Part shown: positions 1 to 64,000 of the stretch, in pieces
Layout of the letters: every line of letters starts with the position of its first letter
Numbering within the stretch: the stretch's first letter is position 1
Source of the DNA: Nitrospirota bacterium
GTDB lineage: Bacteria > Nitrospirota > 9FT-COMBO-42-15 > HDB-SIOI813
Direction: 5' to 3'
Length of the DNA stretch: 64,000 nt
Assembly: GCA_020851375.1 (NCBI GenBank)
Contig: JADZCV010000005.1
Location: forward strand, 1 to 64,000
Position numbers and translations under genes: made by a program
The notes under the pieces: model-generated
The model's database searches: none
What the model was told of the DNA's origin: nothing
Seen by the model: only the letters and a program-made list of their open reading frames with translations

Positions 1-270
1 ACAACCGGAAGCGGCCTTGGCTATCAGATCACAACCGACTTTACGCCTTACAGGGGATACCCGGAGCTTGCGCAGGGCGATGCTGACGCCGCAGACTGGA
101 TAACGAATGCACTCCGTAAGATAGACCGGGATATAGGGACAGGCGTAATCGGTGGAGGCACTTCCACGAGCGCCACGGCAGGTAGCCAGACGTTGCCGTC
201 CAATCCGGCTGGTTTTGTCAACGTGATTATTGCTGGAGTGGCAAGGAAGATACCGTATTATAATGTATGA
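1..270 (+). CDS. 3' end of a phage-structural-like protein (partial)
   Basis: The first 89 codons read without interruption from the window edge to TGA at 268-270. The product is rich in Gly, Thr and Ser and ends in a segment (SNPAGFVNVIIAGVARKIPY) resembling the C-terminal ends of phage tail or virion proteins, which often close with a 'G-x-x-x-KIPYY' type ending. That resemblance is from memory and not tested. The N-terminal part is outside the window, so function cannot be assigned. It points towards the Lys/Arg tRNA pair, a common position for prophage or island boundaries, but no integrase or att site is visible here. Confidence 0.5.
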   Translation, partial: TTGSGLGYQITTDFTPYRGYPELAQGDADAADWITNALRKIDRDIGTGVIGGGTSTSATAGSQTLPSNPAGFVNVIIAGVARKIPYYNV

Positions 271-319
271 TTTAGTGTGACAATTTTTCTTATGTTTGCA
301 AATGTTTGCATATTCAAGA

Positions 320-352
320 AAAAGGGCAGGGAGATACCACCCAACCCCTTGA
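320..352 (-). terminator. Weak terminator-like hairpin after tRNA-Lys
   Basis: Read on the minus strand just past the tRNA-Lys CCA end, an AAGGG...CCCTT stem with an inner GGG/CCC is followed by a T run. The stem is imperfect, so this is only a probable end of the tRNA transcript. Confidence 0.35.
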
Positions 353-358
353 TAATTC

Positions 359-434
<76 letters not shown>

Positions 435-436
435 CA

Positions 437-784
437 AGAAAAAAATTGCTGCGCAATTTTTTTCACTTATAGATTATAGCCAATAGCTTGTAGCTATAAG
501 CTATTATAGTCATGACACTTGTTAGTTTACACAAATTAAGCCCTGCAGCTATTAGCCATTTGCTTTAAGCTACAGGTGGATTTGCCTTAGGCAAATCCCT
601 GGCGCGCCTGAGAGGAATTGAACCTCCAACACACGGCTCCGGAGGCCGTTGCTCTATCCGTTGAGCTACAGGCGCCCTAAGAAAAAATTGTGCTTCAATT
701 TGTTCACTTGTGGCATATAGCCTATCGCAGCTATTAGCTATATGCTGTATGCTATTAGTGAATCTGCCGCAGGCAGATTCCTGG
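437..784 (-). repeat. Duplicated tRNA spacer units (437-599 and 677-784)
   Basis: On the minus strand both units start with CCAG plus a perfect 9-bp hairpin: stem GGATTTGCC with a TAA loop at 578-598, and stem GAATCTGCC with a TGC loop at 760-780. Both continue with AATAGCTGC and AAGTGAA blocks and end in an AAATTG..CAATTTTTTTCTT hairpin just before a tRNA. The second unit has no tRNA ahead of it, only a leftover GCTGCCAG at about 781-788, which suggests a lost tRNA gene. Confidence 0.6.
600..675 (-). tRNA. tRNA-Arg (anticodon CCG)
   Basis: A 76-nt cloverleaf on the minus strand: acceptor GCGCCTG/CAGGCGC, anticodon loop CTCCGGA giving anticodon CCG, T-loop GGTTCAATT, encoded CCA at 600-602. 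The spacer that follows it is homologous to the stretch that precedes it (see the repeat at 437-784). Confidence 0.95.
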
Positions 785-828
785 CAGCTGATATAATACA
801 ATAAAGCCTCATATAATTTCAAGATATA

Positions 829-1896
829 TCATTTTGCAAGCTCAATCTTTATATCAGGATTATCTTTGAGGCCGGGTGACAGCCAGATGCTGCCGTCCTC
901 GCGTACTATTACCGCTTCCACACCTTTCAGCCTTTCGATCATCTTTATTCCTGCAGCCGGTCCCATTGCAAAAATGGCTGTGGACAGGGCATCTGTAGTG
1001 GTGGAGTCCTTTGCGATGATTGACACGCTCTGAAATCCCTCCGAAGGATAGAGCGTTTCAGGTGACAGGATATGGTGATACCGGACGCCATTTTTTATGA
1101 AATACCTCTCATAATCCCCTGATGTTGATATTGACATGTCAGAAAGATGGACACTGGCAATCGTACTATCTTTCTTTCGGGGATGTATTATCCCTATTGT
1201 CCATTTGCTGCCATCCGGCTTCTTCCCAATGGCATGAAGATCTCCTGCGACTGCAATTATTCCTGAGTGTATGCCATGTGCACTTAAAATATTATGTGCG
1301 TAGTCAGCAGCAATGCCTTTCCCTATGCCGCCCAGATTTATCCGCATCCCTTTCCTTGTCAGAAAGATTGTCCCGCTCGTTACATCTAACCTGACATTAT
1401 GATAATCTATCAGTGGTCTTGCGGCGGCTAATTCTTCAGGCGCTGGTATTTTATGTGATTCAGTTACATTCCATAAGTCTATCACAGGTCCAATTGCTAT
1501 ATTGAATGCGCCGCCTGAGGCTTCAGCAAATTCAAGCGATCTGTTTACAGCCAGTATGAGGTCGTTATGCACTTTAACAGGGTGAAGGCCTGCTGCGGCA
1601 TTAACCTTTGAGATGTCCGACTCAGGCATGTATGTGCTCATGATGGTTTCAAGCCTGCGGATCTCATTGAACGCCGCAGAGATGGCTTCATCTGCTGTCT
1701 TTTCGTCTCTTGCAGCGACCGTAATCTCTACGACTGTACCCATCAGGAGCTGTGAGCGTTTGTAGATATGGAGTGTGGGATTGCAGCCAGGGCCGGCCAT
1801 CTGGAGCAGAAGCAGGAAAACGATTAAAATTACGGATTGCAGCCTGAGCTTTGAAGTCAGAAGTTTTGACTTGGCAGATGAACAGAGATTATTCAT
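829..1896 (-). CDS. apbE: FAD:protein FMN transferase, lipoprotein
   Basis: 355 aa. ApbE-family enzymes covalently attach FMN from FAD to Thr or Ser of extracytoplasmic flavoproteins such as Rnf/Nqr subunits. The N-terminus has a Lys-rich region, a hydrophobic stretch (about residues 22-36) and a lipoprotein-type Cys at about 38 (AGPGC), so the protein is probably membrane-anchored outside the cytoplasm. Family motifs visible are MGTVVEI near the N-terminus, NLGGIGKGIAADYA in the middle, AVAGDLHAIG and the TSGDYERYF segment. The start is preceded by AGAGGGA and lies 2 nt after the ABC permease stop, so it is the last gene of the exporter operon. No flavoprotein target is in the window. Confidence 0.9.
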   Translation of the reverse strand: MNNLCSSAKSKLLTSKLRLQSVILIVFLLLLQMAGPGCNPTLHIYKRSQLLMGTVVEITVAARDEKTADEAISAAFNEIRRLETIMSTYMPESDISKVNAAAGLHPVKVHNDLILAVNRSLEFAEASGGAFNIAIGPVIDLWNVTESHKIPAPEELAAARPLIDYHNVRLDVTSGTIFLTRKGMRINLGGIGKGIAADYAHNILSAHGIHSGIIAVAGDLHAIGKKPDGSKWTIGIIHPRKKDSTIASVHLSDMSISTSGDYERYFIKNGVRYHHILSPETLYPSEGFQSVSIIAKDSTTTDALSTAIFAMGPAAGIKMIERLKGVEAVIVREDGSIWLSPGLKDNPDIKIELAK

Positions 1897-1898
1897 GT

Positions 1899-3020
1899 CT
1901 ACAATTCCCTCTTGTATGTCAGTGTTGCTATTGTCAGTGTGGAAACGGCAAAGATGGCAAGAAATACAAAGTCTGTTTCAATTCCCCTGAAAGTAACCCC
2001 CTTGAAGAGCAGGGATTTCAAGGCATGGACGGAGTATGTCTCCGGGTTTATCAGTGAGAAAGTCTTAAGCCATCCCGGGAAACTCTCTACCGGGTATATG
2101 GCGCCGCTTGGGAAAAAAAAGATGACGTTCAGAAAACCTCCCAAAACACCTACTATGCGCGGATGGTTTGCCCGCCCCAGTATAACGAACATCAGCCCCA
2201 GCAGGCCAAGCGTGGTAAGAATAATGATCAGTAAAATCGAAAGAAAAGAGTAGAGCGTAAGGATCTTCCAGAGATATACACCTGAAATGAGGGTGCCAAA
2301 AAAAAGTACAAGGACCGCAATTGCAGTTGTGATAATCACTCCGCTCGTCACGAGACCGATTACGATATCGCGCTTTGTAAGGGGAGTCAGAAGGTAGCTC
2401 TCCTCAATGCCGAGGAATTTGTCCATTACTGTGTTGAATGCCCCCGTTGTGATAGTGCCAAGGAAAATAGCCATTATTACCACACCGGGGATAAGACTCT
2501 GGTCATAGTCAACCTTACGGTAGAGCTCTACATTCCTGATAATGACCTGATCACTCTTTTCTCTGACCGTAATAAACCTGGCATCAATGCCTGCTGTCGC
2601 AGACATGATTGCAGCCCTCAGTGTTTCTGATGCAATTGTTTCTGTATTATCAAGGAACAACCCGACCTCACTTCTCCCCCCTTTTACGGCATTTCTGCTG
2701 AAGTCAGGCGGCAGAATAAGTACCCCCTTGTATCTGCCGTCTTTAATCCCTTTTAAGGCATTTCCCTGATCGACCTCATATGTTACTCTGATGGTTCGGG
2801 GACCTGATTCCACGGCCTGAAGCAGCTCTGTCATGCGTCTTGCATATGGCCCCTTATCCATGTCCACTACGGCGAGCGACAGGTTTTTTAACTGACCCTG
2901 GAATGAGTTGCCAAGTATTACGAGATACAGGGTAGGCATTAGTATGCTTGAAAGCACAACCAGGGGATTTCGAATAAACCTTCTGAGATCTCTTTCTACA
3001 ACTGCAAGCAGTGGAATCAT
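1899..3020 (-). CDS. ABC-2 type transporter permease
   Basis: 373 aa. This is the membrane subunit of an ABC-2 exporter, similar to the YbhR/YhhJ and DrrB group. One N-terminal membrane segment (about 20-40) is followed by a large extracytoplasmic domain (about 45-175) and five C-terminal membrane segments, the standard layout. It sits 10 nt downstream of the ATPase gene and after a HlyD-type adaptor, so the three form a tripartite-style efflux system. Only one permease gene is present, whereas YbhFSR-type systems have two; this one could homodimerise. The substrate is unknown. Confidence 0.88.
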   Translation of the reverse strand: MIPLLAVVERDLRRFIRNPLVVLSSILMPTLYLVILGNSFQGQLKNLSLAVVDMDKGPYARRMTELLQAVESGPRTIRVTYEVDQGNALKGIKDGRYKGVLILPPDFSRNAVKGGRSEVGLFLDNTETIASETLRAAIMSATAGIDARFITVREKSDQVIIRNVELYRKVDYDQSLIPGVVIMAIFLGTITTGAFNTVMDKFLGIEESYLLTPLTKRDIVIGLVTSGVIITTAIAVLVLFFGTLISGVYLWKILTLYSFLSILLIIILTTLGLLGLMFVILGRANHPRIVGVLGGFLNVIFFFPSGAIYPVESFPGWLKTFSLINPETYSVHALKSLLFKGVTFRGIETDFVFLAIFAVSTLTIATLTYKREL

Positions 3021-3030
3021 TCAATCGTTC

Positions 3031-4032
3031 CTATCTTCCCCATTTTTGCGGCACCCCGGCCCCTATCAGAAAACTAACCCTGCGTGCCTCTTCTTCCCTG
3101 ATGGGTCTTCCGGTGTAATGGATAAATACATCTTCCAATGTCTGTTGTTTAAGGAGAACAGACATTACACGGCCGCCGGCATCTGCTATTTTACTGACAA
3201 GCAGGGGGATTGCCCGGGCTCCGTTATCAACGGATATCCGCAGGGCTCCTTCAGAAGCTGCGGCTGAATGCACAAAGCCAAGGGTCTTTATCTCATCTAT
3301 AGCCTTTGTGCTCTCAAGTTCCGCAACAGTAATCTCTATGATATCCTTGTCCGGTAATTGTCTCTTGAGGCCTGGAATCGTGTCTATGGCCACTATCTTC
3401 CCGGAATCTATTATTGCTATGCGTTCACAGAGCAGCTCAGCCTCTTCCATGTAGTGCGTGGTAAGGAGGATGGTGAGGCTGTCTTCACTGCGGAATTTCC
3501 CGAGAAGCTCCCACACGACATGCCTGCTCTGCGGGTCCAGGCCTATGGTGGGTTCATCCAATATGAGAATGGATGGTTTATGAACGAGTCCCTTTGCTAT
3601 TTCAAGCCTTCTCCTCATCCCTCCCGAGTATGTGGCAACAAGGTCGTTCATTCGCTCTTTCAATCCGACGAGCTCGAGAAGGTAGCCTGTCCTCTCACCC
3701 CTCTCCTTTCGCGGCATATCGTAGAATCTTGCATATATATCCATATTCTCAAGGCCTGTAAGGTCCAAATCACTGGTCATGGCCTGGGGGACCACGCCTA
3801 TTAATTTTCTGACAGCGACCTTTTCCCGCTCCACATCCCTGCCCAATACCTGTGCCCTGCCTGAAGTCGGGTTCATAAGAGTGGTAAGTATCCTTATCAG
3901 GGTGGTTTTCCCTGCACCGTTGGGCCCGAGGAGTCCGAATACCTCTCCTTCTTCTATAGTGAAGGATGCGCTGTCAAGTGCAGTGATAGTGCCGAACTTT
4001 TTTACGAGTTCAGTTACTTTGATTGCTTTCAT
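3031..4032 (-). CDS. ABC transporter ATP-binding protein (exporter)
   Basis: 333 aa. It is the energising ATPase of the adjacent ABC-2 permease. Walker A GPNGAGKT is at 36-43, the signature YSGGM at 135-139, Walker B ILILDE ending at E160, and the switch His at 193 (TTHYMEE). The C-terminal extension of about 100 residues after the nucleotide-binding domain is typical of the DrrA/CcmA-like drug exporter group. It lies 5 nt after the HlyD adaptor gene, which implies co-translation. Confidence 0.92.
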   Translation of the reverse strand: MKAIKVTELVKKFGTITALDSASFTIEEGEVFGLLGPNGAGKTTLIRILTTLMNPTSGRAQVLGRDVEREKVAVRKLIGVVPQAMTSDLDLTGLENMDIYARFYDMPRKERGERTGYLLELVGLKERMNDLVATYSGGMRRRLEIAKGLVHKPSILILDEPTIGLDPQSRHVVWELLGKFRSEDSLTILLTTHYMEEAELLCERIAIIDSGKIVAIDTIPGLKRQLPDKDIIEITVAELESTKAIDEIKTLGFVHSAAASEGALRISVDNGARAIPLLVSKIADAGGRVMSVLLKQQTLEDVFIHYTGRPIREEEARRVSFLIGAGVPQKWGR

Positions 4033-4037
4033 TATAT

Positions 4038-5075
4038 TTATGGCAGGAACTTTACAGCCACCGTCATTCCAGGCTTCAGGAGTCCGTCAGGCTTTATAAT
4101 TCCGACCTTTATCCGGAAGGTCTGTATGTCCTGCCTCCCCCTTGAGACATCACGCTGTGTGGCGAACCCTGCCTCTCTGCCTATCTCTGCCACCTTACCG
4201 TCAAATGTCTTATCCGGCAGTGCCTCTGTGCTGACAACGGCGTTGCTGCCGAGCCTTATCCTGCCGATGTCCGTTTCCTCCACATCCGCCCTTGCCCAGA
4301 TCTTCTGCATATCATGGATTGTGTAAATGGTCTTTCCCGGTGTGGCAGATTCCCCTGTCTCAAATGCCTTGTATGTTATTACGCCGCTGACAGGGGATGA
4401 AATGATGGATTTCTTTAACAGGGTCTCTGCCAGATGAAGTCTTGCCTCTGCCTCATTTATGGATGCCTTTGCTGATGATACCTGTGCCTTTGCACTTTTA
4501 ACACCAGCCATTGCGGTTGAAAGGGCTGCTTCCTCGCTGGCCTTTCCCGATACGGCAGCGCTGACCTGCGCTGTTGTTGAGTCAAAAAGTGTCTTTATGG
4601 AATCGAGATCCTTTTTTGCCGCATATCCGTCACGGAACAGTTGATTGATGCGGTTAAAGTTTTCCTTAGCATCCTCATTTATTGCCGTGGTACTGTCAAT
4701 TTCCGATTGTGCCGCACGAACCGCTGCCTTCGCGCTTTCAACCCTGGCCATGGAATTCTCGAGATTGGCACGCGCCTCTTCATGTCTTGCCACTGCCCCT
4801 GCCACAACGGCCCGTCCTTCACTGGTTCTTGCAGCAAGTTCACGGTCATAAAGCCTTGCCAGGATGTTACCCTTCTTCACTGCAGCACCTTCTTCGCAGC
4901 AGAGCCATTCAATCTTTTCCTGAATTTCCGGACTGATGTCAACCTCTGTTGCCTCAATGATGCCTGTGGCCATTAGTGATGAATTGGTCCTGTTCACGCT
5001 GTTTTGCAGGTTGTACAACAGGACAACGATGATGAATACAATGATTAATGCAAGAATGATTAATTTCTTTTTCAT
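4038..5075 (-). CDS. HlyD/YbhG-type periplasmic adaptor (membrane fusion protein)
   Basis: 345 aa. An N-terminal membrane anchor (about 5-22) is followed by a lipoyl-like half, a long Ala-rich coiled coil (about 75-215) with many AKAAV and SAKA heptads, the second lipoyl half (ISSPVSGVITYKAFETGE) and a beta-barrel domain ending in LKPGMTVAVKFLP. It should bridge the ABC-2 permease to an outer-membrane channel; no TolC homologue is in the window. Its ATG overlaps the pyruvate kinase stop by 4 nt (ATGA), so translation is coupled. Confidence 0.9.
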   Translation of the reverse strand: MKKKLIILALIIVFIIVVLLYNLQNSVNRTNSSLMATGIIEATEVDISPEIQEKIEWLCCEEGAAVKKGNILARLYDRELAARTSEGRAVVAGAVARHEEARANLENSMARVESAKAAVRAAQSEIDSTTAINEDAKENFNRINQLFRDGYAAKKDLDSIKTLFDSTTAQVSAAVSGKASEEAALSTAMAGVKSAKAQVSSAKASINEAEARLHLAETLLKKSIISSPVSGVITYKAFETGESATPGKTIYTIHDMQKIWARADVEETDIGRIRLGSNAVVSTEALPDKTFDGKVAEIGREAGFATQRDVSRGRQDIQTFRIKVGIIKPDGLLKPGMTVAVKFLP

Positions 5076-6499
5076 TCGTCCTGTCTAATCTGATGTATCA
5101 TCAGCATATTGGTTGAACCTGCAACACCCCATGGCACCCCAAGCGTTATAATGACCGTGTCCCCGCGCTTTGCGAGTCCTGTCTCCAGGAGTTTTTGCTC
5201 AACGCCGTTAATCATGGCATCAGTGTTTTCCCTGAGTTCCACAAGGACGCCCCTTACTCCCCAGTAGAGAGAGAATCGTTTAAGGATCGGCGGTGTGTGC
5301 GTAACGCCGATTATAGGGATGCGGGGCCTGTATTTTGATATGATTCGTGCAGTCCCGCCTGATTTTGTGAAAGCGACGATTGCCGTTGCATTTATGTCAA
5401 GGGCTGTATAATAAACTGCATGGGCTATAGCGTGTTCTGAATCTCCCCATACCTTGACCTCCTCAGGCACTGTCTTCAGATTTTTAAAGAGCCGGACTTC
5501 AGTGGCGGCTGCAATCCGGTTCATCATTGAGACGGCTTCAACCGGATATTTACCGACAGCCGTCTCTCCGGACAACATTATTGCGTCTGTGCCGTCAACG
5601 ATGGCATTGGCAACGTCTGACGCCTCAGCCCTTGTTGGTCTCGGGTTGTGTATCATGGATTCAAGCATCTGTGTGGCAGTAATTACAGGAATGCCTTCTT
5701 CATTGCATCTGCGTATAATCTCTTTTTGTATGATAGGGACCTCTTCAGGAGGCAGTTCGACACCGAGGTCGCCCCTTGCTACCATTACGCCGTCTGCAAC
5801 CTTTAATATCTGATCCAGGTTATCAACAGCCTCAGGCTTTTCAATCTTGGCGATTACCGGTATTGATGCGCCTTCCCTTTTCAGGATGTTTTTTACGGAG
5901 GCAACATCATCTGCGTTCCTGATAAATGAGATGGCGACATAATCCACCCCCTCCCGTATGCCTGTCAGCAGGTCATCCCTGTCTTTGTCTGTAAGGCTTG
6001 GTACTGAAAGTTGTGCCCCCGGGACATTGATCCCCTTTTTTTCCGTTAGCCGCCCGCCCCTTATAATGTTGCATATGATATCCGTTTTGGTGGTTTTCTG
6101 CACCTCGAGCTCAAGGAGTCCGTCATCCAGCAGGATGCGGGATCCTGCTGAAATTTCCTGCGGGAGAGGGGTGTAGTTAGTGGATACCTCGCGTTCATTT
6201 CCTGTGATATCCCTTGTGGTAATGGTGAAAGTTGAGCCTTCCTCAAGATATACGGCATCCTTATCCAGTTTGCCTATGCGAATCTTGGGGCCTTGTAAGT
6301 CAAGCAGGATGCCGATGTCTTTGCCTGCCTTATAAGATGCTATGTTAACATTGGAAATCAGGCTGTGGTGATCTTCCGTAGTGCCATGTGAAAAGTTAAG
6401 GCGCGCAATATCCATGCCTGCCCTGATCAGTTGTTCTATAGTCTCGGTTGTATTGCTTGCCGGTCCCAGTGTTGCAACTATCTTTGTTCTGCAGTCCAT
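5072..6499 (-). CDS. pyk: Pyruvate kinase
   Basis: 475 aa, normal length for the enzyme that converts phosphoenolpyruvate and ADP to pyruvate and ATP. Visible signatures are TKIVATLGPAS at the N-terminus, NFSHG, the IEKPEAVDNLDQI active-site segment with the catalytic Lys, the MVARGDLGVELP cation-binding loop, and the C-terminal allosteric domain with VAFTKSGGTARIISKYRP. It is followed directly by an exporter operon and preceded 10 nt upstream by livM, an unusual neighbourhood that suggests a composite operon. Confidence 0.95.
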   Translation of the reverse strand: MDCRTKIVATLGPASNTTETIEQLIRAGMDIARLNFSHGTTEDHHSLISNVNIASYKAGKDIGILLDLQGPKIRIGKLDKDAVYLEEGSTFTITTRDITGNEREVSTNYTPLPQEISAGSRILLDDGLLELEVQKTTKTDIICNIIRGGRLTEKKGINVPGAQLSVPSLTDKDRDDLLTGIREGVDYVAISFIRNADDVASVKNILKREGASIPVIAKIEKPEAVDNLDQILKVADGVMVARGDLGVELPPEEVPIIQKEIIRRCNEEGIPVITATQMLESMIHNPRPTRAEASDVANAIVDGTDAIMLSGETAVGKYPVEAVSMMNRIAAATEVRLFKNLKTVPEEVKVWGDSEHAIAHAVYYTALDINATAIVAFTKSGGTARIISKYRPRIPIIGVTHTPPILKRFSLYWGVRGVLVELRENTDAMINGVEQKLLETGLAKRGDTVIITLGVPWGVAGSTNMLMIHQIRQDE

Positions 6500-6509
6500 G
6501 TCTTTAACC

Positions 6510-7673
6510 TCATGTCCTTTCTTCGGAAGGCATCAATTCTATTTTTCTTCTCGGATTGCCTATTAAACCCTGTGGTCTGAAAATCATCATCAGCGTCATT
6601 GCACCTCCAAAGGCGAGCATGCGGTAATCATGAAATCCCCTGAATACCTCAGGTAATATAATGAGCAGTGCGACACCAATTATAACACCGGTTATGCTGC
6701 CCATTCCACCAAGGACTACCATTGAGAGGACAAGCACTGTTTCAAAAAAGGTGAAACTCTCCGGAGAAATGAATGAGTATCTGCCGGCAAAGAAGACGCC
6801 TGCCAGGCCTGCCCAGGATGCACCAAGGGTAAAGGCCAGTATCTTCATATACGTTACATTTATCCCCATGGCAGATGCGGCTGTTTCATCTTCCCTCATG
6901 GCTATCCATGCGCGCCCTATCCGTGAATTATTGATGCGGTTTATTACAAAAACAGCCAGCGCTGCAATGAATATTATCAGATAATAGAAGTGTGCCGGAC
7001 TTGAAAACGTGAAGCTTCCGATAGATGGGGGTTCTATGCCAAGTATGCCGTTGGGCCCGTTGGTAAGTCCGTCCCAGTTGTTTAGTACCAGGTGAACTAT
7101 CATGAGGAATCCTAGGGTTACGATAGCGAGATAGTCCCCCCTCAGGCGGAGCGTAATAATGCCGAGGACTGTTCCGCACAGGGCCGACAGCAGCGCCCCT
7201 GTTATTAAGGCCGGCCAGAAGGGTATTCCAAGTTGTGTATTCAAAATGCCGTAGGAGTATGCGCCCACGGCATAAAAGGCAATATAGCCAAGGTCAAGAA
7301 GTCCGGCAATGCCCACGACTATATTGAGGCCAAGGGCGAGAACCGTGTATATTCCGGCAATTGTCAGCACATCTATATAGTAATTATTCATGAACAGCGG
7401 CATGACAATAAACAATAAGAGAACCAGTAAGGTTGCCCCTGTTTTTATTTGCGGTCTGCCGGCAAACGAGTGAATGTTGTTTGTGCTGCGCTGAATATCA
7501 GACGAGATACGCCTGCCTTTGTCAGATTTTACATAATTATTTATTACAGAGAAGAGGATAAACCCGGCAAGAATGATGCAGCCGCCGATTACTGCCTTCG
7601 TTATCCCCATAAACGGGAGCATCAGGAAGGCAGACCATACAGGTATGATCAGTGTTCTTTTATAATTTATCAT
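6510..7673 (-). CDS. livM: Branched-chain amino acid ABC permease LivM
   Basis: 387 aa. A hydrophobic extension (about 1-90) precedes the usual LivM core with LALGLNIVVGIAGLLDLGYIAFYAVGAY and the cytoplasmic coupling loop GRAWIAMREDETAASAMGIN. It pairs with LivH for import of Leu/Ile/Val or related amino acids. The ATG shares one base with the livH stop (TAATG). The expected ATPase genes livG and livF do not follow; pyruvate kinase does. Confidence 0.92.
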   Translation of the reverse strand: MINYKRTLIIPVWSAFLMLPFMGITKAVIGGCIILAGFILFSVINNYVKSDKGRRISSDIQRSTNNIHSFAGRPQIKTGATLLVLLLFIVMPLFMNNYYIDVLTIAGIYTVLALGLNIVVGIAGLLDLGYIAFYAVGAYSYGILNTQLGIPFWPALITGALLSALCGTVLGIITLRLRGDYLAIVTLGFLMIVHLVLNNWDGLTNGPNGILGIEPPSIGSFTFSSPAHFYYLIIFIAALAVFVINRINNSRIGRAWIAMREDETAASAMGINVTYMKILAFTLGASWAGLAGVFFAGRYSFISPESFTFFETVLVLSMVVLGGMGSITGVIIGVALLIILPEVFRGFHDYRMLAFGGAMTLMMIFRPQGLIGNPRRKIELMPSEERT

Positions 7674-8575
7674 TATACCTTCTCCGGAATACGCTCTCCA
7701 AGCAGGCCTGTTGGCCTGAAGATAAGGATCAGGATAAGCACAATGAATGCAAATGCATCCTTATATTCGCTTGATATATATGCAGCCCCAAGGCTTTCCA
7801 GAATACCCAGAAGAAATCCCCCGAGTACTGCCCCCTGTATATTCCCGATTCCGCCTAATACGGCTGCTGTAAATGCCTTGATGCCGGCCACATAGCCCAT
7901 GTAGAAATTAATAAGGCCGTAGTACATGGCGACCATTATGCCTGCCGATGCAGCGAGTACTGAGCCGGTTATAAAAGTCACAACGATAACCGCATCTATG
8001 TCCATCCCGAGGAGAGACGCCATTTTCTTATCCTGTGCCGTTGCGCGCATCGCCATGCCGAGCCTGGTTTTTTTCATGAACGCCTGAAGCGCGACCATTA
8101 GTATTACTGATGATATTATGATAAAACCCTGCAGATACGTAAGAACTGATGAACCGATAGTCAAGCTCCCTGAAGGAAAAACATTAGGGAAAATCCTGTC
8201 AGCAGAACCCTGGCTCAGCATTACATAATTCTGCAGGAAGATGGACATGCCTATCGCGGAAATAAGCGAGGATAATCTCGGCGCATGGCGGAGCGGACGA
8301 TAAGCAATCTTCTCAAGTGTAAGCCCGTATGCGGCGCAGTATATAATAGTTACAATGCCTGCTATTACAAGGGAAAGGAGAAGGCTCGTTGCTGTAAATC
8401 CCGTAAATGTAAGAAATGACAGGGTAACTATTGCTGCATAAGCCCCCAGCATATATATCTCGCCATGGGCAAAGTTGATTAGTTCAAGTATCCCATACAC
8501 CATTGTGTAGCCGAGTGCAATCAGGGCATAGACAGCGCCAAGTGTGATGCCGTTGATTAGCTGCTGCAGAAGCAT
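7673..8575 (-). CDS. livH: Branched-chain amino acid ABC permease LivH
   Basis: 300 aa, about eight membrane segments. LivH signatures include LINGITLGAVYALIALGYTMVYGILELINFAHGEIYMLGAY and the coupling loop GMAMRATAQDKKMASLLGMD. It lies 3 nt after livK and overlaps livM by one base, so the three are a transcriptional unit. Confidence 0.93.
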   Translation of the reverse strand: MLLQQLINGITLGAVYALIALGYTMVYGILELINFAHGEIYMLGAYAAIVTLSFLTFTGFTATSLLLSLVIAGIVTIIYCAAYGLTLEKIAYRPLRHAPRLSSLISAIGMSIFLQNYVMLSQGSADRIFPNVFPSGSLTIGSSVLTYLQGFIIISSVILMVALQAFMKKTRLGMAMRATAQDKKMASLLGMDIDAVIVVTFITGSVLAASAGIMVAMYYGLINFYMGYVAGIKAFTAAVLGGIGNIQGAVLGGFLLGILESLGAAYISSEYKDAFAFIVLILILIFRPTGLLGERIPEKV

Positions 8576-8578
8576 TTC

Positions 8579-9718
8579 TTATCTTGCATTCTCCGATGGT
8601 TTCCAATGCTCTGCAAATTTGCCGTTTTTTATCACCCAAACTATGTAAGGAGCCCTCAGGACGTCGCCTTTTACATCCCACTGAAGTTCACCAAGGGCGC
8701 CTGAGTGTTTCATGTTGTGAATCGCCCTGCTGATCTTTTCCCCGTCAATGCCCCGGGTCCCTGCAATAGCCTGCAACAGTATGTTTGCAGCATCATAGGC
8801 ATAAATAGAATATGGGCCGGTTTCCCCATATGCGGCACTGTAAGAGCTGAGGAAGTTTTTGGCGCTTTTAATATTTGCAGGGTCAGGGCTGAATGTAAGA
8901 TAACTGCCTTCTGAGGATGTCCCTGCAATGTCTATGAGTTTCTGATCTATTGATCCATCTCCGCTCATGAAGGGGACATTGATGCCAAGTTCTCTGGCCT
9001 GTTTTATCAGCAGGCCCCCCTCAGGATAGATTCCTCCGAAATAGAGTAACTGGGGCTTCTTATCCCTCATGGTTGTCAGGACAGATCTGAAGTCCTTGTC
9101 GCCCTGAATAATCCCCGTATAATAAACAACCTCAACCTTATTTCCAAGGGCCTTTTTAAACTCGTCTGCGAGCCCCTGGCCGTATGTGGTCTTATCATGT
9201 ATTACTGCAACTTTTTTGAGTTTTAGGACGTCTGAGACAAAAATGGCAGCAATAAGGCCCTGCTGGTCGTCCCTGCCGCAGACGCGGAATACATATTCAA
9301 AGCCCTGTTCTGTCAACCGGGGGTTGGTTGATGCAGGGGTAATCATGGGAACTTTTGATTTGTTGTAAACTGCAGATGCCGGTATTGATGCGCTGCTGTT
9401 GAAGTGTCCTATTACACCTGCTACACCGGCGTTTACCAGCTTGTTGGCGACCAAAACTGCCTGCTTGGGGTCATGCTGGTCATCCTCTGCAAGGAGTTCT
9501 ATCTTTTTGCCAAGCACCCCGCCCCTGTCATTCCACTCTTTTACCGCCAGTTCCACCCCGTGTTTGACATCCAACCCCATCTTGCTCTGGTCTCCGGTCA
9601 TAGGACCAACGACTCCTATCCTGACAGCAGCCTCTTTTTTGGAGCAACTGTTAATTGTAAACAGTGATAGCGCCAAAACAAGGATTAGTTTACCAAAGGC
9701 TGTAAATCTTTTTTCCAT
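8579..9718 (-). CDS. livK: Branched-chain amino acid ABC substrate-binding lipoprotein
   Basis: 379 aa. A signal sequence ends in a Cys at about 25 (TINSCSKKE), consistent with a lipoprotein. The mature part is a Peripla_BP_6 fold: IGVVGPMTGDQSKMG, a conserved VIGHFNSSASIPASAVYNKSKVPMI stretch, and SGDGSIDQKLI. It captures the ligand for LivHM. A clear AGGAG ribosome binding site lies ahead of the ATG. Ligand could be branched-chain amino acids, amides or urea-like compounds; the sequence does not decide. Confidence 0.9.
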   Translation of the reverse strand: MEKRFTAFGKLILVLALSLFTINSCSKKEAAVRIGVVGPMTGDQSKMGLDVKHGVELAVKEWNDRGGVLGKKIELLAEDDQHDPKQAVLVANKLVNAGVAGVIGHFNSSASIPASAVYNKSKVPMITPASTNPRLTEQGFEYVFRVCGRDDQQGLIAAIFVSDVLKLKKVAVIHDKTTYGQGLADEFKKALGNKVEVVYYTGIIQGDKDFRSVLTTMRDKKPQLLYFGGIYPEGGLLIKQARELGINVPFMSGDGSIDQKLIDIAGTSSEGSYLTFSPDPANIKSAKNFLSSYSAAYGETGPYSIYAYDAANILLQAIAGTRGIDGEKISRAIHNMKHSGALGELQWDVKGDVLRAPYIVWVIKNGKFAEHWKPSENAR

Positions 9719-9756
9719 TGAACTCTCCTATTCTATCGTAACCTGCTGTTTTTCCT

Positions 9757-9785
9757 AAATTACACATATCATTATTTAATGTCAA
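9757..9785 (-). promoter_or_regulatory. Possible promoter of the liv-pyk-exporter operon
   Basis: On the minus strand a perfect TTGACA (9785-9780) is followed after 17 bp by TAATTT (9762-9757), about 40 bp upstream of livK. The -35 is ideal and the -10 is weak. Confidence 0.4.
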
Positions 9786-9803
9786 GAAAAAGGGGACGGA
9801 TTG

Positions 9804-10088
9804 TCAACTTAGCATGATTTTCTTTGTACGTGCTGAATTTTGCAAAACAACAATGGCCTGGTGAAGGCGCTGAAGCCTCATGTTTCGGTTGCGCATGGCT
9901 GTCTGGTCATGAAGGGGAAATTTCTCAGCGCGTATATTGGTCTGCAGTCTCCGCATCTGAGTGAATAAATCCTTGTAGGTGTCTGCCGGGAAGTCTTTGA
10001 GGATAAGTGGGTTCAGGTATAAATAACCCTCTGCAATGTCAGAAGCAACAGCAGCCAGGCTCTTTCCTCTGACAATATTATCTTGCAT
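9804..10088 (-). CDS. Small conserved hypothetical protein
   Basis: 94 aa from ATG 10088; an upstream TTG at 10124 is possible. It is a charged, helical protein with a pattern I recognise from small uncharacterised bacterial proteins: IAEGYLYLNP near the N-terminus, then MRRLQTNIRAEKFP and RNMRLQRLHQAIVVLQ near the C-terminus. I know of no assigned function. Short inverted sequences AAAAAGGGGAC (about 9787-9797) and GTCCCTTTTTA (about 10142-10152) flank the gene; these match the repeat family found elsewhere in the window. Confidence 0.5.
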   Translation of the reverse strand: MQDNIVRGKSLAAVASDIAEGYLYLNPLILKDFPADTYKDLFTQMRRLQTNIRAEKFPLHDQTAMRNRNMRLQRLHQAIVVLQNSARTKKIMLS

Positions 10089-10155
10089 ATTCCCATAATT
10101 AGCATGTTGCTTAAATATAGTCAATTGGTTAAACAGGCGCTGTCCCTTTTTAGCC

Positions 10156-10184
10156 TTGACTCACAGGCTTATCTTATATAGTAT
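10156..10184 (+). promoter_or_regulatory. Possible promoter of ktrB
   Basis: TTGACT at 10156-10161 and TAGTAT at 10179-10184 with a 17-bp spacer, 15 nt ahead of the ktrB start. The -10 is a poor match. Confidence 0.35.
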
Positions 10185-10198
10185 GGTGGCAGCCTCAA

Positions 10199-11554
10199 AT
10201 GAAGAGCCCTTTTAAGAACTGGACGCCGTCTCAGATACTGGCTGGCGGCTTTTTTGCGCTTATTTTAGTTGGCACGCTATTTCTTGCCCTCCCGTTTTCA
10301 TCATCCAGTGGAGAAAGTATTGGTTTACTTGACGCCTTTTTTACATCAGTCTCATCTGTCTGTGTTACAGGCCTGATTGTTAAAGATACGCCGGCAGACT
10401 TCTCGCTCTTCGGACAGGTCATAATAATGCTGCTCGTGCAGGCAGGCGGTCTTGGATATATGACGTCTGCCAGTGTAATCTACCTCATTGCAGGAAAGCG
10501 GATTGGCCTTGCTGAAAGGCTTATCATGAGGGAGAGCCTGAATGTCCTTTCAATGGAAGGGCTGGTCCGGTTTACAAAGGGTGTTTTATTTATCACCCTT
10601 ATAATTGAAGGAGTTGCCGCTCTTATACTCTCAATCAGGTTTGCCGGTGATTATCCGTTTCTCAAGGCCTTGTATTTTGGTGTGTTCCATTCCGTAACGT
10701 CTTTTAATAATGCCGGTTTTTCCCTCTTTCCCGGTAATTTAATGGTATACAGGGATGACATTGTGGTGAATTCTGTAATTATGTCAAATATAATATTAGG
10801 CGGGATAGGATTCATAATATTCAGTGACCTATACAGATTCTTTAAGAAAGAGATACAAAATCTCTCTCTCCATACCAAACTGACCATTACAACCACGTTT
10901 CTGCTCATACTGGCTGGTGCAGTCCTTATATTTATATTCGAGAGTTCCGGTTCGACTAAAACGGTACAGGGGGCGTCATTGGGGGATAAGGTGCTTGTAT
11001 CGTTATTTCAGTCAGTCAGTGCAAGGACAGCAGGATTTAATACAGTGAACATTGGTGATATGGCCAACGACTCCCTGTTTGTATTAATAATCCTTATGAT
11101 AATAGGCGCCTCCCCCGGCAGTACCGGCGGCGGGATTAAGACAACTACTTATGCAATAATGATGGTTGCCCTGTGGTCAGCCATCCGTGGAAGGCAGGAT
11201 GTTACTGTATTCAGGAGAAGGATATCGGTTGAACTTGTGGCAAAGGCATTTCTCTTGACAACCATGGTTACGATAATCATAATAACCGCTACTACTTTAT
11301 TGCTCTTGACAGAAAACAGAAGCTTTATCCAGACGTTGTTTGAAGTGTCCTCGGCATTTGGGACAGCAGGTCTTTCAACAGGGGACGGCGGTGTCCTTAG
11401 TCTGTCAGGTGTTTTTTCTGCGGCAGGAAAGATTATTATCTCAATTACTATGTATGCAGGCCGTCTTGGACCTTTGTTATTGAGTATTGCGATTGTCAAG
11501 GGGCATTATCCTCAGCGTTACAGGTATCCTGAAGGTAAAATTGTAATAGGGTAA
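10199..11554 (+). CDS. ktrB: Potassium uptake channel subunit, TrkH/KtrB family
   Basis: 451 aa integral membrane protein with the four pore-loop repeats of the superfamily: SVCVTGLIVKDTP, TSFNNAGFSLFP, SARTAGFNTVN and SAFGTAGLSTGD, each carrying the filter Gly. The gating-loop region PGSTGGGIKTTT lies in the third repeat. It forms a K+ (possibly Na+-coupled) uptake channel with the KtrA-type regulatory ring encoded 7 nt downstream. Length fits KtrB better than TrkH of enterobacteria (about 480). Confidence 0.92.
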   Translation: MKSPFKNWTPSQILAGGFFALILVGTLFLALPFSSSSGESIGLLDAFFTSVSSVCVTGLIVKDTPADFSLFGQVIIMLLVQAGGLGYMTSASVIYLIAGKRIGLAERLIMRESLNVLSMEGLVRFTKGVLFITLIIEGVAALILSIRFAGDYPFLKALYFGVFHSVTSFNNAGFSLFPGNLMVYRDDIVVNSVIMSNIILGGIGFIIFSDLYRFFKKEIQNLSLHTKLTITTTFLLILAGAVLIFIFESSGSTKTVQGASLGDKVLVSLFQSVSARTAGFNTVNIGDMANDSLFVLIILMIIGASPGSTGGGIKTTTYAIMMVALWSAIRGRQDVTVFRRRISVELVAKAFLLTTMVTIIIITATTLLLLTENRSFIQTLFEVSSAFGTAGLSTGDGGVLSLSGVFSAAGKIIISITMYAGRLGPLLLSIAIVKGHYPQRYRYPEGKIVIG

Positions 11555-11561
11555 AAATAAA

Positions 11562-12248
11562 ATGGCTATACAGGTGGTTGTTATCGGTTTGGGGAGATTT
11601 GGATCCAGCGTAGTGGAAACCCTTGCCCAAAAGGGGTGTGAGATCCTTGCCATGGATGTAAATGAGGAGAACGTCAAGGCGATTACCGAACATGCAACTC
11701 ATGCAGTACAGTGTGATGCCACTGACATCCGGACACTGAAAGAGCTTGGTGTCCAGAACATGGATGTGGCCATTGTCAGTATAGGAGAAGATGTTGAGGC
11801 GAGTGTCCTGATTGTCATGGCGCTTAAGGAACTTGGCGTTAAAGAGATCATTGCCAAGGCTGTTACACCTCTTCATACAAAGATACTTGAAAAGCTTGGA
11901 GCAACACAGGTTGTGTATCCGGAGCGTGATATGGCAATACGTGTTGCAACCCATATAGTAACGCCCAATATTATTGACAGCCTTATCCTTTCTCCCGAAT
12001 ATTGTATTAGTGAAATACCGGCGCCGAGAAGTTTTATCGGCAAGATGCTGAAAGACACGAATATAAGGACTATGCACAAGGTTAACATAATTGCCATAAA
12101 AAGGCGGACGACTGAAATGCAAAAGGGAAAGAGCGTGGTAAAAGAGGTTGTTAATGTTGCACCGGCCGGAGATGATGTCGTAATGGAGGGGGATATCCTT
12201 GTATTCCTGGGACGCGAGGATGATATTGAGAAGCTAAGTAGACTTTAG
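11562..12248 (+). CDS. ktrA: Potassium uptake regulator, TrkA/KtrA (RCK) family
   Basis: 228 aa. The N-terminal RCK domain shows the Rossmann motif VIGLGRFGSSV, an acidic residue after strand 2 (AMDVNEEN), and IAKAVTPLHTKILEKLGA. A C-terminal TrkA_C domain begins at about 135. As in KtrA it should form an octameric ring binding ATP/ADP or NAD(H) to gate KtrB. A short hairpin with CTGAAGAC/GTCTTCAG arms follows the stop. Confidence 0.92.
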   Translation: MAIQVVVIGLGRFGSSVVETLAQKGCEILAMDVNEENVKAITEHATHAVQCDATDIRTLKELGVQNMDVAIVSIGEDVEASVLIVMALKELGVKEIIAKAVTPLHTKILEKLGATQVVYPERDMAIRVATHIVTPNIIDSLILSPEYCISEIPAPRSFIGKMLKDTNIRTMHKVNIIAIKRRTTEMQKGKSVVKEVVNVAPAGDDVVMEGDILVFLGREDDIEKLSRL

Positions 12249-12259
12249 TAATAGGAAGA

Positions 12260-12293
12260 CTGAAGACAATGGTCTCCTACCTTCGGTCTTCAG
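12260..12293 (+). terminator. Hairpin after ktrA
   Basis: Arms CTGAAGAC (12260-12267) and GTCTTCAG (12286-12293) enclose 18 nt. There is no clear T run, so it could instead be a small repeat. Confidence 0.35.
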
Positions 12294-12318
12294 CCTAATT
12301 ACATTTATTTCCCCTTTA

Positions 12319-12327
12319 TGTTATAAT
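12319..12327 (+). promoter_or_regulatory. Extended -10 promoter giving a leaderless mRNA
   Basis: TG-T-TATAAT (12319-12327) ends 7 nt before the ATG at 12335, so the predicted start of transcription coincides with the start codon. No Shine-Dalgarno sequence precedes this ATG. Confidence 0.5.
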
Positions 12328-12334
12328 ATAGTCC

Positions 12335-13678
12335 ATGACTGAATTCTGGATTGAAGTAATTCTGATACTGCTTCTGATCCTTGCCAATGGTTTCTTTGCC
12401 TGCTCTGAAATAGCCATAATATCTGCCAGGAAGAGCCGCATTAAGCATTTGATGGATAGCGGCAACAAAAAGGCTGAAGTTGTTCACAGGCTTCAGAGTG
12501 AACCTGACAAGTTTCTTGCCACTGTCCAGGTTGGCATTACTGTGGTCAGCATGCTTGCAGGCGCTATCGGAGGCGCTGCAGCCATACAAGCCATTAAGCC
12601 CATTCTGCAATATGTCCCGGTAGATATTATCAGCAGGTGGAGTGAGGCTATTGCCATTGCACTGGTAGTTATTGTAATTTCATACCTGTCTCTGATCCTG
12701 GGAGAGCTTGTTCCCAAGTCACTTGCACTAAGGTTTGCAGAGCCTATAGCATTATTTGTCGGCAAACCAATTCATTATCTGTCCAGGTTTTCATTCATCC
12801 TTGTAAGGATTCTTACAAGGTCTACAAATGTATTTCTCCGTCCGTTTGGGAAGATGCCTCCTCCTGAAGGTTCTTTTGTGACTGAAGAAGAGATAAAGAT
12901 ATTCCTTAAAGAGGGCGGCGAAAAGGGTATTTTTGAAAGGACTGAGCAGGAGTTGATTCACAGTGTATTTGAGTTTGTTACTACGACTGCAAAAGAGATA
13001 ATGGTCCCGCGTCCCAAGATCAAGGCTATTGCCATTGATACACCTCTGGATAAGGTTATAGAGACCGTAGTTGAGTCCGGATTCTCAAGATTTCCCGTGT
13101 ATGATGGGGGACTAGATGATATCAGGGGGATCCTCTATGAAAAAGACCTGCTCGGAATAAGGGACAGGCTTAAGGAAATAAAATTAAAAGACCTTCTCAG
13201 GCCTGTATATTTTGTTCCTGAGACCAAGAAGATAGATGCGCTGCTTAAAGAATTACAGCGGCGCAGGTTGCATATGGCCATCGTTATTAATGAGTATGGA
13301 AATGCCGAGGGCCTTGTAACAATGGAGGATGTTATTGAAGAGATCGTCGGTGAGATAGAGGACGAATATGATTTTGAAGACAGACCGGTGAAGATTCTGA
13401 AAGACGGGTCAATGATCATAGATGCATCTCTGCCGATCCGGGACCTGATAGACCAGCACAATCTGTCCCTGGAGGTTTCTGAAGAGTATGAGACAATTGC
13501 AGGCCTTGTTTTATCTCAGCTTCAGAGAATGCCAAGAGGGGGCGAGATCGTGAAATACGGGGACTATAAGATCACGATAGTTGATATTGAGGGAAAGCGC
13601 ATTTCAAAGGTTAAGCTTGAGAAGGTTGCAACTGCACCTGATGTTGTTGGAGATAAGCTGCAGGACAAATTTCAATGA
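12335..13678 (+). CDS. CorC/HlyC-like membrane protein with DUF21 and CBS domains
   Basis: 447 aa. An N-terminal DUF21/CNNM transmembrane domain (about 1-190, with ANGFFACSEIAIISARKSRI and VGITVVSMLAGAIGGA) is followed by a CBS pair (about 205-335; MVPRPKIKAI, FPVYDGGLDDIRGILYEKDLL, VINEYGNAEGLVTMEDVIEE) and a C-terminal CorC_HlyC domain. The family is linked to Mg2+/Co2+ efflux or divalent cation homeostasis; the old hemolysin name is not a functional statement. No ribosome binding site is visible, consistent with the leaderless promoter just upstream. Confidence 0.9.
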   Translation: MTEFWIEVILILLLILANGFFACSEIAIISARKSRIKHLMDSGNKKAEVVHRLQSEPDKFLATVQVGITVVSMLAGAIGGAAAIQAIKPILQYVPVDIISRWSEAIAIALVVIVISYLSLILGELVPKSLALRFAEPIALFVGKPIHYLSRFSFILVRILTRSTNVFLRPFGKMPPPEGSFVTEEEIKIFLKEGGEKGIFERTEQELIHSVFEFVTTTAKEIMVPRPKIKAIAIDTPLDKVIETVVESGFSRFPVYDGGLDDIRGILYEKDLLGIRDRLKEIKLKDLLRPVYFVPETKKIDALLKELQRRRLHMAIVINEYGNAEGLVTMEDVIEEIVGEIEDEYDFEDRPVKILKDGSMIIDASLPIRDLIDQHNLSLEVSEEYETIAGLVLSQLQRMPRGGEIVKYGDYKITIVDIEGKRISKVKLEKVATAPDVVGDKLQDKFQ

Positions 13679-13877
13679 ATTCACAATATATGGTAGTGCC
13701 TGAGCATGGCTGGCGTCATAGAGTGATATTATAACCTCCTGTTTTATCAGATAAATTTCTCCAATTCACATATATGTGGATAAACCTGTCTTACCCTTTC
13801 TGTATTCCCTGCAGAAAGACGCATAACCCATTGAAAAATGCGTTGTTGCCTAAAAAACAGGCACGCTTAACGGTGTA

Positions 13878-14726
13878 TCAATATATAGTGGTGCGATATA
13901 AGCCGAGTAATGTCAGGGTGATATTTCCGGGGTTGCCGTTTCCAATTTGTTTGTGATTTACGGATGTGACTGGCATAACTTCATAGAGCGTACTCGTAAT
14001 AAAGCATTCATCTGCTGAAAGAATTTCTTCAGGCCGGAAAGGATATTCCATTAATCTGATATTGTTCTTTTGTGCAAGAGCTGTTACTTGAGACCTGGTT
14101 ACCCCATCCAGGATTCCGATGCTCAACGGAGCGGTCAGTGCTATTCCATCTTTGACAATAAATATGTTGCTGACTGTCCCTTCTGCAACATAACCGTCTG
14201 TGTTGAGCATAAAGGCCTCTGAGGCTCCGGCCCCTTTTGCCTCAATCCTCGCCATTATATTATTGAGAAAATTAAGGGATTTTATCTGGGGATTCAATGC
14301 AGATGCAGGTATTCGTATTGTGTTTACTATGACGGCGCTTATCCCCCGTTGATAGGTGTCTTCAGGATACCCGCGGAATTCTCTGGCTGTTATTGTCAGG
14401 GTTGGCCCGGAACAGTCTTCAATATCAGGTCCGGGACCTGATTGTCCCCGCGTGATTGTCAGTCTCAGGTATGCATCAGCAAGATTATTCTCACGGAGTG
14501 TCTTATACAGGGCATCCTCAAGATAGTCAGAGGTAAAATCATGTTTGATGAGCAGGGATTTTGCAGAACAGAATAGCCTGTTTAAATGATCCCCGGGCCG
14601 GAATATCTTTCCTGAGTAGGCCCTGAGGGTTTCAAATACGCCATCTCCATACAGGAATCCACGGTCCAGTACAGAAACCCTTGCTTCTTCCTGCGGGACG
14701 AGAGAGCCGTTTAAAAAAATTAACAT
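13878..14726 (-). CDS. Class IV aminotransferase (BCAT / D-alanine transaminase / PabC type)
   Basis: 282 aa PLP enzyme of fold type IV. Visible signatures are SVLDRGFLYGDGVFETLRAY, the Schiff-base Lys in NPQIKSLNFLNNIMA, and EGTVSNIFIVKDG with GILDGVTRSQV. The length and motifs fit branched-chain or D-amino acid aminotransferases and also aminodeoxychorismate lyase; I cannot separate these. The ATG shares one base with the stop of the DUF1015 gene upstream. Confidence 0.88.
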   Translation of the reverse strand: MLIFLNGSLVPQEEARVSVLDRGFLYGDGVFETLRAYSGKIFRPGDHLNRLFCSAKSLLIKHDFTSDYLEDALYKTLRENNLADAYLRLTITRGQSGPGPDIEDCSGPTLTITAREFRGYPEDTYQRGISAVIVNTIRIPASALNPQIKSLNFLNNIMARIEAKGAGASEAFMLNTDGYVAEGTVSNIFIVKDGIALTAPLSIGILDGVTRSQVTALAQKNNIRLMEYPFRPEEILSADECFITSTLYEVMPVTSVNHKQIGNGNPGNITLTLLGLYRTTIY

Positions 14727-16042
14727 CAGAATTTGTTAATAACAAGTCCTGTCAGACATTTGGGGTAGAAGTAAGTGGATTTCTGCGGCATACGCTCCCC
14801 TGTCTCAGTCACGTCCTTTATCTCTTCTATCTTTGTGGCATTTAGAAGAAATGCCGCCTGGTATTCTCCATCACTGACCTTCTCAATTGAATCATTGAAA
14901 TCCTTCACATAGAACAGGTTCTCCTGCCGGCTGATGCTCTCTTCTGTAAATCCAAGGATGTCTTCGAGTACAAGGCTCTGAAGTATGGATACATCAAGCC
15001 GTCTCCAGGAGAACGGCCTTGCAGATTGTATATTTAAAAGCAGGTCTTCTCCCCTGAGCATAAGCAGTGAATATTTATCTTCTCCTTTTATGTACAGACC
15101 GAAGAAGTGGTCCTGTGGACCCGCATCCTTCATGGCACTGAGCAATTTCTTTCTTGCTTCCTGCTCACCGCCATTGGCAAAGTCAAAATCTTTGACAATG
15201 AAATATTTCTCCAGCGTATTATACAGGCTGTTAATCCTGTCATCAGTAACCCCGTATACGAGCCTGTGTGTTGGGAGTACTGTAAGTCCGGGTTCATCCA
15301 TATTGGCAAAGAACATCATAATATAATCATAAGCGCCTTCTCCGGTCTTCTGCCTTGCCTCATTCCTGTAGTTAAGCGATGCCTCATAACGGTGATGGCC
15401 GTCAGCAATATATACGGTCTTCCCTTTTAGCTCCTTCTGAACGCTTTCAATTATCGCCGCGTCGCTGACTACCCAGAGCCTGTGCCTGTCGCCGTTGTCA
15501 TCTACTACATCCGTATCAGGGGGAGCGCCCTTTATGCTTTCTTCAATTATACTGTTTATCTTTCTGTCCGGAGATGAGTAAAGTGAAAAAATAAGGCTGA
15601 AATTGGCCTGACATGACCTTAAAAGGTTGAGCCTGTCGGATTTGGGCTTTGACAGGGTATATTCGTGAGGAACAACACTCCCTTTTCCGAATTCCTCAAG
15701 CCTGCAGAGCGCTATAAACCCCTTCATTGTTTTCTCTGGTCCGTATTTTGTGTATGAGACCTCGTAAAAATATATTGAAGGTCTATCCTCGCCCGTTAAA
15801 ATGCGGTTTGACAACCACTGGTTAAAGGTATTTGATGCCCTTGTATAACGGTTGTCCTTTTCTGTATCAGATGGAAATTCTTTTACCAGGTCAAGTTTAA
15901 TCATATTGTATTCATCCCTGCTGTAGTACATATCCTGCTGGACAGGGGAGATGATATCATATGGAGGGGTCATAACCCTGTTAAAGTCTTTGACCTTTTC
16001 CCTGTTATACCTGATTCCTTTGAATGGTATTATGTCAGCCAT
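14726..16042 (-). CDS. DUF1015 family protein
   Basis: 438 aa, the usual size for this family (PF06245-like; number from memory). It begins ADIIPFKGIRYN, the family's conserved N-terminus, followed by VMTPPYDIIS, and contains YIADGHHRYEASLNYR with a HHRYE motif and MMFFANMDEPGLTVLPTHRLV. The biochemical role is not settled; homologues are sometimes called HTH-domain or SerC-associated proteins and have been proposed to act on phosphoserine or amino acid metabolism. It overlaps the aminotransferase gene by one base and follows AMMECR1. Confidence 0.85.
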   Translation of the reverse strand: MADIIPFKGIRYNREKVKDFNRVMTPPYDIISPVQQDMYYSRDEYNMIKLDLVKEFPSDTEKDNRYTRASNTFNQWLSNRILTGEDRPSIYFYEVSYTKYGPEKTMKGFIALCRLEEFGKGSVVPHEYTLSKPKSDRLNLLRSCQANFSLIFSLYSSPDRKINSIIEESIKGAPPDTDVVDDNGDRHRLWVVSDAAIIESVQKELKGKTVYIADGHHRYEASLNYRNEARQKTGEGAYDYIMMFFANMDEPGLTVLPTHRLVYGVTDDRINSLYNTLEKYFIVKDFDFANGGEQEARKKLLSAMKDAGPQDHFFGLYIKGEDKYSLLMLRGEDLLLNIQSARPFSWRRLDVSILQSLVLEDILGFTEESISRQENLFYVKDFNDSIEKVSDGEYQAAFLLNATKIEEIKDVTETGERMPQKSTYFYPKCLTGLVINKF

Positions 16043-16053
16043 TGTAATTTCTC

Positions 16054-16572
16054 CTATTTGTATCTTTTTACTTCAAATCTGAAAAGTTCAACAGGTTCGC
16101 GGCCGCCGATACCTGCCTTTCTCTTTGCAATTTCTATCTGATCTTCTGCCGTATCCACCCCTTCTATGTCCGGGAGCAGAAGCCCCCGCTTATAACCCGA
16201 TTTTACAATCACACCATATCTGCCGGGATCAAGTTCACTGACTGATGTTACGGATTCCGGCGCAGAAAGCACGTCTACTGATATGACGATGTCAGCCAGT
16301 TCAGCCTGGGTTACCGGCATGAACCTCGGGTCTTTTGTAGCGGAGCTTATTGCGTTATAAATTAGCTCTTCAGCGACACAGGAGGCCGAGGGTTCAAAGG
16401 TTCCGATACATCCCCTGAGCATTCCGCGAATTTTCAAAGATACGAATACACCATGACGTGCCTTCATCTCCGGCGTCAGGTACTCCGGTGTTTTAAGCAC
16501 CGCGCCATCTTCAAGATACTTCTTAATAGCCTCCCTTGCCAACTGCACAAGCGGGTGATGCGACTCTTCCAT
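16054..16572 (-). CDS. AMMECR1 domain protein (AmmeMemoRadiSam system protein A type)
   Basis: 172 aa with the hallmark [10 protein letters not shown] motif at about 52-61 and [11 protein letters not shown] before it. The protein covers the whole AMMECR1 domain. In many prokaryotes it occurs with a MEMO1 homologue and a radical SAM protein; neither is adjacent here, although a different radical SAM gene lies 2 kb away. Molecular function is unknown. Confidence 0.9.
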
Positions 16573-16586
16573 TATGGTTTTTTGTG

Positions 16587-17555
16587 TTATTGTTCCCGTT
16601 CCACTACATAGTCAGCTACGGTAAGCAGCGCCTGTAATGGGATGGTGTCCTCAAACAGCGGCAAGCTCTTTTTAGCCTTTTCAACATAAGACCTCGCAAT
16701 TTCCAGCGAGTATTCAATGACGCCATATTCCTTCATAAGATTCAGGATATAATTCAGGTTTTCTTCTGTGAGCTCAGAATTAGAAATGACCCTTTCTGTC
16801 TTTTCTGCGTCATCCTGACTGCACCTCTTCAGGAGTGCGAGGAGGGGGAGGGTAATTTTGCCTTCCTCAAGGTCTTTTCCTACAGATTTACCGAGCTTGG
16901 CCTTATTGGCTATGTAGTCCAGAGTGTCATCAGCTAGTTGAAATGCCATTCCAAGATTCCATCCGAATGACTCGAAGTCATTCCTGATTTCGGCAGGACA
17001 TTCGCCAAGTATGGCGCCTATGCGGCATGCAGCTGCCATTAATGAGGCTGTCTTGTTGCCGATTATCTCAAGGTAGTCTTCTTCTGTTATGCTGAGGTCG
17101 CCGTTGAATGCCAGTTGGGCGAGCTCTCCTTTTGCCATCTTCCTTGTTGCCTCTGTAACTGTTTCATTCAGGTCATGATTATGGAAAGATACTATAGTGC
17201 ACTGCGCCTTGGCGTACAGGTAGTCGCCCACAAGTATGCTTGCCTGATTTCCCCACAACATCCTTGCGGTCTTGTTCCCTCGGCGGGTAGATGCCTCATC
17301 TATTACATCATCATGAAAGAGGGTTGCCGCATGTATGAGTTCTATGACACTTGCAAGCTCTGTATGCGATTTGCCTGTGTATCCGGCAAGCCTCGATGTG
17401 AGGATCATAAGTAATGGGCGAAAGCGCTTTCCACCACTATTGATAAGGTGAGACCCCATGATGCTTATCAGGGATAGATTGGATTTAAGGTCCGCATGGA
17501 TCTGATCTTCTACCCTCTGGAGGTCTTCCCTGCAAAGGTCCCATACCTCCGTCAT
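16587..17555 (-). CDS. Polyprenyl diphosphate synthase
   Basis: 322 aa from ATG 17555 ([13 protein letters not shown]); an upstream in-frame TTG at 17627 would lie inside the divergent menG promoter and is unlikely. The first aspartate-rich motif is [12 protein letters not shown] and the second is DDTLDYI, with GGKRFRPLL upstream, as in heptaprenyl/octaprenyl synthases that build the side chain of menaquinone or ubiquinone. It is divergently placed from menG, which consumes the polyprenylated product, so both probably serve quinone synthesis. Confidence 0.92.
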
Positions 17556-17620
17556 ACTGATGTGCGAGTTCACTGGAGTAGCAGTTTTCACGGGGTTATA
17601 GTATGGCAGAAGGAAGGTGA

Positions 17621-17649
17621 TTGTCAAGTGTTTAATTTCATATTATAAT
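17621..17649 (+). promoter_or_regulatory. Sigma70-type promoter of menG
   Basis: TTGTCA (17621-17626), 17-bp spacer, TATAAT (17644-17649). Transcription should begin near 17656, which excludes the upstream ATG at 17654 and supports the start at 17675. Confidence 0.7.
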
Positions 17650-17674
17650 CAGCATGAATCAAAGGGGGAGTGGC

Positions 17675-18376
17675 ATGAATAAAGAACAGATGGTGCAGAG
17701 GATGTTTTCCTCTGCTGCGAAAAAGTATGATATCAATAACACGGTCCTTAGTTTAGGTCAGCATCATTACTGGAAACGTTTTACCATTGACCAGGCAGGT
17801 GTTAAAAATGGGGATTGTGTGCTGGATGTCTGTTCAGGCACTGCAGACATGGCCATTTTGCTTGCGAAGAAGGTAGGTCCGTCAGGCAGTGTCGTAGCCG
17901 CAGACCTTAATCCTGAAATGCTGAGGATAGGACAGAGAAAGGTTCAGGAAGAGGGCTTGAATGGCGTCATCAGTTGTGTTATCGGGAATGCGGAAGCGCT
18001 TCAATTCCGGGATGACAGGTTTGATGCAGTAACAGTTGGATTCGGCGTAAGAAATGTGACAAACATCGAGAATGCATTTTCCGAGATGCTGAGGGTTACA
18101 AAACCAGGTGGCCGGGTTGTCTGCCTCGAATTTACACAACCGGCCAGTCCGTTTTTCAGATATATTTATGATTTCTATTCATTTACCCTTCTTCCGGCTA
18201 TTGGTACTTTAATATCAAAAGATCAGACAGGCATATACCAGTATCTTCCTGATTCAATACGAAAATTCCCGCCGGCAGAAGACCTGCGCAGGCGGATGTT
18301 AAAAGTTGGATTTTCGAATGTGTTTTATCATACCTTGTCAGGCGGTATCGTTGCAGTGCATGTAGGTATAAAATAA
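17675..18376 (+). CDS. menG: Demethylmenaquinone methyltransferase / UbiE family
   Basis: 233 aa from ATG 17675, chosen because GGGGGAG lies just upstream and the promoter's -10 is too close to ATG 17654. It is a SAM-dependent C-methyltransferase: VLDVCSGTADMAILLAKKVG (SAM motif I), AADLNPEM, AVTVGFGVRNVTNIENAF and KPGGRVVCLEFTQP are all UbiE/MenG signatures. It catalyses the last step of menaquinone (or a step of ubiquinone) synthesis. A radical SAM gene follows after 12 nt in the same operon. Confidence 0.93.
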   Translation: MNKEQMVQRMFSSAAKKYDINNTVLSLGQHHYWKRFTIDQAGVKNGDCVLDVCSGTADMAILLAKKVGPSGSVVAADLNPEMLRIGQRKVQEEGLNGVISCVIGNAEALQFRDDRFDAVTVGFGVRNVTNIENAFSEMLRVTKPGGRVVCLEFTQPASPFFRYIYDFYSFTLLPAIGTLISKDQTGIYQYLPDSIRKFPPAEDLRRRMLKVGFSNVFYHTLSGGIVAVHVGIK

Positions 18377-18388
18377 GCCAAAAGGAAA

Positions 18389-19867
18389 ATGAGTAAAAAC
18401 TCTGTGTTATACATCTGGCTTCCCTGCAGGAAGGTGTTTCCGGCAGGGCCTGCCTCACTTGCGGCCTATGTCCATCAGAAACGCCCAAATGTACGGCAAC
18501 GGCTGTTAGACCTTTCCCTGATCAAGAAGAACGAACGCCTCGGGGCGATAAGTGATACGGTTGAGGAGTTTAAACCCGATATTATAGCCTTTTCATGGCG
18601 TGATATCCAGATTTACGCCCCGCACGGTCAGGATGATTCACTTGAACTTGCCTTTAATTTTTACTACTCCCCAAACATCTTTAAGAAACTGCTCGCAGGT
18701 ATCAGGGGTATCAGTATGGTGTTTACATATGAAAATCATCTGAAAGAGAAATTAAAGCTGATTAATAAGACCATCAAAAAATTTCCGGGCAAGACCTGTG
18801 TTGTTGGCGGAGGCGCCTTTAGCGTATTCCATAAAGAGATAATTAAGAGCCTGCCTGAGGGAGTAATTGGGGTAATTGGAGAGGGGGAAGATGTCCTTGT
18901 CTCACTTATTGACGAAACTGACGTTACAGGCTGCAGAGTTTCGTATAAAAAGTGCGGAGAGGTTTTTACGGGTAGAGGGCAGCGGCCAGTCCCGGTATCA
19001 GATCTTACTGTTGACTACCAATATATTGAATCCATATTCCCGCAGGCCCCATCTTATTTTGGAGAAACCATAGGCATACAGACAAAACGGGGGTGTCCGT
19101 TTCATTGTGAGTTTTGTCTTTACTCATTTATTGAAGGACATGAAGTCCGGTACAGGGACCCGGCGAGGATAATAGATGAGATGAACTATTTATATTCCAG
19201 GTGGAAGGTCCGTAAGATATGGTTTGCCGATGCCCAGTTTATCCCCGGCAGCCACTCCCTACCCCATTGCGCTGCATTACTTGAAGGGATAATAAGGAGT
19301 AATCTAAGGATTGAGTGGAGTGGTTATATCCGTACGAGCCTTATAACGCCGGACCTTGCAGAACTTATGGTCTCATCCGGTGTCGGGGACCTTGAGGTTT
19401 CTGTCACATCCGGTTCTCAGGCCGTTCTGAATGAGATGAGCATGGGATTCAGGCTTGACAATCTCTATGAAGGCTGCAGGTATCTGAAAAAAGCCGGATA
19501 TCGCGGCAGGATAATACTCAATTACTCTATAAATGCCCCGGGAGAGACAGAAGAGACACTCCTTGAATCAATCAATTCTTATAAAGCCATTGCAAAGATC
19601 ATGGGAAGTGAGCAGGTACAGTGTGTTATATTCTTCCTTGGTGTCCAGCCCCATACAGGACTTGAAAGCAGGTTGATTGAAAACGGGTATCTTGGCAGCA
19701 ATTACGACCCTATTTCACTGAATCCATTTTCTATAAGGAAACTGTTGTATAACCCGCCTCCCCTGGACAGGGTTATAGCACGGTCATGCCTTGATGCCTG
19801 GAAAGATGGCGCTGATAGCGGAGAGAAGATACTGTACAACCTTGAAAAGAGGCTTGGCAGGAAATAA
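18389..19867 (+). CDS. B12-binding-type radical SAM protein of unknown function
   Basis: 492 aa. The N-terminal about 190 residues look like a cobalamin-binding-type Rossmann domain (PAGPASLAAYVHQKRPNV, VVGGGAFSVF, GVIGEGEDVL). The radical SAM core has the cluster motif RGCPFHCEFCLYS (CxxxCxxC) at about 235, then VRKIWFADAQFI and later GLRLD-like barrel strands. AGGAAA lies before the ATG and the gene is 12 nt after menG, so a role in quinone or lipid modification is possible, but this is inference from position only. I do not recognise a characterised subfamily. Confidence 0.85.
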   Translation: MSKNSVLYIWLPCRKVFPAGPASLAAYVHQKRPNVRQRLLDLSLIKKNERLGAISDTVEEFKPDIIAFSWRDIQIYAPHGQDDSLELAFNFYYSPNIFKKLLAGIRGISMVFTYENHLKEKLKLINKTIKKFPGKTCVVGGGAFSVFHKEIIKSLPEGVIGVIGEGEDVLVSLIDETDVTGCRVSYKKCGEVFTGRGQRPVPVSDLTVDYQYIESIFPQAPSYFGETIGIQTKRGCPFHCEFCLYSFIEGHEVRYRDPARIIDEMNYLYSRWKVRKIWFADAQFIPGSHSLPHCAALLEGIIRSNLRIEWSGYIRTSLITPDLAELMVSSGVGDLEVSVTSGSQAVLNEMSMGFRLDNLYEGCRYLKKAGYRGRIILNYSINAPGETEETLLESINSYKAIAKIMGSEQVQCVIFFLGVQPHTGLESRLIENGYLGSNYDPISLNPFSIRKLLYNPPPLDRVIARSCLDAWKDGADSGEKILYNLEKRLGRK

Positions 19868-19882
19868 ATCTGTCCCCTTTTT
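19868..19882. repeat. GGGACAG-family repeat half
   Basis: ATCTGTCCCCTTTTT follows the stop of the radical SAM gene; it matches the ends of the GGGACAG palindromes seen at 24854 and 44983. Confidence 0.45.
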
Positions 19883-19954
19883 CTTTTTCGTGCTTTATGT
19901 TAGATTATTAATATCGCAGTAAATGACGCTGATTAATGGTATATGGAGGCTTGA

Positions 19955-20311
19955 ATGAAAAAGACTATTCTGGTTGTGGATGATGAGGAACATATAAGGC
20001 TTCTCTACAAAGAAGAATTTGAGGAGGAAGGTTATATCGTTGTATTGGCCGGCAGCGGCGAAGATGCCCTGACGAAGGTAGGGGAGGGGACCCCTGACCT
20101 CATAACCCTTGACATAAAAATGCCGGGGATGGATGGAATTACACTTGCAAGGAAGATCAAGGATATGAGAAAAGATGTGCCTATTATCTTTATAAGCGCA
20201 TACGAAGACTACAAACATGATTTTGGAACGTGGGCGTCGGATGCCTACTTCGTAAAATCAGCAAACCTGTCGGAACTTAAGTCTCTGATTTCAACAATCC
20301 TGAAGAGCTAA
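19955..20311 (+). CDS. Single-domain response regulator (CheY-like)
   Basis: 118 aa, receiver domain only. Acidic pocket DDEEH (about 8-12), phosphoacceptor Asp at about 53 in [11 protein letters not shown], conserved Ser in FISAYED and Lys in YFVKS. There is no output domain and no kinase nearby; it could act by protein binding. An ATG preceded by TGGAGGC is the start. Its end overlaps the end of the convergent pdaD by 4 nt. Confidence 0.93.
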
Positions 20312-20910
20312 AAAAGAAACACTGCAGCGGCCACTACCGTTGTATAGCCATTTTTTACAATTGCAGACTGCGTAATGTTCGTGGTCTTGACTATCCGGTC
20401 ACTGATCCTGTAGACCTCTTTTTTCTGGTCCCAGCTTTTATCCTCGTCAAATTCTATTCCAAGGGTGGATGCAAGCATGGCTGCTGCAAGGTCTTCTGCA
20501 TAATCACCGGCTACCTTGTCAGACTGTCCATAAGCGTGATGCTCGCTGAGGTATCCGTAGGCATTTTTGTCAGTAGGTATGGCGCAGCCTACGGATGATG
20601 CGATAAGCCGGTGCGGTTCGTTGCTTGCACAGCGGCTCATTACAACAAAGGTAATGGCGCCGGCAAGGAGTTCTTTTATGCCTTCGTTTATGGAAACTAT
20701 CTTGCATTGAGGAGGGAGTATGCTCGAAACCTGGACAAGGTTGCACTTTTCAATCTTTGCATCACGCAGGGCAAGCTCGAATGACCGAAGCTCTTCCTTG
20801 TGAGTACCCACGCCTTTTGTGAAGAAGACCTTCTTCGGCACGAACAACTTATTCCGCTCTTCCTCACCAAGTGAACTTTTTGAAGCGACACCCTTTGATT
20901 TAGCGCTCAT
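20308..20910 (-). CDS. pdaD: Pyruvoyl-dependent arginine decarboxylase
   Basis: 200 aa proenzyme. It should self-cleave between the two serines of [10 protein letters not shown] (Ser62/Ser63), giving a pyruvoyl group on the new alpha chain, and convert arginine to agmatine. Further family features are [23 protein letters not shown] and EHHAYGQ. It lies 57 nt downstream of a deoxyhypusine-synthase-like gene on the same strand, which suggests a common polyamine pathway. The N-terminal Ser/Lys-rich 20 residues are variable in the family. Confidence 0.93.
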
Positions 20911-20967
20911 GGATTGTTATCCTTTCTTTTCTGCGTAAATTCGGGGTGAAAACTATCACAATGGCTG

Positions 20968-22020
20968 TTAGTTGTCAAGAATTCTTTTGAGGTCTTCTAT
21001 CCTGTTTTTTTTGAGGGTCATAAAGAGGTCAGGGCTTTTCCTCTTCCTGATGGTATCTTTGTATTTCTGGGCTACTGCAGTGGTTATAAGTGGAAGGGCT
21101 ATAGTTGAATCGCAGTGAACAGTGACCATCTTTGCATCCTGTTTGATCTTGCCCCATGACTTGGCCTCTTCAAAAGTACAGCCGCTCAGTCCGCCCCAGT
21201 GGGGTGCATCTGCTGTTACCTGAATAGCATACTCATGGCCCACAACTTTATCGCTCCAGAGATGAGCCGTTACTTCCATCTGCTGAATAAAGTTCTTTGG
21301 CGTCCCTCCGCCGAGGTAAATGACCCCGGTCTCTTTGGCCTTGAGTGACAATAAAGCGGTTTCCTGAACGTCCGCTATAACATCGAAAAGCACCTTTTTC
21401 CCCTTTGTCCGTGCGGCTAACCCAATACCGATAGAAGAGTCTCCAATGGCAGGGCAATAAATGGGGACTCCTGCCTTATAGGCAGAAGTTACAATGCCGT
21501 CTGTGTCAGTCTGTTTCGCCAGATGCTGTCCCAGCAGGTAGAGAAATTCCCTGGTGGTATAAGGGCGGTTTAAATCCATGGTATCGGCAAAACGAGTTAT
21601 GTAGCTGTCAAGTCTGCGGAACTCAGGTTCAGATGCAAACACATCATACATCCTGTCAACACCCTCAGTTTGAAGCAGGACGTCATTGGTATTGGCGTCT
21701 CCCTGATAGTGGTGTCTTCCCAGGGTTTCATGGATATCGTGGAAGAGGTTTGCACCGGTGGATACGAGACAATCTATAAGGCGGTTCTTTATCAGATATG
21801 AGACGATGTTTCTCATGCCTGCCGGCACCATTGCCCCGGCCAGTCCGAAGAATATGGTGACATTGCCTTTGAGCATTGAGCCCCATACGTCTGCTGCCAC
21901 AGCAAGATTTTTACCCTGAAAGGCAGTTTGAGACATTGCTGTCAATGCATCTGCTACTGTGCTTTTTTCGTTTACTTCAAATGGTCTGGTTGGATGTTTA
22001 AGAAATTTTGAATGTTTCAT
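20968..22020 (-). CDS. Deoxyhypusine synthase-like protein (polyamine enzyme)
   Basis: 350 aa, full length for the DHS fold. Family features include GLAGAMVPAGMRN, STGANLFHDIHE, YCPAIGDSSIGIGL, a GGGTPKNF loop and the active-site Lys291 in AKSWGKIK, equivalent to the catalytic Lys of eukaryotic DHS (SWGK). Bacteria lack eIF5A, so hypusine formation is not expected; bacterial homologues have been tied to homospermidine or spermidine formation using NAD. Its ATG overlaps the BFN gene stop (ATGA), and pdaD follows, so an agmatine/polyamine role is inferred. The exact substrate is open. Confidence 0.88.
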   Translation of the reverse strand: MKHSKFLKHPTRPFEVNEKSTVADALTAMSQTAFQGKNLAVAADVWGSMLKGNVTIFFGLAGAMVPAGMRNIVSYLIKNRLIDCLVSTGANLFHDIHETLGRHHYQGDANTNDVLLQTEGVDRMYDVFASEPEFRRLDSYITRFADTMDLNRPYTTREFLYLLGQHLAKQTDTDGIVTSAYKAGVPIYCPAIGDSSIGIGLAARTKGKKVLFDVIADVQETALLSLKAKETGVIYLGGGTPKNFIQQMEVTAHLWSDKVVGHEYAIQVTADAPHWGGLSGCTFEEAKSWGKIKQDAKMVTVHCDSTIALPLITTAVAQKYKDTIRKRKSPDLFMTLKKNRIEDLKRILDN

Positions 22021-22469
22021 GTCATGTATTTCCCGAAGTCCTCCGGTTTAAGGTTCTTTAACCACTGGTCTAAATTTTCAGAGTTTCTTTTCTCAAGAAC
22101 ATCTTCAGATACAAAAATCGGCGCGCTGGATCTGAGGGCAAGCGCTATTGCATCACTCGGTCTTGAATCAATCACCACCTCTGAGCCCTGAGATGAGAGG
22201 TGTATCTTTGCATAATATGTATTATCCTTGAGATTGTTTATCACGATACTGATAATCTTGATATCAAGAGTGTCGAGGATGCTTTTAGTAAGATCATGCG
22301 TCATAGGCCGTGGAGGAGTAATCCCTTCAAGCATGAAGCATATTGAATTAGCCTCGAATTTGCCTATCCATATAGGCAGGACCTCTTTGTTTTCTTCATC
22401 ATTCAGGATTACGATGTACATGTTTGTGTGCGGGTCAAAGACCAGCCCACGTACTTTCATGAGATACAC
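22017..22469 (-). CDS. Bifunctional nuclease (BFN/DUF151) family protein
   Basis: 150 aa starting at GTG 22469. AGGAGG lies 7 nt ahead of this GTG and too far from the ATG at 22460, which decides the start. The DUF151 core is clear: GLVFDPHTNMYIVILND, LPIWIGKFEANSI, SRPSDAIALALRS and PIFVSEDVL. Plant and bacterial relatives have RNase/DNase activity; physiological role here is unknown. It overlaps the DHS-like gene by 4 nt and heads that operon. Confidence 0.9.
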   Translation of the reverse strand: MYLMKVRGLVFDPHTNMYIVILNDEENKEVLPIWIGKFEANSICFMLEGITPPRPMTHDLTKSILDTLDIKIISIVINNLKDNTYYAKIHLSSQGSEVVIDSRPSDAIALALRSSAPIFVSEDVLEKRNSENLDQWLKNLKPEDFGKYMT

Positions 22470-22588
22470 GTGATGTCCTCCTGCTGCAATCTGAGACGAT
22501 AAAACTATAACATATCGAATTTTTCTACGCAATATATTTCAGAATGTATCTGATGATATTTCAGACGTTAAGCATGGGATTGCTGAGT

Positions 22589-23140
22589 TTACCCTATAAA
22601 GAATGGACAGTTAATTTTGGCGCTGTAAAGCCCCTTTGGGGTTTTGGAATCTTCATCTTTTCCTTCTGCAGGGAGGTAATATGCAGCTATCTTGAAATGG
22701 AATCCGTTGATGGTGCCTGATATGGTTTGATCAGGATTGGATGTCCATGGCATGGAACGCTTATATTCATTGACGGCAAGGACTATCTGGAGTTCATTCG
22801 GGTACATGTCAATAACATCTTCTTCGCTCAGTACTACGTCTGCCCGTACATCCCTGTACATAGTATGAGAGTGGAAGTCGCCGAGCATGTCCAGTTTGGG
22901 AAAGTGATGGACGACCTCCTGAATGATCTTCCACTTATCACCCCTCAGCTCAATCCACTTGTGTCCTCTTCTTGCGCTTTGATAAGGTATCGCATGCTCT
23001 ACAATATATTTTTGAGGGGTCTTGTAACCAAGCAGCAGGCCGAAGCACTCTTTCTTATAGACTTCAACAGAGGACAGTATTAGGCCTACAAAGACATTCT
23101 CGCTAAGGAATACTTCTGTATTTCCCTTTTTAACACTCAT
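22589..23140 (-). CDS. JAMM/MPN-domain metalloprotease-like protein
   Basis: 183 aa. Zinc-ligand pattern of the JAB1/MPN/Mov34 fold: Glu31 (KKECFGLLLG), His90 and His92 (DFHSHT), Ser105 and Asp108 (LSEED). The spacing between the second His and the Ser is about four residues longer than the common H-S-H-P-x7-S-x2-D pattern and the Pro is replaced by Thr, so activity is likely but not certain. It lies 14 nt downstream of the bS22 gene. Targets such as ubiquitin-like or sulfur-carrier proteins are not encoded nearby. Confidence 0.8.
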   Translation of the reverse strand: MSVKKGNTEVFLSENVFVGLILSSVEVYKKECFGLLLGYKTPQKYIVEHAIPYQSARRGHKWIELRGDKWKIIQEVVHHFPKLDMLGDFHSHTMYRDVRADVVLSEEDVIDMYPNELQIVLAVNEYKRSMPWTSNPDQTISGTINGFHFKIAAYYLPAEGKDEDSKTPKGLYSAKINCPFFIG

Positions 23141-23154
23141 CCTGATGCCGCCGC

Positions 23155-23253
23155 CTACTTTCTCTTTCTTCTTTCTATCCTGGTCTTTTTAAGCAATTTC
23201 TTATGCTTGTGTTTTCTCATCTTCTTTTTACGCTTCTTGACTACACTACCCAA
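23155..23253 (-). CDS. bS22-type ribosomal protein (AURKAIP1/COX24 domain)
   Basis: 32 aa, too short for routine gene calling. Start is TTG 23253 with a strong GGAGGTGA 5-9 nt upstream; the product begins MGSVVKKRKKKMRKHKH and ends RIERRKRK. It is almost entirely Lys/Arg/His and matches the pattern of the small ribosomal protein bS22 known from mycobacterial ribosomes (MGSV-I-KKRRKRM...KKHRK) and of the COX24/AURKAIP1 domain. It probably sits in the small subunit near the decoding centre. The JAMM gene follows after 14 nt. Confidence 0.85.
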   Translation of the reverse strand: MGSVVKKRKKKMRKHKHKKLLKKTRIERRKRK

Positions 23254-23333
23254 ATTTTCACCTCCCCCTTTTTTTTATTGAAGAAATCATTATACATAAT
23301 GGCCAGAAAGTTTCAATGATTTTTTATGTCGTG

Positions 23334-23339
23334 TATAAT
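23334..23339 (+). promoter_or_regulatory. -10 element ahead of the CDP-alcohol transferase gene
   Basis: Perfect TATAAT with a weak TTTCAA at 23311-23316 (17-bp spacer). Transcription would start a few nt before ATG 23353, and there is no Shine-Dalgarno sequence. Confidence 0.4.
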
Positions 23340-23352
23340 ATCCTGTATTATT

Positions 23353-23979
23353 ATGGCAAACATAATAACCATAGTGCGTGTAATACTACTATTTGTTGGG
23401 ATAGGTTTCATATATAGCCACAAGATATATGGCGAAGCCCTGGCCTTTTTGATAGTGATATTTGTCATTGTCATGGATTGGGTAGACGGCGCCATTGCAA
23501 GAAAAAGAGGGACTGCAACACATCTTGGGGCTGTGCTGGACATCATGGGTGACAGGATAGTTGAAAGTAGTCTCTGGATCGTCTTTGCGCATTTGAGATT
23601 GATCCCTGTGTGGGTTCCAATAGTCGTGATCGTGCGCGGCATCGTAACTGACAGCCTAAGATCCTTAGCCCTCGCCCATGGTAAAACCCCTTTTGGAGAG
23701 AAAACCATGATATGTACTGCCGTTGGGAGGTTCATTGTATCATCGAGGTTTAGCCGAGCCCTATATGGTACTGCAAAAGTAGTGACATTTTGCTACCTCA
23801 TACTCTATATAGCTTATTCTGAAGGCTTGAAGCAGTCCCCGCCCTTATTCAGTGCCGAGTGGCAGGCCATGTTTTATGGGGCCGGCATGGTGCTCGTTTA
23901 TTTAACGGTCTTTTTGTGTTTAGTCAGGGCAGTCCCTGTAATTACGGATGGATTTAAGTATGTAAGGGGAGCTAAATGA
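23353..23979 (+). CDS. CDP-alcohol phosphatidyltransferase family protein
   Basis: 208 aa from ATG 23353 (MANIITIVRVILL). The catalytic motif D-x2-D-G-x2-A-R-x8-G-x3-D-x3-D is complete in DWVDGAIARK...LGAVLDIMGD at about 46-71. Around five membrane segments. Such enzymes transfer a phospho-alcohol to CDP-diacylglycerol; PgsA (phosphatidylglycerophosphate) is the commonest. The next gene, overlapping by 4 nt, is a HAD-IB phosphatase, which fits a PGP synthase plus PGP phosphatase pair. An alternative in-frame ATG exists at 23326. Confidence 0.88.
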   Translation: MANIITIVRVILLFVGIGFIYSHKIYGEALAFLIVIFVIVMDWVDGAIARKRGTATHLGAVLDIMGDRIVESSLWIVFAHLRLIPVWVPIVVIVRGIVTDSLRSLALAHGKTPFGEKTMICTAVGRFIVSSRFSRALYGTAKVVTFCYLILYIAYSEGLKQSPPLFSAEWQAMFYGAGMVLVYLTVFLCLVRAVPVITDGFKYVRGAK

Positions 23980-24620
23980 TTACCGCCTTTTTTGACATTG
24001 ATCACACGATAGTGCGCGGTACTTCTATGGAGCGTATATTCATTAAGTACCTGTTCACCCATGGGGGCATTACGATAATGGATGTCCTGCGAACTGCTTC
24101 CTTCATATTCAGGAATATTAATGACAAATCCGGAATAGCAATCCGTTCAAAACGTCCTTATCTGAAGGGCAAGTCAGTAACACCAATGAAGTCCCTGGCC
24201 GGACAGTGCTTCAAAGAAAAGATCGTACCGCAAATCTCTGAAAAGGCGCTGGCCAGGATCAAAGAGCACCGGAATGCAGGACACAGCATTGTGTTATTGT
24301 CAGGCACGCTTGATATACTCGCTGATGAGTTATCACGGTTTGTCAGGGCGGACCACTTCATTGCATGTAAAACAATAAGGGAGAGTGAATATTTTACAGG
24401 CGATATTAAACCGCCGGTCCCCTATGCAGACCTGAAGCGCGATATTGCCGTCGGATATGCGAAGGAACACTCTCTTGACCTTAAGGAGTGCTTTGCCTAC
24501 GGTGACAGCATGGCTGATAGCGCCTTGTTCCGGAGTGTCGGCAATCCATCTGTTGTGAATCCGGGCAGGAGATTACGCGCAATTGCAAATAAGTGCGGAT
24601 GGAGTCAGACAAACTGGTAA
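23976..24620 (+). CDS. HAD-IB family phosphatase (PgpC/SerB-like)
   Basis: 214 aa. HAD motif I FFDIDHT (nucleophile Asp7, Asp9), motif II LLSGTLD, motif III/IV AYGDSMADSALF are all present. HAD-IB members include SerB and the phosphatidylglycerophosphate phosphatase PgpC. Overlap (ATGA) with a CDP-alcohol phosphatidyltransferase favours a lipid phosphate substrate, by inference. Serine phosphate cannot be excluded. Confidence 0.88.
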   Translation: MITAFFDIDHTIVRGTSMERIFIKYLFTHGGITIMDVLRTASFIFRNINDKSGIAIRSKRPYLKGKSVTPMKSLAGQCFKEKIVPQISEKALARIKEHRNAGHSIVLLSGTLDILADELSRFVRADHFIACKTIRESEYFTGDIKPPVPYADLKRDIAVGYAKEHSLDLKECFAYGDSMADSALFRSVGNPSVVNPGRRLRAIANKCGWSQTNW

Positions 24621-24624
24621 GCTG

Positions 24625-24653
24625 TTGACAACAAAACCGCACTCAATTAATAT
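24625..24653 (+). promoter_or_regulatory. Strong sigma70 promoter ahead of tRNA-Pro/tRNA-Arg
   Basis: TTGACA (24625-24630), 17-bp spacer, TAATAT (24648-24653). The predicted transcript starts about 110 nt before tRNA-Pro and would cover both tRNAs. Confidence 0.6.
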
Positions 24654-24769
24654 AAGGAACTATTCTTCTTTATAGCTTTAGTTGATGCTCAAAAATGTTC
24701 AGATGCAGGGAAGTGCACAAATGGACATTTTTCATCATCAACAACAGGGTGTTTTTGAACGTAAACTTT

Positions 24770-24846
<77 letters not shown>

Positions 24847-24853
24847 GATTTGA

Positions 24854-24911
24854 GATTAAATAGGGACAGCGACTATTTATTATAATAAATAGTCGCTGTC
24901 CCTATTTAATC
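24854..24911. repeat. Perfect 58-bp GGGACAG palindrome
   Basis: Two 29-bp arms are exact reverse complements with no loop (centre between 24882 and 24883); each arm carries GGGACAGCGACTATTTATTA. It sits 7 nt after tRNA-Pro and 3 nt before tRNA-Arg. A second copy is at 44983-45046. The AAAA-GGGGACAG style end resembles REP elements mobilised by RAYT (Y1-type) transposases; no such transposase is in the window. Confidence 0.8.
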
Positions 24912-24914
24912 AAT

Positions 24915-24991
24915 GCGGCTGTAGCTCAGCTGGATAGAGCAAGTGACTTCTAATCACTAGGTCGCAGGTTCGACTCCTGCCAGCCGCGCCA
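24915..24991 (+). tRNA. tRNA-Arg (anticodon TCT)
   Basis: 77-nt cloverleaf: acceptor GCGGCTG/CAGCCGC, anticodon loop CTTCTAA giving TCT, T loop GGTTCGACT, encoded CCA at 24989-24991. Confidence 0.95.
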
Positions 24992-25063
24992 TAAGATTCT
25001 CCCCATGGTTTACCGAATAATATCAGGAATGTTATTATACATATCTACAGGAGGTTTGTTATC

Positions 25064-25717
25064 ATGAATGATACGGCTGTCATCGGGAGTATTGCAGAAG
25101 ATGTAAAAAGGCGCTTTGAAGGCGAGGGTTCCGGCCATGACTGGTGGCATGTCTACCGTGTCTGGAAGATGGCTCAGCATATAGGGCGTGAAGAGGGGGC
25201 TGATATGTTTTTGGTGGAGCTTGCTGCCCTCCTGCACGACATAGCGGATCACAAGTTTCACAACGGCGATGATACAGTCGGGCCAAAGGTAGCCCGCGAT
25301 ATCCTGTCAGGGTATAAGCTGCCGGATGACGTTATTGATCATGTCTGCGACATTATCGCGACTATGTCGTACAAGGGGGCCGGTGTGGCGACTGAGATGC
25401 GCACGCTTGAGGGAAAGGTTGTGCAGGATGCAGACCGTCTTGACGCGATCGGGGCTGTCGGCATAGCGAGGTGCTTTGCGTATGGCGGGCATAAGAACCG
25501 TCCTATTCATGTGCCTGGGGAAGAGCCTGTGCTCCATCAGAGCAAGGACTCTTATTTTAAGAGTACAGGGCCGAGTATTAATCATTTTTATGAGAAATTG
25601 CTGCTATTAAAGGACAGGATGAATACAAAGATCGCCAGGAAGATGGCAGATGACCGCCACAGGTACATGGAGGAATATCTTGACAGGTTCTACAAGGAGT
25701 GGGAAGGCGACCTGTAG
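25064..25717 (+). CDS. HD-domain phosphohydrolase (YedJ-like)
   Basis: 217 aa. HD motif residues are visible: His in GHDWWHVYRV, HD in ALLHDIADHKF, and Asp in QDADRLDAIGAVGIARCFAYG, a combination typical of the YedJ/YpgQ group of metal-dependent nucleotide or phosphate hydrolases. AGGAGG lies 8 nt upstream of the ATG. Substrate is unknown. A GGGGACAG repeat half follows the stop. Confidence 0.88.
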   Translation: MNDTAVIGSIAEDVKRRFEGEGSGHDWWHVYRVWKMAQHIGREEGADMFLVELAALLHDIADHKFHNGDDTVGPKVARDILSGYKLPDDVIDHVCDIIATMSYKGAGVATEMRTLEGKVVQDADRLDAIGAVGIARCFAYGGHKNRPIHVPGEEPVLHQSKDSYFKSTGPSINHFYEKLLLLKDRMNTKIARKMADDRHRYMEEYLDRFYKEWEGDL

Positions 25718-25718
25718 A

Positions 25719-25736
25719 GAAAAAAGGGGACAGATA
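25719..25736. repeat. GGGGACAG-family repeat half
   Basis: AAAAAAGGGGACAGATA between the HD gene and recQ, matching the ends of the palindromes at 24854 and 44983. Confidence 0.45.
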
Positions 25737-25746
25737 TATTTTCTTT

Positions 25747-27561
25747 TCAGCTCCCCAGGTAGCCGGAAATTTCGCTTATAAATACCTCGCCGTATTTTTT
25801 TAATTTTTGTTCCCCGACCCCCCTGATCTTCCGGAAATCATCCAGGTTTTTGGGTAAATAAGCAGACATTTCTTTTAATGCAGTATCGTGGAAGATGACG
25901 TATGGAGGTGTTTTTTCATTGTCAGCGAGCGTCTTTCTCAGGGTCCTCAGGCGCTCAAATAATGTGTGGTCATAATCCATTCCCTCATCTTTGGATCTTT
26001 TGTCCCTGGGATTTTCACGGGTTCTCTTATCTTCAGCTGCGTGGAGCCGTTCTTCAGGTTTTGTCAGGTATACCTTTTCATTATTAAATAAAACCGGGCG
26101 GCTCTTTTCATTTAATTTGAGGACAGGATATTTATCGCCATCCAGTTTAAGGTATTCCAACTGAATCAATTCACGGGTAAAAGATTGCCATTGAGCCCTG
26201 GGATATTCCGTACCCACGCCATATGTTTTTATTTTATCATGACCATTTTCCAATACCTTTTGATTCCTGGAGCCTGTCAGGACGTCTGTAACATAAGTTA
26301 TCCCAAACCGTTCACCTGTCCTGTAGACGCATGATAATATCTTTTGTGCAGCGATGGTCCCGTCGAACTGCTCTCTTGGTTCCAGGCAGATATCGCAGTT
26401 GCCGCAGCCTGGTTTATCGAAATCCTCACCAAAATATGCCAGTAAGACCCGTCTCCGGCAGACATTGCTTTCACAGTAGGCGATTATCTCCCGTAACTGC
26501 CTGTATGCAGACAGTTTTTCTCTCTCATCAGTTTTGTTTTCAATGAAGTGTTCAATCTTGAATTTGTCGGCATAACTGAAAAACAGGATGCATTCACTCT
26601 TCAAGCCATCCCTTCCTGCACGTCCTGTTTCCTGATAGTACCCTTCGATACTCCTGGGCAGGTCATAATGTATGACGTACCGGACATTGGGTTTGTCAAT
26701 ACCCATGCCGAATGCGATGGTTGCTACGATGATTTCTGCATCATCATGAATGAAGCGCTCCTGATTCCCGGACCTGATTTCAGAAGTAAGGCCTGCATGA
26801 TATGGAAGGGCCCGGAATCCTTTATCCTGAAGCCTCTCAGCAAGTTCTTCCACACTCTTGCGGCTCTGGCAATAGATAATCCCGGAATCTCTTTTCCGCC
26901 CTCCCAGATAGTGCAGTAATTGTTTAAAGGGATTATCCTTTTGCCTGATCTGATAGTACAGGTTATCCCTGTTGAAACTTGCATTGAATACCCTGCAATT
27001 ATTCAGCCTTAACTGTGAAACAATGTCTCTGCGGACGTTAGGAGTGGCCGTAGCCGTCAGCGCCATAACAGGCACACCCGGAAATTTCTCTTTCAGCATA
27101 CTCAATTGCCTGTATTCAGGTCTGAAATCATGCCCCCATTCTGAGATGCAGTGGGATTCATCTATGGCGAACAGCGATACGTCAAGCCGCTGTATAAACT
27201 GCAGGAACTCCGGCATAAGCAGGCGCTCAGGAGCGATATAGAGGATCTTTATTCTGTTGGCTGTCAGGTCCTGTTTCCGTGCCTCGATCTCAAGGTAATT
27301 AAGTGAACTGTTAATGAAGGCCGCGGATATGCCATCGGCAAGCAGACCGTCAACCTGGTCCTTCATTAAGGCGATCAGCGGCGAGATGACTATTGTCAGA
27401 CCGTCAAAGAGCAGGGCAGGGAGTTGATAGCACAGAGACTTGCCGCCGCCTGTAGGCATAAGGACAAAGACATCGTTTTGACTTAAGACCTCCCTGATAA
27501 TATCCTCCTGAAGGGGGTAAAAACTCTTATAGCCAAAGTATTTTTGTAATGTTTCAAGCAT
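25747..27561 (-). CDS. recQ: ATP-dependent DNA helicase RecQ
   Basis: 604 aa from ATG 27561 (MLETLQKYFGYKSFYPLQ), with AGGTAA upstream. Walker A MPTGGGKSLCYQLPA, DESHCISEWGHDFRPEY (Walker B and aromatic-rich loop), the helicase C core with TIAFGMGIDKPNVRYVIH and GYYQETGRAGRDG, the zinc-binding set CESNVCRRR...GCGNCDIC, an RQC winged helix and a C-terminal HRDC domain (about 530-600) are all present. It unwinds 3'-5' in recombination and fork repair. Complete and normal in length. Confidence 0.95.
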   Translation of the reverse strand: MLETLQKYFGYKSFYPLQEDIIREVLSQNDVFVLMPTGGGKSLCYQLPALLFDGLTIVISPLIALMKDQVDGLLADGISAAFINSSLNYLEIEARKQDLTANRIKILYIAPERLLMPEFLQFIQRLDVSLFAIDESHCISEWGHDFRPEYRQLSMLKEKFPGVPVMALTATATPNVRRDIVSQLRLNNCRVFNASFNRDNLYYQIRQKDNPFKQLLHYLGGRKRDSGIIYCQSRKSVEELAERLQDKGFRALPYHAGLTSEIRSGNQERFIHDDAEIIVATIAFGMGIDKPNVRYVIHYDLPRSIEGYYQETGRAGRDGLKSECILFFSYADKFKIEHFIENKTDEREKLSAYRQLREIIAYCESNVCRRRVLLAYFGEDFDKPGCGNCDICLEPREQFDGTIAAQKILSCVYRTGERFGITYVTDVLTGSRNQKVLENGHDKIKTYGVGTEYPRAQWQSFTRELIQLEYLKLDGDKYPVLKLNEKSRPVLFNNEKVYLTKPEERLHAAEDKRTRENPRDKRSKDEGMDYDHTLFERLRTLRKTLADNEKTPPYVIFHDTALKEMSAYLPKNLDDFRKIRGVGEQKLKKYGEVFISEISGYLGS

Positions 27562-27735
27562 GATTACCTGCCCCTTACTGTGCGTTGTGGTATGCACATG
27601 TATTATATGATTTAAAGATACGTGCCGTGATCAGGCAGCGGAAAGATTTGCATTTCCGGAAGCTTTTGTACAGAATGTACAGTTAACAAAGTAAATGTAT
27701 CAGTTAAGCCTTACAACTGTCAATGAAAACCTGAT

Positions 27736-29139
27736 ATGAATATAACATCACTTAAAAAATGGCTGCATAAATATCCAGGAGATGTCCCACAGTTGTTTCT
27801 GATCGGCGGGACTGTCCGTGACATGTTGTTAAAAATGCCGCCAAAGGACGTAGACCTTACATGCAGGGGGGCAGGAGATTTTGCATATAATCTGGCAGTA
27901 TACCATAATGCCGCAATCGTGCCGATGGAGAAAAAACCGGAAACCCCGTGTTACCGCATAGTGGAAAGAGAGGATAGCAGCAATTACATTGACATTGCAG
28001 AAATGAGAGGGGAGACCATAAATGATGACCTTATGCAGAGGGACTTTACCATCAATGCCATAGCAATTGAGGTTAACAGGGGAGGAGGTGTTGCCGGGGT
28101 TATTGATCCTCTGAATGGTGCTGAGGACATCAGGGAAAAGATAATACGGGTGACCGGACATGGCGCTTTTGAGTCTGACCCCCTCAGGATATTGAGGGCA
28201 TTCCGCTTCTCTGCACTATTAAATTTCAGTATCTTTCCTGACACCCTCAGCCGGATTAAGGCATCTGTTGATTTACTAAAGACAGTATCAGGTGAACGGA
28301 TCTTATCTGAATTATTATTGATACTTGAAACGACTGACAGCGCCTCTTATTTTATCAAAATGGATCAGCTTGGGATTTTAGAGGTAATATTTCCTGAGAT
28401 CAGGGAAATGAAGGGTAGCACCCAGAATGCGTTTCACCATAAGGATGTGTGGGAGCACTCAATGCTTACAATGGAGAACTGCGAGGGTATCCTAAAAGAC
28501 ATAAGCAGTCTGTTTACAGGAGAAGTTGCAGCAAACCTTGAGAGAGATAACAGGCGTTCACTTACCAAGCTGGCCGCACTCTTTCATGACATCGGGAAAC
28601 CCGCATGCAGGGGACTTAATCCTGACACCGGCCGTATCACATTTTACGGTCATGATGAGAAGGGGGCGGAATTAATTTATGAGATTGCACACAGGCTTCG
28701 GATGTCGAACAGGGACAGGGACTTTCTTGCCCTGCTTGTTGCTGAGCATATCCGGCTCTTTGACCTTGCACGGCATGGAGTGAAGCCCTCCACAAAGATG
28801 AGGTGGTTCCGGAAGATGAAAGATGATGCAGTTCCGTCCGTTATTGTCGGTATGGCAGATGCAAAAAGCACATCAGGCCCTGATTCAAGGCCAGAGGAGA
28901 GGGAGGAATTCCTCCGGTGGTCAATGGATACAGTCAGGGACTATTATGAGGTTATTAAGAAAAGGATCGGGAAGAGAGATCTCATTACCGGCAGAGACCT
29001 GATTGCCCTTGGGATGGAGCCTGGACCTGAGATGGGACGTATACTTGCGGAGGTACGAAGCGCACAGGACACAGGAGAGGTAAACAGCCATGGAGAGGCG
29101 CTCGCCATGGCAAGGGAGTTATTGACATCCGGTTATTAA
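27736..29139 (+). CDS. CCA tRNA nucleotidyltransferase / poly(A) polymerase family with HD domain
   Basis: 467 aa. The class II nucleotidyltransferase head has FLIGGTVRDMLL and DVDLTCRG, and the family segment RDFTINAIAIE and DPLRILRAFRFSA. An HD domain follows (HHKDVWEHSML, ALFHDIGKPACR). All tRNAs seen here encode CCA, so repair rather than synthesis of CCA ends, or a poly(A)/A-adding role, is plausible. No Shine-Dalgarno sequence is obvious at the ATG. Confidence 0.9.
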   Translation: MNITSLKKWLHKYPGDVPQLFLIGGTVRDMLLKMPPKDVDLTCRGAGDFAYNLAVYHNAAIVPMEKKPETPCYRIVEREDSSNYIDIAEMRGETINDDLMQRDFTINAIAIEVNRGGGVAGVIDPLNGAEDIREKIIRVTGHGAFESDPLRILRAFRFSALLNFSIFPDTLSRIKASVDLLKTVSGERILSELLLILETTDSASYFIKMDQLGILEVIFPEIREMKGSTQNAFHHKDVWEHSMLTMENCEGILKDISSLFTGEVAANLERDNRRSLTKLAALFHDIGKPACRGLNPDTGRITFYGHDEKGAELIYEIAHRLRMSNRDRDFLALLVAEHIRLFDLARHGVKPSTKMRWFRKMKDDAVPSVIVGMADAKSTSGPDSRPEEREEFLRWSMDTVRDYYEVIKKRIGKRDLITGRDLIALGMEPGPEMGRILAEVRSAQDTGEVNSHGEALAMARELLTSGY

Positions 29140-29161
29140 TAAAGTTAAAATCAAAGAGACA

Positions 29162-29247
29162 AGGGGTCAGGTCTTGCATTCAAGCATCTATTGCCATTAA
29201 CTCAGACGCAATCAGGATTGTATGCTCGAATGCAAGACCTGACCCCT
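29162..29247. repeat. Inverted repeat with GGGGTCAGGTC arms
   Basis: Arms of 26 bp (29162-29187 and 29222-29247) match at 25 positions and read AGGGGTCAGGTCTTGCATTC; the loop is 34 nt. It lies 11 nt before tRNA-His. The GGGTCAGGTCTTGCATT type is reminiscent of REP sequences linked to Y1/RAYT transposases. Confidence 0.7.
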
Positions 29248-29258
29248 ATAATGCCTAT

Positions 29259-29336
29259 GGTGGGCGTAGCTCAATTGGTTAGAGCTCTGGACTGTGGCTC
29301 CAGAGGTTGGGGGTTCAAGTCCCCTCGCTCACCCCA
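29259..29336 (+). tRNA. tRNA-His (anticodon GTG)
   Basis: 78-nt cloverleaf with the extra G at -1 (29259) opposite C73, acceptor GTGGGCG/CGCTCAC with one G-T pair, anticodon loop CTGTGGC, T loop GGTTCAAGT, encoded CCA at 29334-29336. Confidence 0.95.
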
Positions 29337-29445
29337 TTACTTATCTTCAGAATCCACTGCTTCAGCAAATACTTAATTTTGATATTCAGGGGCCAGCCGC
29401 ATCTAAAAGGACCTGACCGGCACTGAGACTAAACTTCATGGAAGA

Positions 29446-31998
29446 TTATTGAATGGCTGTGAATTGCCACTCTTTTATGAGAAGGTCCTCAATATCATTG
29501 GACGGTACAGGTCTTGAAATGAAATATCCCTGTATTTTTCTGCAGTTTAGTTCCTTCAGGAGTGTCAGTTGTTCAATTGTTTCTACCCCCTCTGCAATGA
29601 CATCTATATTGAGGCTATGGGCCATTGATATGATGGCATGGCAAATTGCCCTGGCATCTTCATCAACGGTAATATTATTGATGAATGACTGGTCTATCTT
29701 GAGTATGTCTACAGGCATGTTTTTCAGATATCCAAGTGATGAGTAACCGATGCCAAAATCATCTATGGCGATCCTTATTCCCAGGGCCCTTATTTCATTG
29801 AGCAGCCTGATTGTGGCATCGAAATCGTCCATTATTATTGATTCGGTGATCTCAATCTCCAGCAGATTGGGGTCATGACCGGTCTCACTCAGGATCCGTC
29901 TGATGGTCTTTACGTAGTCCTTTTGCTTGAACTGCAGCTTCGAGACATTAATAGCCATTTTTACATGATTATGACCATTCTCCTGCCAACCCCTGTTCTG
30001 TTTGCATGCGATCTTTGCTATCCATTCCCCTAATGGGATGATAAGTCCCGTATCCTCGGCGAGTGGAATAAACTTTCCAGGGGGAATAAGTCCCATGTCA
30101 GGGTTTTTCCAACGGACAAGGGCCTCAATCCCGACTATCTCTTCCTTCAGGACATCTACCTGGGGCTGATAATGGAGTAAGAACTCATTATTCTCAAAGG
30201 CCTTTCTTAATTTTTCTTCAAGTTTAAGTCTCTCCACATCGTGCCTTCTCATATCCATTGTGTAGAATTTATAGCAGTTTTGTTTTTCTTCTTTTGCCTT
30301 GTACATGGCAGAATCAGCCCTGTTAAGCAGTGTTTCCAGATGTTCACCATCGTCAGGGCATATGCTTGCACCTATAGATGCGGTAATCGTAAATTCATGT
30401 TCCTTTAATATCAGTGGTGGTTCCAGCGCAGTAAATACCCTGTCTACCAGCATGGAGACATCTTCTATCCTGCTGATTTCGGGGAAGACCATCACAAACT
30501 CATCGCCTCCAAGGCGGGCCACCGTGTCACTGCTTCTGATACATTCTAAAAGTCTGGATGCTACCTCTTTAAGTACCTTGTCTCCCATAGAGTGACCAAG
30601 CGTATCGTTTATTAACTTGAAGCGATTGAGGTCAATAAACAATATGGCAGTACGCTGCTTGCGCCTCTTCATGAGGGGGAGTATCTGGTTAAACCGGTCA
30701 ATAAGCATATTCTTGTTGGGAAGGCCTGTAAGTATATCGTGGTAGGCCATGTGTGAGATAAGGCCTTCCTGGTCCTTTCGTTCAGTGATATCGAGCCATG
30801 AACCCACGATCCCGGCCGGTTGTCCCTGCTCATCCTGTATTAATTTGACATGGTCGTGCAGCCATCTGTATGTCCCGTTCCTGTTACGTAAGCGGTATTC
30901 GTGAATAACAAAGCCGTCTCTGAATAATTGGTTTGGGAATCTTGAGAATACCTTGTCCCGGTCCTCTGGATGCAGCCTTTCAGGCCACCAGTCCGGGTTA
31001 TCTAAATATTCATTTGTATCGGGTGTAAAGAAATCATTTGATGTGGAACTTACATAGACAGGTATAAAGCGGCCCCCCTCAATTCTGCAACGGTAAATTA
31101 TCATGGGCACAGACTCTAAGAGGAGATCAAGTTGTGTTTTTGCCTGCTGAAGGTGTGTATTCGTACTATTCAATTCCTCTGTCTTTTCCCTGACTATTGT
31201 CTCTAATTGTTTACGTGCAGCCCTTGACTCTTCTGCGGCGCATTCAAGTCTGCCGATAAAATTCAGGTTGAATATCCTCAAAATGCTGACCAAATGATAT
31301 GCGGCAGAGACTGCAACAGCTGCCTTGAATACCTCTGCTGGAACTCCAACAGTCAGGAGGAACACCTCTGTATTAAGTATATTTGCAGGAAAGAAAGATC
31401 CCGGGGGGGTGATCAATCCTCCTAAAAGGCCATATATGATAAAAGATATGCATAATCCCAGGAAGTTTCTTCCCACATTGAGCGGCCTTAATCTCCCTTT
31501 CTGTTCCCAGTAATATAAAAGGATACAAATTCCGGTTAATAAAGAACCAGGAAAGCCCATAAAGTATCTTGTCAGCGTTGAGCTGGTCATCCAAAAGTCG
31601 TCTGATTTTAAAGATGCTGAAAATATCAAAAGCACTATAAGTGGCGAGGTATACCATTTTAAATAACGTACTGCTGATCTTTGCAAGCCGGATGTCCCTT
31701 CAGGCTGTACCATCAACATCCGGCGGCCAAACTCAAACAAAAAACAGTAAGAGACGGCTAGACAGGACCAGTGTACCAGATCGAGCAGCTGGCCTCTGCC
31801 TTTTATGATGGCCCACATCTCAAGCCATTCGGTTAACCCATGTATGATGCCAAATCCGGCAAGAAACCACAATATCCTGCCTATCCTGAATTCGCTTTCG
31901 TTCCTGGGTTTGAAGAATATGGAAAGTCCCATGACTACTAAGACCAGTCCATATATGAAGGACACTACGTCCGGGTTTGAGTTTATAAAGTTGAGCAT
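29446..31998 (-). CDS. Membrane-bound PAS-GGDEF-EAL c-di-GMP enzyme
   Basis: 850 aa. Seven or so N-terminal membrane segments (about 10-245), a short coiled coil (about 250-295), a PAS domain with PAC motif (about 295-415; GTYRWLHDHVKLIQDE), a GGDEF domain with intact RLGGDEF signature and ILTGLPNKNML, and an EAL domain with IEALVRWKNP, EITES, AIDDFGIGYSSL and IAEGVET. Both catalytic domains look intact, so the protein could make or degrade c-di-GMP. A PilZ protein that could bind c-di-GMP is encoded at 54235. Confidence 0.92.
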   Translation of the reverse strand: MLNFINSNPDVVSFIYGLVLVVMGLSIFFKPRNESEFRIGRILWFLAGFGIIHGLTEWLEMWAIIKGRGQLLDLVHWSCLAVSYCFLFEFGRRMLMVQPEGTSGLQRSAVRYLKWYTSPLIVLLIFSASLKSDDFWMTSSTLTRYFMGFPGSLLTGICILLYYWEQKGRLRPLNVGRNFLGLCISFIIYGLLGGLITPPGSFFPANILNTEVFLLTVGVPAEVFKAAVAVSAAYHLVSILRIFNLNFIGRLECAAEESRAARKQLETIVREKTEELNSTNTHLQQAKTQLDLLLESVPMIIYRCRIEGGRFIPVYVSSTSNDFFTPDTNEYLDNPDWWPERLHPEDRDKVFSRFPNQLFRDGFVIHEYRLRNRNGTYRWLHDHVKLIQDEQGQPAGIVGSWLDITERKDQEGLISHMAYHDILTGLPNKNMLIDRFNQILPLMKRRKQRTAILFIDLNRFKLINDTLGHSMGDKVLKEVASRLLECIRSSDTVARLGGDEFVMVFPEISRIEDVSMLVDRVFTALEPPLILKEHEFTITASIGASICPDDGEHLETLLNRADSAMYKAKEEKQNCYKFYTMDMRRHDVERLKLEEKLRKAFENNEFLLHYQPQVDVLKEEIVGIEALVRWKNPDMGLIPPGKFIPLAEDTGLIIPLGEWIAKIACKQNRGWQENGHNHVKMAINVSKLQFKQKDYVKTIRRILSETGHDPNLLEIEITESIIMDDFDATIRLLNEIRALGIRIAIDDFGIGYSSLGYLKNMPVDILKIDQSFINNITVDEDARAICHAIISMAHSLNIDVIAEGVETIEQLTLLKELNCRKIQGYFISRPVPSNDIEDLLIKEWQFTAIQ

Positions 31999-32069
31999 TG
32001 TATAGGTGCTATATATCGGCAGGAAATGGGAAAGGATTTATAATGACCCTGATGGATGGAGTCAATAAG

Positions 32070-34742
32070 TCATGACCTCTGGTACATCTCAATCGCATTG
32101 AGCAGAATGTGCTTTATTTCCGCAATCCTTTCCGGCTCTGCTATTTTGTTTCCTGACAGGTCTTTTACATAGAACACATCAACTATCTGTTCAACGTGGG
32201 TGGCTATTTTGGATGAAAACACCAAGAGTCCGAGTTCAAATATGGTCCTTGTGATTACGTAAAGGAGTCCCTGCTTGTCTGCAGCAAATATGTCTATGAT
32301 GGTAAAGTCATCTGAAGATTCGTTGTCTATTTCAACCTGAGTCTGAGCTGTTACCGGTATAGTCTTTTTTCGCGGCAATTTGCCTGAGTATTTAAGGAAC
32401 ATATTTTCAACTGTTGCAGCTCCTGTAAGCACTTCATATATGTGTTTTCTAACAGTGGTCTGCCGTAGTTGTGAAGACACACCTTCCGGATACGGGTCCC
32501 GGGCACGGAACGTATCTATAACGATCCCCCTTTTTGTGGTATAGATCTGGACGTCGAGGATGTTATATCCTGCTGCGGCAAGGACTCCTGCAATCTTTGA
32601 AAAGATCCCGGGGGTGATGTTGTCGTATGTATATATGGTAAACTCAGCAATACCCCTGTCGAGGATCACATCAACGAGCACCCTGGCATCTGTATCCTTT
32701 CTCAGTTGATTGATCATCTGAAGGTGATTCATTATCTTTTCAGGCGGTGTGATCAGGAGATAACGCGTTTCCATACAGTGCAATTGTTCATCAAGCCAGT
32801 CAGGAGGGTAGATCAAACAGAGCTTCTCTCCGATATTCTTCTTTATCCTCGCAATCAGCTCTTCTTCTGAATATGTCACCCGTGTCCCGGTTAATTCTTC
32901 CAGTACCTTAATATAGAGCTCGCTCAGGAGGTTTTCCTTCCATTCATTCCATGTGTCAGGACCTACTGCATTGATATCTGCATAACTCAGGATAAAGAGT
33001 TTTTTCAACACTTCTGGTTTTGCCACAAGCCGTGCAATGAGGAGGATAACCTTGGTATCACTCAGATCCCTTCTGAAGGCTATGTTTGGCATTACAAGGT
33101 GATGCCTGACAAGAAGGGCAAGGATGGCCGTTTCATCTTCATTAAAGCCCAGCTGCTGAGCCACCCTTGTGGCTATCAGCTCCCCCCTTATTGAGTGGTC
33201 TTCACCGCTCCCTTTGCCGGCATCATGCAAAAGCAGGGCAAGGTGAAGCAGGTCTTTTCGTTTAATCTCCCTGTAGACCTTTGAGATATAGTTGTTGGAT
33301 ATCAATAGTTCCTCAGCCATCTGTACGGCAAGGAAACTGTGTTCATCTACTGTATATTTGTGATAATAGTCGTAAGATGCATAACATGATATTTTCCCAA
33401 ACTCAGGAATTATTTTTTGAAGGAGTTTTACCTTGTGCATCTCACGTGCTGTATCTGCCATGCCCTGTGGCCAGGACAGGATCATCCGGAATATCTTGTT
33501 TACTTCAGGAGACTGATTGAGATCGTCCGGTATGGAGGCGGAATTTCTGTAAAGCATACTCATGGTATGCGTTGATATCCTGAGGTTATGGATCAGTGAG
33601 AGATAAAAGAGATATACGGCATTCTTGCCATCACGTAATAAGACTTCCTGATAACGCTCAGGAACATGAATAGTATCCCTTGTAAGTACATAACATGGTT
33701 TGACAAATCTCGATGTTATGGATTCCATCCCTTTTTTCCACTTCTGGACAGGAAGGGCCTTTTCTATCGCCCTTACAGATATGTCGTGGATATGAGAGGC
33801 ATGCATGTAATAATCTTTCATGAATGTCTCGACACCGAGGCGGTGCGTCTCATCCGTATAACCGAAGAGTTTTGAAATCCTCCACTGATCCTCAACCGTA
33901 AGCACGTCTGCGGCCTTGTTTGCATGGAAGTGGAGTTCATTTCTGACCCTGAGCATAAAATCCTTTGCGTCTGTGAGCTCCTGGTATCCTACCTTCGTTA
34001 TGTATCCCTGCTTGTGAAATTCAGCCAGTGAATCTATTCTGTAACGGGCAATGGTTACCCATCTGAGGCAGTGTATGTCCCTAAGGCCCCCCTTCCCCTC
34101 TTTTACATTTGGTTCGACGAGATAGACGGAGGTGCCAAATTGTCTGTATCTGTCCTGCATATTTTTCATGCGCTCATCTATGTAGGCGCGTACGTTTCTT
34201 GTAATGACCTTTTCCATAAATGTCTTGTGAAATTCATTAAACAGCAGTTCACTGCCTGTGATCAGCCTTGACTCCATAAGGGCAGTCCTTGCAGTGAAGT
34301 CTGTTCCGCTTATCTTTATGCAATCCTCTATGGTCCTGAGACTGTGCCCTATGTTGTATTTCAGATCCCACAAAAGGTAGAGTATGCCTGCTGATATGGT
34401 TTCGACCGCGTCCTTTGCATCTTCAGAGTAAAGGAACATAATATCTATGTCTGAGAAGGGGTTTAGCTCGCCTCGTCCGTAGCCGCCTACAGCGATAACA
34501 CTGCATCTGTCTTTAACAGGGAGATTATGAGATGACTCATATCTGTTAAATTCATAGTTGTAAAGTTCGGTAATTATCTCGTCTGTGAGGCTGGCGATGC
34601 GGGCTGCAATATACAGTCCGGATGCCCCGCCTTTGTGGAGATCAAGAATTTCCTGACGTTTCTTTGACAGATAGTTTTTAAGGTTGTCAACGAGGACTGC
34701 CCTGTCCGAAGTGTCAGAGAGGATTTGACGTAGAACGGTCAT
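32070..34742 (-). CDS. glnD: [Protein-PII] uridylyltransferase / UMP-removing enzyme
   Basis: 890 aa, full length. N-terminal nucleotidyltransferase motif [20 protein letters not shown], a GlnD-type linker, an HD domain ([21 protein letters not shown]) for UMP removal, and two C-terminal ACT domains (about 705-780 and 815-885) that sense glutamine. It modifies PII (GlnB at 48273, Tyr51). The ATG lies only 8 nt after the CCA end of tRNA-Leu on the same strand, with no Shine-Dalgarno sequence, so it is probably expressed from a tRNA-mRNA dual transcript. Confidence 0.93.
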
Positions 34743-34750
34743 TTTGAATT

Positions 34751-34835
34751 TGGTGCCGAAGGGGGGACTTGAACCCCCACGGGAAACCCCACATGCCCCT
34801 CAAACATGCGTGTCTGCCAATTCCACCACTTCGGC
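34751..34835 (-). tRNA. tRNA-Leu (anticodon GAG)
   Basis: 85-nt class II tRNA on the minus strand: acceptor GCCGAAG/CTTCGGC, anticodon loop TTGAGGG giving GAG, long variable arm, T loop GGTTCAAGT, encoded CCA at 34751-34753. Its 3' end is 8 nt from the glnD start codon. Confidence 0.93.
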
Positions 34836-34977
34836 ACTGAATGCTAAAGCATAAAAAACTAATAAGGGCTTGTCAATACAAAAATCATACTGCGTTTGCC
34901 ATTGACTGACTGTTATGTTATCATAATCTGACAGCAGATTCAAATATTTATCAGATTATTTAAAGGGTTATAGAGTT

Positions 34978-35430
34978 ATGGATGAGGGCGTTGCAGCAAC
35001 AAATAAGAAGGCGTATCACGATTATTTTATTGAAGATACCTATGAGGCGGGTATACAGTTGCTGGGTACTGAGATCAAATCCATGCGTGATGGCGGGGTA
35101 AGTCTCAAAGACGGTCATGCAAGGGTTGAGGGGGGAGAGGTGTTTCTCTACTGCAATATCAGTCCCTATAAGGCGGGCAATATAAATAATCATGAGCAGG
35201 GGAGAAGGCGCAAGCTTCTGCTCCACAGGGAAGAGATATCCAGGATATTCGGTAAGATTCAGCAGAGGGGGTATAACCTGGTCCCCCTGAAGGTATATTT
35301 CAAGAGGGGGATTGCAAAGGTGGAGATAGGTGTGGCAAAGGGTAAGAAGCTCTACGATAAAAGGGAAGACATCAGGAAGAGGGATGCCGGCAGAGAGGTG
35401 GCACAGGCATTCAGGGAGAGGCAGAAGTAG
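34978..35430 (+). CDS. smpB: SsrA-binding protein SmpB
   Basis: 150 aa. SmpB beta-barrel features: [54 protein letters not shown] and [27 protein letters not shown], with a basic C-terminal tail. It carries tmRNA to stalled ribosomes. The tmRNA gene ssrA is 0.9 kb downstream on the same strand, separated by repeats and a small lipoprotein gene. Confidence 0.95.
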
Positions 35431-35451
35431 CGAGGAGTAACAAATGATGAT

Positions 35452-35550
35452 GAAAATCCCCCTTAGTCCCCCTTTACAAAGGGGGAAAGTAATATAAAAG
35501 AGGGAATCAGTTCCCCCCTTTAGTAAAGGGGGGATAGGGGGGATTTGAAC
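35452..35550. repeat. CCCCC/GGGGG hairpin repeat, copy 1
   Basis: Two nested hairpins (CCCCCTTTACAAAGGGGG and CCCCCCTTTAGTAAAGGGGG) lie inside outer arms AAATCCCCC and GGGGGGATTT. Copies occur at 36938 (in the tmRNA intron), 51063, 56764 and 57792 (inside xerC). Confidence 0.75.
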
Positions 35551-35553
35551 GGG

Positions 35554-35727
35554 GATTTTCGAGTGAACCATCATGTGCCGGGGCTCACAACGGATCATGA
35601 AAACGTCATTCCCGCGTAAGCGGGAATCCAGACCGGGGCCTGATGCTGGATTCCCACTCCCCGCTTAAATCATGCGGGGACAAGTTCTGTGGGAATGACA
35701 GGTACGCAGGAGCATTTTCAAATGAAC
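35554..35727. repeat. ATTCCCGCG element, copy 1
   Basis: 174-bp element related to 41961-42171: shared left end ATTTTCGAGTGAACC, core ATGAAAACGTCATTCCCGCG, inner CTGGATTCCCAC and GTGGGAATGAC, and right end AGGAGCATTTTCAAATGAAC. The ends are imperfect direct repeats (ATTTTC-xxx-TGAAC). The right end supplies the ribosome binding site and start codon of the following gene. Confidence 0.75.
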
Positions 35728-36162
35728 AGAGGCAACTTAATAGTAGTATTCTTAGCATCAGTCTTCTTACTTGCAGGTTGTCAGAAACAGGCTGCTGAAA
35801 TAAATACGCAGTCACCTGACAGCAGTCAGCCCAGGGTCTATTTAGCGTATAAAAACAACCCTGACTGGCGTGGCGGAGAAATGGGCGCTATAGTGCCCAC
35901 AGTCTATTTTACAGGTCAGATCAGGGAGGCCTATGCAGCAGCGGCAGAAATACCCGAGGTGCTTGACCAGCTATACTGTTACTGTTACTGTGCAGAGGAG
36001 CATGGTCATAGAAGCCTCAGGACATGCTTTACAGATGGTCACGGCTCAGGATGCGATATATGCATGATGGAGGCTATTCGTGCGAAAGAGCTGCATGACA
36101 AGGGGCACAGCATAAAAGATATAAGGGCCGCAATAGACAGCGAGTTCTACGAGCCTCACTGA
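35722..36162 (+). CDS. PCYCGC-motif lipoprotein
   Basis: 146 aa from ATG 35722, 8 nt after AGGAG. A signal sequence ends in LLAGC (Cys about 20), a lipobox. The C-terminal half holds the Cys-rich signature YCYCYCAEEHGHRSLRTCF and later GSGCDICMMEA, typical of the PCYCGC family of unknown function, probably metal- or haem-related; here the leading Pro is Leu-Tyr. The start codon and ribosome binding site lie in the terminal bases of the repeat at 35554-35727. Confidence 0.8.
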   Translation: MNRGNLIVVFLASVFLLAGCQKQAAEINTQSPDSSQPRVYLAYKNNPDWRGGEMGAIVPTVYFTGQIREAYAAAAEIPEVLDQLYCYCYCAEEHGHRSLRTCFTDGHGSGCDICMMEAIRAKELHDKGHSIKDIRAAIDSEFYEPH

Positions 36163-36177
36163 CAGCATTAAGCAGAA

Positions 36178-36209
36178 ACTTTGTTCTTTGATAATATAGC
36201 ATAACAAAG
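36178..36209. repeat. Short inverted repeat CTTTGTT/AACAAAG
   Basis: 7-bp arms enclose 18 nt between the lipoprotein gene and the 117-bp palindrome. It may be an operator, a weak terminator or an insertion scar. Confidence 0.3.
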
Positions 36210-36325
36210 GGCGTAAGAAATGGCTTTAGACAAGGCGGACGACGAAGGGAACCGGAGGCGTACTTTTTAGTACGTTGAGGATTCCCTGAGGAGTCCAACG
36301 CCGTATAAAGACATTTATTTCGCCC
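36209..36325. mobile_element. 117-bp near-perfect palindrome (MITE-like) abutting ssrA
   Basis: Outer arms of about 27-29 bp (GGGCGTAAGAAATG... and ...CATTTATTTCGCCC) and inner arms meeting at GCGTACTTTTTAGTACG make almost the whole element self-complementary. It ends 7 nt before the tmRNA 5' end, so the ssrA promoter is within or upstream of it. Confidence 0.65.
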
Positions 36326-36672
36326 GTAGACTGGGGGCGACTGGCTTCGACGGGGATCGTGAGGCCAGGATTGCATGCTGAGGTCCCGTTGGCCTCATAA
36401 AACAAACGGGAAAAACACAACTGCTAACGCAGATTTTGCACTCGCTGCCTAATTAAGCAGCGATGCCCTGCCTGAGGCTGCCTGTGCCGCAGGTAAGGGT
36501 GTCATAATTACAGGCTGGCCTGCCTTTTCCTCCTGCAGGAGGCGGGTGAGACTACAGCGGGATAGCGGTTCCTTTGAGCCTGCCTGCGGGCATGGGGGAC
36601 TGCGAAACCTTAATACGCACGGCTAAGCATGTAGATGTCCTGATGCAGAACATTTCCGGACGCGGGTTCGAT

Positions 36673-37021
36673 CAATGGTCGCGTTGGGGAGAAATCCCCA
36701 AATGAAAACGGGGCTCACATCGGTGAAACCTGACGGCATCCCGGCAATCTGCCTATCCACTCTGAAGGTTAGGGTGAGGGGGCAGGGATGTCATGGCAAC
36801 GCCGAGGGGTAGCAAGGGGGCAAACTCCAGGGCTGCCCTGTAGAGACTTATAGCTTCGCTGGTCTTATTTTCATGGAAAAGATGAGCGAATACTAAGATC
36901 CGCATAGACTGCGGATAAGATGCCCCGCATCCAGATCTTCTTTACCCCCTTTTCTAAAGGGGGATAGGGGGATTTGGATGAAGGCATAGTCCAGCCCACT
37001 TCGAAAGAAGTGGAAACGCTG
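36673..37021 (+). mobile_element. Group I intron in the tmRNA T loop
   Basis: 349 nt. The upstream exon ends in U and the intron ends in G, as required. P1 forms between exon CGAU and intron GUCG (36678-36681) with the U-G pair at the splice site. A P2 hairpin TTGGGGA-GAAA-TCCCCAA is at 36684-36701, a Q-like CAATCTGCC near 36746, an R-like GTAGAGACTTA (36840-36850) and an S-like AAGGCATAGTCC (36981-36992) whose GACT/AGTC strands make P7, and P9 CCACTTC-GAAA-GAAGTGG (36996-37013) just before the final G. No ORF is inside. A repeat of the CCCCC/GGGGG family sits in the P8 region. Confidence 0.88.
36938..36979. repeat. CCCCC/GGGGG hairpin repeat inside the intron, copy 2
   Basis: ACCCCCTTTTCTAAAGGGGG and ATAGGGGGATTTGG match the repeat at 35452 and lie between the intron's R and S elements, i.e. 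in a peripheral extension of P8. Confidence 0.7.
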
Positions 37022-37047
37022 TCCCGCCGCCTCCACCAATTTGGTAA

Positions 37048-37089
37048 AAAGCCCCTGACTGATTCATTATCAGGGGCTTTATTTTTTTT
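37048..37089 (+). terminator. Rho-independent terminator of ssrA
   Basis: AAAGCCCCTGA (37048-37058) pairs perfectly with TCAGGGGCTTT (37070-37080) around an 11-nt loop and is followed by A plus eight T. It separates the tmRNA from the homing endonuclease gene. Confidence 0.9.
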
Positions 37090-37114
37090 AAGAAATTGTT
37101 CTACGATTTGAAAT

Positions 37115-37576
37115 ATGATAGGAGTAAGGCATACAGCTTATAGGAAAGTAAAAACACTTACTGCTGTTGAGGCTTCATACATTGCAGGTCTTATAGATGG
37201 AGAAGGGACAATCACATTATCTCGAAGACACCGCAATGAAAATCGCCAGCTTGTTGTCAGTATTAGTAGTACAGAGGATAACCTCTTGAATTACGTCCAA
37301 AATAGCGTGGGAGCCGGACGTATCACAGGCAAACGAACTTATAGCAACAATCACACACCAAGTAAAACGTATCAAATTTCCAACCGCCAGGCATTGGACC
37401 TCTTAAAGCAAACTGCTCCCTATCTAAAATCTTATAAGGCAGATAGGGCTGCTATAGTTCTGGATCAATATGTCAGGGTAACACCACGGAATGGCCGATA
37501 TTCAGCAGTTCTGCGTTCAGAACGAGAGGCTTTTATTGAAATGTTTTTTGGCATTTCCCCATTAGAAATAAAATAA
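37115..37576 (+). CDS. LAGLIDADG homing endonuclease, free-standing next to ssrA
   Basis: 153 aa with one LAGLIDADG motif, IAGLIDGEGT at about 23-32, carrying the catalytic acidic residue, followed by the expected beta-strand/loop pattern (ITLSRRHRNENRQLVVSIS, GRITGKRTYSNNHTPSKTYQISNRQ, LLKQTAPYL). A single motif means it should act as a homodimer. Such enzymes normally lie inside group I introns or inteins; this one starts 77 nt after the tmRNA 3' end and beyond its terminator, outside the intron. No ribosome binding site is visible at ATG 37115; TACGAT at 37102-37107 could be a -10 giving a leaderless mRNA. The natural target would be intronless ssrA, by inference. Confidence 0.9.
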   Translation: MIGVRHTAYRKVKTLTAVEASYIAGLIDGEGTITLSRRHRNENRQLVVSISSTEDNLLNYVQNSVGAGRITGKRTYSNNHTPSKTYQISNRQALDLLKQTAPYLKSYKADRAAIVLDQYVRVTPRNGRYSAVLRSEREAFIEMFFGISPLEIK

Positions 37577-37616
37577 TAGACCCTTCCTAATAATAGCCAT
37601 CATCAATAACCAAAAG

Positions 37617-37934
37617 TTAGAAAGCACCATTGTTGGTTCTGGGGCCGGAGAAGGAATAGATGCAGGAGTTGAAGGAGGGTGCAGGCTCATAGGGTAGGGA
37701 GGCAACCTGTAAGTTGCTTGGAATTTCAATATGATAACCTGCGTAAAAACCAGTGTCATCATATGAACAACCACAGTTGTACCACATCCATGGATTTCTG
37801 GAATAACAGCATAACCAGCTATAGTCAGTTATGCTGTTATTTGCCTTACAATAATGACAAAAAATAGGGTTAGTAATATATGTCTCTGAAATTGCTGCTC
37901 TTCCATTAACCCGATTCCGGTGTACACCTTTACA
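37617..37934 (-). pseudogene. Probable decayed Cys-rich ORF with a PEP-CTERM-like tail in another frame
   Basis: A 105-codon stop-free frame without a clear start reads a coherent Cys- and aromatic-rich sequence (NPIFCHYCKANN, WLCCYSRNPWMW, YNCGCSYDDTGFYAGYHI). Near its end a single extra C in a CCC run (about 37675) separates it from a frame reading PPSTPASIPSPAPEPTMVL, a hydrophobic stretch and RKG, which looks like a Pro-rich linker and PEP-CTERM-type sorting tail. Removing one base joins them. This could be a frameshifted gene, a sequencing error or chance; the 37.6-38.0 kb stretch holds nothing else I recognise. Confidence 0.3.
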
Positions 37935-37977
37935 TTAATTTAAAAAGATAATATACTCGCTTCAAAGTTTGGATGGC

Positions 37978-38226
37978 ATGGCTCACCGAAATTGGCAATA
38001 TATCAAATGGATTGAGGAATTAAGCCAAGGTTTAAACATGGGGAAAAATAAGGTTATAAGTTTTGATGAGATCATGAATCTCTATGATGAATTGTTCCCT
38101 GGTAAAACGGCAGTAAGGATTGATCCCCTGTTGAGGTCTGTTACCCCTAAAACAGTCGCCGAAAGGTTAAGAGAAACCATCCGGCTTTCAGAAGAAATAA
38201 TATGGAAAAAACCCTCAAAGAGATAA
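37978..38226 (+). CDS. Small protein upstream of a nucleotidyltransferase (possible antitoxin)
   Basis: 82 aa from ATG 37978; ATG 37969 or 38038 are alternatives, and only the last has AAGG at a fair distance. The sequence is charged and helical (FDEIMNLYDELFP, TVAERLRETIRLSEEI) with no domain I recognise. It overlaps the next gene by 25 nt, the typical arrangement of a two-gene antitoxin-toxin module. Function as antitoxin is inferred from position only. Confidence 0.5.
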   Translation: MAHRNWQYIKWIEELSQGLNMGKNKVISFDEIMNLYDELFPGKTAVRIDPLLRSVTPKTVAERLRETIRLSEEIIWKKPSKR

Positions 38227-38753
38227 TAAGGATTCTTGAACATGCAGGAAATATTAAGGCTTATGCGCTTATTGGCGGCCTCGCTGTTGGCGGATGGGTT
38301 ACTCCGAGGGCAACCAGAGACATAGATATATTAGCGGATTTATCGGTAACGACTCGCGCTGCCATCGAAGATTTGCTGAAGAAGCTATTAATAGCCGGCT
38401 TCAAGGGAAGCCTCGAAACAGGCGCACTGGAAGATGAGATAAAGTTTTGCATAAAAGTATTGTCAGGAGAGAATGTACCTGTTGACATAATATTTGCCAG
38501 CCGGAAATGGGAAGCGGAAATAGTAGAAGAAGGCATGGTTGTTGAGGTATTAAAGGGTTTGTCCATTCCTCTTGTCAGGCCGGAGGGCTTGATAGTACTT
38601 AAGCTGAAGGCCGGCAGCTTTCAGGATGTTGCCGATGCATCTAAACTCCTTGTTGAAGCGGAATATGATCTGCAAAGATTGCGCAAACTGGCAAAGAGGG
38701 CAAGAGCCGATAAAATGCTTGGACGGCTGATGGAAAAGTTAGGGCTGGGATGA
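38202..38753 (+). CDS. AbiEii-like nucleotidyltransferase
   Basis: 183 aa. The minimal nucleotidyltransferase fold is visible: ALIGGLAVGGW (GG at 25-26), the metal-binding pair TRDIDILAD (Asp40, Asp42) and a third acidic position in VPVDIIFA, then LVRPEGLIVLKLKAG. This matches the AbiEii/DUF1814-like and related defence or toxin nucleotidyltransferases. With the overlapping small upstream gene it may be a toxin-antitoxin or abortive-infection pair. It lies downstream of ssrA, a frequent insertion hot spot. Confidence 0.7.
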   Translation: MEKTLKEIIRILEHAGNIKAYALIGGLAVGGWVTPRATRDIDILADLSVTTRAAIEDLLKKLLIAGFKGSLETGALEDEIKFCIKVLSGENVPVDIIFASRKWEAEIVEEGMVVEVLKGLSIPLVRPEGLIVLKLKAGSFQDVADASKLLVEAEYDLQRLRKLAKRARADKMLGRLMEKLGLG

Positions 38754-38786
38754 ATGCCTGTCAGGTGTTTCTTCCATTCTGTTTGT

Positions 38787-39329
38787 CTACATATCATGAC
38801 ATGCCAGGCACAAGGCGCTGCGGTCATTTGAAATGCGCAGGAAGAGGGGGTTGTTACAGCTATGCGGGTCGTGGCAGCTTGCGCATTCGACCTTATCGTT
38901 AAAGAGTGGCACAGTGCCAGTTGCAGGGGCTATACGTAATTTGAGGGTAGGGCTTACGTTTTTGGCATCAGTGTAACTTACTGAAAAGGGGTGGTTAACG
39001 CCATTCATGTGGCCTATAGCTGCGCGTCCGGCAATGCGTGAGGCAGCGCTGCCAAGTGTGGTATAGGCAAATGCATCTACAGTTGTTCCGTCATGACAGC
39101 TCAGACAATTCTGACTGTCTGTATCTATGATAAACCCAGCCTCGCCCTCTGACTCGGCATTGTGGCAGTAGTAGCATGATGTGTATTCCCCTGTTGAGAA
39201 GTCATGTTTTGGGCAAATTTCTGAAGGCACAACACTGTTTGCAGGCTGAGGAGGCCATGCAATTGATACAGAAACGACGATTATCACAATAAGGTATAAT
39301 GTCAGGAATTTCCCATGGCCTGTTCTCAT
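38787..39329 (-). CDS. Tetrahaem cytochrome c family protein
   Basis: 180 aa. An N-terminal hydrophobic segment (about 9-25) serves as signal or anchor. Four CxxCH haem sites are present: CYYCH, CLSCH, CASCH and CLACH, with extra His residues (GHMNGVNHPFSV, DPHSC) as possible distal ligands. The layout resembles doubled-CxxCH and NrfA-partner electron carriers in the periplasm. No reductase is adjacent, so the redox partner is unknown. Confidence 0.88.
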   Translation of the reverse strand: MRTGHGKFLTLYLIVIIVVSVSIAWPPQPANSVVPSEICPKHDFSTGEYTSCYYCHNAESEGEAGFIIDTDSQNCLSCHDGTTVDAFAYTTLGSAASRIAGRAAIGHMNGVNHPFSVSYTDAKNVSPTLKLRIAPATGTVPLFNDKVECASCHDPHSCNNPLFLRISNDRSALCLACHDM

Positions 39330-39363
39330 ATCGTATAAGTTTACATGAGACTTGCCGGCAAAG

Positions 39364-40527
39364 TCAAATTACCTCAAGAAAGGCACATTTCAGATACTCA
39401 GTCTCGGGAACAGACAGCAGTATAGGGTGGTCTCTGCCCTGGTAGCGGTATTCGATCAGCCGTGCATTCCTGCCTGCATCCCTTGCAGAGTCCCGGAGTA
39501 TTTCAAGGAACAGAGACCGGTCAATGTGGTGAGAGCATGATGATGTGGCAAGGATGCCCCCTTTTCTTATCAATCTCATTGCATCTGCATTTATTTCCCT
39601 GTAACCCCTTACAGCCTCCCGGATTTTTGCCCTGCTTTTGACAAATGCAGGCGGGTCAAGCACAATGAAATCACAGGAACTTCCTGCCTTTGACTCCTCA
39701 TTCAGATAGCTGAACACATCTTTTTTTATAAATCCGCACCTATCCTCAAGGTTATTCAACTGCGCATTCCTCCCTGCTGCAGACAGGGCTGTTTCGGATT
39801 CATCCACAAATGTAACGGATGCCCCTGCTTTGGCCAGATGCATACCCCATGCCCCGGAGTAGCAGAAAAGGTCAAGCCCCTTTCCACCTTTAATATACCT
39901 GCTGAGGGCTATCCTGTTCTCTCTCTGGTCGAGGAAGAATCCTGTCTTCTGCCCCCTCATAGGATCAATCTCAATGGCTATCCCATCTTCATTTATAACA
40001 GGCAATGATTCAAGAGACCCTTTGGCAACCTTCTTCTCCATTGTCAGTCCTTCGAGCAGTCTGCTCTGACTGTCGTTTCTCAAAACTATCGCTGACGGGG
40101 AGAATATCTCGTCAAGCAGATTGAGAATCATATCACCAATGTTATTGATACCGAGAGTCAGAAATTGTACGACTATACAGTCATTATATTTGTCAACTAT
40201 CAAACCGGGGAGGAAGTCTCCCTCGCTAAAAATAATCCTGCAGGAATGGATGTCCTGATAAAGGCTTTTTCTGTAAACTATGGCATCAAGAATGCGCCTT
40301 CTGAAAAAATCGGCATCTGCCTTTTCATATCTCCGTGTCAGGAGCCTGATGGAAATAAGAGAATTTGGATTTATATAGCCAATGCCCAAAAAATTATTCT
40401 GTTTGTCATATGCCTCTATAAGTGAACCAGGTGCATAATTATTTGGGCTGCCCATGAGTTCATTTGAGAATATCCAAAGATGGCCGCCGAGTATCCTGCT
40501 TGTCTTCTTTACTATTACCTTTTCCAT
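39364..40527 (-). CDS. Class I SAM-dependent rRNA methyltransferase (RlmI-like)
   Basis: 387 aa. An N-terminal PUA-like domain (GGHLWIFSNEL, GSLIEAYDKQNNFLGIGYINPNSLISIRLL) is followed by a linker and a Rossmann methyltransferase with GLDLFCYSGAWGMHLAKAGA, VDESETALSAA and the catalytic-loop DPPAFVKS. This is the RlmI/YccW family acting on 23S rRNA cytosine C5; exact target site is not shown by the sequence. Confidence 0.88.
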   Translation of the reverse strand: MEKVIVKKTSRILGGHLWIFSNELMGSPNNYAPGSLIEAYDKQNNFLGIGYINPNSLISIRLLTRRYEKADADFFRRRILDAIVYRKSLYQDIHSCRIIFSEGDFLPGLIVDKYNDCIVVQFLTLGINNIGDMILNLLDEIFSPSAIVLRNDSQSRLLEGLTMEKKVAKGSLESLPVINEDGIAIEIDPMRGQKTGFFLDQRENRIALSRYIKGGKGLDLFCYSGAWGMHLAKAGASVTFVDESETALSAAGRNAQLNNLEDRCGFIKKDVFSYLNEESKAGSSCDFIVLDPPAFVKSRAKIREAVRGYREINADAMRLIRKGGILATSSCSHHIDRSLFLEILRDSARDAGRNARLIEYRYQGRDHPILLSVPETEYLKCAFLEVI

Positions 40528-40598
40528 TGCATTGTGTTATTCTATCATGATTAGGGCAAACGGCATCTTAAGACGGGAGGGTATTTTCCTGTAAATAA

Positions 40599-40673
40599 TG
40601 GTAGGCGCGGGGGGGATTGAACCCCCGACTTCTTCCGCGTCAGGAAAGCGCTCTCCCACTGAGCTACGCGCCT
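40599..40673 (-). tRNA. tRNA-Val (anticodon GAC)
   Basis: 75-nt cloverleaf on the minus strand: acceptor AGGCGCG/CGCGCCT, anticodon loop CTGACGC, T loop GGTTCAATC, encoded CCA at 40599-40601. Confidence 0.93.
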
Positions 40674-40728
40674 ACTGGGAAATGACTGCTAATTCTATCA
40701 TGTCTGTGCAAAGGAGTGCAAGGGTATT

Positions 40729-41973
40729 GTGCGTTTTATAGCAGACCTTCATATACACTCGCCATACTCGCGTGCCACCAGTAAGGATATGGAACTTGAA
40801 TCTCTCTTCAAATGGTCCTGCATAAAGGGTCTCGGTGTCACCGGTACAGGGGATTTTACCCATCCTAAGTGGTTTTCAAACCTCCGGGAGAGGTTGGAGG
40901 AGGCGGAGCCTGGCCTGTTCAGACTCAAAGACAAATACAGTTCAGTTGTTGAAAATGATGTGCCGCAATCATGCCGTGCTGAGGTCCGTTTTATCCTTTC
41001 AGCCGAGATAAGTTGTATATACAGTAAGAATGGCAAAACCCGCAAGGTGCATAACCTGCTGTTTGTCCCTTCGTTTGAAGCAGTACAGCGGATCAGCGAA
41101 TCCTTGTCAAAGATCGGAAACCTGAGGTCTGATGGACGGCCTATTCTGGGGCTTGACAGCAAGGCGCTGTTAAAGATTGCACTCGATGCGTCCCCTGATG
41201 TCATGTTAATCCCGGCCCATGCCTGGACTCCCCATTTCTCCGTATTTGGATCAAAGTCAGGGTTTGACTCTCTGGAAGAGTGTTTTGAAGACCTGACCCC
41301 GCATATTTATGCAATTGAGACAGGACTGTCATCTGATCCTCAAATGAACCGGAGGTTGTCTGCCCTCGACAGGATCACCCTGATATCAAATTCCGATGCC
41401 CACTCGCCAAAGAAGCTTGCACGGGAGGCAAACATATTTGATACAGACCTGTCTTACAAAGGAATTTATGATGCCATACGTGATGGAGACAGTGCCAGGT
41501 TTACTGGCACAATAGAGTTTTACCCTGAAGAGGGAAAGTATCATTACGATGGTCACAGATCATGCAGGCAGAGGATGACTCCGGAAGGGACAAGGCAGAA
41601 CAATGGATTGTGTCCCAAGTGCGGCGGCAGGGTTACGGTGGGTGTCATGAGCCGTGTAGATACCCTTGCAGACAGAAAGGAAAATGACACGCAGGCGGCG
41701 GTTATCCCGTTTAGAAGGATGATACCGCTTCACGAGATTATCTCAGAGGCGTGCGGCACAGGTGTGAACAGTAAGGCCGTTGAAAATTCGTATAACAGGC
41801 TGATTGGTTCATTGGGAAACGAGTTGTCAATCCTGTGCGAAGTTCCTGTTTCTGATATTGCAGAAACAGGAGGTCCAGTCCTGGCTGAAGCTATCCAGCG
41901 CGTTAGAAGCGGAGATGTCCACATAGAACCTGGATATGACGGCGAGTTCGGGACAATCAGGATTTTCGGGTGA
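40729..41973 (+). CDS. Endonuclease Q-like PHP-domain protein
   Basis: 414 aa from GTG 40729. The N-terminal PHP domain has IADLHIHSPYS, GTGDFTHPKW, LIPAHAWTPHFS and SNSDAHSPKKL, giving the metal-binding His/Asp set. A central zinc site includes CR...LCPKCGGRVTVG, followed by a DNA-binding-type C-terminal domain with AVIPFRRMIPLHEIIS. This layout fits endonuclease Q, which nicks 5' of deaminated bases (uracil, hypoxanthine), known mainly from Thermococcales and some Bacillus. The last codons and TGA are inside the left end of the repeat at 41961. Confidence 0.85.
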   Translation: MRFIADLHIHSPYSRATSKDMELESLFKWSCIKGLGVTGTGDFTHPKWFSNLRERLEEAEPGLFRLKDKYSSVVENDVPQSCRAEVRFILSAEISCIYSKNGKTRKVHNLLFVPSFEAVQRISESLSKIGNLRSDGRPILGLDSKALLKIALDASPDVMLIPAHAWTPHFSVFGSKSGFDSLEECFEDLTPHIYAIETGLSSDPQMNRRLSALDRITLISNSDAHSPKKLAREANIFDTDLSYKGIYDAIRDGDSARFTGTIEFYPEEGKYHYDGHRSCRQRMTPEGTRQNNGLCPKCGGRVTVGVMSRVDTLADRKENDTQAAVIPFRRMIPLHEIISEACGTGVNSKAVENSYNRLIGSLGNELSILCEVPVSDIAETGGPVLAEAIQRVRSGDVHIEPGYDGEFGTIRIFG

Positions 41974-42171
41974 GCCGTCGTGAGCACTTCGACTGTTAGG
42001 CTGTTCGACAAGCTCACAGCTCAGGGTTTACAATGGGTCATGAAAACGTCATTCCCGCGGAACCTGTCCCAGCAGGGTTTAAGCCGGGTGCTGGAATCCA
42101 GATCGTGGGCATGATTCTGGATTCCCACTTACGTGGGAATGACGGATGAATAGGAGTATTTTCAGATGAAC
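41961..42171. repeat. ATTCCCGCG element, copy 2
   Basis: 211-bp relative of 35554-35727 with the same ends (ATTTTCGGGTGAGCC; AGGAGTATTTTCAGATGAAC) and core. It carries an inserted TTCGACAAGCTCAC inverted motif (about 41980-42020). Both ends overlap convergent genes: it supplies the TGA of the EndoQ-like gene and, on the other strand, the last codons and TGA of glgB. Confidence 0.75.
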
Positions 42172-44381
42172 TGACTCTGTGGTTTCAGGACTATCAGCCC
42201 GAGAGGGGGCAGTGTCAGTTCCAGTAGCTGATGTTTTCCCTGCCAGGGTATTGGCATGGACCATACGCCGCCGGCATTTCCTCTATTGCCGCCGCCGTAG
42301 ACCTCTGAATCGCTGTTGAGGATTTCTTTGTAGTATCCGGCCCGCGGCACGCCTATCCTGTATCCTCCGCGCTGCACTGGTGTAAAATTGCACACAAAGA
42401 TCAGCATATCATCCGGGTTCTTTCCCTTCCTCAAAAATGAGACTATGCTGTTGTCAGCGTCATGAAAGTCAATCCATTCAAAACCCGTGTACTCAAAATC
42501 TATCTCGCAAAGGGCTGGTTCAGTTCTGTAAAGGTGATTCAGGTCTCTGACAAACCTCTGCAAGGTCTGGTGTTCATAGTATTGCAGCAGATGCCAGTCA
42601 AGGCTTACATCGCAATTCCACTCCCACCACTGGCCTATTTCTCCTCCCATGAAGAGGAGTTTCTTGCCGGGGTGTCCGTACATATATCCATAAAGCAGTC
42701 TGAGGTTTGCGAATCTGTCGTGTAAATATCCTGTCATTTTGTCAAGGAGCGACCTCTTGCCGTGCACAACCTCATCGTGAGACAGCGGAAGGATGAAGTT
42801 CTCATGGAATGCATATAATAGTGAGAATGTGAGGCTTCCCTGATGATACTTTCTGTGGATGGATTCTTTGGTGAAATATTCCAGGGTATCATGCATCCAT
42901 CCCATATTCCATTTGAAGCCAAAGCCAAGGCCGCCAAGATAGGTAGGTTTTGATACGAGCGGCCATGCAGTAGATTCTTCAGCGATAGTCATAATGCCTG
43001 GGAAGTATTTATAGACCACCTCGTTGAATTCCCTTATGAAATCTATTGCCTCAAGATTCTCCCTCCCGCCGTATTTGTTCGGGAGCCAGTCACCACCCTC
43101 GCGCGAGTAGTCCAGATAGAGCATAGAGGCAACAGCATCCACGCGTAAGCCGTCTATATGGTATTTGTCAAACCAGAAGAGCGCATTTGAGATCAGAAAA
43201 TTCTTTACCTCATTCCGTCCATAGTTAAAGACGAGTGTCCCCCATTCCTTATGCTCCCCAATCCTTGGGTCAAGGTGTTCGTACAGTGCCGTCCCGTCAA
43301 ACCATGCAAGGCCATGGGCATCCTTTGGGAAATGCCCCGGCACCCAGTCGAGTATCACGCCTATCCCGTTCTGATGGCAGTGATCTACAAAGTACATGAA
43401 GTCTTCCGGGGTCCCGTAGCGGCTCGTGGGTGCGAAATATCCTGTAACCTGGTAACCCCAGGAGACATCGAGGGGGTGTTCTGCAACAGGAAGGAGTTCT
43501 ATGTGTGTGAAACCCATGTCTTTGACGTAATCTACCAGTTCATGGGCAAGCTCTCTGTATGTCAGAAACCTGTTGCCCTCTTCGCACTTCCTTCTCCATG
43601 AACCGAGGTGGACTTCATAGATTGAAACCGGCGCCTGATGCAGGTCTTTATGCTGACGCGCTGTCAGCCATTCTGCATCGCTCCAATTGTAGCGGTCTGT
43701 GTTACAGACGATGGAGGCGGTATTAGGACGCATTTCAGAATAGAAACCGTACGGGTCGCTTTTCAGAAGGACCAGGCTGTCCATGGTCTTTATCTCATAC
43801 TTGTATGTCTCTCCCTCGGATAATCCCGGAATGAAGAGCTCCCAGACGCCTGACCCGCCAAGTACCCGCATAGGGTGTCTTCTTCCGTCCCATCTGTTGA
43901 AATTGCCAACTACACTTACGCGCACTGCATTAGGCGCCCAGACAGTGAAATACACGCCGGTAACGTCGTTATGTGTCAGGACATGCGCACCCATCTTCCT
44001 GTACATGAAGAAGTTTTTCCCTTCTGAAAAGAGATGGAGGTCATAACTGCTCATTATTGGGAGAAAGGAGTAGGGGTCACTGAACTCCTGTGTGTTGCCG
44101 GATGATTCCCTGAGCCTCAGCCTGTATGGAAAAACCTTGTCCCTGTTGCCTATTATTGCCTCGAATATTCCATCACTGTGGCGCCTGTTCATAGGATAGG
44201 ATATGTCAGGCCGTCCAGCGTCAATGACAGAGACCTCTTCTGCTTCAGGCAGAAAGGCCCTTACCACTATAACAGACTTGCCCTGAAACCATACTGGATG
44301 CATGCCGAGGTATGAGAATGGGTCATGATGCTCTGCGCGTAGGATAAGCTCCAGATCTTTATTTAAATTGTCTGCTTCCAT
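42162..44381 (-). CDS. glgB: 1,4-alpha-glucan branching enzyme
   Basis: 739 aa, full length GH13 enzyme that makes alpha-1,6 branches in glycogen. N-terminal CBM48-type domains ([25 protein letters not shown]), the catalytic barrel with [17 protein letters not shown], the nucleophile Asp in [18 protein letters not shown], the acid/base Glu in [10 protein letters not shown] and [11 protein letters not shown] are all seen. The last residues (QFI) are encoded by the end of a repeat element. No other glg gene is adjacent. Confidence 0.95.
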
Positions 44382-44388
44382 ATGGGAT

Positions 44389-44928
44389 TTATTCTACCTT
44401 AATTACACATGTCCCTGCAATAAAATCGTGAAAACCCCGCTTATTCCTGTCAAATGCTATCATAATAAAGCCAAGGCCAAGGAAAAAGAAGGAAACAAAA
44501 TATCCTATATATCTCAATAATGCCCTGCCATAGCTGACAGGCCCTCCTGATTTTGTAACAACGCGCAATCCCATCAGCCTCTTTCCGGGGGTCTGTCCCT
44601 CCCATCCGGTAAAGAACGTATAATAGAATGGTCCCAGCAACGTTCCAATAAAGAAGCCGAAGATTGTGGATAGATGCTCTACCTTTTCAGTGGACAGACC
44701 GGAGGTTAAGCCCCCGAGTCCGGTTGCAAGGCCTGCAACAAATGCAAAAAATGCAGTGGCAAAGAAAATAACGATATTATCAACAATAAATGCAACAAGC
44801 CGAATCCAGAACCCGCCTTTCTCAGTTGCTGTATTATTCATACTCATTCCTGAATCAGGGCTGGTCATGCACATAGGACATGACACAAAATCGTATTCTG
44901 TTGTATATCCGCATTTCGTGCATCGCAT
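44389..44928 (-). CDS. RDD-family membrane protein with N-terminal zinc ribbon
   Basis: 179 aa. A short zinc ribbon (CTKCGY...CPMC, residues 3-21) precedes an RDD domain with [44 protein letters not shown] and [14 protein letters not shown], and four membrane segments. Function of the family is poorly defined (some are Na+/H+ antiporter-like). It lies 7 nt upstream of glgB in the same direction. Confidence 0.85.
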
Positions 44929-44982
44929 ATCAGGACGTTATTTTATCATAAATAAAAAAAGGGGGCAGATTTATTTTAGGGG

Positions 44983-45046
44983 AAAAAAGAGGGACAGCGA
45001 CTATTTATTTTTATTAAAAAATAAATAGTCGCTGTCCCTCTTTTTT
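44983..45046. repeat. GGGACAG palindrome, second copy, terminator-like
   Basis: 26-bp perfect arms (44983-45008 and 45021-45046; GAGGGACAGCGACTATTTAT) enclose 12 nt and have A/T runs at both ends, so it can act as a bidirectional terminator between glnA and the RDD gene. A GGGGGCAGATTTATTTT half lies at about 44960-44977. Confidence 0.8.
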
Positions 45047-45062
45047 TTACTTACCTTAATTA

Positions 45063-46475
45063 TTAAATATCAAAATACAGATTGAACTCATAAGGATGCG
45101 GTCTGAGCCTCATTGCGTCTATTTCCCTGGTCCTCTTGTAGTTAATCCATGTGTCTATAACGTCTTCTGTAAATACGCCGCCTTTTAGCAGGAACTCCTT
45201 GTCATTGTCGAGGTGTTCCAGAGCCTCGTCCAGGGAGCCTGGAAGAGACGGGATGTCTGTCAGCTCCTCCGGCTTCATGTCATAGATATCCTTGTCAAGC
45301 GGGGCGCCCGGCTCAATCTTGTTTTCTATGCCGTCAAGACCTGCCATGAGCATGGCGGAGAATGCCAGATATGGATTGCATGACGCATCAGGGAATCTTA
45401 CCTCAACCCTCTTGGCCTTTGGACTTGCTGAATACATAGGTATCCTTATGGATGCGCTCCTGTTCCTGCTGGAGTATGCGAGGTTCACCGGCGCCTCAAA
45501 ACCAGGAACCAACCTTCTGTAGGAGTTGGTTGTTGGTGATGTCAGGGCTGCCAGTGCAGGCGCATGTTTGAGTATACCGCCAATGTAATAAAGCGCCATC
45601 TGACTCAATCCTGCGTATTCGCTCCCGGCAAATAATGGCTTGCCGCCCTTCCAGAGGCTTTGATGACAATGCATTCCGGACCCGTTGTCACCGAAGACCG
45701 GCTTAGGCATGAATGTCACAGTCTTATTGTGCCTCCTCGCAACCATCTTCACTACATACTTATATTGCAGGAGCTTGTCCGCAACACGGGTGAGTGTATC
45801 AAATCTCATGTCTATTTCGTTTTGACCGGCAGTTGCCACTTCATGATGCTGGGCCTCGATCTCTATACCGCACTTCTGCATCTCAAGAACCATCTCTGTC
45901 CTCAGGTCCTGCATCGTATCCATTGGAGGCACGGGGAAATAGCCTTCCTTATAGCGGGGCTTGTATCCAAGGTTCGGTCCTTCTTCCCTGCCTGTGTTCC
46001 ACTGGCCTTCGATTGAATCTATATAGTAAAATCCGCAATGCTCATTCTGTGCATATCTGATGTCATCAAACACGAAGAACTCGGCCTCAGGGCCGAAATA
46101 TGTTGTATCTGCAATCTTTGTTGATTTAAGATACTGCTCAGCCTTCTGGGCTATAAAGCGTGGATCCCTGCTGTAGTGTTCCCTTGTTATAGGGTCAATG
46201 ACATTACAGATAAGGCTCAGGGTAGGGTGCTGTGTAAAGGGATCCATTATAGCTGTAGTTGGATCGGGTAACACCAGCATGTCGCTGTTATGTATTGCCT
46301 GCCAGCCGCGGATGCTTGAGCCGTCAAATCCCAGGCCATCTTCAAATGATGATTCGTTAAGAGCAGTCATCGGGATTGAAAAATGCTGCCAGAGACCCGG
46401 AAAGTCCATAAACCTCAGGTCTACCATTACTGCCTTGCCTTTTTTTGCTAAATCCAGTACCTCACGTGGTGTCAT
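45063..46475 (-). CDS. glnA: Glutamine synthetase type I
   Basis: 470 aa. Signatures include [46 protein letters not shown], the ATP-binding [22 protein letters not shown] and NRSASIRIP. Tyr398 in DKDIYDM is at the adenylylation position of GSI-beta enzymes, so control by GlnE-type adenylylation is possible. It is the last gene of a minus-strand operon with amtB, glnB and nadE, and condenses ammonium with glutamate. Confidence 0.96.
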
Positions 46476-46509
46476 CTTCTGCTAACCTCCTTTTAAATAA
46501 AAATGGTTA

Positions 46510-48261
46510 TTAAATTTTGTACCGGTTGGTAATCGGTACCCTCCAGTCCTTTCCAAATGCCCTTGCGGTTATCTTGATTCCGGGGGGGGCCTGCCTTCTC
46601 TTGTATTCACTCCTGTCAACCATTGATATTACCTTTGCAACGATCTCTTCCCTGAACCCGGCCTCAACGATTTCATTGAATGACCTGTCATCCTCTACAT
46701 AAGAATGCAGAATCGTGTCAAGTACATCATATGGCGGCAGAGAATCCGTGTCCTTTTGCCCCGGCTTTAGTTCTGCTGTAGGTTCTTTAACAAGGACTCT
46801 TTCGGGAATAAGTGAAGTTCCTGCTCCGTTTATTGAGTTTCTGTACCGGGACAGTTCGTAAACGAGGGTCTTTGGCACATCCTTTATAACTGCAAATCCT
46901 CCGGCCATATCACCATAGAGGGTAGCGTATCCGACGCTCATCTCGCTCTTATTGCCTGTAGTAAGTACGAGCCATCCGAACTTGTTTGATAATGCCATAA
47001 TGATATTTCCCCGTATCCTTGCCTGAAGGTTTTCCTCGGTGACATCAGTCTTACAGCCCTCAAAAGTCCCTGACAGTATGTCGAGATATGATTTGAAGAT
47101 GTTGTTAATTGGTATAGTAAGCAGTTTAATGCCGAGATTTTTTGAAAGTATTTTTACATCCTCTCCACTTTCGGTCATCGTATACTGAGACGGCATGAAT
47201 ACTCCGGTAACGTTTTCCATGCCAAGGGCATCCACGGCAATTGCTGCAACGATGGCTGAATCTATACCGCCGCTTATTCCAATTACAACCTCCTTAAACC
47301 CGTTTTTCTTCACATAGTCTCTGGTGCCGAGGAGCAGGGCATTGTATACCTCTGCAACCGGTTCAAGAGGCGTCACATCCCGGTTCCCGATTTTGGGTTT
47401 TCTCCTGCTGACCTTTGCAGCTGATACCTGTATGGCTGATCTCTGTGAGGCATCATGCAGGGAGAATATCTTTGCCCTTCTCCTTGGATCGTGCAGTCTT
47501 GCAAGCTCAACTGACCTCAAATCAAGATCCTCCACAATAAGGTCTTCCTCAAACTGTTTACCCTGCGCTATAAGTTCGCCTGACGGGTTGAATATCATAC
47601 TGTTTCCGTCAAAGACAAGTTCATCCTGACCGCCAACCATGTTCGTATATGCAATGAAAACCGTATTATCTGATGCCCTTGTTGAAACCATTTGTTCCCT
47701 GAACTGCCTCTTGCCCCTGTGATACGGTGATGAATTTATGTTTATAATAAGCTGTGCGCCTGAAAGCGCCTGATTCATGCACGGCCCGTCAGGATACCAT
47801 ATATCTTCACACACATTGATACCGACACTGACGCCCCATATTACAAAAAGCGTACACTCGCTTCCGCTCTTGAAATAACGCTTCTCATCAAATACGCCGT
47901 AATTCGGAAGATAATTCTTGTAATAAACCCCGGCAATCTTCCCCTTGCTTATAACTGCCGCCGAGTTGTATATGTCATCGCTTCTGTCAATGAAACCGGC
48001 AACTATTGCTATATCGAGAGAAGATGTCTTTTTTGCGATGAGTTTTAGCGATTCCAGATTGTCATCTATGAATCCGGGTTTTAGCAGCAGATCTTCCGGT
48101 GGATAACCTGTGATTGCAAGCTCAGGGAATGCTATTATATCCACACCCAGTTTACATGCCTGTTCCACATACCGCAGGATCTTTTTGGTGTTGCCATCCA
48201 AATCCCCGACACATGAATTTATCTGGGCTAAACCGATACGGATTTTGCCATACGCAGACAT
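46510..48261 (-). CDS. nadE: Glutamine-dependent NAD+ synthetase
   Basis: 583 aa. The N-terminal nitrilase-type glutaminase domain (about 1-270; FPELAITGYPPEDLLL with catalytic Glu, KNYLPNYGVFDEKRYF with Lys, NVCEDIWYPDGP with Cys) feeds ammonia to the C-terminal synthetase with the P-loop GISGGIDSAIVAAIAV at about 313. It converts deamido-NAD to NAD. Its place between glnB and glnA may reflect its use of glutamine or regulation by PII (PII binds NadE in some bacteria). Confidence 0.94.
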   Translation of the reverse strand: MSAYGKIRIGLAQINSCVGDLDGNTKKILRYVEQACKLGVDIIAFPELAITGYPPEDLLLKPGFIDDNLESLKLIAKKTSSLDIAIVAGFIDRSDDIYNSAAVISKGKIAGVYYKNYLPNYGVFDEKRYFKSGSECTLFVIWGVSVGINVCEDIWYPDGPCMNQALSGAQLIININSSPYHRGKRQFREQMVSTRASDNTVFIAYTNMVGGQDELVFDGNSMIFNPSGELIAQGKQFEEDLIVEDLDLRSVELARLHDPRRRAKIFSLHDASQRSAIQVSAAKVSRRKPKIGNRDVTPLEPVAEVYNALLLGTRDYVKKNGFKEVVIGISGGIDSAIVAAIAVDALGMENVTGVFMPSQYTMTESGEDVKILSKNLGIKLLTIPINNIFKSYLDILSGTFEGCKTDVTEENLQARIRGNIIMALSNKFGWLVLTTGNKSEMSVGYATLYGDMAGGFAVIKDVPKTLVYELSRYRNSINGAGTSLIPERVLVKEPTAELKPGQKDTDSLPPYDVLDTILHSYVEDDRSFNEIVEAGFREEIVAKVISMVDRSEYKRRQAPPGIKITARAFGKDWRVPITNRYKI

Positions 48262-48272
48262 ATCAAGCCTGT

Positions 48273-48635
<363 letters not shown>

Positions 48636-48665
48636 TTAACAAATGGGTGTTAAAATGTAAAGAGA

Positions 48666-49904
48666 TTAAAACGTATATCCTGTCTCGTTATGCTGGCTTA
48701 AATCAAGCCCCATGATTTCATCCTCTTCCTGGATGCGGATGCCTATCACAAGGTCAATGACCTTCAGGATTATAAGGGTTGCAACAAATGAGAATACCGC
48801 GCTTGCTGCTGTTGCAACCAACTGAATGCCAAGCTGTCCGGAATTTCCGAAGAAGAAACCATCTGCTCCGGCAGGATTAATGGCTTTTGAGGCAAACAGT
48901 CCGGTTGCCAGTGCACCTAATGTTCCTCCGACCCCATGGACTCCAAATGCGTCAAGTGAGTCATCATAGCCCAGTATGTTTTTTAACACGACAACCGCAA
49001 GGAAACAGACAATGCCAGCGCTGATCCCTATCAATATGGCAGCGATCGGCCCGACAAAGCCGGCAGCAGGAGTAATTGCCACAAGCCCGGCAACAGCCCC
49101 GCTTGCTGCTCCAAGAATAGTAGGCTTACCGTGACGGATCCATTCAATAAACGGCCATGTAACTGAGGCCGCTGCTGTGGCTATGTGTGTTACGACAAAT
49201 GCACTGGTTGCCAGTCCGCCTGAGGAGAGGGCGCTTCCAGCATTGAAGCCAAACCAGCCGAACCAGAGGAGAGAAGCCCCGATGACTACAAGCGTCATAT
49301 TGTGAGGAGGCATGGGGTCCCTCCTGTATCCGATCCTCTTCCCAATTACAAGGGCTGCAGCCAGTGCAGAGACCCCTGAGCTTATATGTACTACCGTGCC
49401 TCCTGCAAAATCAAGGGCGCCCATATTCCTTATCCAGCCGCCGACACCCCACACCCAGTGTGCAAGAGGGTCATAGACTATTGTAGCCCAGAGGAGGCTG
49501 AAGATGACAAATGCTGAAAACTTCATCCTCTCTGCAAATGCCCCTGCTATAAGACAGGGCGTAATTATGGCAAACATTGCCTGATAGATCATAAAGGCCT
49601 GATGCGGTATGGTAGCCGCATAGTCAGGATTGGCCTCAAGCCCTACACCATGCAGACCGAACCACTCCAACCCGCCAATCAGCCCCATCCTGTCCGGACC
49701 AAAAGACAGGGAGTAGCCAATGACTACCCACTGGATGGTAATGAGTCCAACGAGGATAAAACTCTGCATTATAGTGCCGAGCACATTTTTTCTTCTTACC
49801 AGTCCGCTATAGAACAGCGCCAGACCTGGTATCGTCATAAGCATTACCAGCGCTGCAGAGATAAGTATAAATGCTGTATCTCCTGAGTTGATTTGGCTTT
49901 CCAT
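48666..49904 (-). CDS. amtB: Ammonium transporter
   Basis: 412 aa with eleven membrane segments. Amt signatures: FYSGLVRRKNVL, AFAERMKFSAFVIFSLLWATIVYDPLAHWVWG, LDFAGGTVVHISSGVSALAAAL and DAFGVHGVGGTLGALATGLFA with the twin-His pore residues. An AGGAGGGA lies 8 nt ahead of the ATG. There is no long N-terminal signal extension. Confidence 0.95.
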   Translation of the reverse strand: MESQINSGDTAFILISAALVMLMTIPGLALFYSGLVRRKNVLGTIMQSFILVGLITIQWVVIGYSLSFGPDRMGLIGGLEWFGLHGVGLEANPDYAATIPHQAFMIYQAMFAIITPCLIAGAFAERMKFSAFVIFSLLWATIVYDPLAHWVWGVGGWIRNMGALDFAGGTVVHISSGVSALAAALVIGKRIGYRRDPMPPHNMTLVVIGASLLWFGWFGFNAGSALSSGGLATSAFVVTHIATAAASVTWPFIEWIRHGKPTILGAASGAVAGLVAITPAAGFVGPIAAILIGISAGIVCFLAVVVLKNILGYDDSLDAFGVHGVGGTLGALATGLFASKAINPAGADGFFFGNSGQLGIQLVATAASAVFSFVATLIILKVIDLVIGIRIQEEDEIMGLDLSQHNETGYTF

Positions 49905-49961
49905 TGTATAATCCCTCCTGTAAACGTTACAATCGTTTTAACGGGTTATCCCCGGGATTCA

Positions 49962-50714
49962 TTAAAAATTAATATCCAATTGTGTGGTAAACGTATCTGC
50001 AAGTCCGGGAAGATCCTGGTTGTTTAACATGTCGTACCCGAAGAGAACGCTTATATTGGGAGTAAATGACCAGGCAAAGCCTACATTGAGAGTGCCAAGG
50101 AAGTTGTCCCCACCCATGTAATCTACGGCCACCCATAGCTTGTCTGATATTTCACTTACAGTTTTCTCCCAGCAGAGCATTACACCGTCATTTGCCTTCT
50201 TGCCGTTTTCATCGAGGAGGAGCTTGTCATTACCGGTATAATAACCGAGTGATAATTTGCCGATTTGCCCGAAGGTCCTGGCGGCCTTTCCATATATGAC
50301 GTTATAGTCAGTGACATCGCTTTTTGTGCCAATAAGATAGCTGCCCACAACGATAGCTGGCACACCTTTCATCAATTTATCTTCCGGTGTCCCGACCTTG
50401 ACATTGAAATACACAGGATTGGCGTCTGCTGATACACCGGCCTGTATGATATCAAATCCCGCCTCAGCATTAATCTTGTCAAAAGGGAGAATGCCCGATG
50501 TTAGTCCAAGATTGATTGCAGGGGCGACACGAGCATCATTTACATCCTTTTTGACAGGCGCATAGACGTCATTTGTCAAATGAACAACCTTGTATGGCTG
50601 TATGTCAGTTGAAGGCGCCCAGATGTGGGTTGATGGGGTGGCAAATGCACTTGCTGCGCCGAGTACCCCTGTCAATAACATCGTGCTAATAATCCTTGTG
50701 ATTATCATCCACAT
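49962..50714 (-). CDS. Outer-membrane beta-barrel protein of the ammonium operon
   Basis: 250 aa. Signal peptide with cleavage near ASAFA (about 21-25), alternating hydrophobic strands and a C-terminal aromatic end (LDINF) as in outer-membrane barrels. AAAGGAGG lies 7 nt ahead of ATG 50714. It overlaps the upstream HTH gene by 29 nt and precedes amtB by 57 nt, so it may help ammonium or nitrogen-compound passage across the outer membrane; this is inference. Confidence 0.75.
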   Translation of the reverse strand: MWMIITRIISTMLLTGVLGAASAFATPSTHIWAPSTDIQPYKVVHLTNDVYAPVKKDVNDARVAPAINLGLTSGILPFDKINAEAGFDIIQAGVSADANPVYFNVKVGTPEDKLMKGVPAIVVGSYLIGTKSDVTDYNVIYGKAARTFGQIGKLSLGYYTGNDKLLLDENGKKANDGVMLCWEKTVSEISDKLWVAVDYMGGDNFLGTLNVGFAWSFTPNISVLFGYDMLNNQDLPGLADTFTTQLDINF

Positions 50715-50895
50715 TTTGTAATCCTCCTTTGTTAGTTTTTACTTCTATCCCGTACTTCCTGATCTTGTAACCCAGTATCCTCTGAGTTGTGCCAAGTATC
50801 TTTGCAGCCTTTGCCTGAACCCAGCCTGTAGATTCAAGAGCCTCTAAAATGAGCCGCTTTTCAACATCAGCTATGGTTGCCTTTAATAGGGTCAT
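50686..50895 (-). CDS. Stand-alone Fis/NifA-type HTH protein
   Basis: 69 aa. Nearly the whole protein is the C-terminal DNA-binding domain of the NtrC/NifA family: ATIADVEKRLILEALESTG, then WVQAKAAKILGTTQRILGYKIRKYGI. There is no AAA+ or sensor domain and an in-frame TAA lies 15 nt before the ATG, so it is a self-standing small gene and not a visible frameshift of a longer one. It is the first gene of the amtB operon and sits right after a sigma54-type promoter. Confidence 0.85.
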   Translation of the reverse strand: MTLLKATIADVEKRLILEALESTGWVQAKAAKILGTTQRILGYKIRKYGIEVKTNKGGLQNVDDNHKDY

Positions 50896-50908
50896 GGTAC
50901 TGATATAT

Positions 50909-50924
50909 TACAAGGGGTGTGCCA
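50909..50924 (-). promoter_or_regulatory. Sigma54 (RpoN) promoter of the amtB-glnB-nadE-glnA operon
   Basis: On the minus strand TGGCACACCCCTTGTA matches the -24/-12 consensus TGGCACG-N4-TTGCA at all but two positions. The predicted transcription start falls about 3 nt before ATG 50895, implying almost no leader. It fits nitrogen-limited activation by NtrC- or NifA-like proteins. Confidence 0.65.
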
Positions 50925-51062
50925 TTCTTGCCTGGTACATATAACTTCTTGATATCAAAGGAATTAGTTGGAATTGAAGTCAGTCTGGATATTGGAATGA
51001 TTCTACAAAAATGTGGTGATAATAGGTTAATATCTACAAAGTTGTAAGAAGGCAGTCCACAT

Positions 51063-51140
51063 GAAAATCCCCCTTAATCCCCCTTTTTCAAAGGGGGAAA
51101 TTAGTGACCCCCCTTATAGAAGGGTGGCAGGGGGGATTTA
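51063..51140. repeat. CCCCC/GGGGG hairpin repeat, copy 3
   Basis: AAATCCCCCTTAATCCCCC, a CCCCCTTTTTCAAAGGGGG hairpin and GGGGGGATTT end between the HTH gene and the porin. Together with the sigma54 promoter and a terminator it fills the 345-bp gap; I see no gene there. Confidence 0.7.
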
Positions 51141-51156
51141 AATAAGCGTATCCCAC

Positions 51157-51194
51157 AAATAAAAAGGGTCAGCAGAGTGTTCTGCTGACCCTTT
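51157..51194 (-). terminator. Rho-independent terminator of the porin gene
   Basis: A 14-bp perfect stem (AAAGGGTCAGCAGA with its complement, 51163-51194) with a 4-nt loop; on the minus strand it is followed by TTTTTATTT. Confidence 0.85.
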
Positions 51195-51239
51195 CAGGAT
51201 ACTACATTACAGCGTGGAGGCAATCCCCCACAACCGGTC

Positions 51240-52445
51240 TTACATAAACTTCACATTGATCATGAAGTAGCCGAATGTGGCGCTCTTGTCAACCGGTATT
51301 GTGCCGTATCCGCCATAAGCTGCGGTGGTGACATCACCGGCATCCCTTATCACATAGGCTGCCTCACAATTCACATTCTTGCTAAGCTCATGATTGGCCC
51401 TGATGTTAATTTCTGAACCATTATCATCCTTACCGCCTACATCTTCAGCCAGCTTATAGTTCCAGTATTCAATGGCAAGCTTTAACTTGTCAATCGGTGT
51501 CATGCTTGCATTGATGGACCATGAGTTAGTATTTGACCAGATGACATCATCAGTGAATCCATAGAGGTAGTGATTCGTTGGATAGAGGTTGTCAAATGCG
51601 GTTGAATCTGATGATGAATCCTGACCGGTAGCTGCAGCGTATTCTATCCCAAGCCTTAAGCCGCCAAGCACATTAGGTATTGTGTATCCGGCCCTGATAT
51701 CAAATGCATTTGCATCCTGATTAACTGTGTTTGTGGCATCACCGCTCTGAAACGCAAGTTCAGCACCATAATCAAGGTTGATACTGGATACAGCACCTGC
51801 CACCCTGGCGCCAAGTGTATAGAAATTGGTTTCATCAGTTCCATGTATCTTCTGGATCAGATAGAGGTCCAGGGCGCTTACCTGAGGTATATTCTTAAGT
51901 GATGCATAGATACCGTTTAAGTTTTCATCATTACCCCAGTCTTCGCCGTCATCGAATATTTTTGCGGTAAAGACATCAATATCTGCGGCGCTATGTTTGT
52001 AGGTCAATTTGATTGCATCAAACCTTCTTGAACTGTTGTTCCACTCGAGTGAACCGATGAGTCTCTGGTCACCATAGGCCAAAGCCTGACGGCCTATCCT
52101 CAGGTTTAGAGGTGCACCACCGAGATTTGCGAAGTCAACATATGCCTGAGCCACATCTAAAGCCTGATATGACTCAGCCGTGTCAGTAGTAGTGTTTTCG
52201 TCTCCCCACATCCTGCTGTCCTGTATCTGCACATATCCCTTTACATTGTCTACAGATGCATCTACACCCAGGCGGGTCCTCTGCTCGAAGCCCCCTCCGT
52301 CTTGATTGGCATCTTTATTATCAACCATGATACCCCTTAACCTGAGTTCAGCACCTGACAATTTTACATCTGCATAGCTTGTTCCAACCATGCCTGCTAC
52401 TAATGAAGCTGTTAGTAAAGTAAACATCCATCTGCGTTTCATCAT
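51240..52445 (-). CDS. Outer-membrane porin-like beta-barrel protein
   Basis: 401 aa. Signal peptide cleaved near TSYA-DV (about 25), then an Asn/Asp-rich barrel with RIGRQALAYGDQRLIGSLEWNNSSRRFDAIKL, a segment typical of alginate-export/AlgE-like and related 18-strand porins, and a C-terminal FMINVKFM strand ending in an aromatic residue region. Substrate is unknown. The ATG has AGGGT upstream and a strong terminator follows. Confidence 0.85.
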   Translation of the reverse strand: MMKRRWMFTLLTASLVAGMVGTSYADVKLSGAELRLRGIMVDNKDANQDGGGFEQRTRLGVDASVDNVKGYVQIQDSRMWGDENTTTDTAESYQALDVAQAYVDFANLGGAPLNLRIGRQALAYGDQRLIGSLEWNNSSRRFDAIKLTYKHSAADIDVFTAKIFDDGEDWGNDENLNGIYASLKNIPQVSALDLYLIQKIHGTDETNFYTLGARVAGAVSSINLDYGAELAFQSGDATNTVNQDANAFDIRAGYTIPNVLGGLRLGIEYAAATGQDSSSDSTAFDNLYPTNHYLYGFTDDVIWSNTNSWSINASMTPIDKLKLAIEYWNYKLAEDVGGKDDNGSEINIRANHELSKNVNCEAAYVIRDAGDVTTAAYGGYGTIPVDKSATFGYFMINVKFM

Positions 52446-52745
52446 TACCCTCCATACTTGTTATTAAAATTATTCAACCTGCTACTGTCTTTCTACTTTA
52501 TAAATTGGATCTCACGAAGCATTACACAAGATCAGAATCCGAAATCACACCACCTCCTTTCAACAGTCTTTAAATTCTGCATGATAGATTTCTGAGTTGC
52601 AGCACTAAACATAAATGCCTGTGCTGCATCATTGAAGCCGATCTAAATACCAAAGAAGCAGAGCATAGATGTGTAAATCCTTTAGCGTTATATTTGTAAC
52701 AATAATCTACAAAATAGTCAAGAGAAAAATAAATAATCTTAAAAA
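52446..52745. other. 300-bp intergenic region upstream of the porin gene
   Basis: AT-rich, no gene recognised. On the minus strand an AAAGGAGG (52560-52553) is followed only by very short frames of 8-9 codons; it may be part of a long porin leader. Confidence 0.4.
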
Positions 52746-53330
52746 CTAAAAAATCTTAAATGTACCCTCTAATCCCTTCCTTATTATCATTACTGCTATG
52801 GCTGCAAGGAAGAGCGAGACCACTTTTGATGTGGCCCTGGCCCCTCCTTCGCCGAGAAAGGATATAATACGTCCTGCAAAGGAAAATACAAGCCAGACAA
52901 TAATAATATTAACGATCAGAGAAAACAGTGTCATGGAGATGCCGAATATGTCGCTCAGCATTATTAATGTCGTGAGTGATGCAGGCCCTGCGATTAACGG
53001 GGTGCCTATGGGCACTGTGCCTACAGACGGCTGAGGCCGCCTGCTCATTTGTCCGGAAAAGACGATGTCTGTTATGGCTATAATCAGCAATATCAGACCG
53101 CCGGCAATCTGAAAGTCTGAGATGGTTATCCCAAGTATGATAAAGATTCCCTTTCCGACGAATAAGAATAATATAGTCAGGACTGATGCTGTTATGATGG
53201 ATTCACTTAAGATCTTCTTTCTGAAGGCAGTCTCCATCCCTTCAGTCAGGGACATGTAGATAGGCAGGACCCCTATGGCATCAAAGGCTACAAAAAGCGG
53301 TATGAATGTCATTATAAAATTTGTGAACAT
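52746..53330 (-). CDS. MarC family integral membrane protein
   Basis: 194 aa, six membrane segments. UPF0056/MarC features are FVAFDAIGVLPIYMSLTEG, GKGIFIILGITISDFQIAGGLILLIIAI and PIGTPLIAGPASLTTLI. The family is widespread and its function is unsettled; the old link to multiple antibiotic resistance has not held. Start at ATG 53330. Confidence 0.9.
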   Translation of the reverse strand: MFTNFIMTFIPLFVAFDAIGVLPIYMSLTEGMETAFRKKILSESIITASVLTILFLFVGKGIFIILGITISDFQIAGGLILLIIAITDIVFSGQMSRRPQPSVGTVPIGTPLIAGPASLTTLIMLSDIFGISMTLFSLIVNIIIVWLVFSFAGRIISFLGEGGARATSKVVSLFLAAIAVMIIRKGLEGTFKIF

Positions 53331-53396
53331 ATACTTAAATCCTGTCCAATGTTACACCAGTGCAACGAGCTATTCAAGTAATAATCCTGAATTAAA

Positions 53397-53425
53397 TGGA
53401 CAAGACAACCAAGTGTTGATATGAT
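53397..53425 (+). promoter_or_regulatory. Promoter of uppP with almost no leader
   Basis: TGGACA (53397-53402), 17-bp spacer, TATGAT (53420-53425). The predicted start of transcription is about 5 nt before ATG 53437, which has no Shine-Dalgarno sequence. Confidence 0.6.
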
Positions 53426-53436
53426 ACTTCGCTAAG

Positions 53437-54234
53437 ATGTTTCAGGCAATAATACTCGGCATAATACAGGGGCTTACTGAGTTTCTTCCTGTCAGCAGTA
53501 CTGCCCACCTCATATTGGCGCCATGGATATTTGGATGGAATGACCCCGGTCTTGCCTTTGATGTTGTCCTGCACCTTGGGACACTGACAGGGATAGTTGC
53601 ATACTTCCGGAGGGACTTCTATGAGATTGCTGCCGGGATGTTTTCATTCCGGGCCAGAGGAGCTGAAATCTCCGGAATGGAAGGCCGTCTGGGGTGGTAC
53701 ATTATAATAGGCACAGTACCGGCCGGTTTAGCCGGGTTCTTTCTGAAAGATCAGATAGAGACATCATTGCGGTCTCCGCGTATTATCGCAGTAACACTTA
53801 TTATTTTCGGGCTTATACTCTGGTGGGCTGAGGCTGCCGGCAGGAAGAGGAGGCGGACTGAGCACATGAATGTTGTTGACGCTGTAGTGATAGGTCTTGC
53901 CCAGGTGCTTGCGCTTATTCCCGGTGTTTCGAGATCAGGAATAACCATTACTGCAGGGCTTTTCAGGAATCTTGAGAGGGCAACTGCGGCAAGGTTTGCC
54001 TTTCTGCTTAGTACGCCTATTATCCTTGCCGGAGGTTTACTGAGTGCCGTTGATGTGTATAAGGAAGGCCTGCCCCATGATATGCTATGGCCATACATAG
54101 GTGGATTCGCGGCATCTTCAGTGTCTGGTTTCCTGGCGATAAAATATCTGCTGTTGTTTCTGAGCAGGCAGAAGGTTAATATATTTGTCTACTACCGGAT
54201 AATTGTGGGTATTCTGATCCTGCTGATTATGTAA
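53437..54234 (+). CDS. uppP: Undecaprenyl-diphosphate phosphatase
   Basis: 265 aa, eight membrane segments. BacA/UppP signatures GIIQGLTEFLPVSSTAHLIL and ALIPGVSRSGITITAGL are both intact, holding the catalytic Glu/His/Arg residues. It recycles the lipid carrier of peptidoglycan and O-antigen synthesis. The gene ends next to the convergent PilZ gene with no gap. Confidence 0.95.
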   Translation: MFQAIILGIIQGLTEFLPVSSTAHLILAPWIFGWNDPGLAFDVVLHLGTLTGIVAYFRRDFYEIAAGMFSFRARGAEISGMEGRLGWYIIIGTVPAGLAGFFLKDQIETSLRSPRIIAVTLIIFGLILWWAEAAGRKRRRTEHMNVVDAVVIGLAQVLALIPGVSRSGITITAGLFRNLERATAARFAFLLSTPIILAGGLLSAVDVYKEGLPHDMLWPYIGGFAASSVSGFLAIKYLLLFLSRQKVNIFVYYRIIVGILILLIM

Positions 54235-54525
54235 CTATCTGTTGTTGTCATTGAACCTTATGCCGGCGGCGTAAACTGAGCCGCACCTTGAGCACCAGGC
54301 TATTGTGGCTGGCTGTTCTTCAAACCGCCGTTCACCGTCTATGTCCCGATGGGTAAAAGTAAGATATACGACTGTCCCTACTTTTAGCGCCTTGTGGATG
54401 TATATCCCTGCGCCGCCCTTGCTTATATTTGCGATGTAGACTTCCTGCGGCCTCTTGTCATTCTCTACCCTTAGAGAGCCCATACCCATTATTGTCAATC
54501 GTCTGTTTTTGCGCCTGCTTTTCAT
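54235..54525 (-). CDS. PilZ-domain protein
   Basis: 96 aa. The c-di-GMP-binding signature is present as an N-terminal RRKNRR stretch and NISKGGAGIYI (N-x-S-x-x-G type), followed by the beta-barrel and a C-terminal GIRFND. A Cys pair (CSRCG) lies near residue 80. It probably acts as a c-di-GMP effector for motility or surface functions; the membrane GGDEF-EAL protein at 29446 is a possible source of the signal. Confidence 0.82.
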   Translation of the reverse strand: MKSRRKNRRLTIMGMGSLRVENDKRPQEVYIANISKGGAGIYIHKALKVGTVVYLTFTHRDIDGERRFEEQPATIAWCSRCGSVYAAGIRFNDNNR

Positions 54526-54541
54526 CCGGCAACTCCTTCTT

Positions 54542-55405
54542 TTATGCCACGATCTCTGTTCCTATGCCTTTTTTTGTAAATATCTCAAGGAGGATTGAGT
54601 GATTGATCCTCCCGTCAATGATATGCGTCTTTTTGACCCCGCCATCAAGGGCCTCTAAACATGCCTTTACTTTTGGCAGCATTCCTGAAGTAATTACGCC
54701 GCTTTTTATCAGGCTTAAGGCCTGCTTGCGTGTAAGTGTTGAGATAAGGCGGCCGTCCCTGCCGAGAATCCCTTTGACATCCGTAAGGAATATGAGTTTT
54801 TCTGCTTTAAGAGTTGCCGCGATAGCTCCTGCCGCCGTATCCGCATTAATATTGTATGTATTCCCCTTATTATCCACTCCTATGGGGGCAATTACAGGTA
54901 TGAACCGGTTCTGCTCAAGGGAACGTATTATATTCGGTGAGATTGACTCAACCTCTCCAACGAGACCCCTGTCAATACCTGTGCCCCTTCTCGGCCGCCG
55001 CATCTTTCGCGCGCAAATCAGTCCGCCATCTTTGCCTGTAAGGCCGACGGCATTCCCTCCATGCTGATTGATCCTGTTCACAAGCTCCTTGTTGATCTTT
55101 CCGCCCAGCACCATCTCAACAATGTCCATGGTCTCGCCGTCTGTTATCCTGATGCCTTCTATGAACACCGGCTTCTTTCCCATCTTGTCCATTACCTCAT
55201 TTATCTGGGGTCCTCCTCCATGAACTACAACAGGGCTCATTCCGATGTATTTGGTAAGCACGACATCCTCGGCAAACATCTCCTTGAGTTTTTCATTAAC
55301 CATGGCATTGCCGCCAAATTTAATTACAATGGTCTTTCCGGAAAGATTGCGGATATAAGGAAGCGCTTCTATGAGCAACTGTGCTTTTTCTATATTTCTT
55401 TGCAT
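54542..55405 (-). CDS. argB: Acetylglutamate kinase
   Basis: 287 aa. Amino acid kinase fold with [59 protein letters not shown] and the [13 protein letters not shown]-terminal segment. It phosphorylates N-acetylglutamate in arginine synthesis. It is the last gene of the hslV-hslU unit, 12 nt after hslU. Confidence 0.95.
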
Positions 55406-55417
55406 AGGGTAAAGTTC

Positions 55418-56749
55418 TTACAATATATATTTGCTAAGGTCCTGGTCCTTTATAATATCCGAAAGACGGTCATTGACATATGCAGCATCTATGTTAAAGC
55501 TCCTTTCGACAGAATCAGGGGCATTAAATGATATATCATCCAAAAGTTTTTCCATAATAGTGAACAGCCTCCTTGCCCCTATATTCTCCATGCGCTCGTT
55601 CACTGCCACAGCGGTTGATGCTATTTCGCTGATTGCATCTTCGGTAAATTTTATGTCAATCCCCTCTGTTTTCAGCATGGCGGTATATTGTTTTAAAAGT
55701 GCGTTCCTCGGTTCTGTCAGTATCCTTATAAAATCTCCCTCTTTGAGAGAGTCCAGCTCGACCCTGATTGGGAAGCGTCCCTGAAGCTCGGGTATGAGAT
55801 CAGAAGGTTTTGATACATGAAAGGCGCCTGCTGCTATAAACAGGATATGGTCGGTCCTCACAGGTCCATACTTGGTAGTAACAGTAGTCCCCTCTACTAT
55901 GGGCAGCAGGTCTCTCTGGACACCTTCGCGGGAGACATCAGGGCCGTGCCCCTTTTCCCTGCTTGCAATCTTGTCAATCTCATCAAGGAATACAATGCCG
56001 GACTGCTCAACCCTTGTAACAGCCTCTTTATATACATCATCTATGTCTATGAGTTTCTGTACCTCTTCCTCAGCAAGGATATTGATCGCATCTTTGACTT
56101 TAACCTTCCTCTTCTTATTTTTTCCGGGAAATATGCCGCTTAGCATCTCCTTGAGGTTCATCTCAAGGTCTTCCATACCTACATTTGAAATGACCCCTAC
56201 AGGCATGACCTTCTCTTTTACGTCGAGCTCTACCTGACGGTCATCGAGCTTTCCCTCTTTTAATTGAGTGCGGAGTCTTTCCCTTGTGTCTGTAGGCCTT
56301 GGTTCTGCTGCAGTCTCATAGGAAGGTCTCGGAGGAGGCGGGGGAAGCAGGAGATCAAGCAGGCGCTCTTCAGCCTGATAAACGGCCTTTTCCCGTACCA
56401 GGTGCGTCCTTTCTTCCTTTAACATGTTGACAGCGAACTGAGTCAGGTCCCGTACGATAGACTCGACGTCACGGCCGACATAACCTACCTCTGTAAACTT
56501 TGATGCCTCAACCTTAATAAAAGGCGCCTGTGACAGTCTTGCGAGACGCCTGGATATCTCTGTCTTCCCGACTCCTGTGGGACCGATCATGATTATATTC
56601 TTCGGCATAACCTCATCACGGAGGTCTTCAGATAACTGCTGCCTTCTCCAGCGTGTCCTCAGGGCGATGGCAACAGCATGCTTGGCTGCAGACTGTCCAA
56701 TTACGTATTTATCGAGTTCTGATACTATCTGTTGAGGTGTAAAATTCAC
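55418..56749 (-). CDS. hslU: HslU ATPase subunit of the HslUV protease
   Basis: 443 aa from GTG 56749, preceded by GGAGA at 7 nt; this gives exactly the common family length, while the further in-frame TTG at 56767 adjoins the repeat block. AAA+ signatures: [15 protein letters not shown], the inserted I domain (about 110-240), Walker [13 protein letters not shown], and sensor 2 region [14 protein letters not shown]. The C-terminal KYIL tail inserts into HslV. Confidence 0.95.
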
Positions 56750-56763
56750 CTGAAATTCTCCGT

Positions 56764-56893
56764 TCAAATCCCCATCCCCCCTTTACTGAAGGGGGGTACT
56801 GATTTCCCCCTTTTAAAAAAGGGGGGGTGACTTCCCTCCATCCAAAGGAGTGTAAATATTCCCCCCTTTGAAAAAGGGGGACTAAGGGGGATT
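56764..56893. repeat. CCCCC/GGGGG hairpin repeats between hslV and hslU, copy 4
   Basis: Three hairpins in a row (CCCCCCTTTACTGAAGGGGG, CCCCCTTTTAAAAAAGGGGG, CCCCCCTTTGAAAAAGGGGG) occupy the whole spacer within the protease operon, starting right after the hslV stop. Confidence 0.75.
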
Positions 56894-57423
56894 TATGTAA
56901 GCTCCTCTATCAATATCTCGCTATTAGTATAGATGCAAATACCTGCAGTTATCTTCATTGCCTCTTCTGCAATATCTCTTGCGCTCATGTCTGTGTTCCT
57001 CATGAGCGCCCGTGCAGCCGAAAGGGCGTAGGGTCCTCCGGAACCTATGGCAGCAAGACCATCATCTGGTTCGATTATATCACCTGTGCCGGAGATAATT
57101 AAAGAGGAATTCCTGTCAGCGACTGCAATGAGCGCCTCGAGTTTCCTCAATATCCGGTCTGTCCTCCATTCCTTGGCAAGTTCAACGGCAGAGCGCGTCA
57201 GGTTGCCGTGATACTGTTCGAGTCTGGCCTCGAATTTCTCAAAAAGGGTCAGGGCGTCGGCGGCCCCACCGGCAAAGCCCGATAAAATTGTGCCATTATA
57301 CATCCTTCTTATTTTTTTTGCATTATGTTTCATGACAGTATTGCCCAGTGTTACCTGGCCGTCACCGGCTATGGCAACCTGGTTATTTCGCCGCACGCAG
57401 AGAATTGTCGTACTCTTAATCAT
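56893..57423 (-). CDS. hslV: HslV protease subunit
   Basis: 176 aa from ATG 57423, with AAGGAGG 6 nt upstream. After removal of MIKS the catalytic Thr heads the TTILCVRR segment; [42 protein letters not shown] and [16 protein letters not shown] are strongly conserved. It forms the proteolytic core with HslU. It lies downstream of xerC as in many bacteria. Confidence 0.95.
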
Positions 57424-57486
57424 TTTCAACCTCCTTAACCTGCACACTCATTGCTTTCCACTCAGCCCCCTTGCAATACTCATTGC

Positions 57487-58488
57487 TCATTGCTTCTTTC
57501 CCCTCGGATGTGCATTATCATATACCTCCATCAGTTTGTCCATACTGACGTGAGTATATCTCTGAGTTGTCGAGAGGCTGGCGTGGCCGAGCATTTCCTG
57601 CACGGAACGGAGGTCAGCGCCTCCTTCGAGCATGTGTGTTGCAAAGGAGTGACGAAGGGAGTGCGGTGTCATATCCCATAAGCCGCTCATCTTTTTGTAT
57701 TTAACCACAATCCTGTGGACACTCCTTGTGGTGATTCTCCTGCCATATTTATTTAAGAACAGGGGATAGCCTTTTTCATTTGAGAATTCAGGTTCAAATC
57801 CCCCCTTACCCCCCTTTACTAAAGGGGGGGGGGTTTTTGAATGCTTTCTGCTGTTTGATGAGTGGTGACTGACAATGTATTCCTTAATGGCTTCAATAGC
57901 CTTCTGTCCTACCGGTACGATCCTCTCCTTGCGTCCCTTTCCTTTGACCTTTATAAGTCCGTCGGATAGATTAAGGTCATCGAGGTCCATAGATGTGATT
58001 TCTCCAATCCTCAGGCCTGCAGAGTAGAAGGTTTCGAGTATAGCCCTGTCTCTTGATGACATTCTGCCGCTGCCTTCAGGCGCTCCTATCAGCCGGACTG
58101 CCTCATCAACGGATAAAAACCTGGGAAGCGTCCTGCCCCTCTTTGGTGTTGATACAAGTTTACCGGGATTATTATCCAGAATCCCTTCCCTGCACAGGAA
58201 ATTAAAAAATGTCCTGATAGTGGAAATCTTCCTTGCAACCGATGACCTCGACATGCCTTTTTCATGCAGGGATGATAGATAAGCCCTGATCATTATATGG
58301 TCAACCTTCCTTAAATCCTCAGGCGTCAGTGATTCTTTTTTTGAGATTCCGAGTAAGAAGTCATGAAATTGTGATAAGTCTGAAAGGTAATTTCTCACGG
58401 TATGCCCTGAGAAATTCTTTTCTGAGGAGATGTGTCTGATAAATTCTTCTATGGTTTTAGATTTCAGATCTTTATCTGTTTTTTCCAC
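57487..58488 (-). CDS. xerC: Tyrosine recombinase XerC with an in-frame repeat insertion
   Basis: 333 aa, about 30 longer than usual. Catalytic residues are present: Arg160 (SAGLRIGE), Lys184 (KGKGRKERIV), His276/Arg279 (PHSLRH), His302 (LGHASLSTTQRY) and Tyr311. Residues about 211-239 (including KTPPPLVKGGKGGFEPEF) are encoded by a CCCCC/GGGGG repeat inserted between the beta-hairpin region and LFLNKYGRR. The GTG start overlaps trmFO by 25 nt. XerC/D resolve chromosome dimers at dif; the enzyme may still work because the insert lies in a linker. Confidence 0.92.
   Translation of the reverse strand: MEKTDKDLKSKTIEEFIRHISSEKNFSGHTVRNYLSDLSQFHDFLLGISKKESLTPEDLRKVDHIMIRAYLSSLHEKGMSRSSVARKISTIRTFFNFLCREGILDNNPGKLVSTPKRGRTLPRFLSVDEAVRLIGAPEGSGRMSSRDRAILETFYSAGLRIGEITSMDLDDLNLSDGLIKVKGKGRKERIVPVGQKAIEAIKEYIVSHHSSNSRKHSKTPPPLVKGGKGGFEPEFSNEKGYPLFLNKYGRRITTRSVHRIVVKYKKMSGLWDMTPHSLRHSFATHMLEGGADLRSVQEMLGHASLSTTQRYTHVSMDKLMEVYDNAHPRGKKQ
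57792..57843. repeat. CCCCC/GGGGG repeat inside xerC, copy 5, with a 10-base C run
   Basis: GGTTCAAATCCCCCCTTA and CCCCCCTTTACTAAAGGGGG are the repeat; the right end is ten G on the plus strand (57834-57843), i.e. C10 in the coding strand, a tract length prone to slippage. Confidence 0.8.
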
Positions 58489-59777
58489 TTCTCAATATCC
58501 CTGAATGACCTCTCGCCAAGTTTTATCCTGTTCTGATCCCTGTCCCTGATCTTTTTCTGCAGTGGCGGAATGAGTCCCCAGTTGATGTTCATTGGCTGAA
58601 ACCCTGACACCCCGTCTGCCGTGATGTAGTTGAGCAGTGCGCCAATGCAGGTTGTTGCCGGAGGAGGTACAAACTCCTCCCCCCTGATGTGCATTACAGA
58701 AGACAATCCGGCGACAATACCCATTGCGGTTGATTCAGTATAACCCTCGACGCCTGTTAACTGTCCTGTCAGATATACGTTCTCTCTCTTCTTTAATCTC
58801 AGGGATGTGTCAAGGAGCCGGGGAGAATTTACATAGGTATTTCTGTGAAGACTCCCATAACGTAAAAATTCGGCATTCTCAAGGCCGGGAATCAACCTGA
58901 AAACCTTTTTCTGTTCCGGCCACCTGAGCCTTGTTTGAAAACCTACCATGTTAAAAGCCTGTCCGTGTGTGTCTTCCTGGCGAAGCTGGATCACTGCGTA
59001 TGGTTCTCTGTCGTCAGCGGGATTTTTCAGTCCCACAGGTTTCATGGGGCCGAACAGCAGTGTGTCCCTTCCGCGTTCTGCCATGGCCTCTACCGGCATA
59101 CATCCCTCAAAATAAGCCGCCTTCTCAAAACACCTTGCCACTGTCTTGTCTGCTGAAACCAGCGCCTGATAAAACTGCTCATATTCCTCTTTATTGAGGG
59201 GACAATTAATGTAATCGCCGCCGCTCTTGTTATATCGTGAAGCCCTGAATGTAACATCCTCATTTATGCTGTCACTGCTTATGATAGGGGAGATTGCATC
59301 ATAGAAATATATAAAATCTTCTTCGATGATCTCAGACAGCGCATTTGACATTTTTTCAGATGTAAGAGGGCCTGTTGCAATTATTGCAGGTATCTCAAAT
59401 GAAGGCATGGAGACCTCTTCCCTGATAACCCTTATGTTGGGATGAGACGCAATGTGGTCACTTACCATCCTCGAGAAGGCAGAGCGGTCTACTGCAAGGG
59501 CAGAGCCTGCAGGCACCCTGTTTTTATCAGCCAGAGTCAAAATAATGGAGTTCAGCATCCGGAGTTCTTCCTTGAGTAAGCCGTGCGCATTTGTCATAGC
59601 GCTGGATTTCAGGGAGTTGCTGCAGACAAGTTCTGCCAGGTCTCCTGTTTTGTGGGCTTCAGTCATTTTCCCGGGACGCATCTCGTACAGAAGCACCTTT
59701 ATACCTCTCTCTGCAGCCTGCCAGGCAGCTTCAGAGCCGGAAAGCCCGCCTCCAATAATCACAAGTTCCGGTTTCAT
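58464..59777 (-). CDS. trmFO: tRNA uracil-54 C5-methyltransferase (folate-dependent)
   Basis: 437 aa from ATG 59777, which overlaps the topA stop by 4 nt (ATGA); the upstream GTG 59795 is less likely. The FAD motif VIIGGGLSGSEAAWQAAERG, YEMRPGKMTEAHKT, LVCSNSLKS, the GPMKPVGL segment and YTESTAMGIVAGL are TrmFO signatures. It uses methylene-THF and FADH2 to make T54 in tRNAs. GARS-type GidA is excluded by length. Confidence 0.95.
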   Translation of the reverse strand: MKPELVIIGGGLSGSEAAWQAAERGIKVLLYEMRPGKMTEAHKTGDLAELVCSNSLKSSAMTNAHGLLKEELRMLNSIILTLADKNRVPAGSALAVDRSAFSRMVSDHIASHPNIRVIREEVSMPSFEIPAIIATGPLTSEKMSNALSEIIEEDFIYFYDAISPIISSDSINEDVTFRASRYNKSGGDYINCPLNKEEYEQFYQALVSADKTVARCFEKAAYFEGCMPVEAMAERGRDTLLFGPMKPVGLKNPADDREPYAVIQLRQEDTHGQAFNMVGFQTRLRWPEQKKVFRLIPGLENAEFLRYGSLHRNTYVNSPRLLDTSLRLKKRENVYLTGQLTGVEGYTESTAMGIVAGLSSVMHIRGEEFVPPPATTCIGALLNYITADGVSGFQPMNINWGLIPPLQKKIRDRDQNRIKLGERSFRDIEKWKKQIKI

Positions 59778-62017
59778 TCTTCCTTGTATCCGCACTCTTT
59801 TTTTATACAGTATATTTTGCTGCTTCCACGGGAAAACTTCTCAGCCAGAAATGGTGCGCCGCACTGAGGGCATTGCCTCGGCACCGGCTTGTCCCACATG
59901 GCGAATTTGCAGGAAGGGTATTTTGTGCATGAGTAGAAGACCTTTCCGCGTTTGCTCCGTTTTTCTGTCAACTCGCCGCCGCATCCCTCCTGGGGGCATG
60001 CTATACCGGTAGTTATGGGCCTGGTAGTCTTGCATTCAGGATAATTTGAGCATGCAAAGAATCTCCCGAATCGCCCGCTCTTAATTACCATTGGGGATCC
60101 GCACTGAGGGCAGTTTTCACCTGTTGTCTCTTCCTTCATGGCCTCTATTGTGCCATCATCACCTTTTTTGAAGTTCATGGTGTTTTTACATTCAGGGTAG
60201 CCGGAACAGGCGAGGAAGTGTCCCAGTTTGCCCCACTTTATGACCATTACATTGCCACACTTCTCGCACTTGATGTCAGTCGGGGTCTCTTCTACCTTGA
60301 CATTGCGCATCTCTTTTCGCGCCTTTTCAAGGTGCTGGTCAAAGGGACGGTAGAAGTCACCTACAGCCTGCCGCCACTCATAATGTCCTTCTTCTATCTC
60401 ATCGAGTTCGTCTTCCATCTTTGCCGTGAACATAACGTCTATCAGTTCAGGAAAATGCTCTACAAGCATGTCATTGACAAGGACGCCAAGATCAGTAGGG
60501 TGGAATCTCCCTTCTTTCTTCTCTACATATTTACGGTCCTGAATTGTTGAGAGGATGGCCGCATATGTGCTTGGCCTGCCGATCCCCTTCTCTTCAAGGA
60601 TTTTAATCAGGGAGGCCTCTGTGTAGCGTGCAGGCGGCTGGGTAAAGTGCTGTTTTGGTTCTATAAGGAGGAGATTCAGCCGTTCTCCTTCGGCTACAGA
60701 CGGCAGCAAATCACCTTCTTCTCCTTCCTGGGCCTGAGCCGCATCGTCCAGCCCTTCCTCATACAGTTTCATAAAACCTGGAAATTTGATTACTGAGCCT
60801 GTGGCGCGCAGCAGATAATCTCCTGCCTGGATGTCTATAGCAGTTATGTCAAGAAGCGCCGGGTTCATCTGGCATGCAACAAATCTGTTCCATATGAGCC
60901 TGTAGAGGTTATAAGTATCCTTATCAACATACTCTTTGATCTCTTCAGGGGCCCGAAATACGGATGTAGGCCTTATTGCCTCGTGTGCGTCCTGAATCCC
61001 TTTCTTATTTTTATATTCAATTCCTTTAGCAGGCAGGTAGTCACCGCCAAAACTCTCTTTTATGTATTTGCGCGCCTCACCCTGTGCATCAGCAGATATG
61101 CGGACGGAGTCTGTTCTCATGTATGTTATTAGTCCGACAGGCCCCTCTGAACCTATTTCCATACCCTCATACAATTTCTGGGCAATCAGCATTGTTTTCT
61201 TGGCAGTAAATCTTAATTTTCTGGCAGCTTCCTGCTGGAGCTTGCTTGTTGTAAATGGCGGCTGCGGGTTCTTTTTCCTTTCCTTCCTGTCAATCGTTTT
61301 GACGATGTAGTCACTGCCTGAAAGAATGCCCTTGATGCGTTCGGCCTCCTGCTGGTCAGATATCCTGATATCTTCACCGCGGTACTTGATTAATCGTGTT
61401 TTAAAAGGCGGCGGGACTTTTCCCTCTAATGTTGCAGTAAGAGACCAGTATTCTTCAGATACAAACTGACTTATCTCCTTCTCAAGGTCGCATATCAGGC
61501 GTACTGCCACTGACTGGACCCGTCCTGCGCTGAGCCCGCGGCGCACCTTTTCCCACAATAGTGGGCTTAGCTTGTAACCGACTATGCGGTCCAGTATGCG
61601 GCGTGCCTGCTGGGCATTAACCTTATTTGTGTCAATCCTGCCTGGATTGCTGAGCGCCTCTTTGATTGCCTTTTCCGTTATTTCATGAAACATTACACGG
61701 TAGATACTATCGTCTTTATCACGAAGCTCTTCAGCTATATGCCACGCAATAGCCTCACCCTCACGGTCAGGGTCAGGGCCAAGGAAGACTTTGGAGGCAG
61801 ATCCTGCGGCCTTTTTTATCTCTGTGAGTATCTTGCCCTTTCCTTTTATAGTTATATAATGGGGTGTAAAATCATTTTCTATGTCTACCCCCAGTTTGCT
61901 CGTTGGGAGGTCCCTGACATGACCAACCGAGGCCATTACATTGTAGGCTTTGCCAAGATACTTTGTAATTGTCCTCGCCTTTGCCGGGGATTCTACGATG
62001 ATTAACGGTTTTGCCAT
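59774..62017 (-). CDS. topA: DNA topoisomerase I
   Basis: 747 aa. TOPRIM domain (IIVESPAKARTITKYLG, GPDPDREGEAIAWH), the catalytic Tyr in GLITYMRTDSVRIS at about 300, KGIGRPSTYAAILSTIQ and AGRVQSVAVRLI. Three to four C-terminal zinc ribbons follow from about 600 (CEKCGNVM...CSGYPECK, CPQCGSPM...CSNYPECK, CPQEGCGG...CTKYPSCK, and a last CPQCGAPF set). It removes negative supercoils. Complete. Confidence 0.96.
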   Translation of the reverse strand: MAKPLIIVESPAKARTITKYLGKAYNVMASVGHVRDLPTSKLGVDIENDFTPHYITIKGKGKILTEIKKAAGSASKVFLGPDPDREGEAIAWHIAEELRDKDDSIYRVMFHEITEKAIKEALSNPGRIDTNKVNAQQARRILDRIVGYKLSPLLWEKVRRGLSAGRVQSVAVRLICDLEKEISQFVSEEYWSLTATLEGKVPPPFKTRLIKYRGEDIRISDQQEAERIKGILSGSDYIVKTIDRKERKKNPQPPFTTSKLQQEAARKLRFTAKKTMLIAQKLYEGMEIGSEGPVGLITYMRTDSVRISADAQGEARKYIKESFGGDYLPAKGIEYKNKKGIQDAHEAIRPTSVFRAPEEIKEYVDKDTYNLYRLIWNRFVACQMNPALLDITAIDIQAGDYLLRATGSVIKFPGFMKLYEEGLDDAAQAQEGEEGDLLPSVAEGERLNLLLIEPKQHFTQPPARYTEASLIKILEEKGIGRPSTYAAILSTIQDRKYVEKKEGRFHPTDLGVLVNDMLVEHFPELIDVMFTAKMEDELDEIEEGHYEWRQAVGDFYRPFDQHLEKARKEMRNVKVEETPTDIKCEKCGNVMVIKWGKLGHFLACSGYPECKNTMNFKKGDDGTIEAMKEETTGENCPQCGSPMVIKSGRFGRFFACSNYPECKTTRPITTGIACPQEGCGGELTEKRSKRGKVFYSCTKYPSCKFAMWDKPVPRQCPQCGAPFLAEKFSRGSSKIYCIKKECGYKEE

Positions 62018-62029
62018 TCTTTTTTCTCC

Positions 62030-63139
62030 TTAATTCAGGGTTGACCTTGTATAACAACTTCCGGGCAGTTGTTCTATCAGGCCGCTAAGTTCAAGATTTA
62101 ATAAAAGTTGTGTCACCTTACGCGTCTCAATTCCACACTCTGTAATTACCTGATCAATATGTTTTGGTTCAAGTGTTAAGACCCTGTAAATATTTTTTTC
62201 TTCCTCTGACATGGATTTATGTTTCACAGGCATACTGTTGATACCATGTTTTGGCCTGAGCGTCAACAATTGATCAAATTCCTCCAGTATATCATTGACA
62301 TTCGTGACAGCCTTTGCCCCCTGCTGAATAAGATTATTCGTCCCACTGCTTAAAGGTGAGTTGATATTCCCGGGTATGGCAAATATTTCCCGGCCCTGCT
62401 CCAATGCAAATCTCGCAGTGATGAGAGAGCCGCTTTTTTCCGCTGCCTCTACGACTATGACCCCAAGGGAGATGCCGCTTATAATCCTGTTTCTTTGAGG
62501 GAAGTTTCTTTTATCAGGCAATGTGCCGATGGGAAACTCTGAGATTACTGCCCCGTTCCCTGTGATCTCGCGCATGAGTTTTTCGTTTTCAGGAGGATAG
62601 GCTATATCAGCCCCGCATCCCAATACGGCAATACTTCTTCCTCCTGCGTTTAAGGCAGCCCTGTGTGCAGAGCTGTCTATCCCTCTTGCCATGCCGCTCA
62701 CAATGGTAAAACCAGCAGATGACAGTTCTGCAGAGAGCATTTCTGATACCTTTTTACCATAAGGTGACGGATTCCTCGTTCCAACTATAGCCAGCGCATT
62801 TATATCGTCAGGACTTACAGAACCATTCATATAGAAATATAACGGCGGATCATATATGTCTTTTAACCTGTCTGGATAATCCGGATGGTTGATGTGAATA
62901 AATTTGATGCCGGCATTGTTTATCCTGCTTATTTCATCCTCAACTTCCGGAGAAGGATGCCGCACTGATATTATTTCCCATGCCATTGAAGGTGTAAGAC
63001 CATCTACGCTGCACAGGTCTTCAAACGAGGATGCAAATACCTTTTCAGGTGTGGAAAATCTTTCAATAAGCCTTCTGCATAGTGAATACTTGTTAGATAA
63101 TATATGCGCAAGCGCCAGCCATGTATAGTGTTCGTTCAT
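62030..63139 (-). CDS. dprA: DNA-processing protein DprA
   Basis: 369 aa. A SAM-like N-terminal region, the Rossmann DprA core with ALAIVGTRNPSPYGKKVSE, VSGMARGIDSSAHRAAL, GCGADIAYPPENEKLM, FPQRNRIISGIS, and a C-terminal winged-helix (DML1-like, about 305-369; IYRVLTLEPKHIDQV). It loads RecA on incoming single-stranded DNA in transformation. It sits 12 nt ahead of topA. Confidence 0.94.
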   Translation of the reverse strand: MNEHYTWLALAHILSNKYSLCRRLIERFSTPEKVFASSFEDLCSVDGLTPSMAWEIISVRHPSPEVEDEISRINNAGIKFIHINHPDYPDRLKDIYDPPLYFYMNGSVSPDDINALAIVGTRNPSPYGKKVSEMLSAELSSAGFTIVSGMARGIDSSAHRAALNAGGRSIAVLGCGADIAYPPENEKLMREITGNGAVISEFPIGTLPDKRNFPQRNRIISGISLGVIVVEAAEKSGSLITARFALEQGREIFAIPGNINSPLSSGTNNLIQQGAKAVTNVNDILEEFDQLLTLRPKHGINSMPVKHKSMSEEEKNIYRVLTLEPKHIDQVITECGIETRKVTQLLLNLELSGLIEQLPGSCYTRSTLN

Positions 63140-63206
63140 AAATAGTAATTGACCCTGTGACTTCTGGTTTAGCGGACTGCTTGTGATTAAGGTTGAAAGG
63201 GGTTTG

Positions 63207-64000
63207 TTATTTTATTACTGTTGTAACCTTACTGCCGGTTCCAAATGGTTCAGCACTTTTTTTGACAAAAGCAGCAGAGGTGTTATCCTGCACTGAGAGT
63301 ACCCGAAGTTCAGCGATAACATCATCTTTTCTGTCTCCGGTTACATAGAGAATCGTCCCGGGTATAATGCCGTCTGCCGCACCTTTATCCACATAAACCA
63401 CGCTATATTGCGCGCTTAGGGCAGACTTCTCCTGTGCCTCAATTATATATCCCTCGATTTCTGTGGAAGACTTTGAGATTTCATTAACCGGCTGAGCAGG
63501 GATATATGGCTGTATCTGATCCCCGATTGAGGCATAGTTGTATGATCTTATTATCATTCCTGATGCATCATATCCCTGCAGCCTGTTGATCTCAACTACC
63601 CCTATAGGTGTAAAGAGATAACCTGACGTTTTCTTTGTAATTGGATGAATAACAGGCCCCGATGTCCTGAAGATTGTGAATTTTTGACCCAATAACACCT
63701 TGTTAGCATGGACTTTTGACAGGTCCAGATAAACGATGTCTCCCTGCGCAAAGATAGTCCTGTCTTCCCTTGTCCCCTTTATGACCCCATAGCTTTCAAT
63801 ATTATTTATAATATGTCCGCCAGCCTCGATTGTATTGGCTGCTATGGCCGGTTTCACAACAGACGGCGCAGCTGGTCCGGCAGTTCTCTTATGAGGCTGT
63901 GCAATATCCGGTGGCAGGAGCAATGGGGCTTCTTCCCCTGGCTCAGTTGCAGCCTGCTCAGGAAGTGTGGCTTCGGCTGCTGAAACAGGCGCTTCTTCCG
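63207..64000 (-). CDS. Secreted/cell-envelope protein, C-terminal part (partial)
   Basis: The reading frame stays open to the window edge on the minus strand, so the N-terminus is missing. Visible are an acidic Ala/Pro/Glu-rich linker (EEAPVSAAEATLPEQAATEP) at the edge, then about 235 residues of beta-rich sequence with repeated IxPG/GD turns (FAQGDIVYLDLSK, GIIPGTILYVTGDR). The style recalls LysM-linked envelope proteins that precede dprA in some Nitrospirota; no LysM domain is in this part, so that is a guess. Function unknown. Confidence 0.6.
   Translation of the reverse strand, partial: EEAPVSAAEATLPEQAATEPGEEAPLLLPPDIAQPHKRTAGPAAPSVVKPAIAANTIEAGGHIINNIESYGVIKGTREDRTIFAQGDIVYLDLSKVHANKVLLGQKFTIFRTSGPVIHPITKKTSGYLFTPIGVVEINRLQGYDASGMIIRSYNYASIGDQIQPYIPAQPVNEISKSSTEIEGYIIEAQEKSALSAQYSVVYVDKGAADGIIPGTILYVTGDRKDDVIAELRVLSVQDNTSAAFVKKSAEPFGTGSKVTTVIK

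Follow-up and report, generated by a model that had tools for sequence, protein, structure and literature searches.

Does a LAGLIDADG gene that lies outside a group I intron in a tmRNA gene (ssrA) mobilize that intron? The question is raised by a locus in a 64,000 nt stretch of DNA from a Nitrospirota bacterium (contig JADZCV010000005.1), referred to here as the window. The original prediction was one of collaborative homing, in which a neighboring endonuclease cuts the intronless allele and repair copies intron and endonuclease gene together. The comparative evidence supports this, with cleavage itself inferred. The gene is likely to encode a tmRNA-dedicated, I-CreI-like homing endonuclease which mobilizes the T-loop intron by collaborative homing; cleavage, the cut site and splicing are all inferences. 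Intron and gene very probably spread jointly as a selfish pair.

tmRNA rescues stalled ribosomes; the gene for its protein partner, smpB, is encoded on the plus strand at 34978-35430 (Pfam SmpB, E 2.1e-57) and ssrA follows approximately 0.9 kb further on. With its intron included ssrA spans 36333-37038. The 5' exon (36333-36672, plus strand) runs from GGGGGCG to ...GGTTCGAT, its ends being read from the sequence, and was matched by RF00023 at 36340-36674 (153.7 bits). A tmRNA tag frame, (A)ANADFALAA*, was read within this exon at approximately 36423-36452. The 3' exon TCCCGCCGCCTCCACCA (37022-37038, plus strand) was read directly and aligned with homologues. Between the exons a 349 nt insert (36673-37021, plus strand) interrupts the T-loop (TTCGAT^T). 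It is preceded by U at position -1 and ends in G, meeting the group I criterion. Its RF00028 score was 35.2 bits (E 3.5e-7), which is under the Rfam gathering score of 50. The insert aligned to introns of Nitrospirota and Proteobacteria, compensatory changes were present at 31 of 58 predicted pairs in a 12-sequence homologue alignment, and the boundaries were identical across 38 homologous loci. The Nitrospirota and Patescibacteria boundaries depend partly on metagenome assemblies. The conserved core, the U at -1 and the terminal G mark the insert as a group I intron, its Rfam score remaining below the cut-off; self-splicing is inferred. No ORF of 60 aa or more was listed within it and no nuclease gene remnants were found inside any of the 38 related introns. 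ARAGORN did not call the split tmRNA, an expected miss. A terminator hairpin followed by a T-rich run was found by folding at 37048-37080 on the plus strand (-18.4 kcal/mol, z -3.4). A consensus terminator scan did not call this hairpin, probably on account of its loop.

The LAGLIDADG homing endonuclease gene (HEG) comprises 153 codons at 37115-37576 on the plus strand and starts 77 nt beyond the tmRNA 3' end. It lies past both the 3' exon and the terminator and does not meet the criterion for an intron-encoded homing endonuclease; the claim that it is free-standing, outside an ORF-less ssrA intron, held. Pfam LAGLIDADG_1 and LAGLIDADG_3 both scored above their cut-offs. There is one LAGLIDADG motif per chain, YIAGLIDGEGT (37178-37210, plus strand), in which the Y and AGLIDGEG, including the acidic residue E30, are invariant among 36 aligned homologues and the T is nearly so. 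The C-terminal family signature TPRNGRY (37481-37501, plus strand) reads TPRNG[RK]Y across the same alignment, with T, R, N, G and Y invariant. The AlphaFold (AF2) model had a pLDDT of 92. In a Foldseek search of the PDB, I-CreI entries were the best matches (E 6e-8) followed by I-MsoI, with TM values of about 0.6-0.7. The dN/dS between homologues was 0.13-0.26, so this is not a chance ORF. Motif and predicted fold identify the product as a LAGLIDADG homing endonuclease; sequence-specific DNA cleavage is inferred. Database labels for it are generic, in Pfam, in PHROGs ('HNH endonuclease') and in PADLOC ('HEase').

In an alignment of the start region the ATG used by close relatives reads CAT in the window copy as a result of a 1-nt indel. 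The ORF therefore opens at an upstream ATG, at 37115, before which no clear Shine-Dalgarno sequence is seen. Judging from the sequence, expression or translation of the window HEG may be weak. The lost start could reflect the beginning of decay or an assembly error in a base, either being possible.

HEG homologues were searched for in 296 genomes of the window's phylum, Nitrospirota, and were found in five. At four of these loci the HEG adjoined ssrA and the fifth lay 2.8 kb downstream. All three full-length copies (window genome, G035, and G172) adjoin an intron-bearing tmRNA. A decayed copy adjoins an intronless tmRNA in G059, and in G252 remnants follow both an intronless tmRNA and a displaced half intron. 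A genome of the window's own genus (G054) has the intron, with the contig edge falling on the apparent HEG start. At two Nitrospirota loci (L043 and L044) introns of normal form were present without a HEG or with fragments only. A search of a genome contig collection returned 51 loci, about 40 of which were HEG homologues. Nearly all the closer homologues were on the same strand as an intron-bearing tmRNA and 19-190 nt behind it, an arrangement present in Nitrospirota, Gammaproteobacteria, Betaproteobacteria and Chloroflexota. More distant LAGLIDADG ORFs from this search (L110-L115) had no tmRNA linkage, and a plasmid search for HEG homologues gave no matches. Within the samples searched the HEG family is nearly confined to tmRNA genes, across many bacteria and some phages, and is usually beside an ORF-less intron.

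The association was also seen from the intron. A splice-site pattern that used no nuclease sequence found 17 tmRNA introns in 369 gammaproteobacterial genomes, and two more (G497 and G505) came from nuclease hits. A HEG or a trace of one was downstream of 18 of these 19 introns: nine HEGs were intact, nine were truncated, frameshifted or fragmentary, and one intron (G393) had none. Genomes without a detected intron contained a HEG trace in only two of 350 cases (G325 and G391), both decayed and beside an intronless tmRNA. Every intact gammaproteobacterial HEG (9/9) accompanied an intron. Fisher's exact test of intron against HEG gave 2e-27 when any trace was counted and 3e-13 when only intact copies were. 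These values are optimistic as the genomes are related, and the pattern may have missed introns. A comparison of related genomes for joint presence or absence had been proposed as a check on the original prediction. In the Nitrospirota and Gammaproteobacteria samples all intact HEGs were by intron-bearing ssrA and none was found with intronless ssrA. This gives indirect support to protection of the resident allele by the intron, which is inferred.

Within genera the same pattern was visible. In Thiocapsa a HEG or remnant was present in 5/5 intron alleles (three intact, one frameshifted and one reduced to the C-terminal end) compared to 0/4 intronless alleles. In Methylophaga the counts were 4/7 (one intact and three fragments, with nothing at the remaining three) compared to 0/13. 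Such counts are not phylogenetically independent. The intron outlives the nuclease, as expected of a homing cycle. Introns without a HEG, together with decayed HEGs by intronless ssrA, fit HEG decay better than independent histories.

Alignment of Thiocapsa intron and intronless alleles showed upstream homology unbroken to the exact intron insertion point, with exon 1 about 98% identical throughout. Over the 75 nt past the CCA, identity was 80-97% within intron alleles and 90% between two intronless alleles but 40-49% across the two types. Between T. marina and the intronless G1142, homology resumed beyond the HEG at 91%. Intron, 3' end, terminator and HEG therefore act as one replaced segment when set against intronless alleles. 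The left edge of this segment is at the predicted cut site, the cut site being inferred. The intronless outgroup G1141 was 66-70% identical to the intronless type, and the derived state is therefore probably the one with the intron block. Import as a single block is the simplest reading, although the intronless species could instead have lost the block. Joint acquisition of intron and HEG is supported by the Thiocapsa block and by co-occurrence and was not shown for the window's genus. No intronless sister allele was seen for the window locus, and hence the block argument stands on other genera. Distances between HEGs correlated with those between introns (r 0.40; 0.30 as a partial correlation on exon 1), with none of 5000 permutations as high. 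The correlation may be read as agreeing with joint inheritance, although it is modest and partly due to vertical descent.

Relatives of the HEG were found in other ARRANGEMENTS. In Elusimicrobiota (L104 and L106) the homologue, with 38-42% identity in the scan, is encoded in sense inside an intron at the same T-loop site. In Patescibacteria an intact homologue faces an intronless tmRNA across its terminator at two loci (L093 and L105), and at a third (L092) an intact HEG is about 10 kb from an intronless tmRNA. A T-arm closing A-T pair (GGATTCGATTTCC) was present at all three of these loci and absent from the other T-arms read. The three loci are mutually related and T-arms vary widely in Patescibacteria; that a changed T-arm shields HEG-bearing intronless tmRNAs is no more than a suggestion. 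A single-protein query of viral contigs gave no match, and the phage relatives were found with an alignment query. The closest of these were likewise linked to tmRNA. A relative is beside or inside a permuted tmRNA in L382, L385, L386 and phage Lacusarx, and faces an intronless tmRNA in L383, L384 and L387. More distant LAGLIDADG genes had no tmRNA linkage.

As the examples from Patescibacteria and phages demonstrate, the family can also exist at tmRNA genes that lack an intron. Strict pairing of intron and HEG held only in part, as Patescibacteria and some phages have an intact HEG at an intronless tmRNA, and for the same reason the intron cannot always be the protector. For these tmRNAs another target or a changed T-arm has to be supposed. 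The suggestion that the pair is an intermediate in the making of a mobile group I intron gains weight because sister HEGs are encoded within the intron at this same site, in sense in Elusimicrobiota and in antisense in phages. The direction is unresolved; a tree of intron-internal and free-standing HEGs had long branches and did not fix the direction of the move. HEGs of the family are arranged in several ways: beside tmRNA genes with or without an intron, within the intron on either strand, and within permuted tmRNA. A bolder reading, favored by a narrow margin, is that LAGLIDADG proteins with the TPRNG[RK]Y signature are a subfamily specialized on bacterial and phage tmRNA, that these arrangements are present-day snapshots of composite mobile introns being put together and taken apart, and that phages carry them between phyla.

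In the proposed mechanism the HEG product would act as a dimer, an inference from its single-motif fold, and its recognition site would be the T-arm of an intronless ssrA, around GGGTTCGAT^TCCC. Such a tRNA-like arm forms an inverted repeat and, by inference, is a natural target for a dimer. The intron would split the target site and so render the resident allele immune. An ssrA with intron and HEG may meet an intronless ssrA in one cell when DNA is taken up or delivered by a phage. Cleavage of the intronless allele at the T-loop would follow, and repair templated by the donor would bring in, as a unit, everything from the intron through the 3' exon and terminator to the HEG. Self-excision of the intron from the pre-tmRNA is predicted to leave the tmRNA functional. 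Once all alleles were occupied the HEG would drift to a pseudogene or deletion while the intron stayed. What is demonstrated is the anatomy, the family, the association, the block boundaries and the decay series.

Three other explanations were weighed. LAGLIDADG maturases exist, and the protein could bind the pre-tmRNA and aid splicing with little or no present DNA cutting. A weak sequence match to the yeast mRNA maturase structure 2ab5 (E 8e-4), the tight linkage and the purifying selection are in its favor. However, introns of normal form survive without a HEG or with fragments in Nitrospirota (L043 and L044), Methylophaga and Thiocapsa, and the HEG is kept beside intronless tmRNA in Patescibacteria and phages. 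The persistence of intron without protein, and of protein without intron, makes this role less likely, and the fold search also placed the DNA-cutting enzymes I-CreI and I-MsoI first. A maturase is considered unlikely.

Plain intronless homing is also considered unlikely. Here the HEG would target the ssrA site for its own spread, the intron either riding along or having settled independently in the same conserved arm. The HEGs by intronless tmRNA in Patescibacteria and several phages support it, but an intact HEG was never found with intronless ssrA in the Nitrospirota and Proteobacteria samples, and in Thiocapsa the intron makes up a single block with the HEG. Least likely of all is hitch-hiking, by which the HEG would be leftover cargo of the genomic islands that ssrA 3' ends attract. 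The tmRNA 3' ends that are displaced or duplicated and accompanied by HEG remnants (G252, L109, G497 and G325) point in this direction. Against it, the recurring unit is explained without an integrase, the HEG lies 19-190 nt from the tmRNA at nearly all loci, the Thiocapsa block begins at the intron site instead of at a 3' exon attachment site, and the HEG tracks the intron and not ssrA generally. Collaborative homing thus remains the preferred reading.

Collaborative homing is established in phages, where F-CphI is paired with the intron-bearing psbA of cyanophage S-PM2 (PMC6083498; reviewed in PMC3984707). Both systems combine an ORF-less group I intron with a neighboring free-standing HEG, an intron expected to block self-cleavage, and joint spread. 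F-CphI is an Endo VII-type enzyme with a protein-gene target in a phage genome and proven cleavage, whereas the tmRNA pair has a LAGLIDADG enzyme, an RNA-gene target, a location in bacterial chromosomes of several phyla, and cleavage that is inferred. A 2025 survey (PMC11915505) reported 883 tmRNA introns from 21 phyla, in the same gene and at the same T-loop location, with an internal LAGLIDADG HEG in 36 of the 883 (4.1%). It counted intron-internal HEGs only and its text is silent on downstream genes, whereas a HEG trace was found outside 18/19 gammaproteobacterial introns here. The homodimeric I-CreI and I-MsoI share the single motif per chain and are the best structural matches, but they are only 16-20% identical to the HEG and are encoded inside organellar rRNA introns. 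The phage relatives (IMG/VR L379-L387 and Sphingobium phage Lacusarx) belong to the same LAGLIDADG subfamily and are next to or inside tmRNA genes. They differ in that the HEG is antisense in the intron, beside or inside a permuted tmRNA, or convergent with an intronless tmRNA. The original prediction had suggested that a cellular tmRNA version could be undescribed. The literature searched, which excluded subscription literature, contained no description of a tmRNA intron accompanied by a free-standing nuclease or of collaborative homing on a bacterial chromosome.

Collaborative homing has been described for a small number of phage genes and is a proposed origin of mobile introns. The tmRNA loci suggest that it also recurs in bacteria, at a chromosomal RNA gene that is nearly universal. 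The enzyme family involved can be intact, decayed or lost, lie within introns or be carried by phages, and this variety opens the origin of composite mobile introns to direct testing. An endonuclease located outside the intron may explain, at least in Gammaproteobacteria, why tmRNA introns occur across many phyla though few encode an endonuclease. A T-arm-specific nuclease, if real, would be a useful tool.

A number of minor features were observed. In the window a small gene pair at 37969-38753 lies just 3' of the HEG. Its second protein resembles AbiEii (Pfam, E 2.6e-5) and the pair is possibly a type IV toxin-antitoxin module. Displaced or duplicated tmRNA 3' ends were located 0.15-8 kb downstream, with HEG remnants, in G252 (L037 and L005), L109, G497 (L272) and G325 (L274 and L277). 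Judging by these, integrative elements at ssrA may break up the intron-HEG pair. In G367 (C1:107567-110498) the HEG is in two halves about 2.5 kb apart, which is insertion-like. Three IMG/VR phage contigs (L379-L381) have a group I intron in the tmRNA T-loop at about 1400-2500 with the HEG inside in antisense. In L386 the LAGLIDADG gene (1405-2050) is within the permuted phage tmRNA match, apparently in the intervening segment. The 'HNH endonuclease' of Sphingobium phage Lacusarx (NC_041927.1; L376, 2447-3335) is a LAGLIDADG relative that overlaps the start of a permuted ssrA. Another relative annotated as HNH endonuclease is in a tRNA gene cluster of Gordonia phage WilliamBoone (L377, 2492-2989), and its target could be a tRNA T-arm. 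Pistol ribozymes were found near three phage tmRNA loci (L117 at 7139-7207, L118 at 7142-7210 and L120 at 6375-6442).
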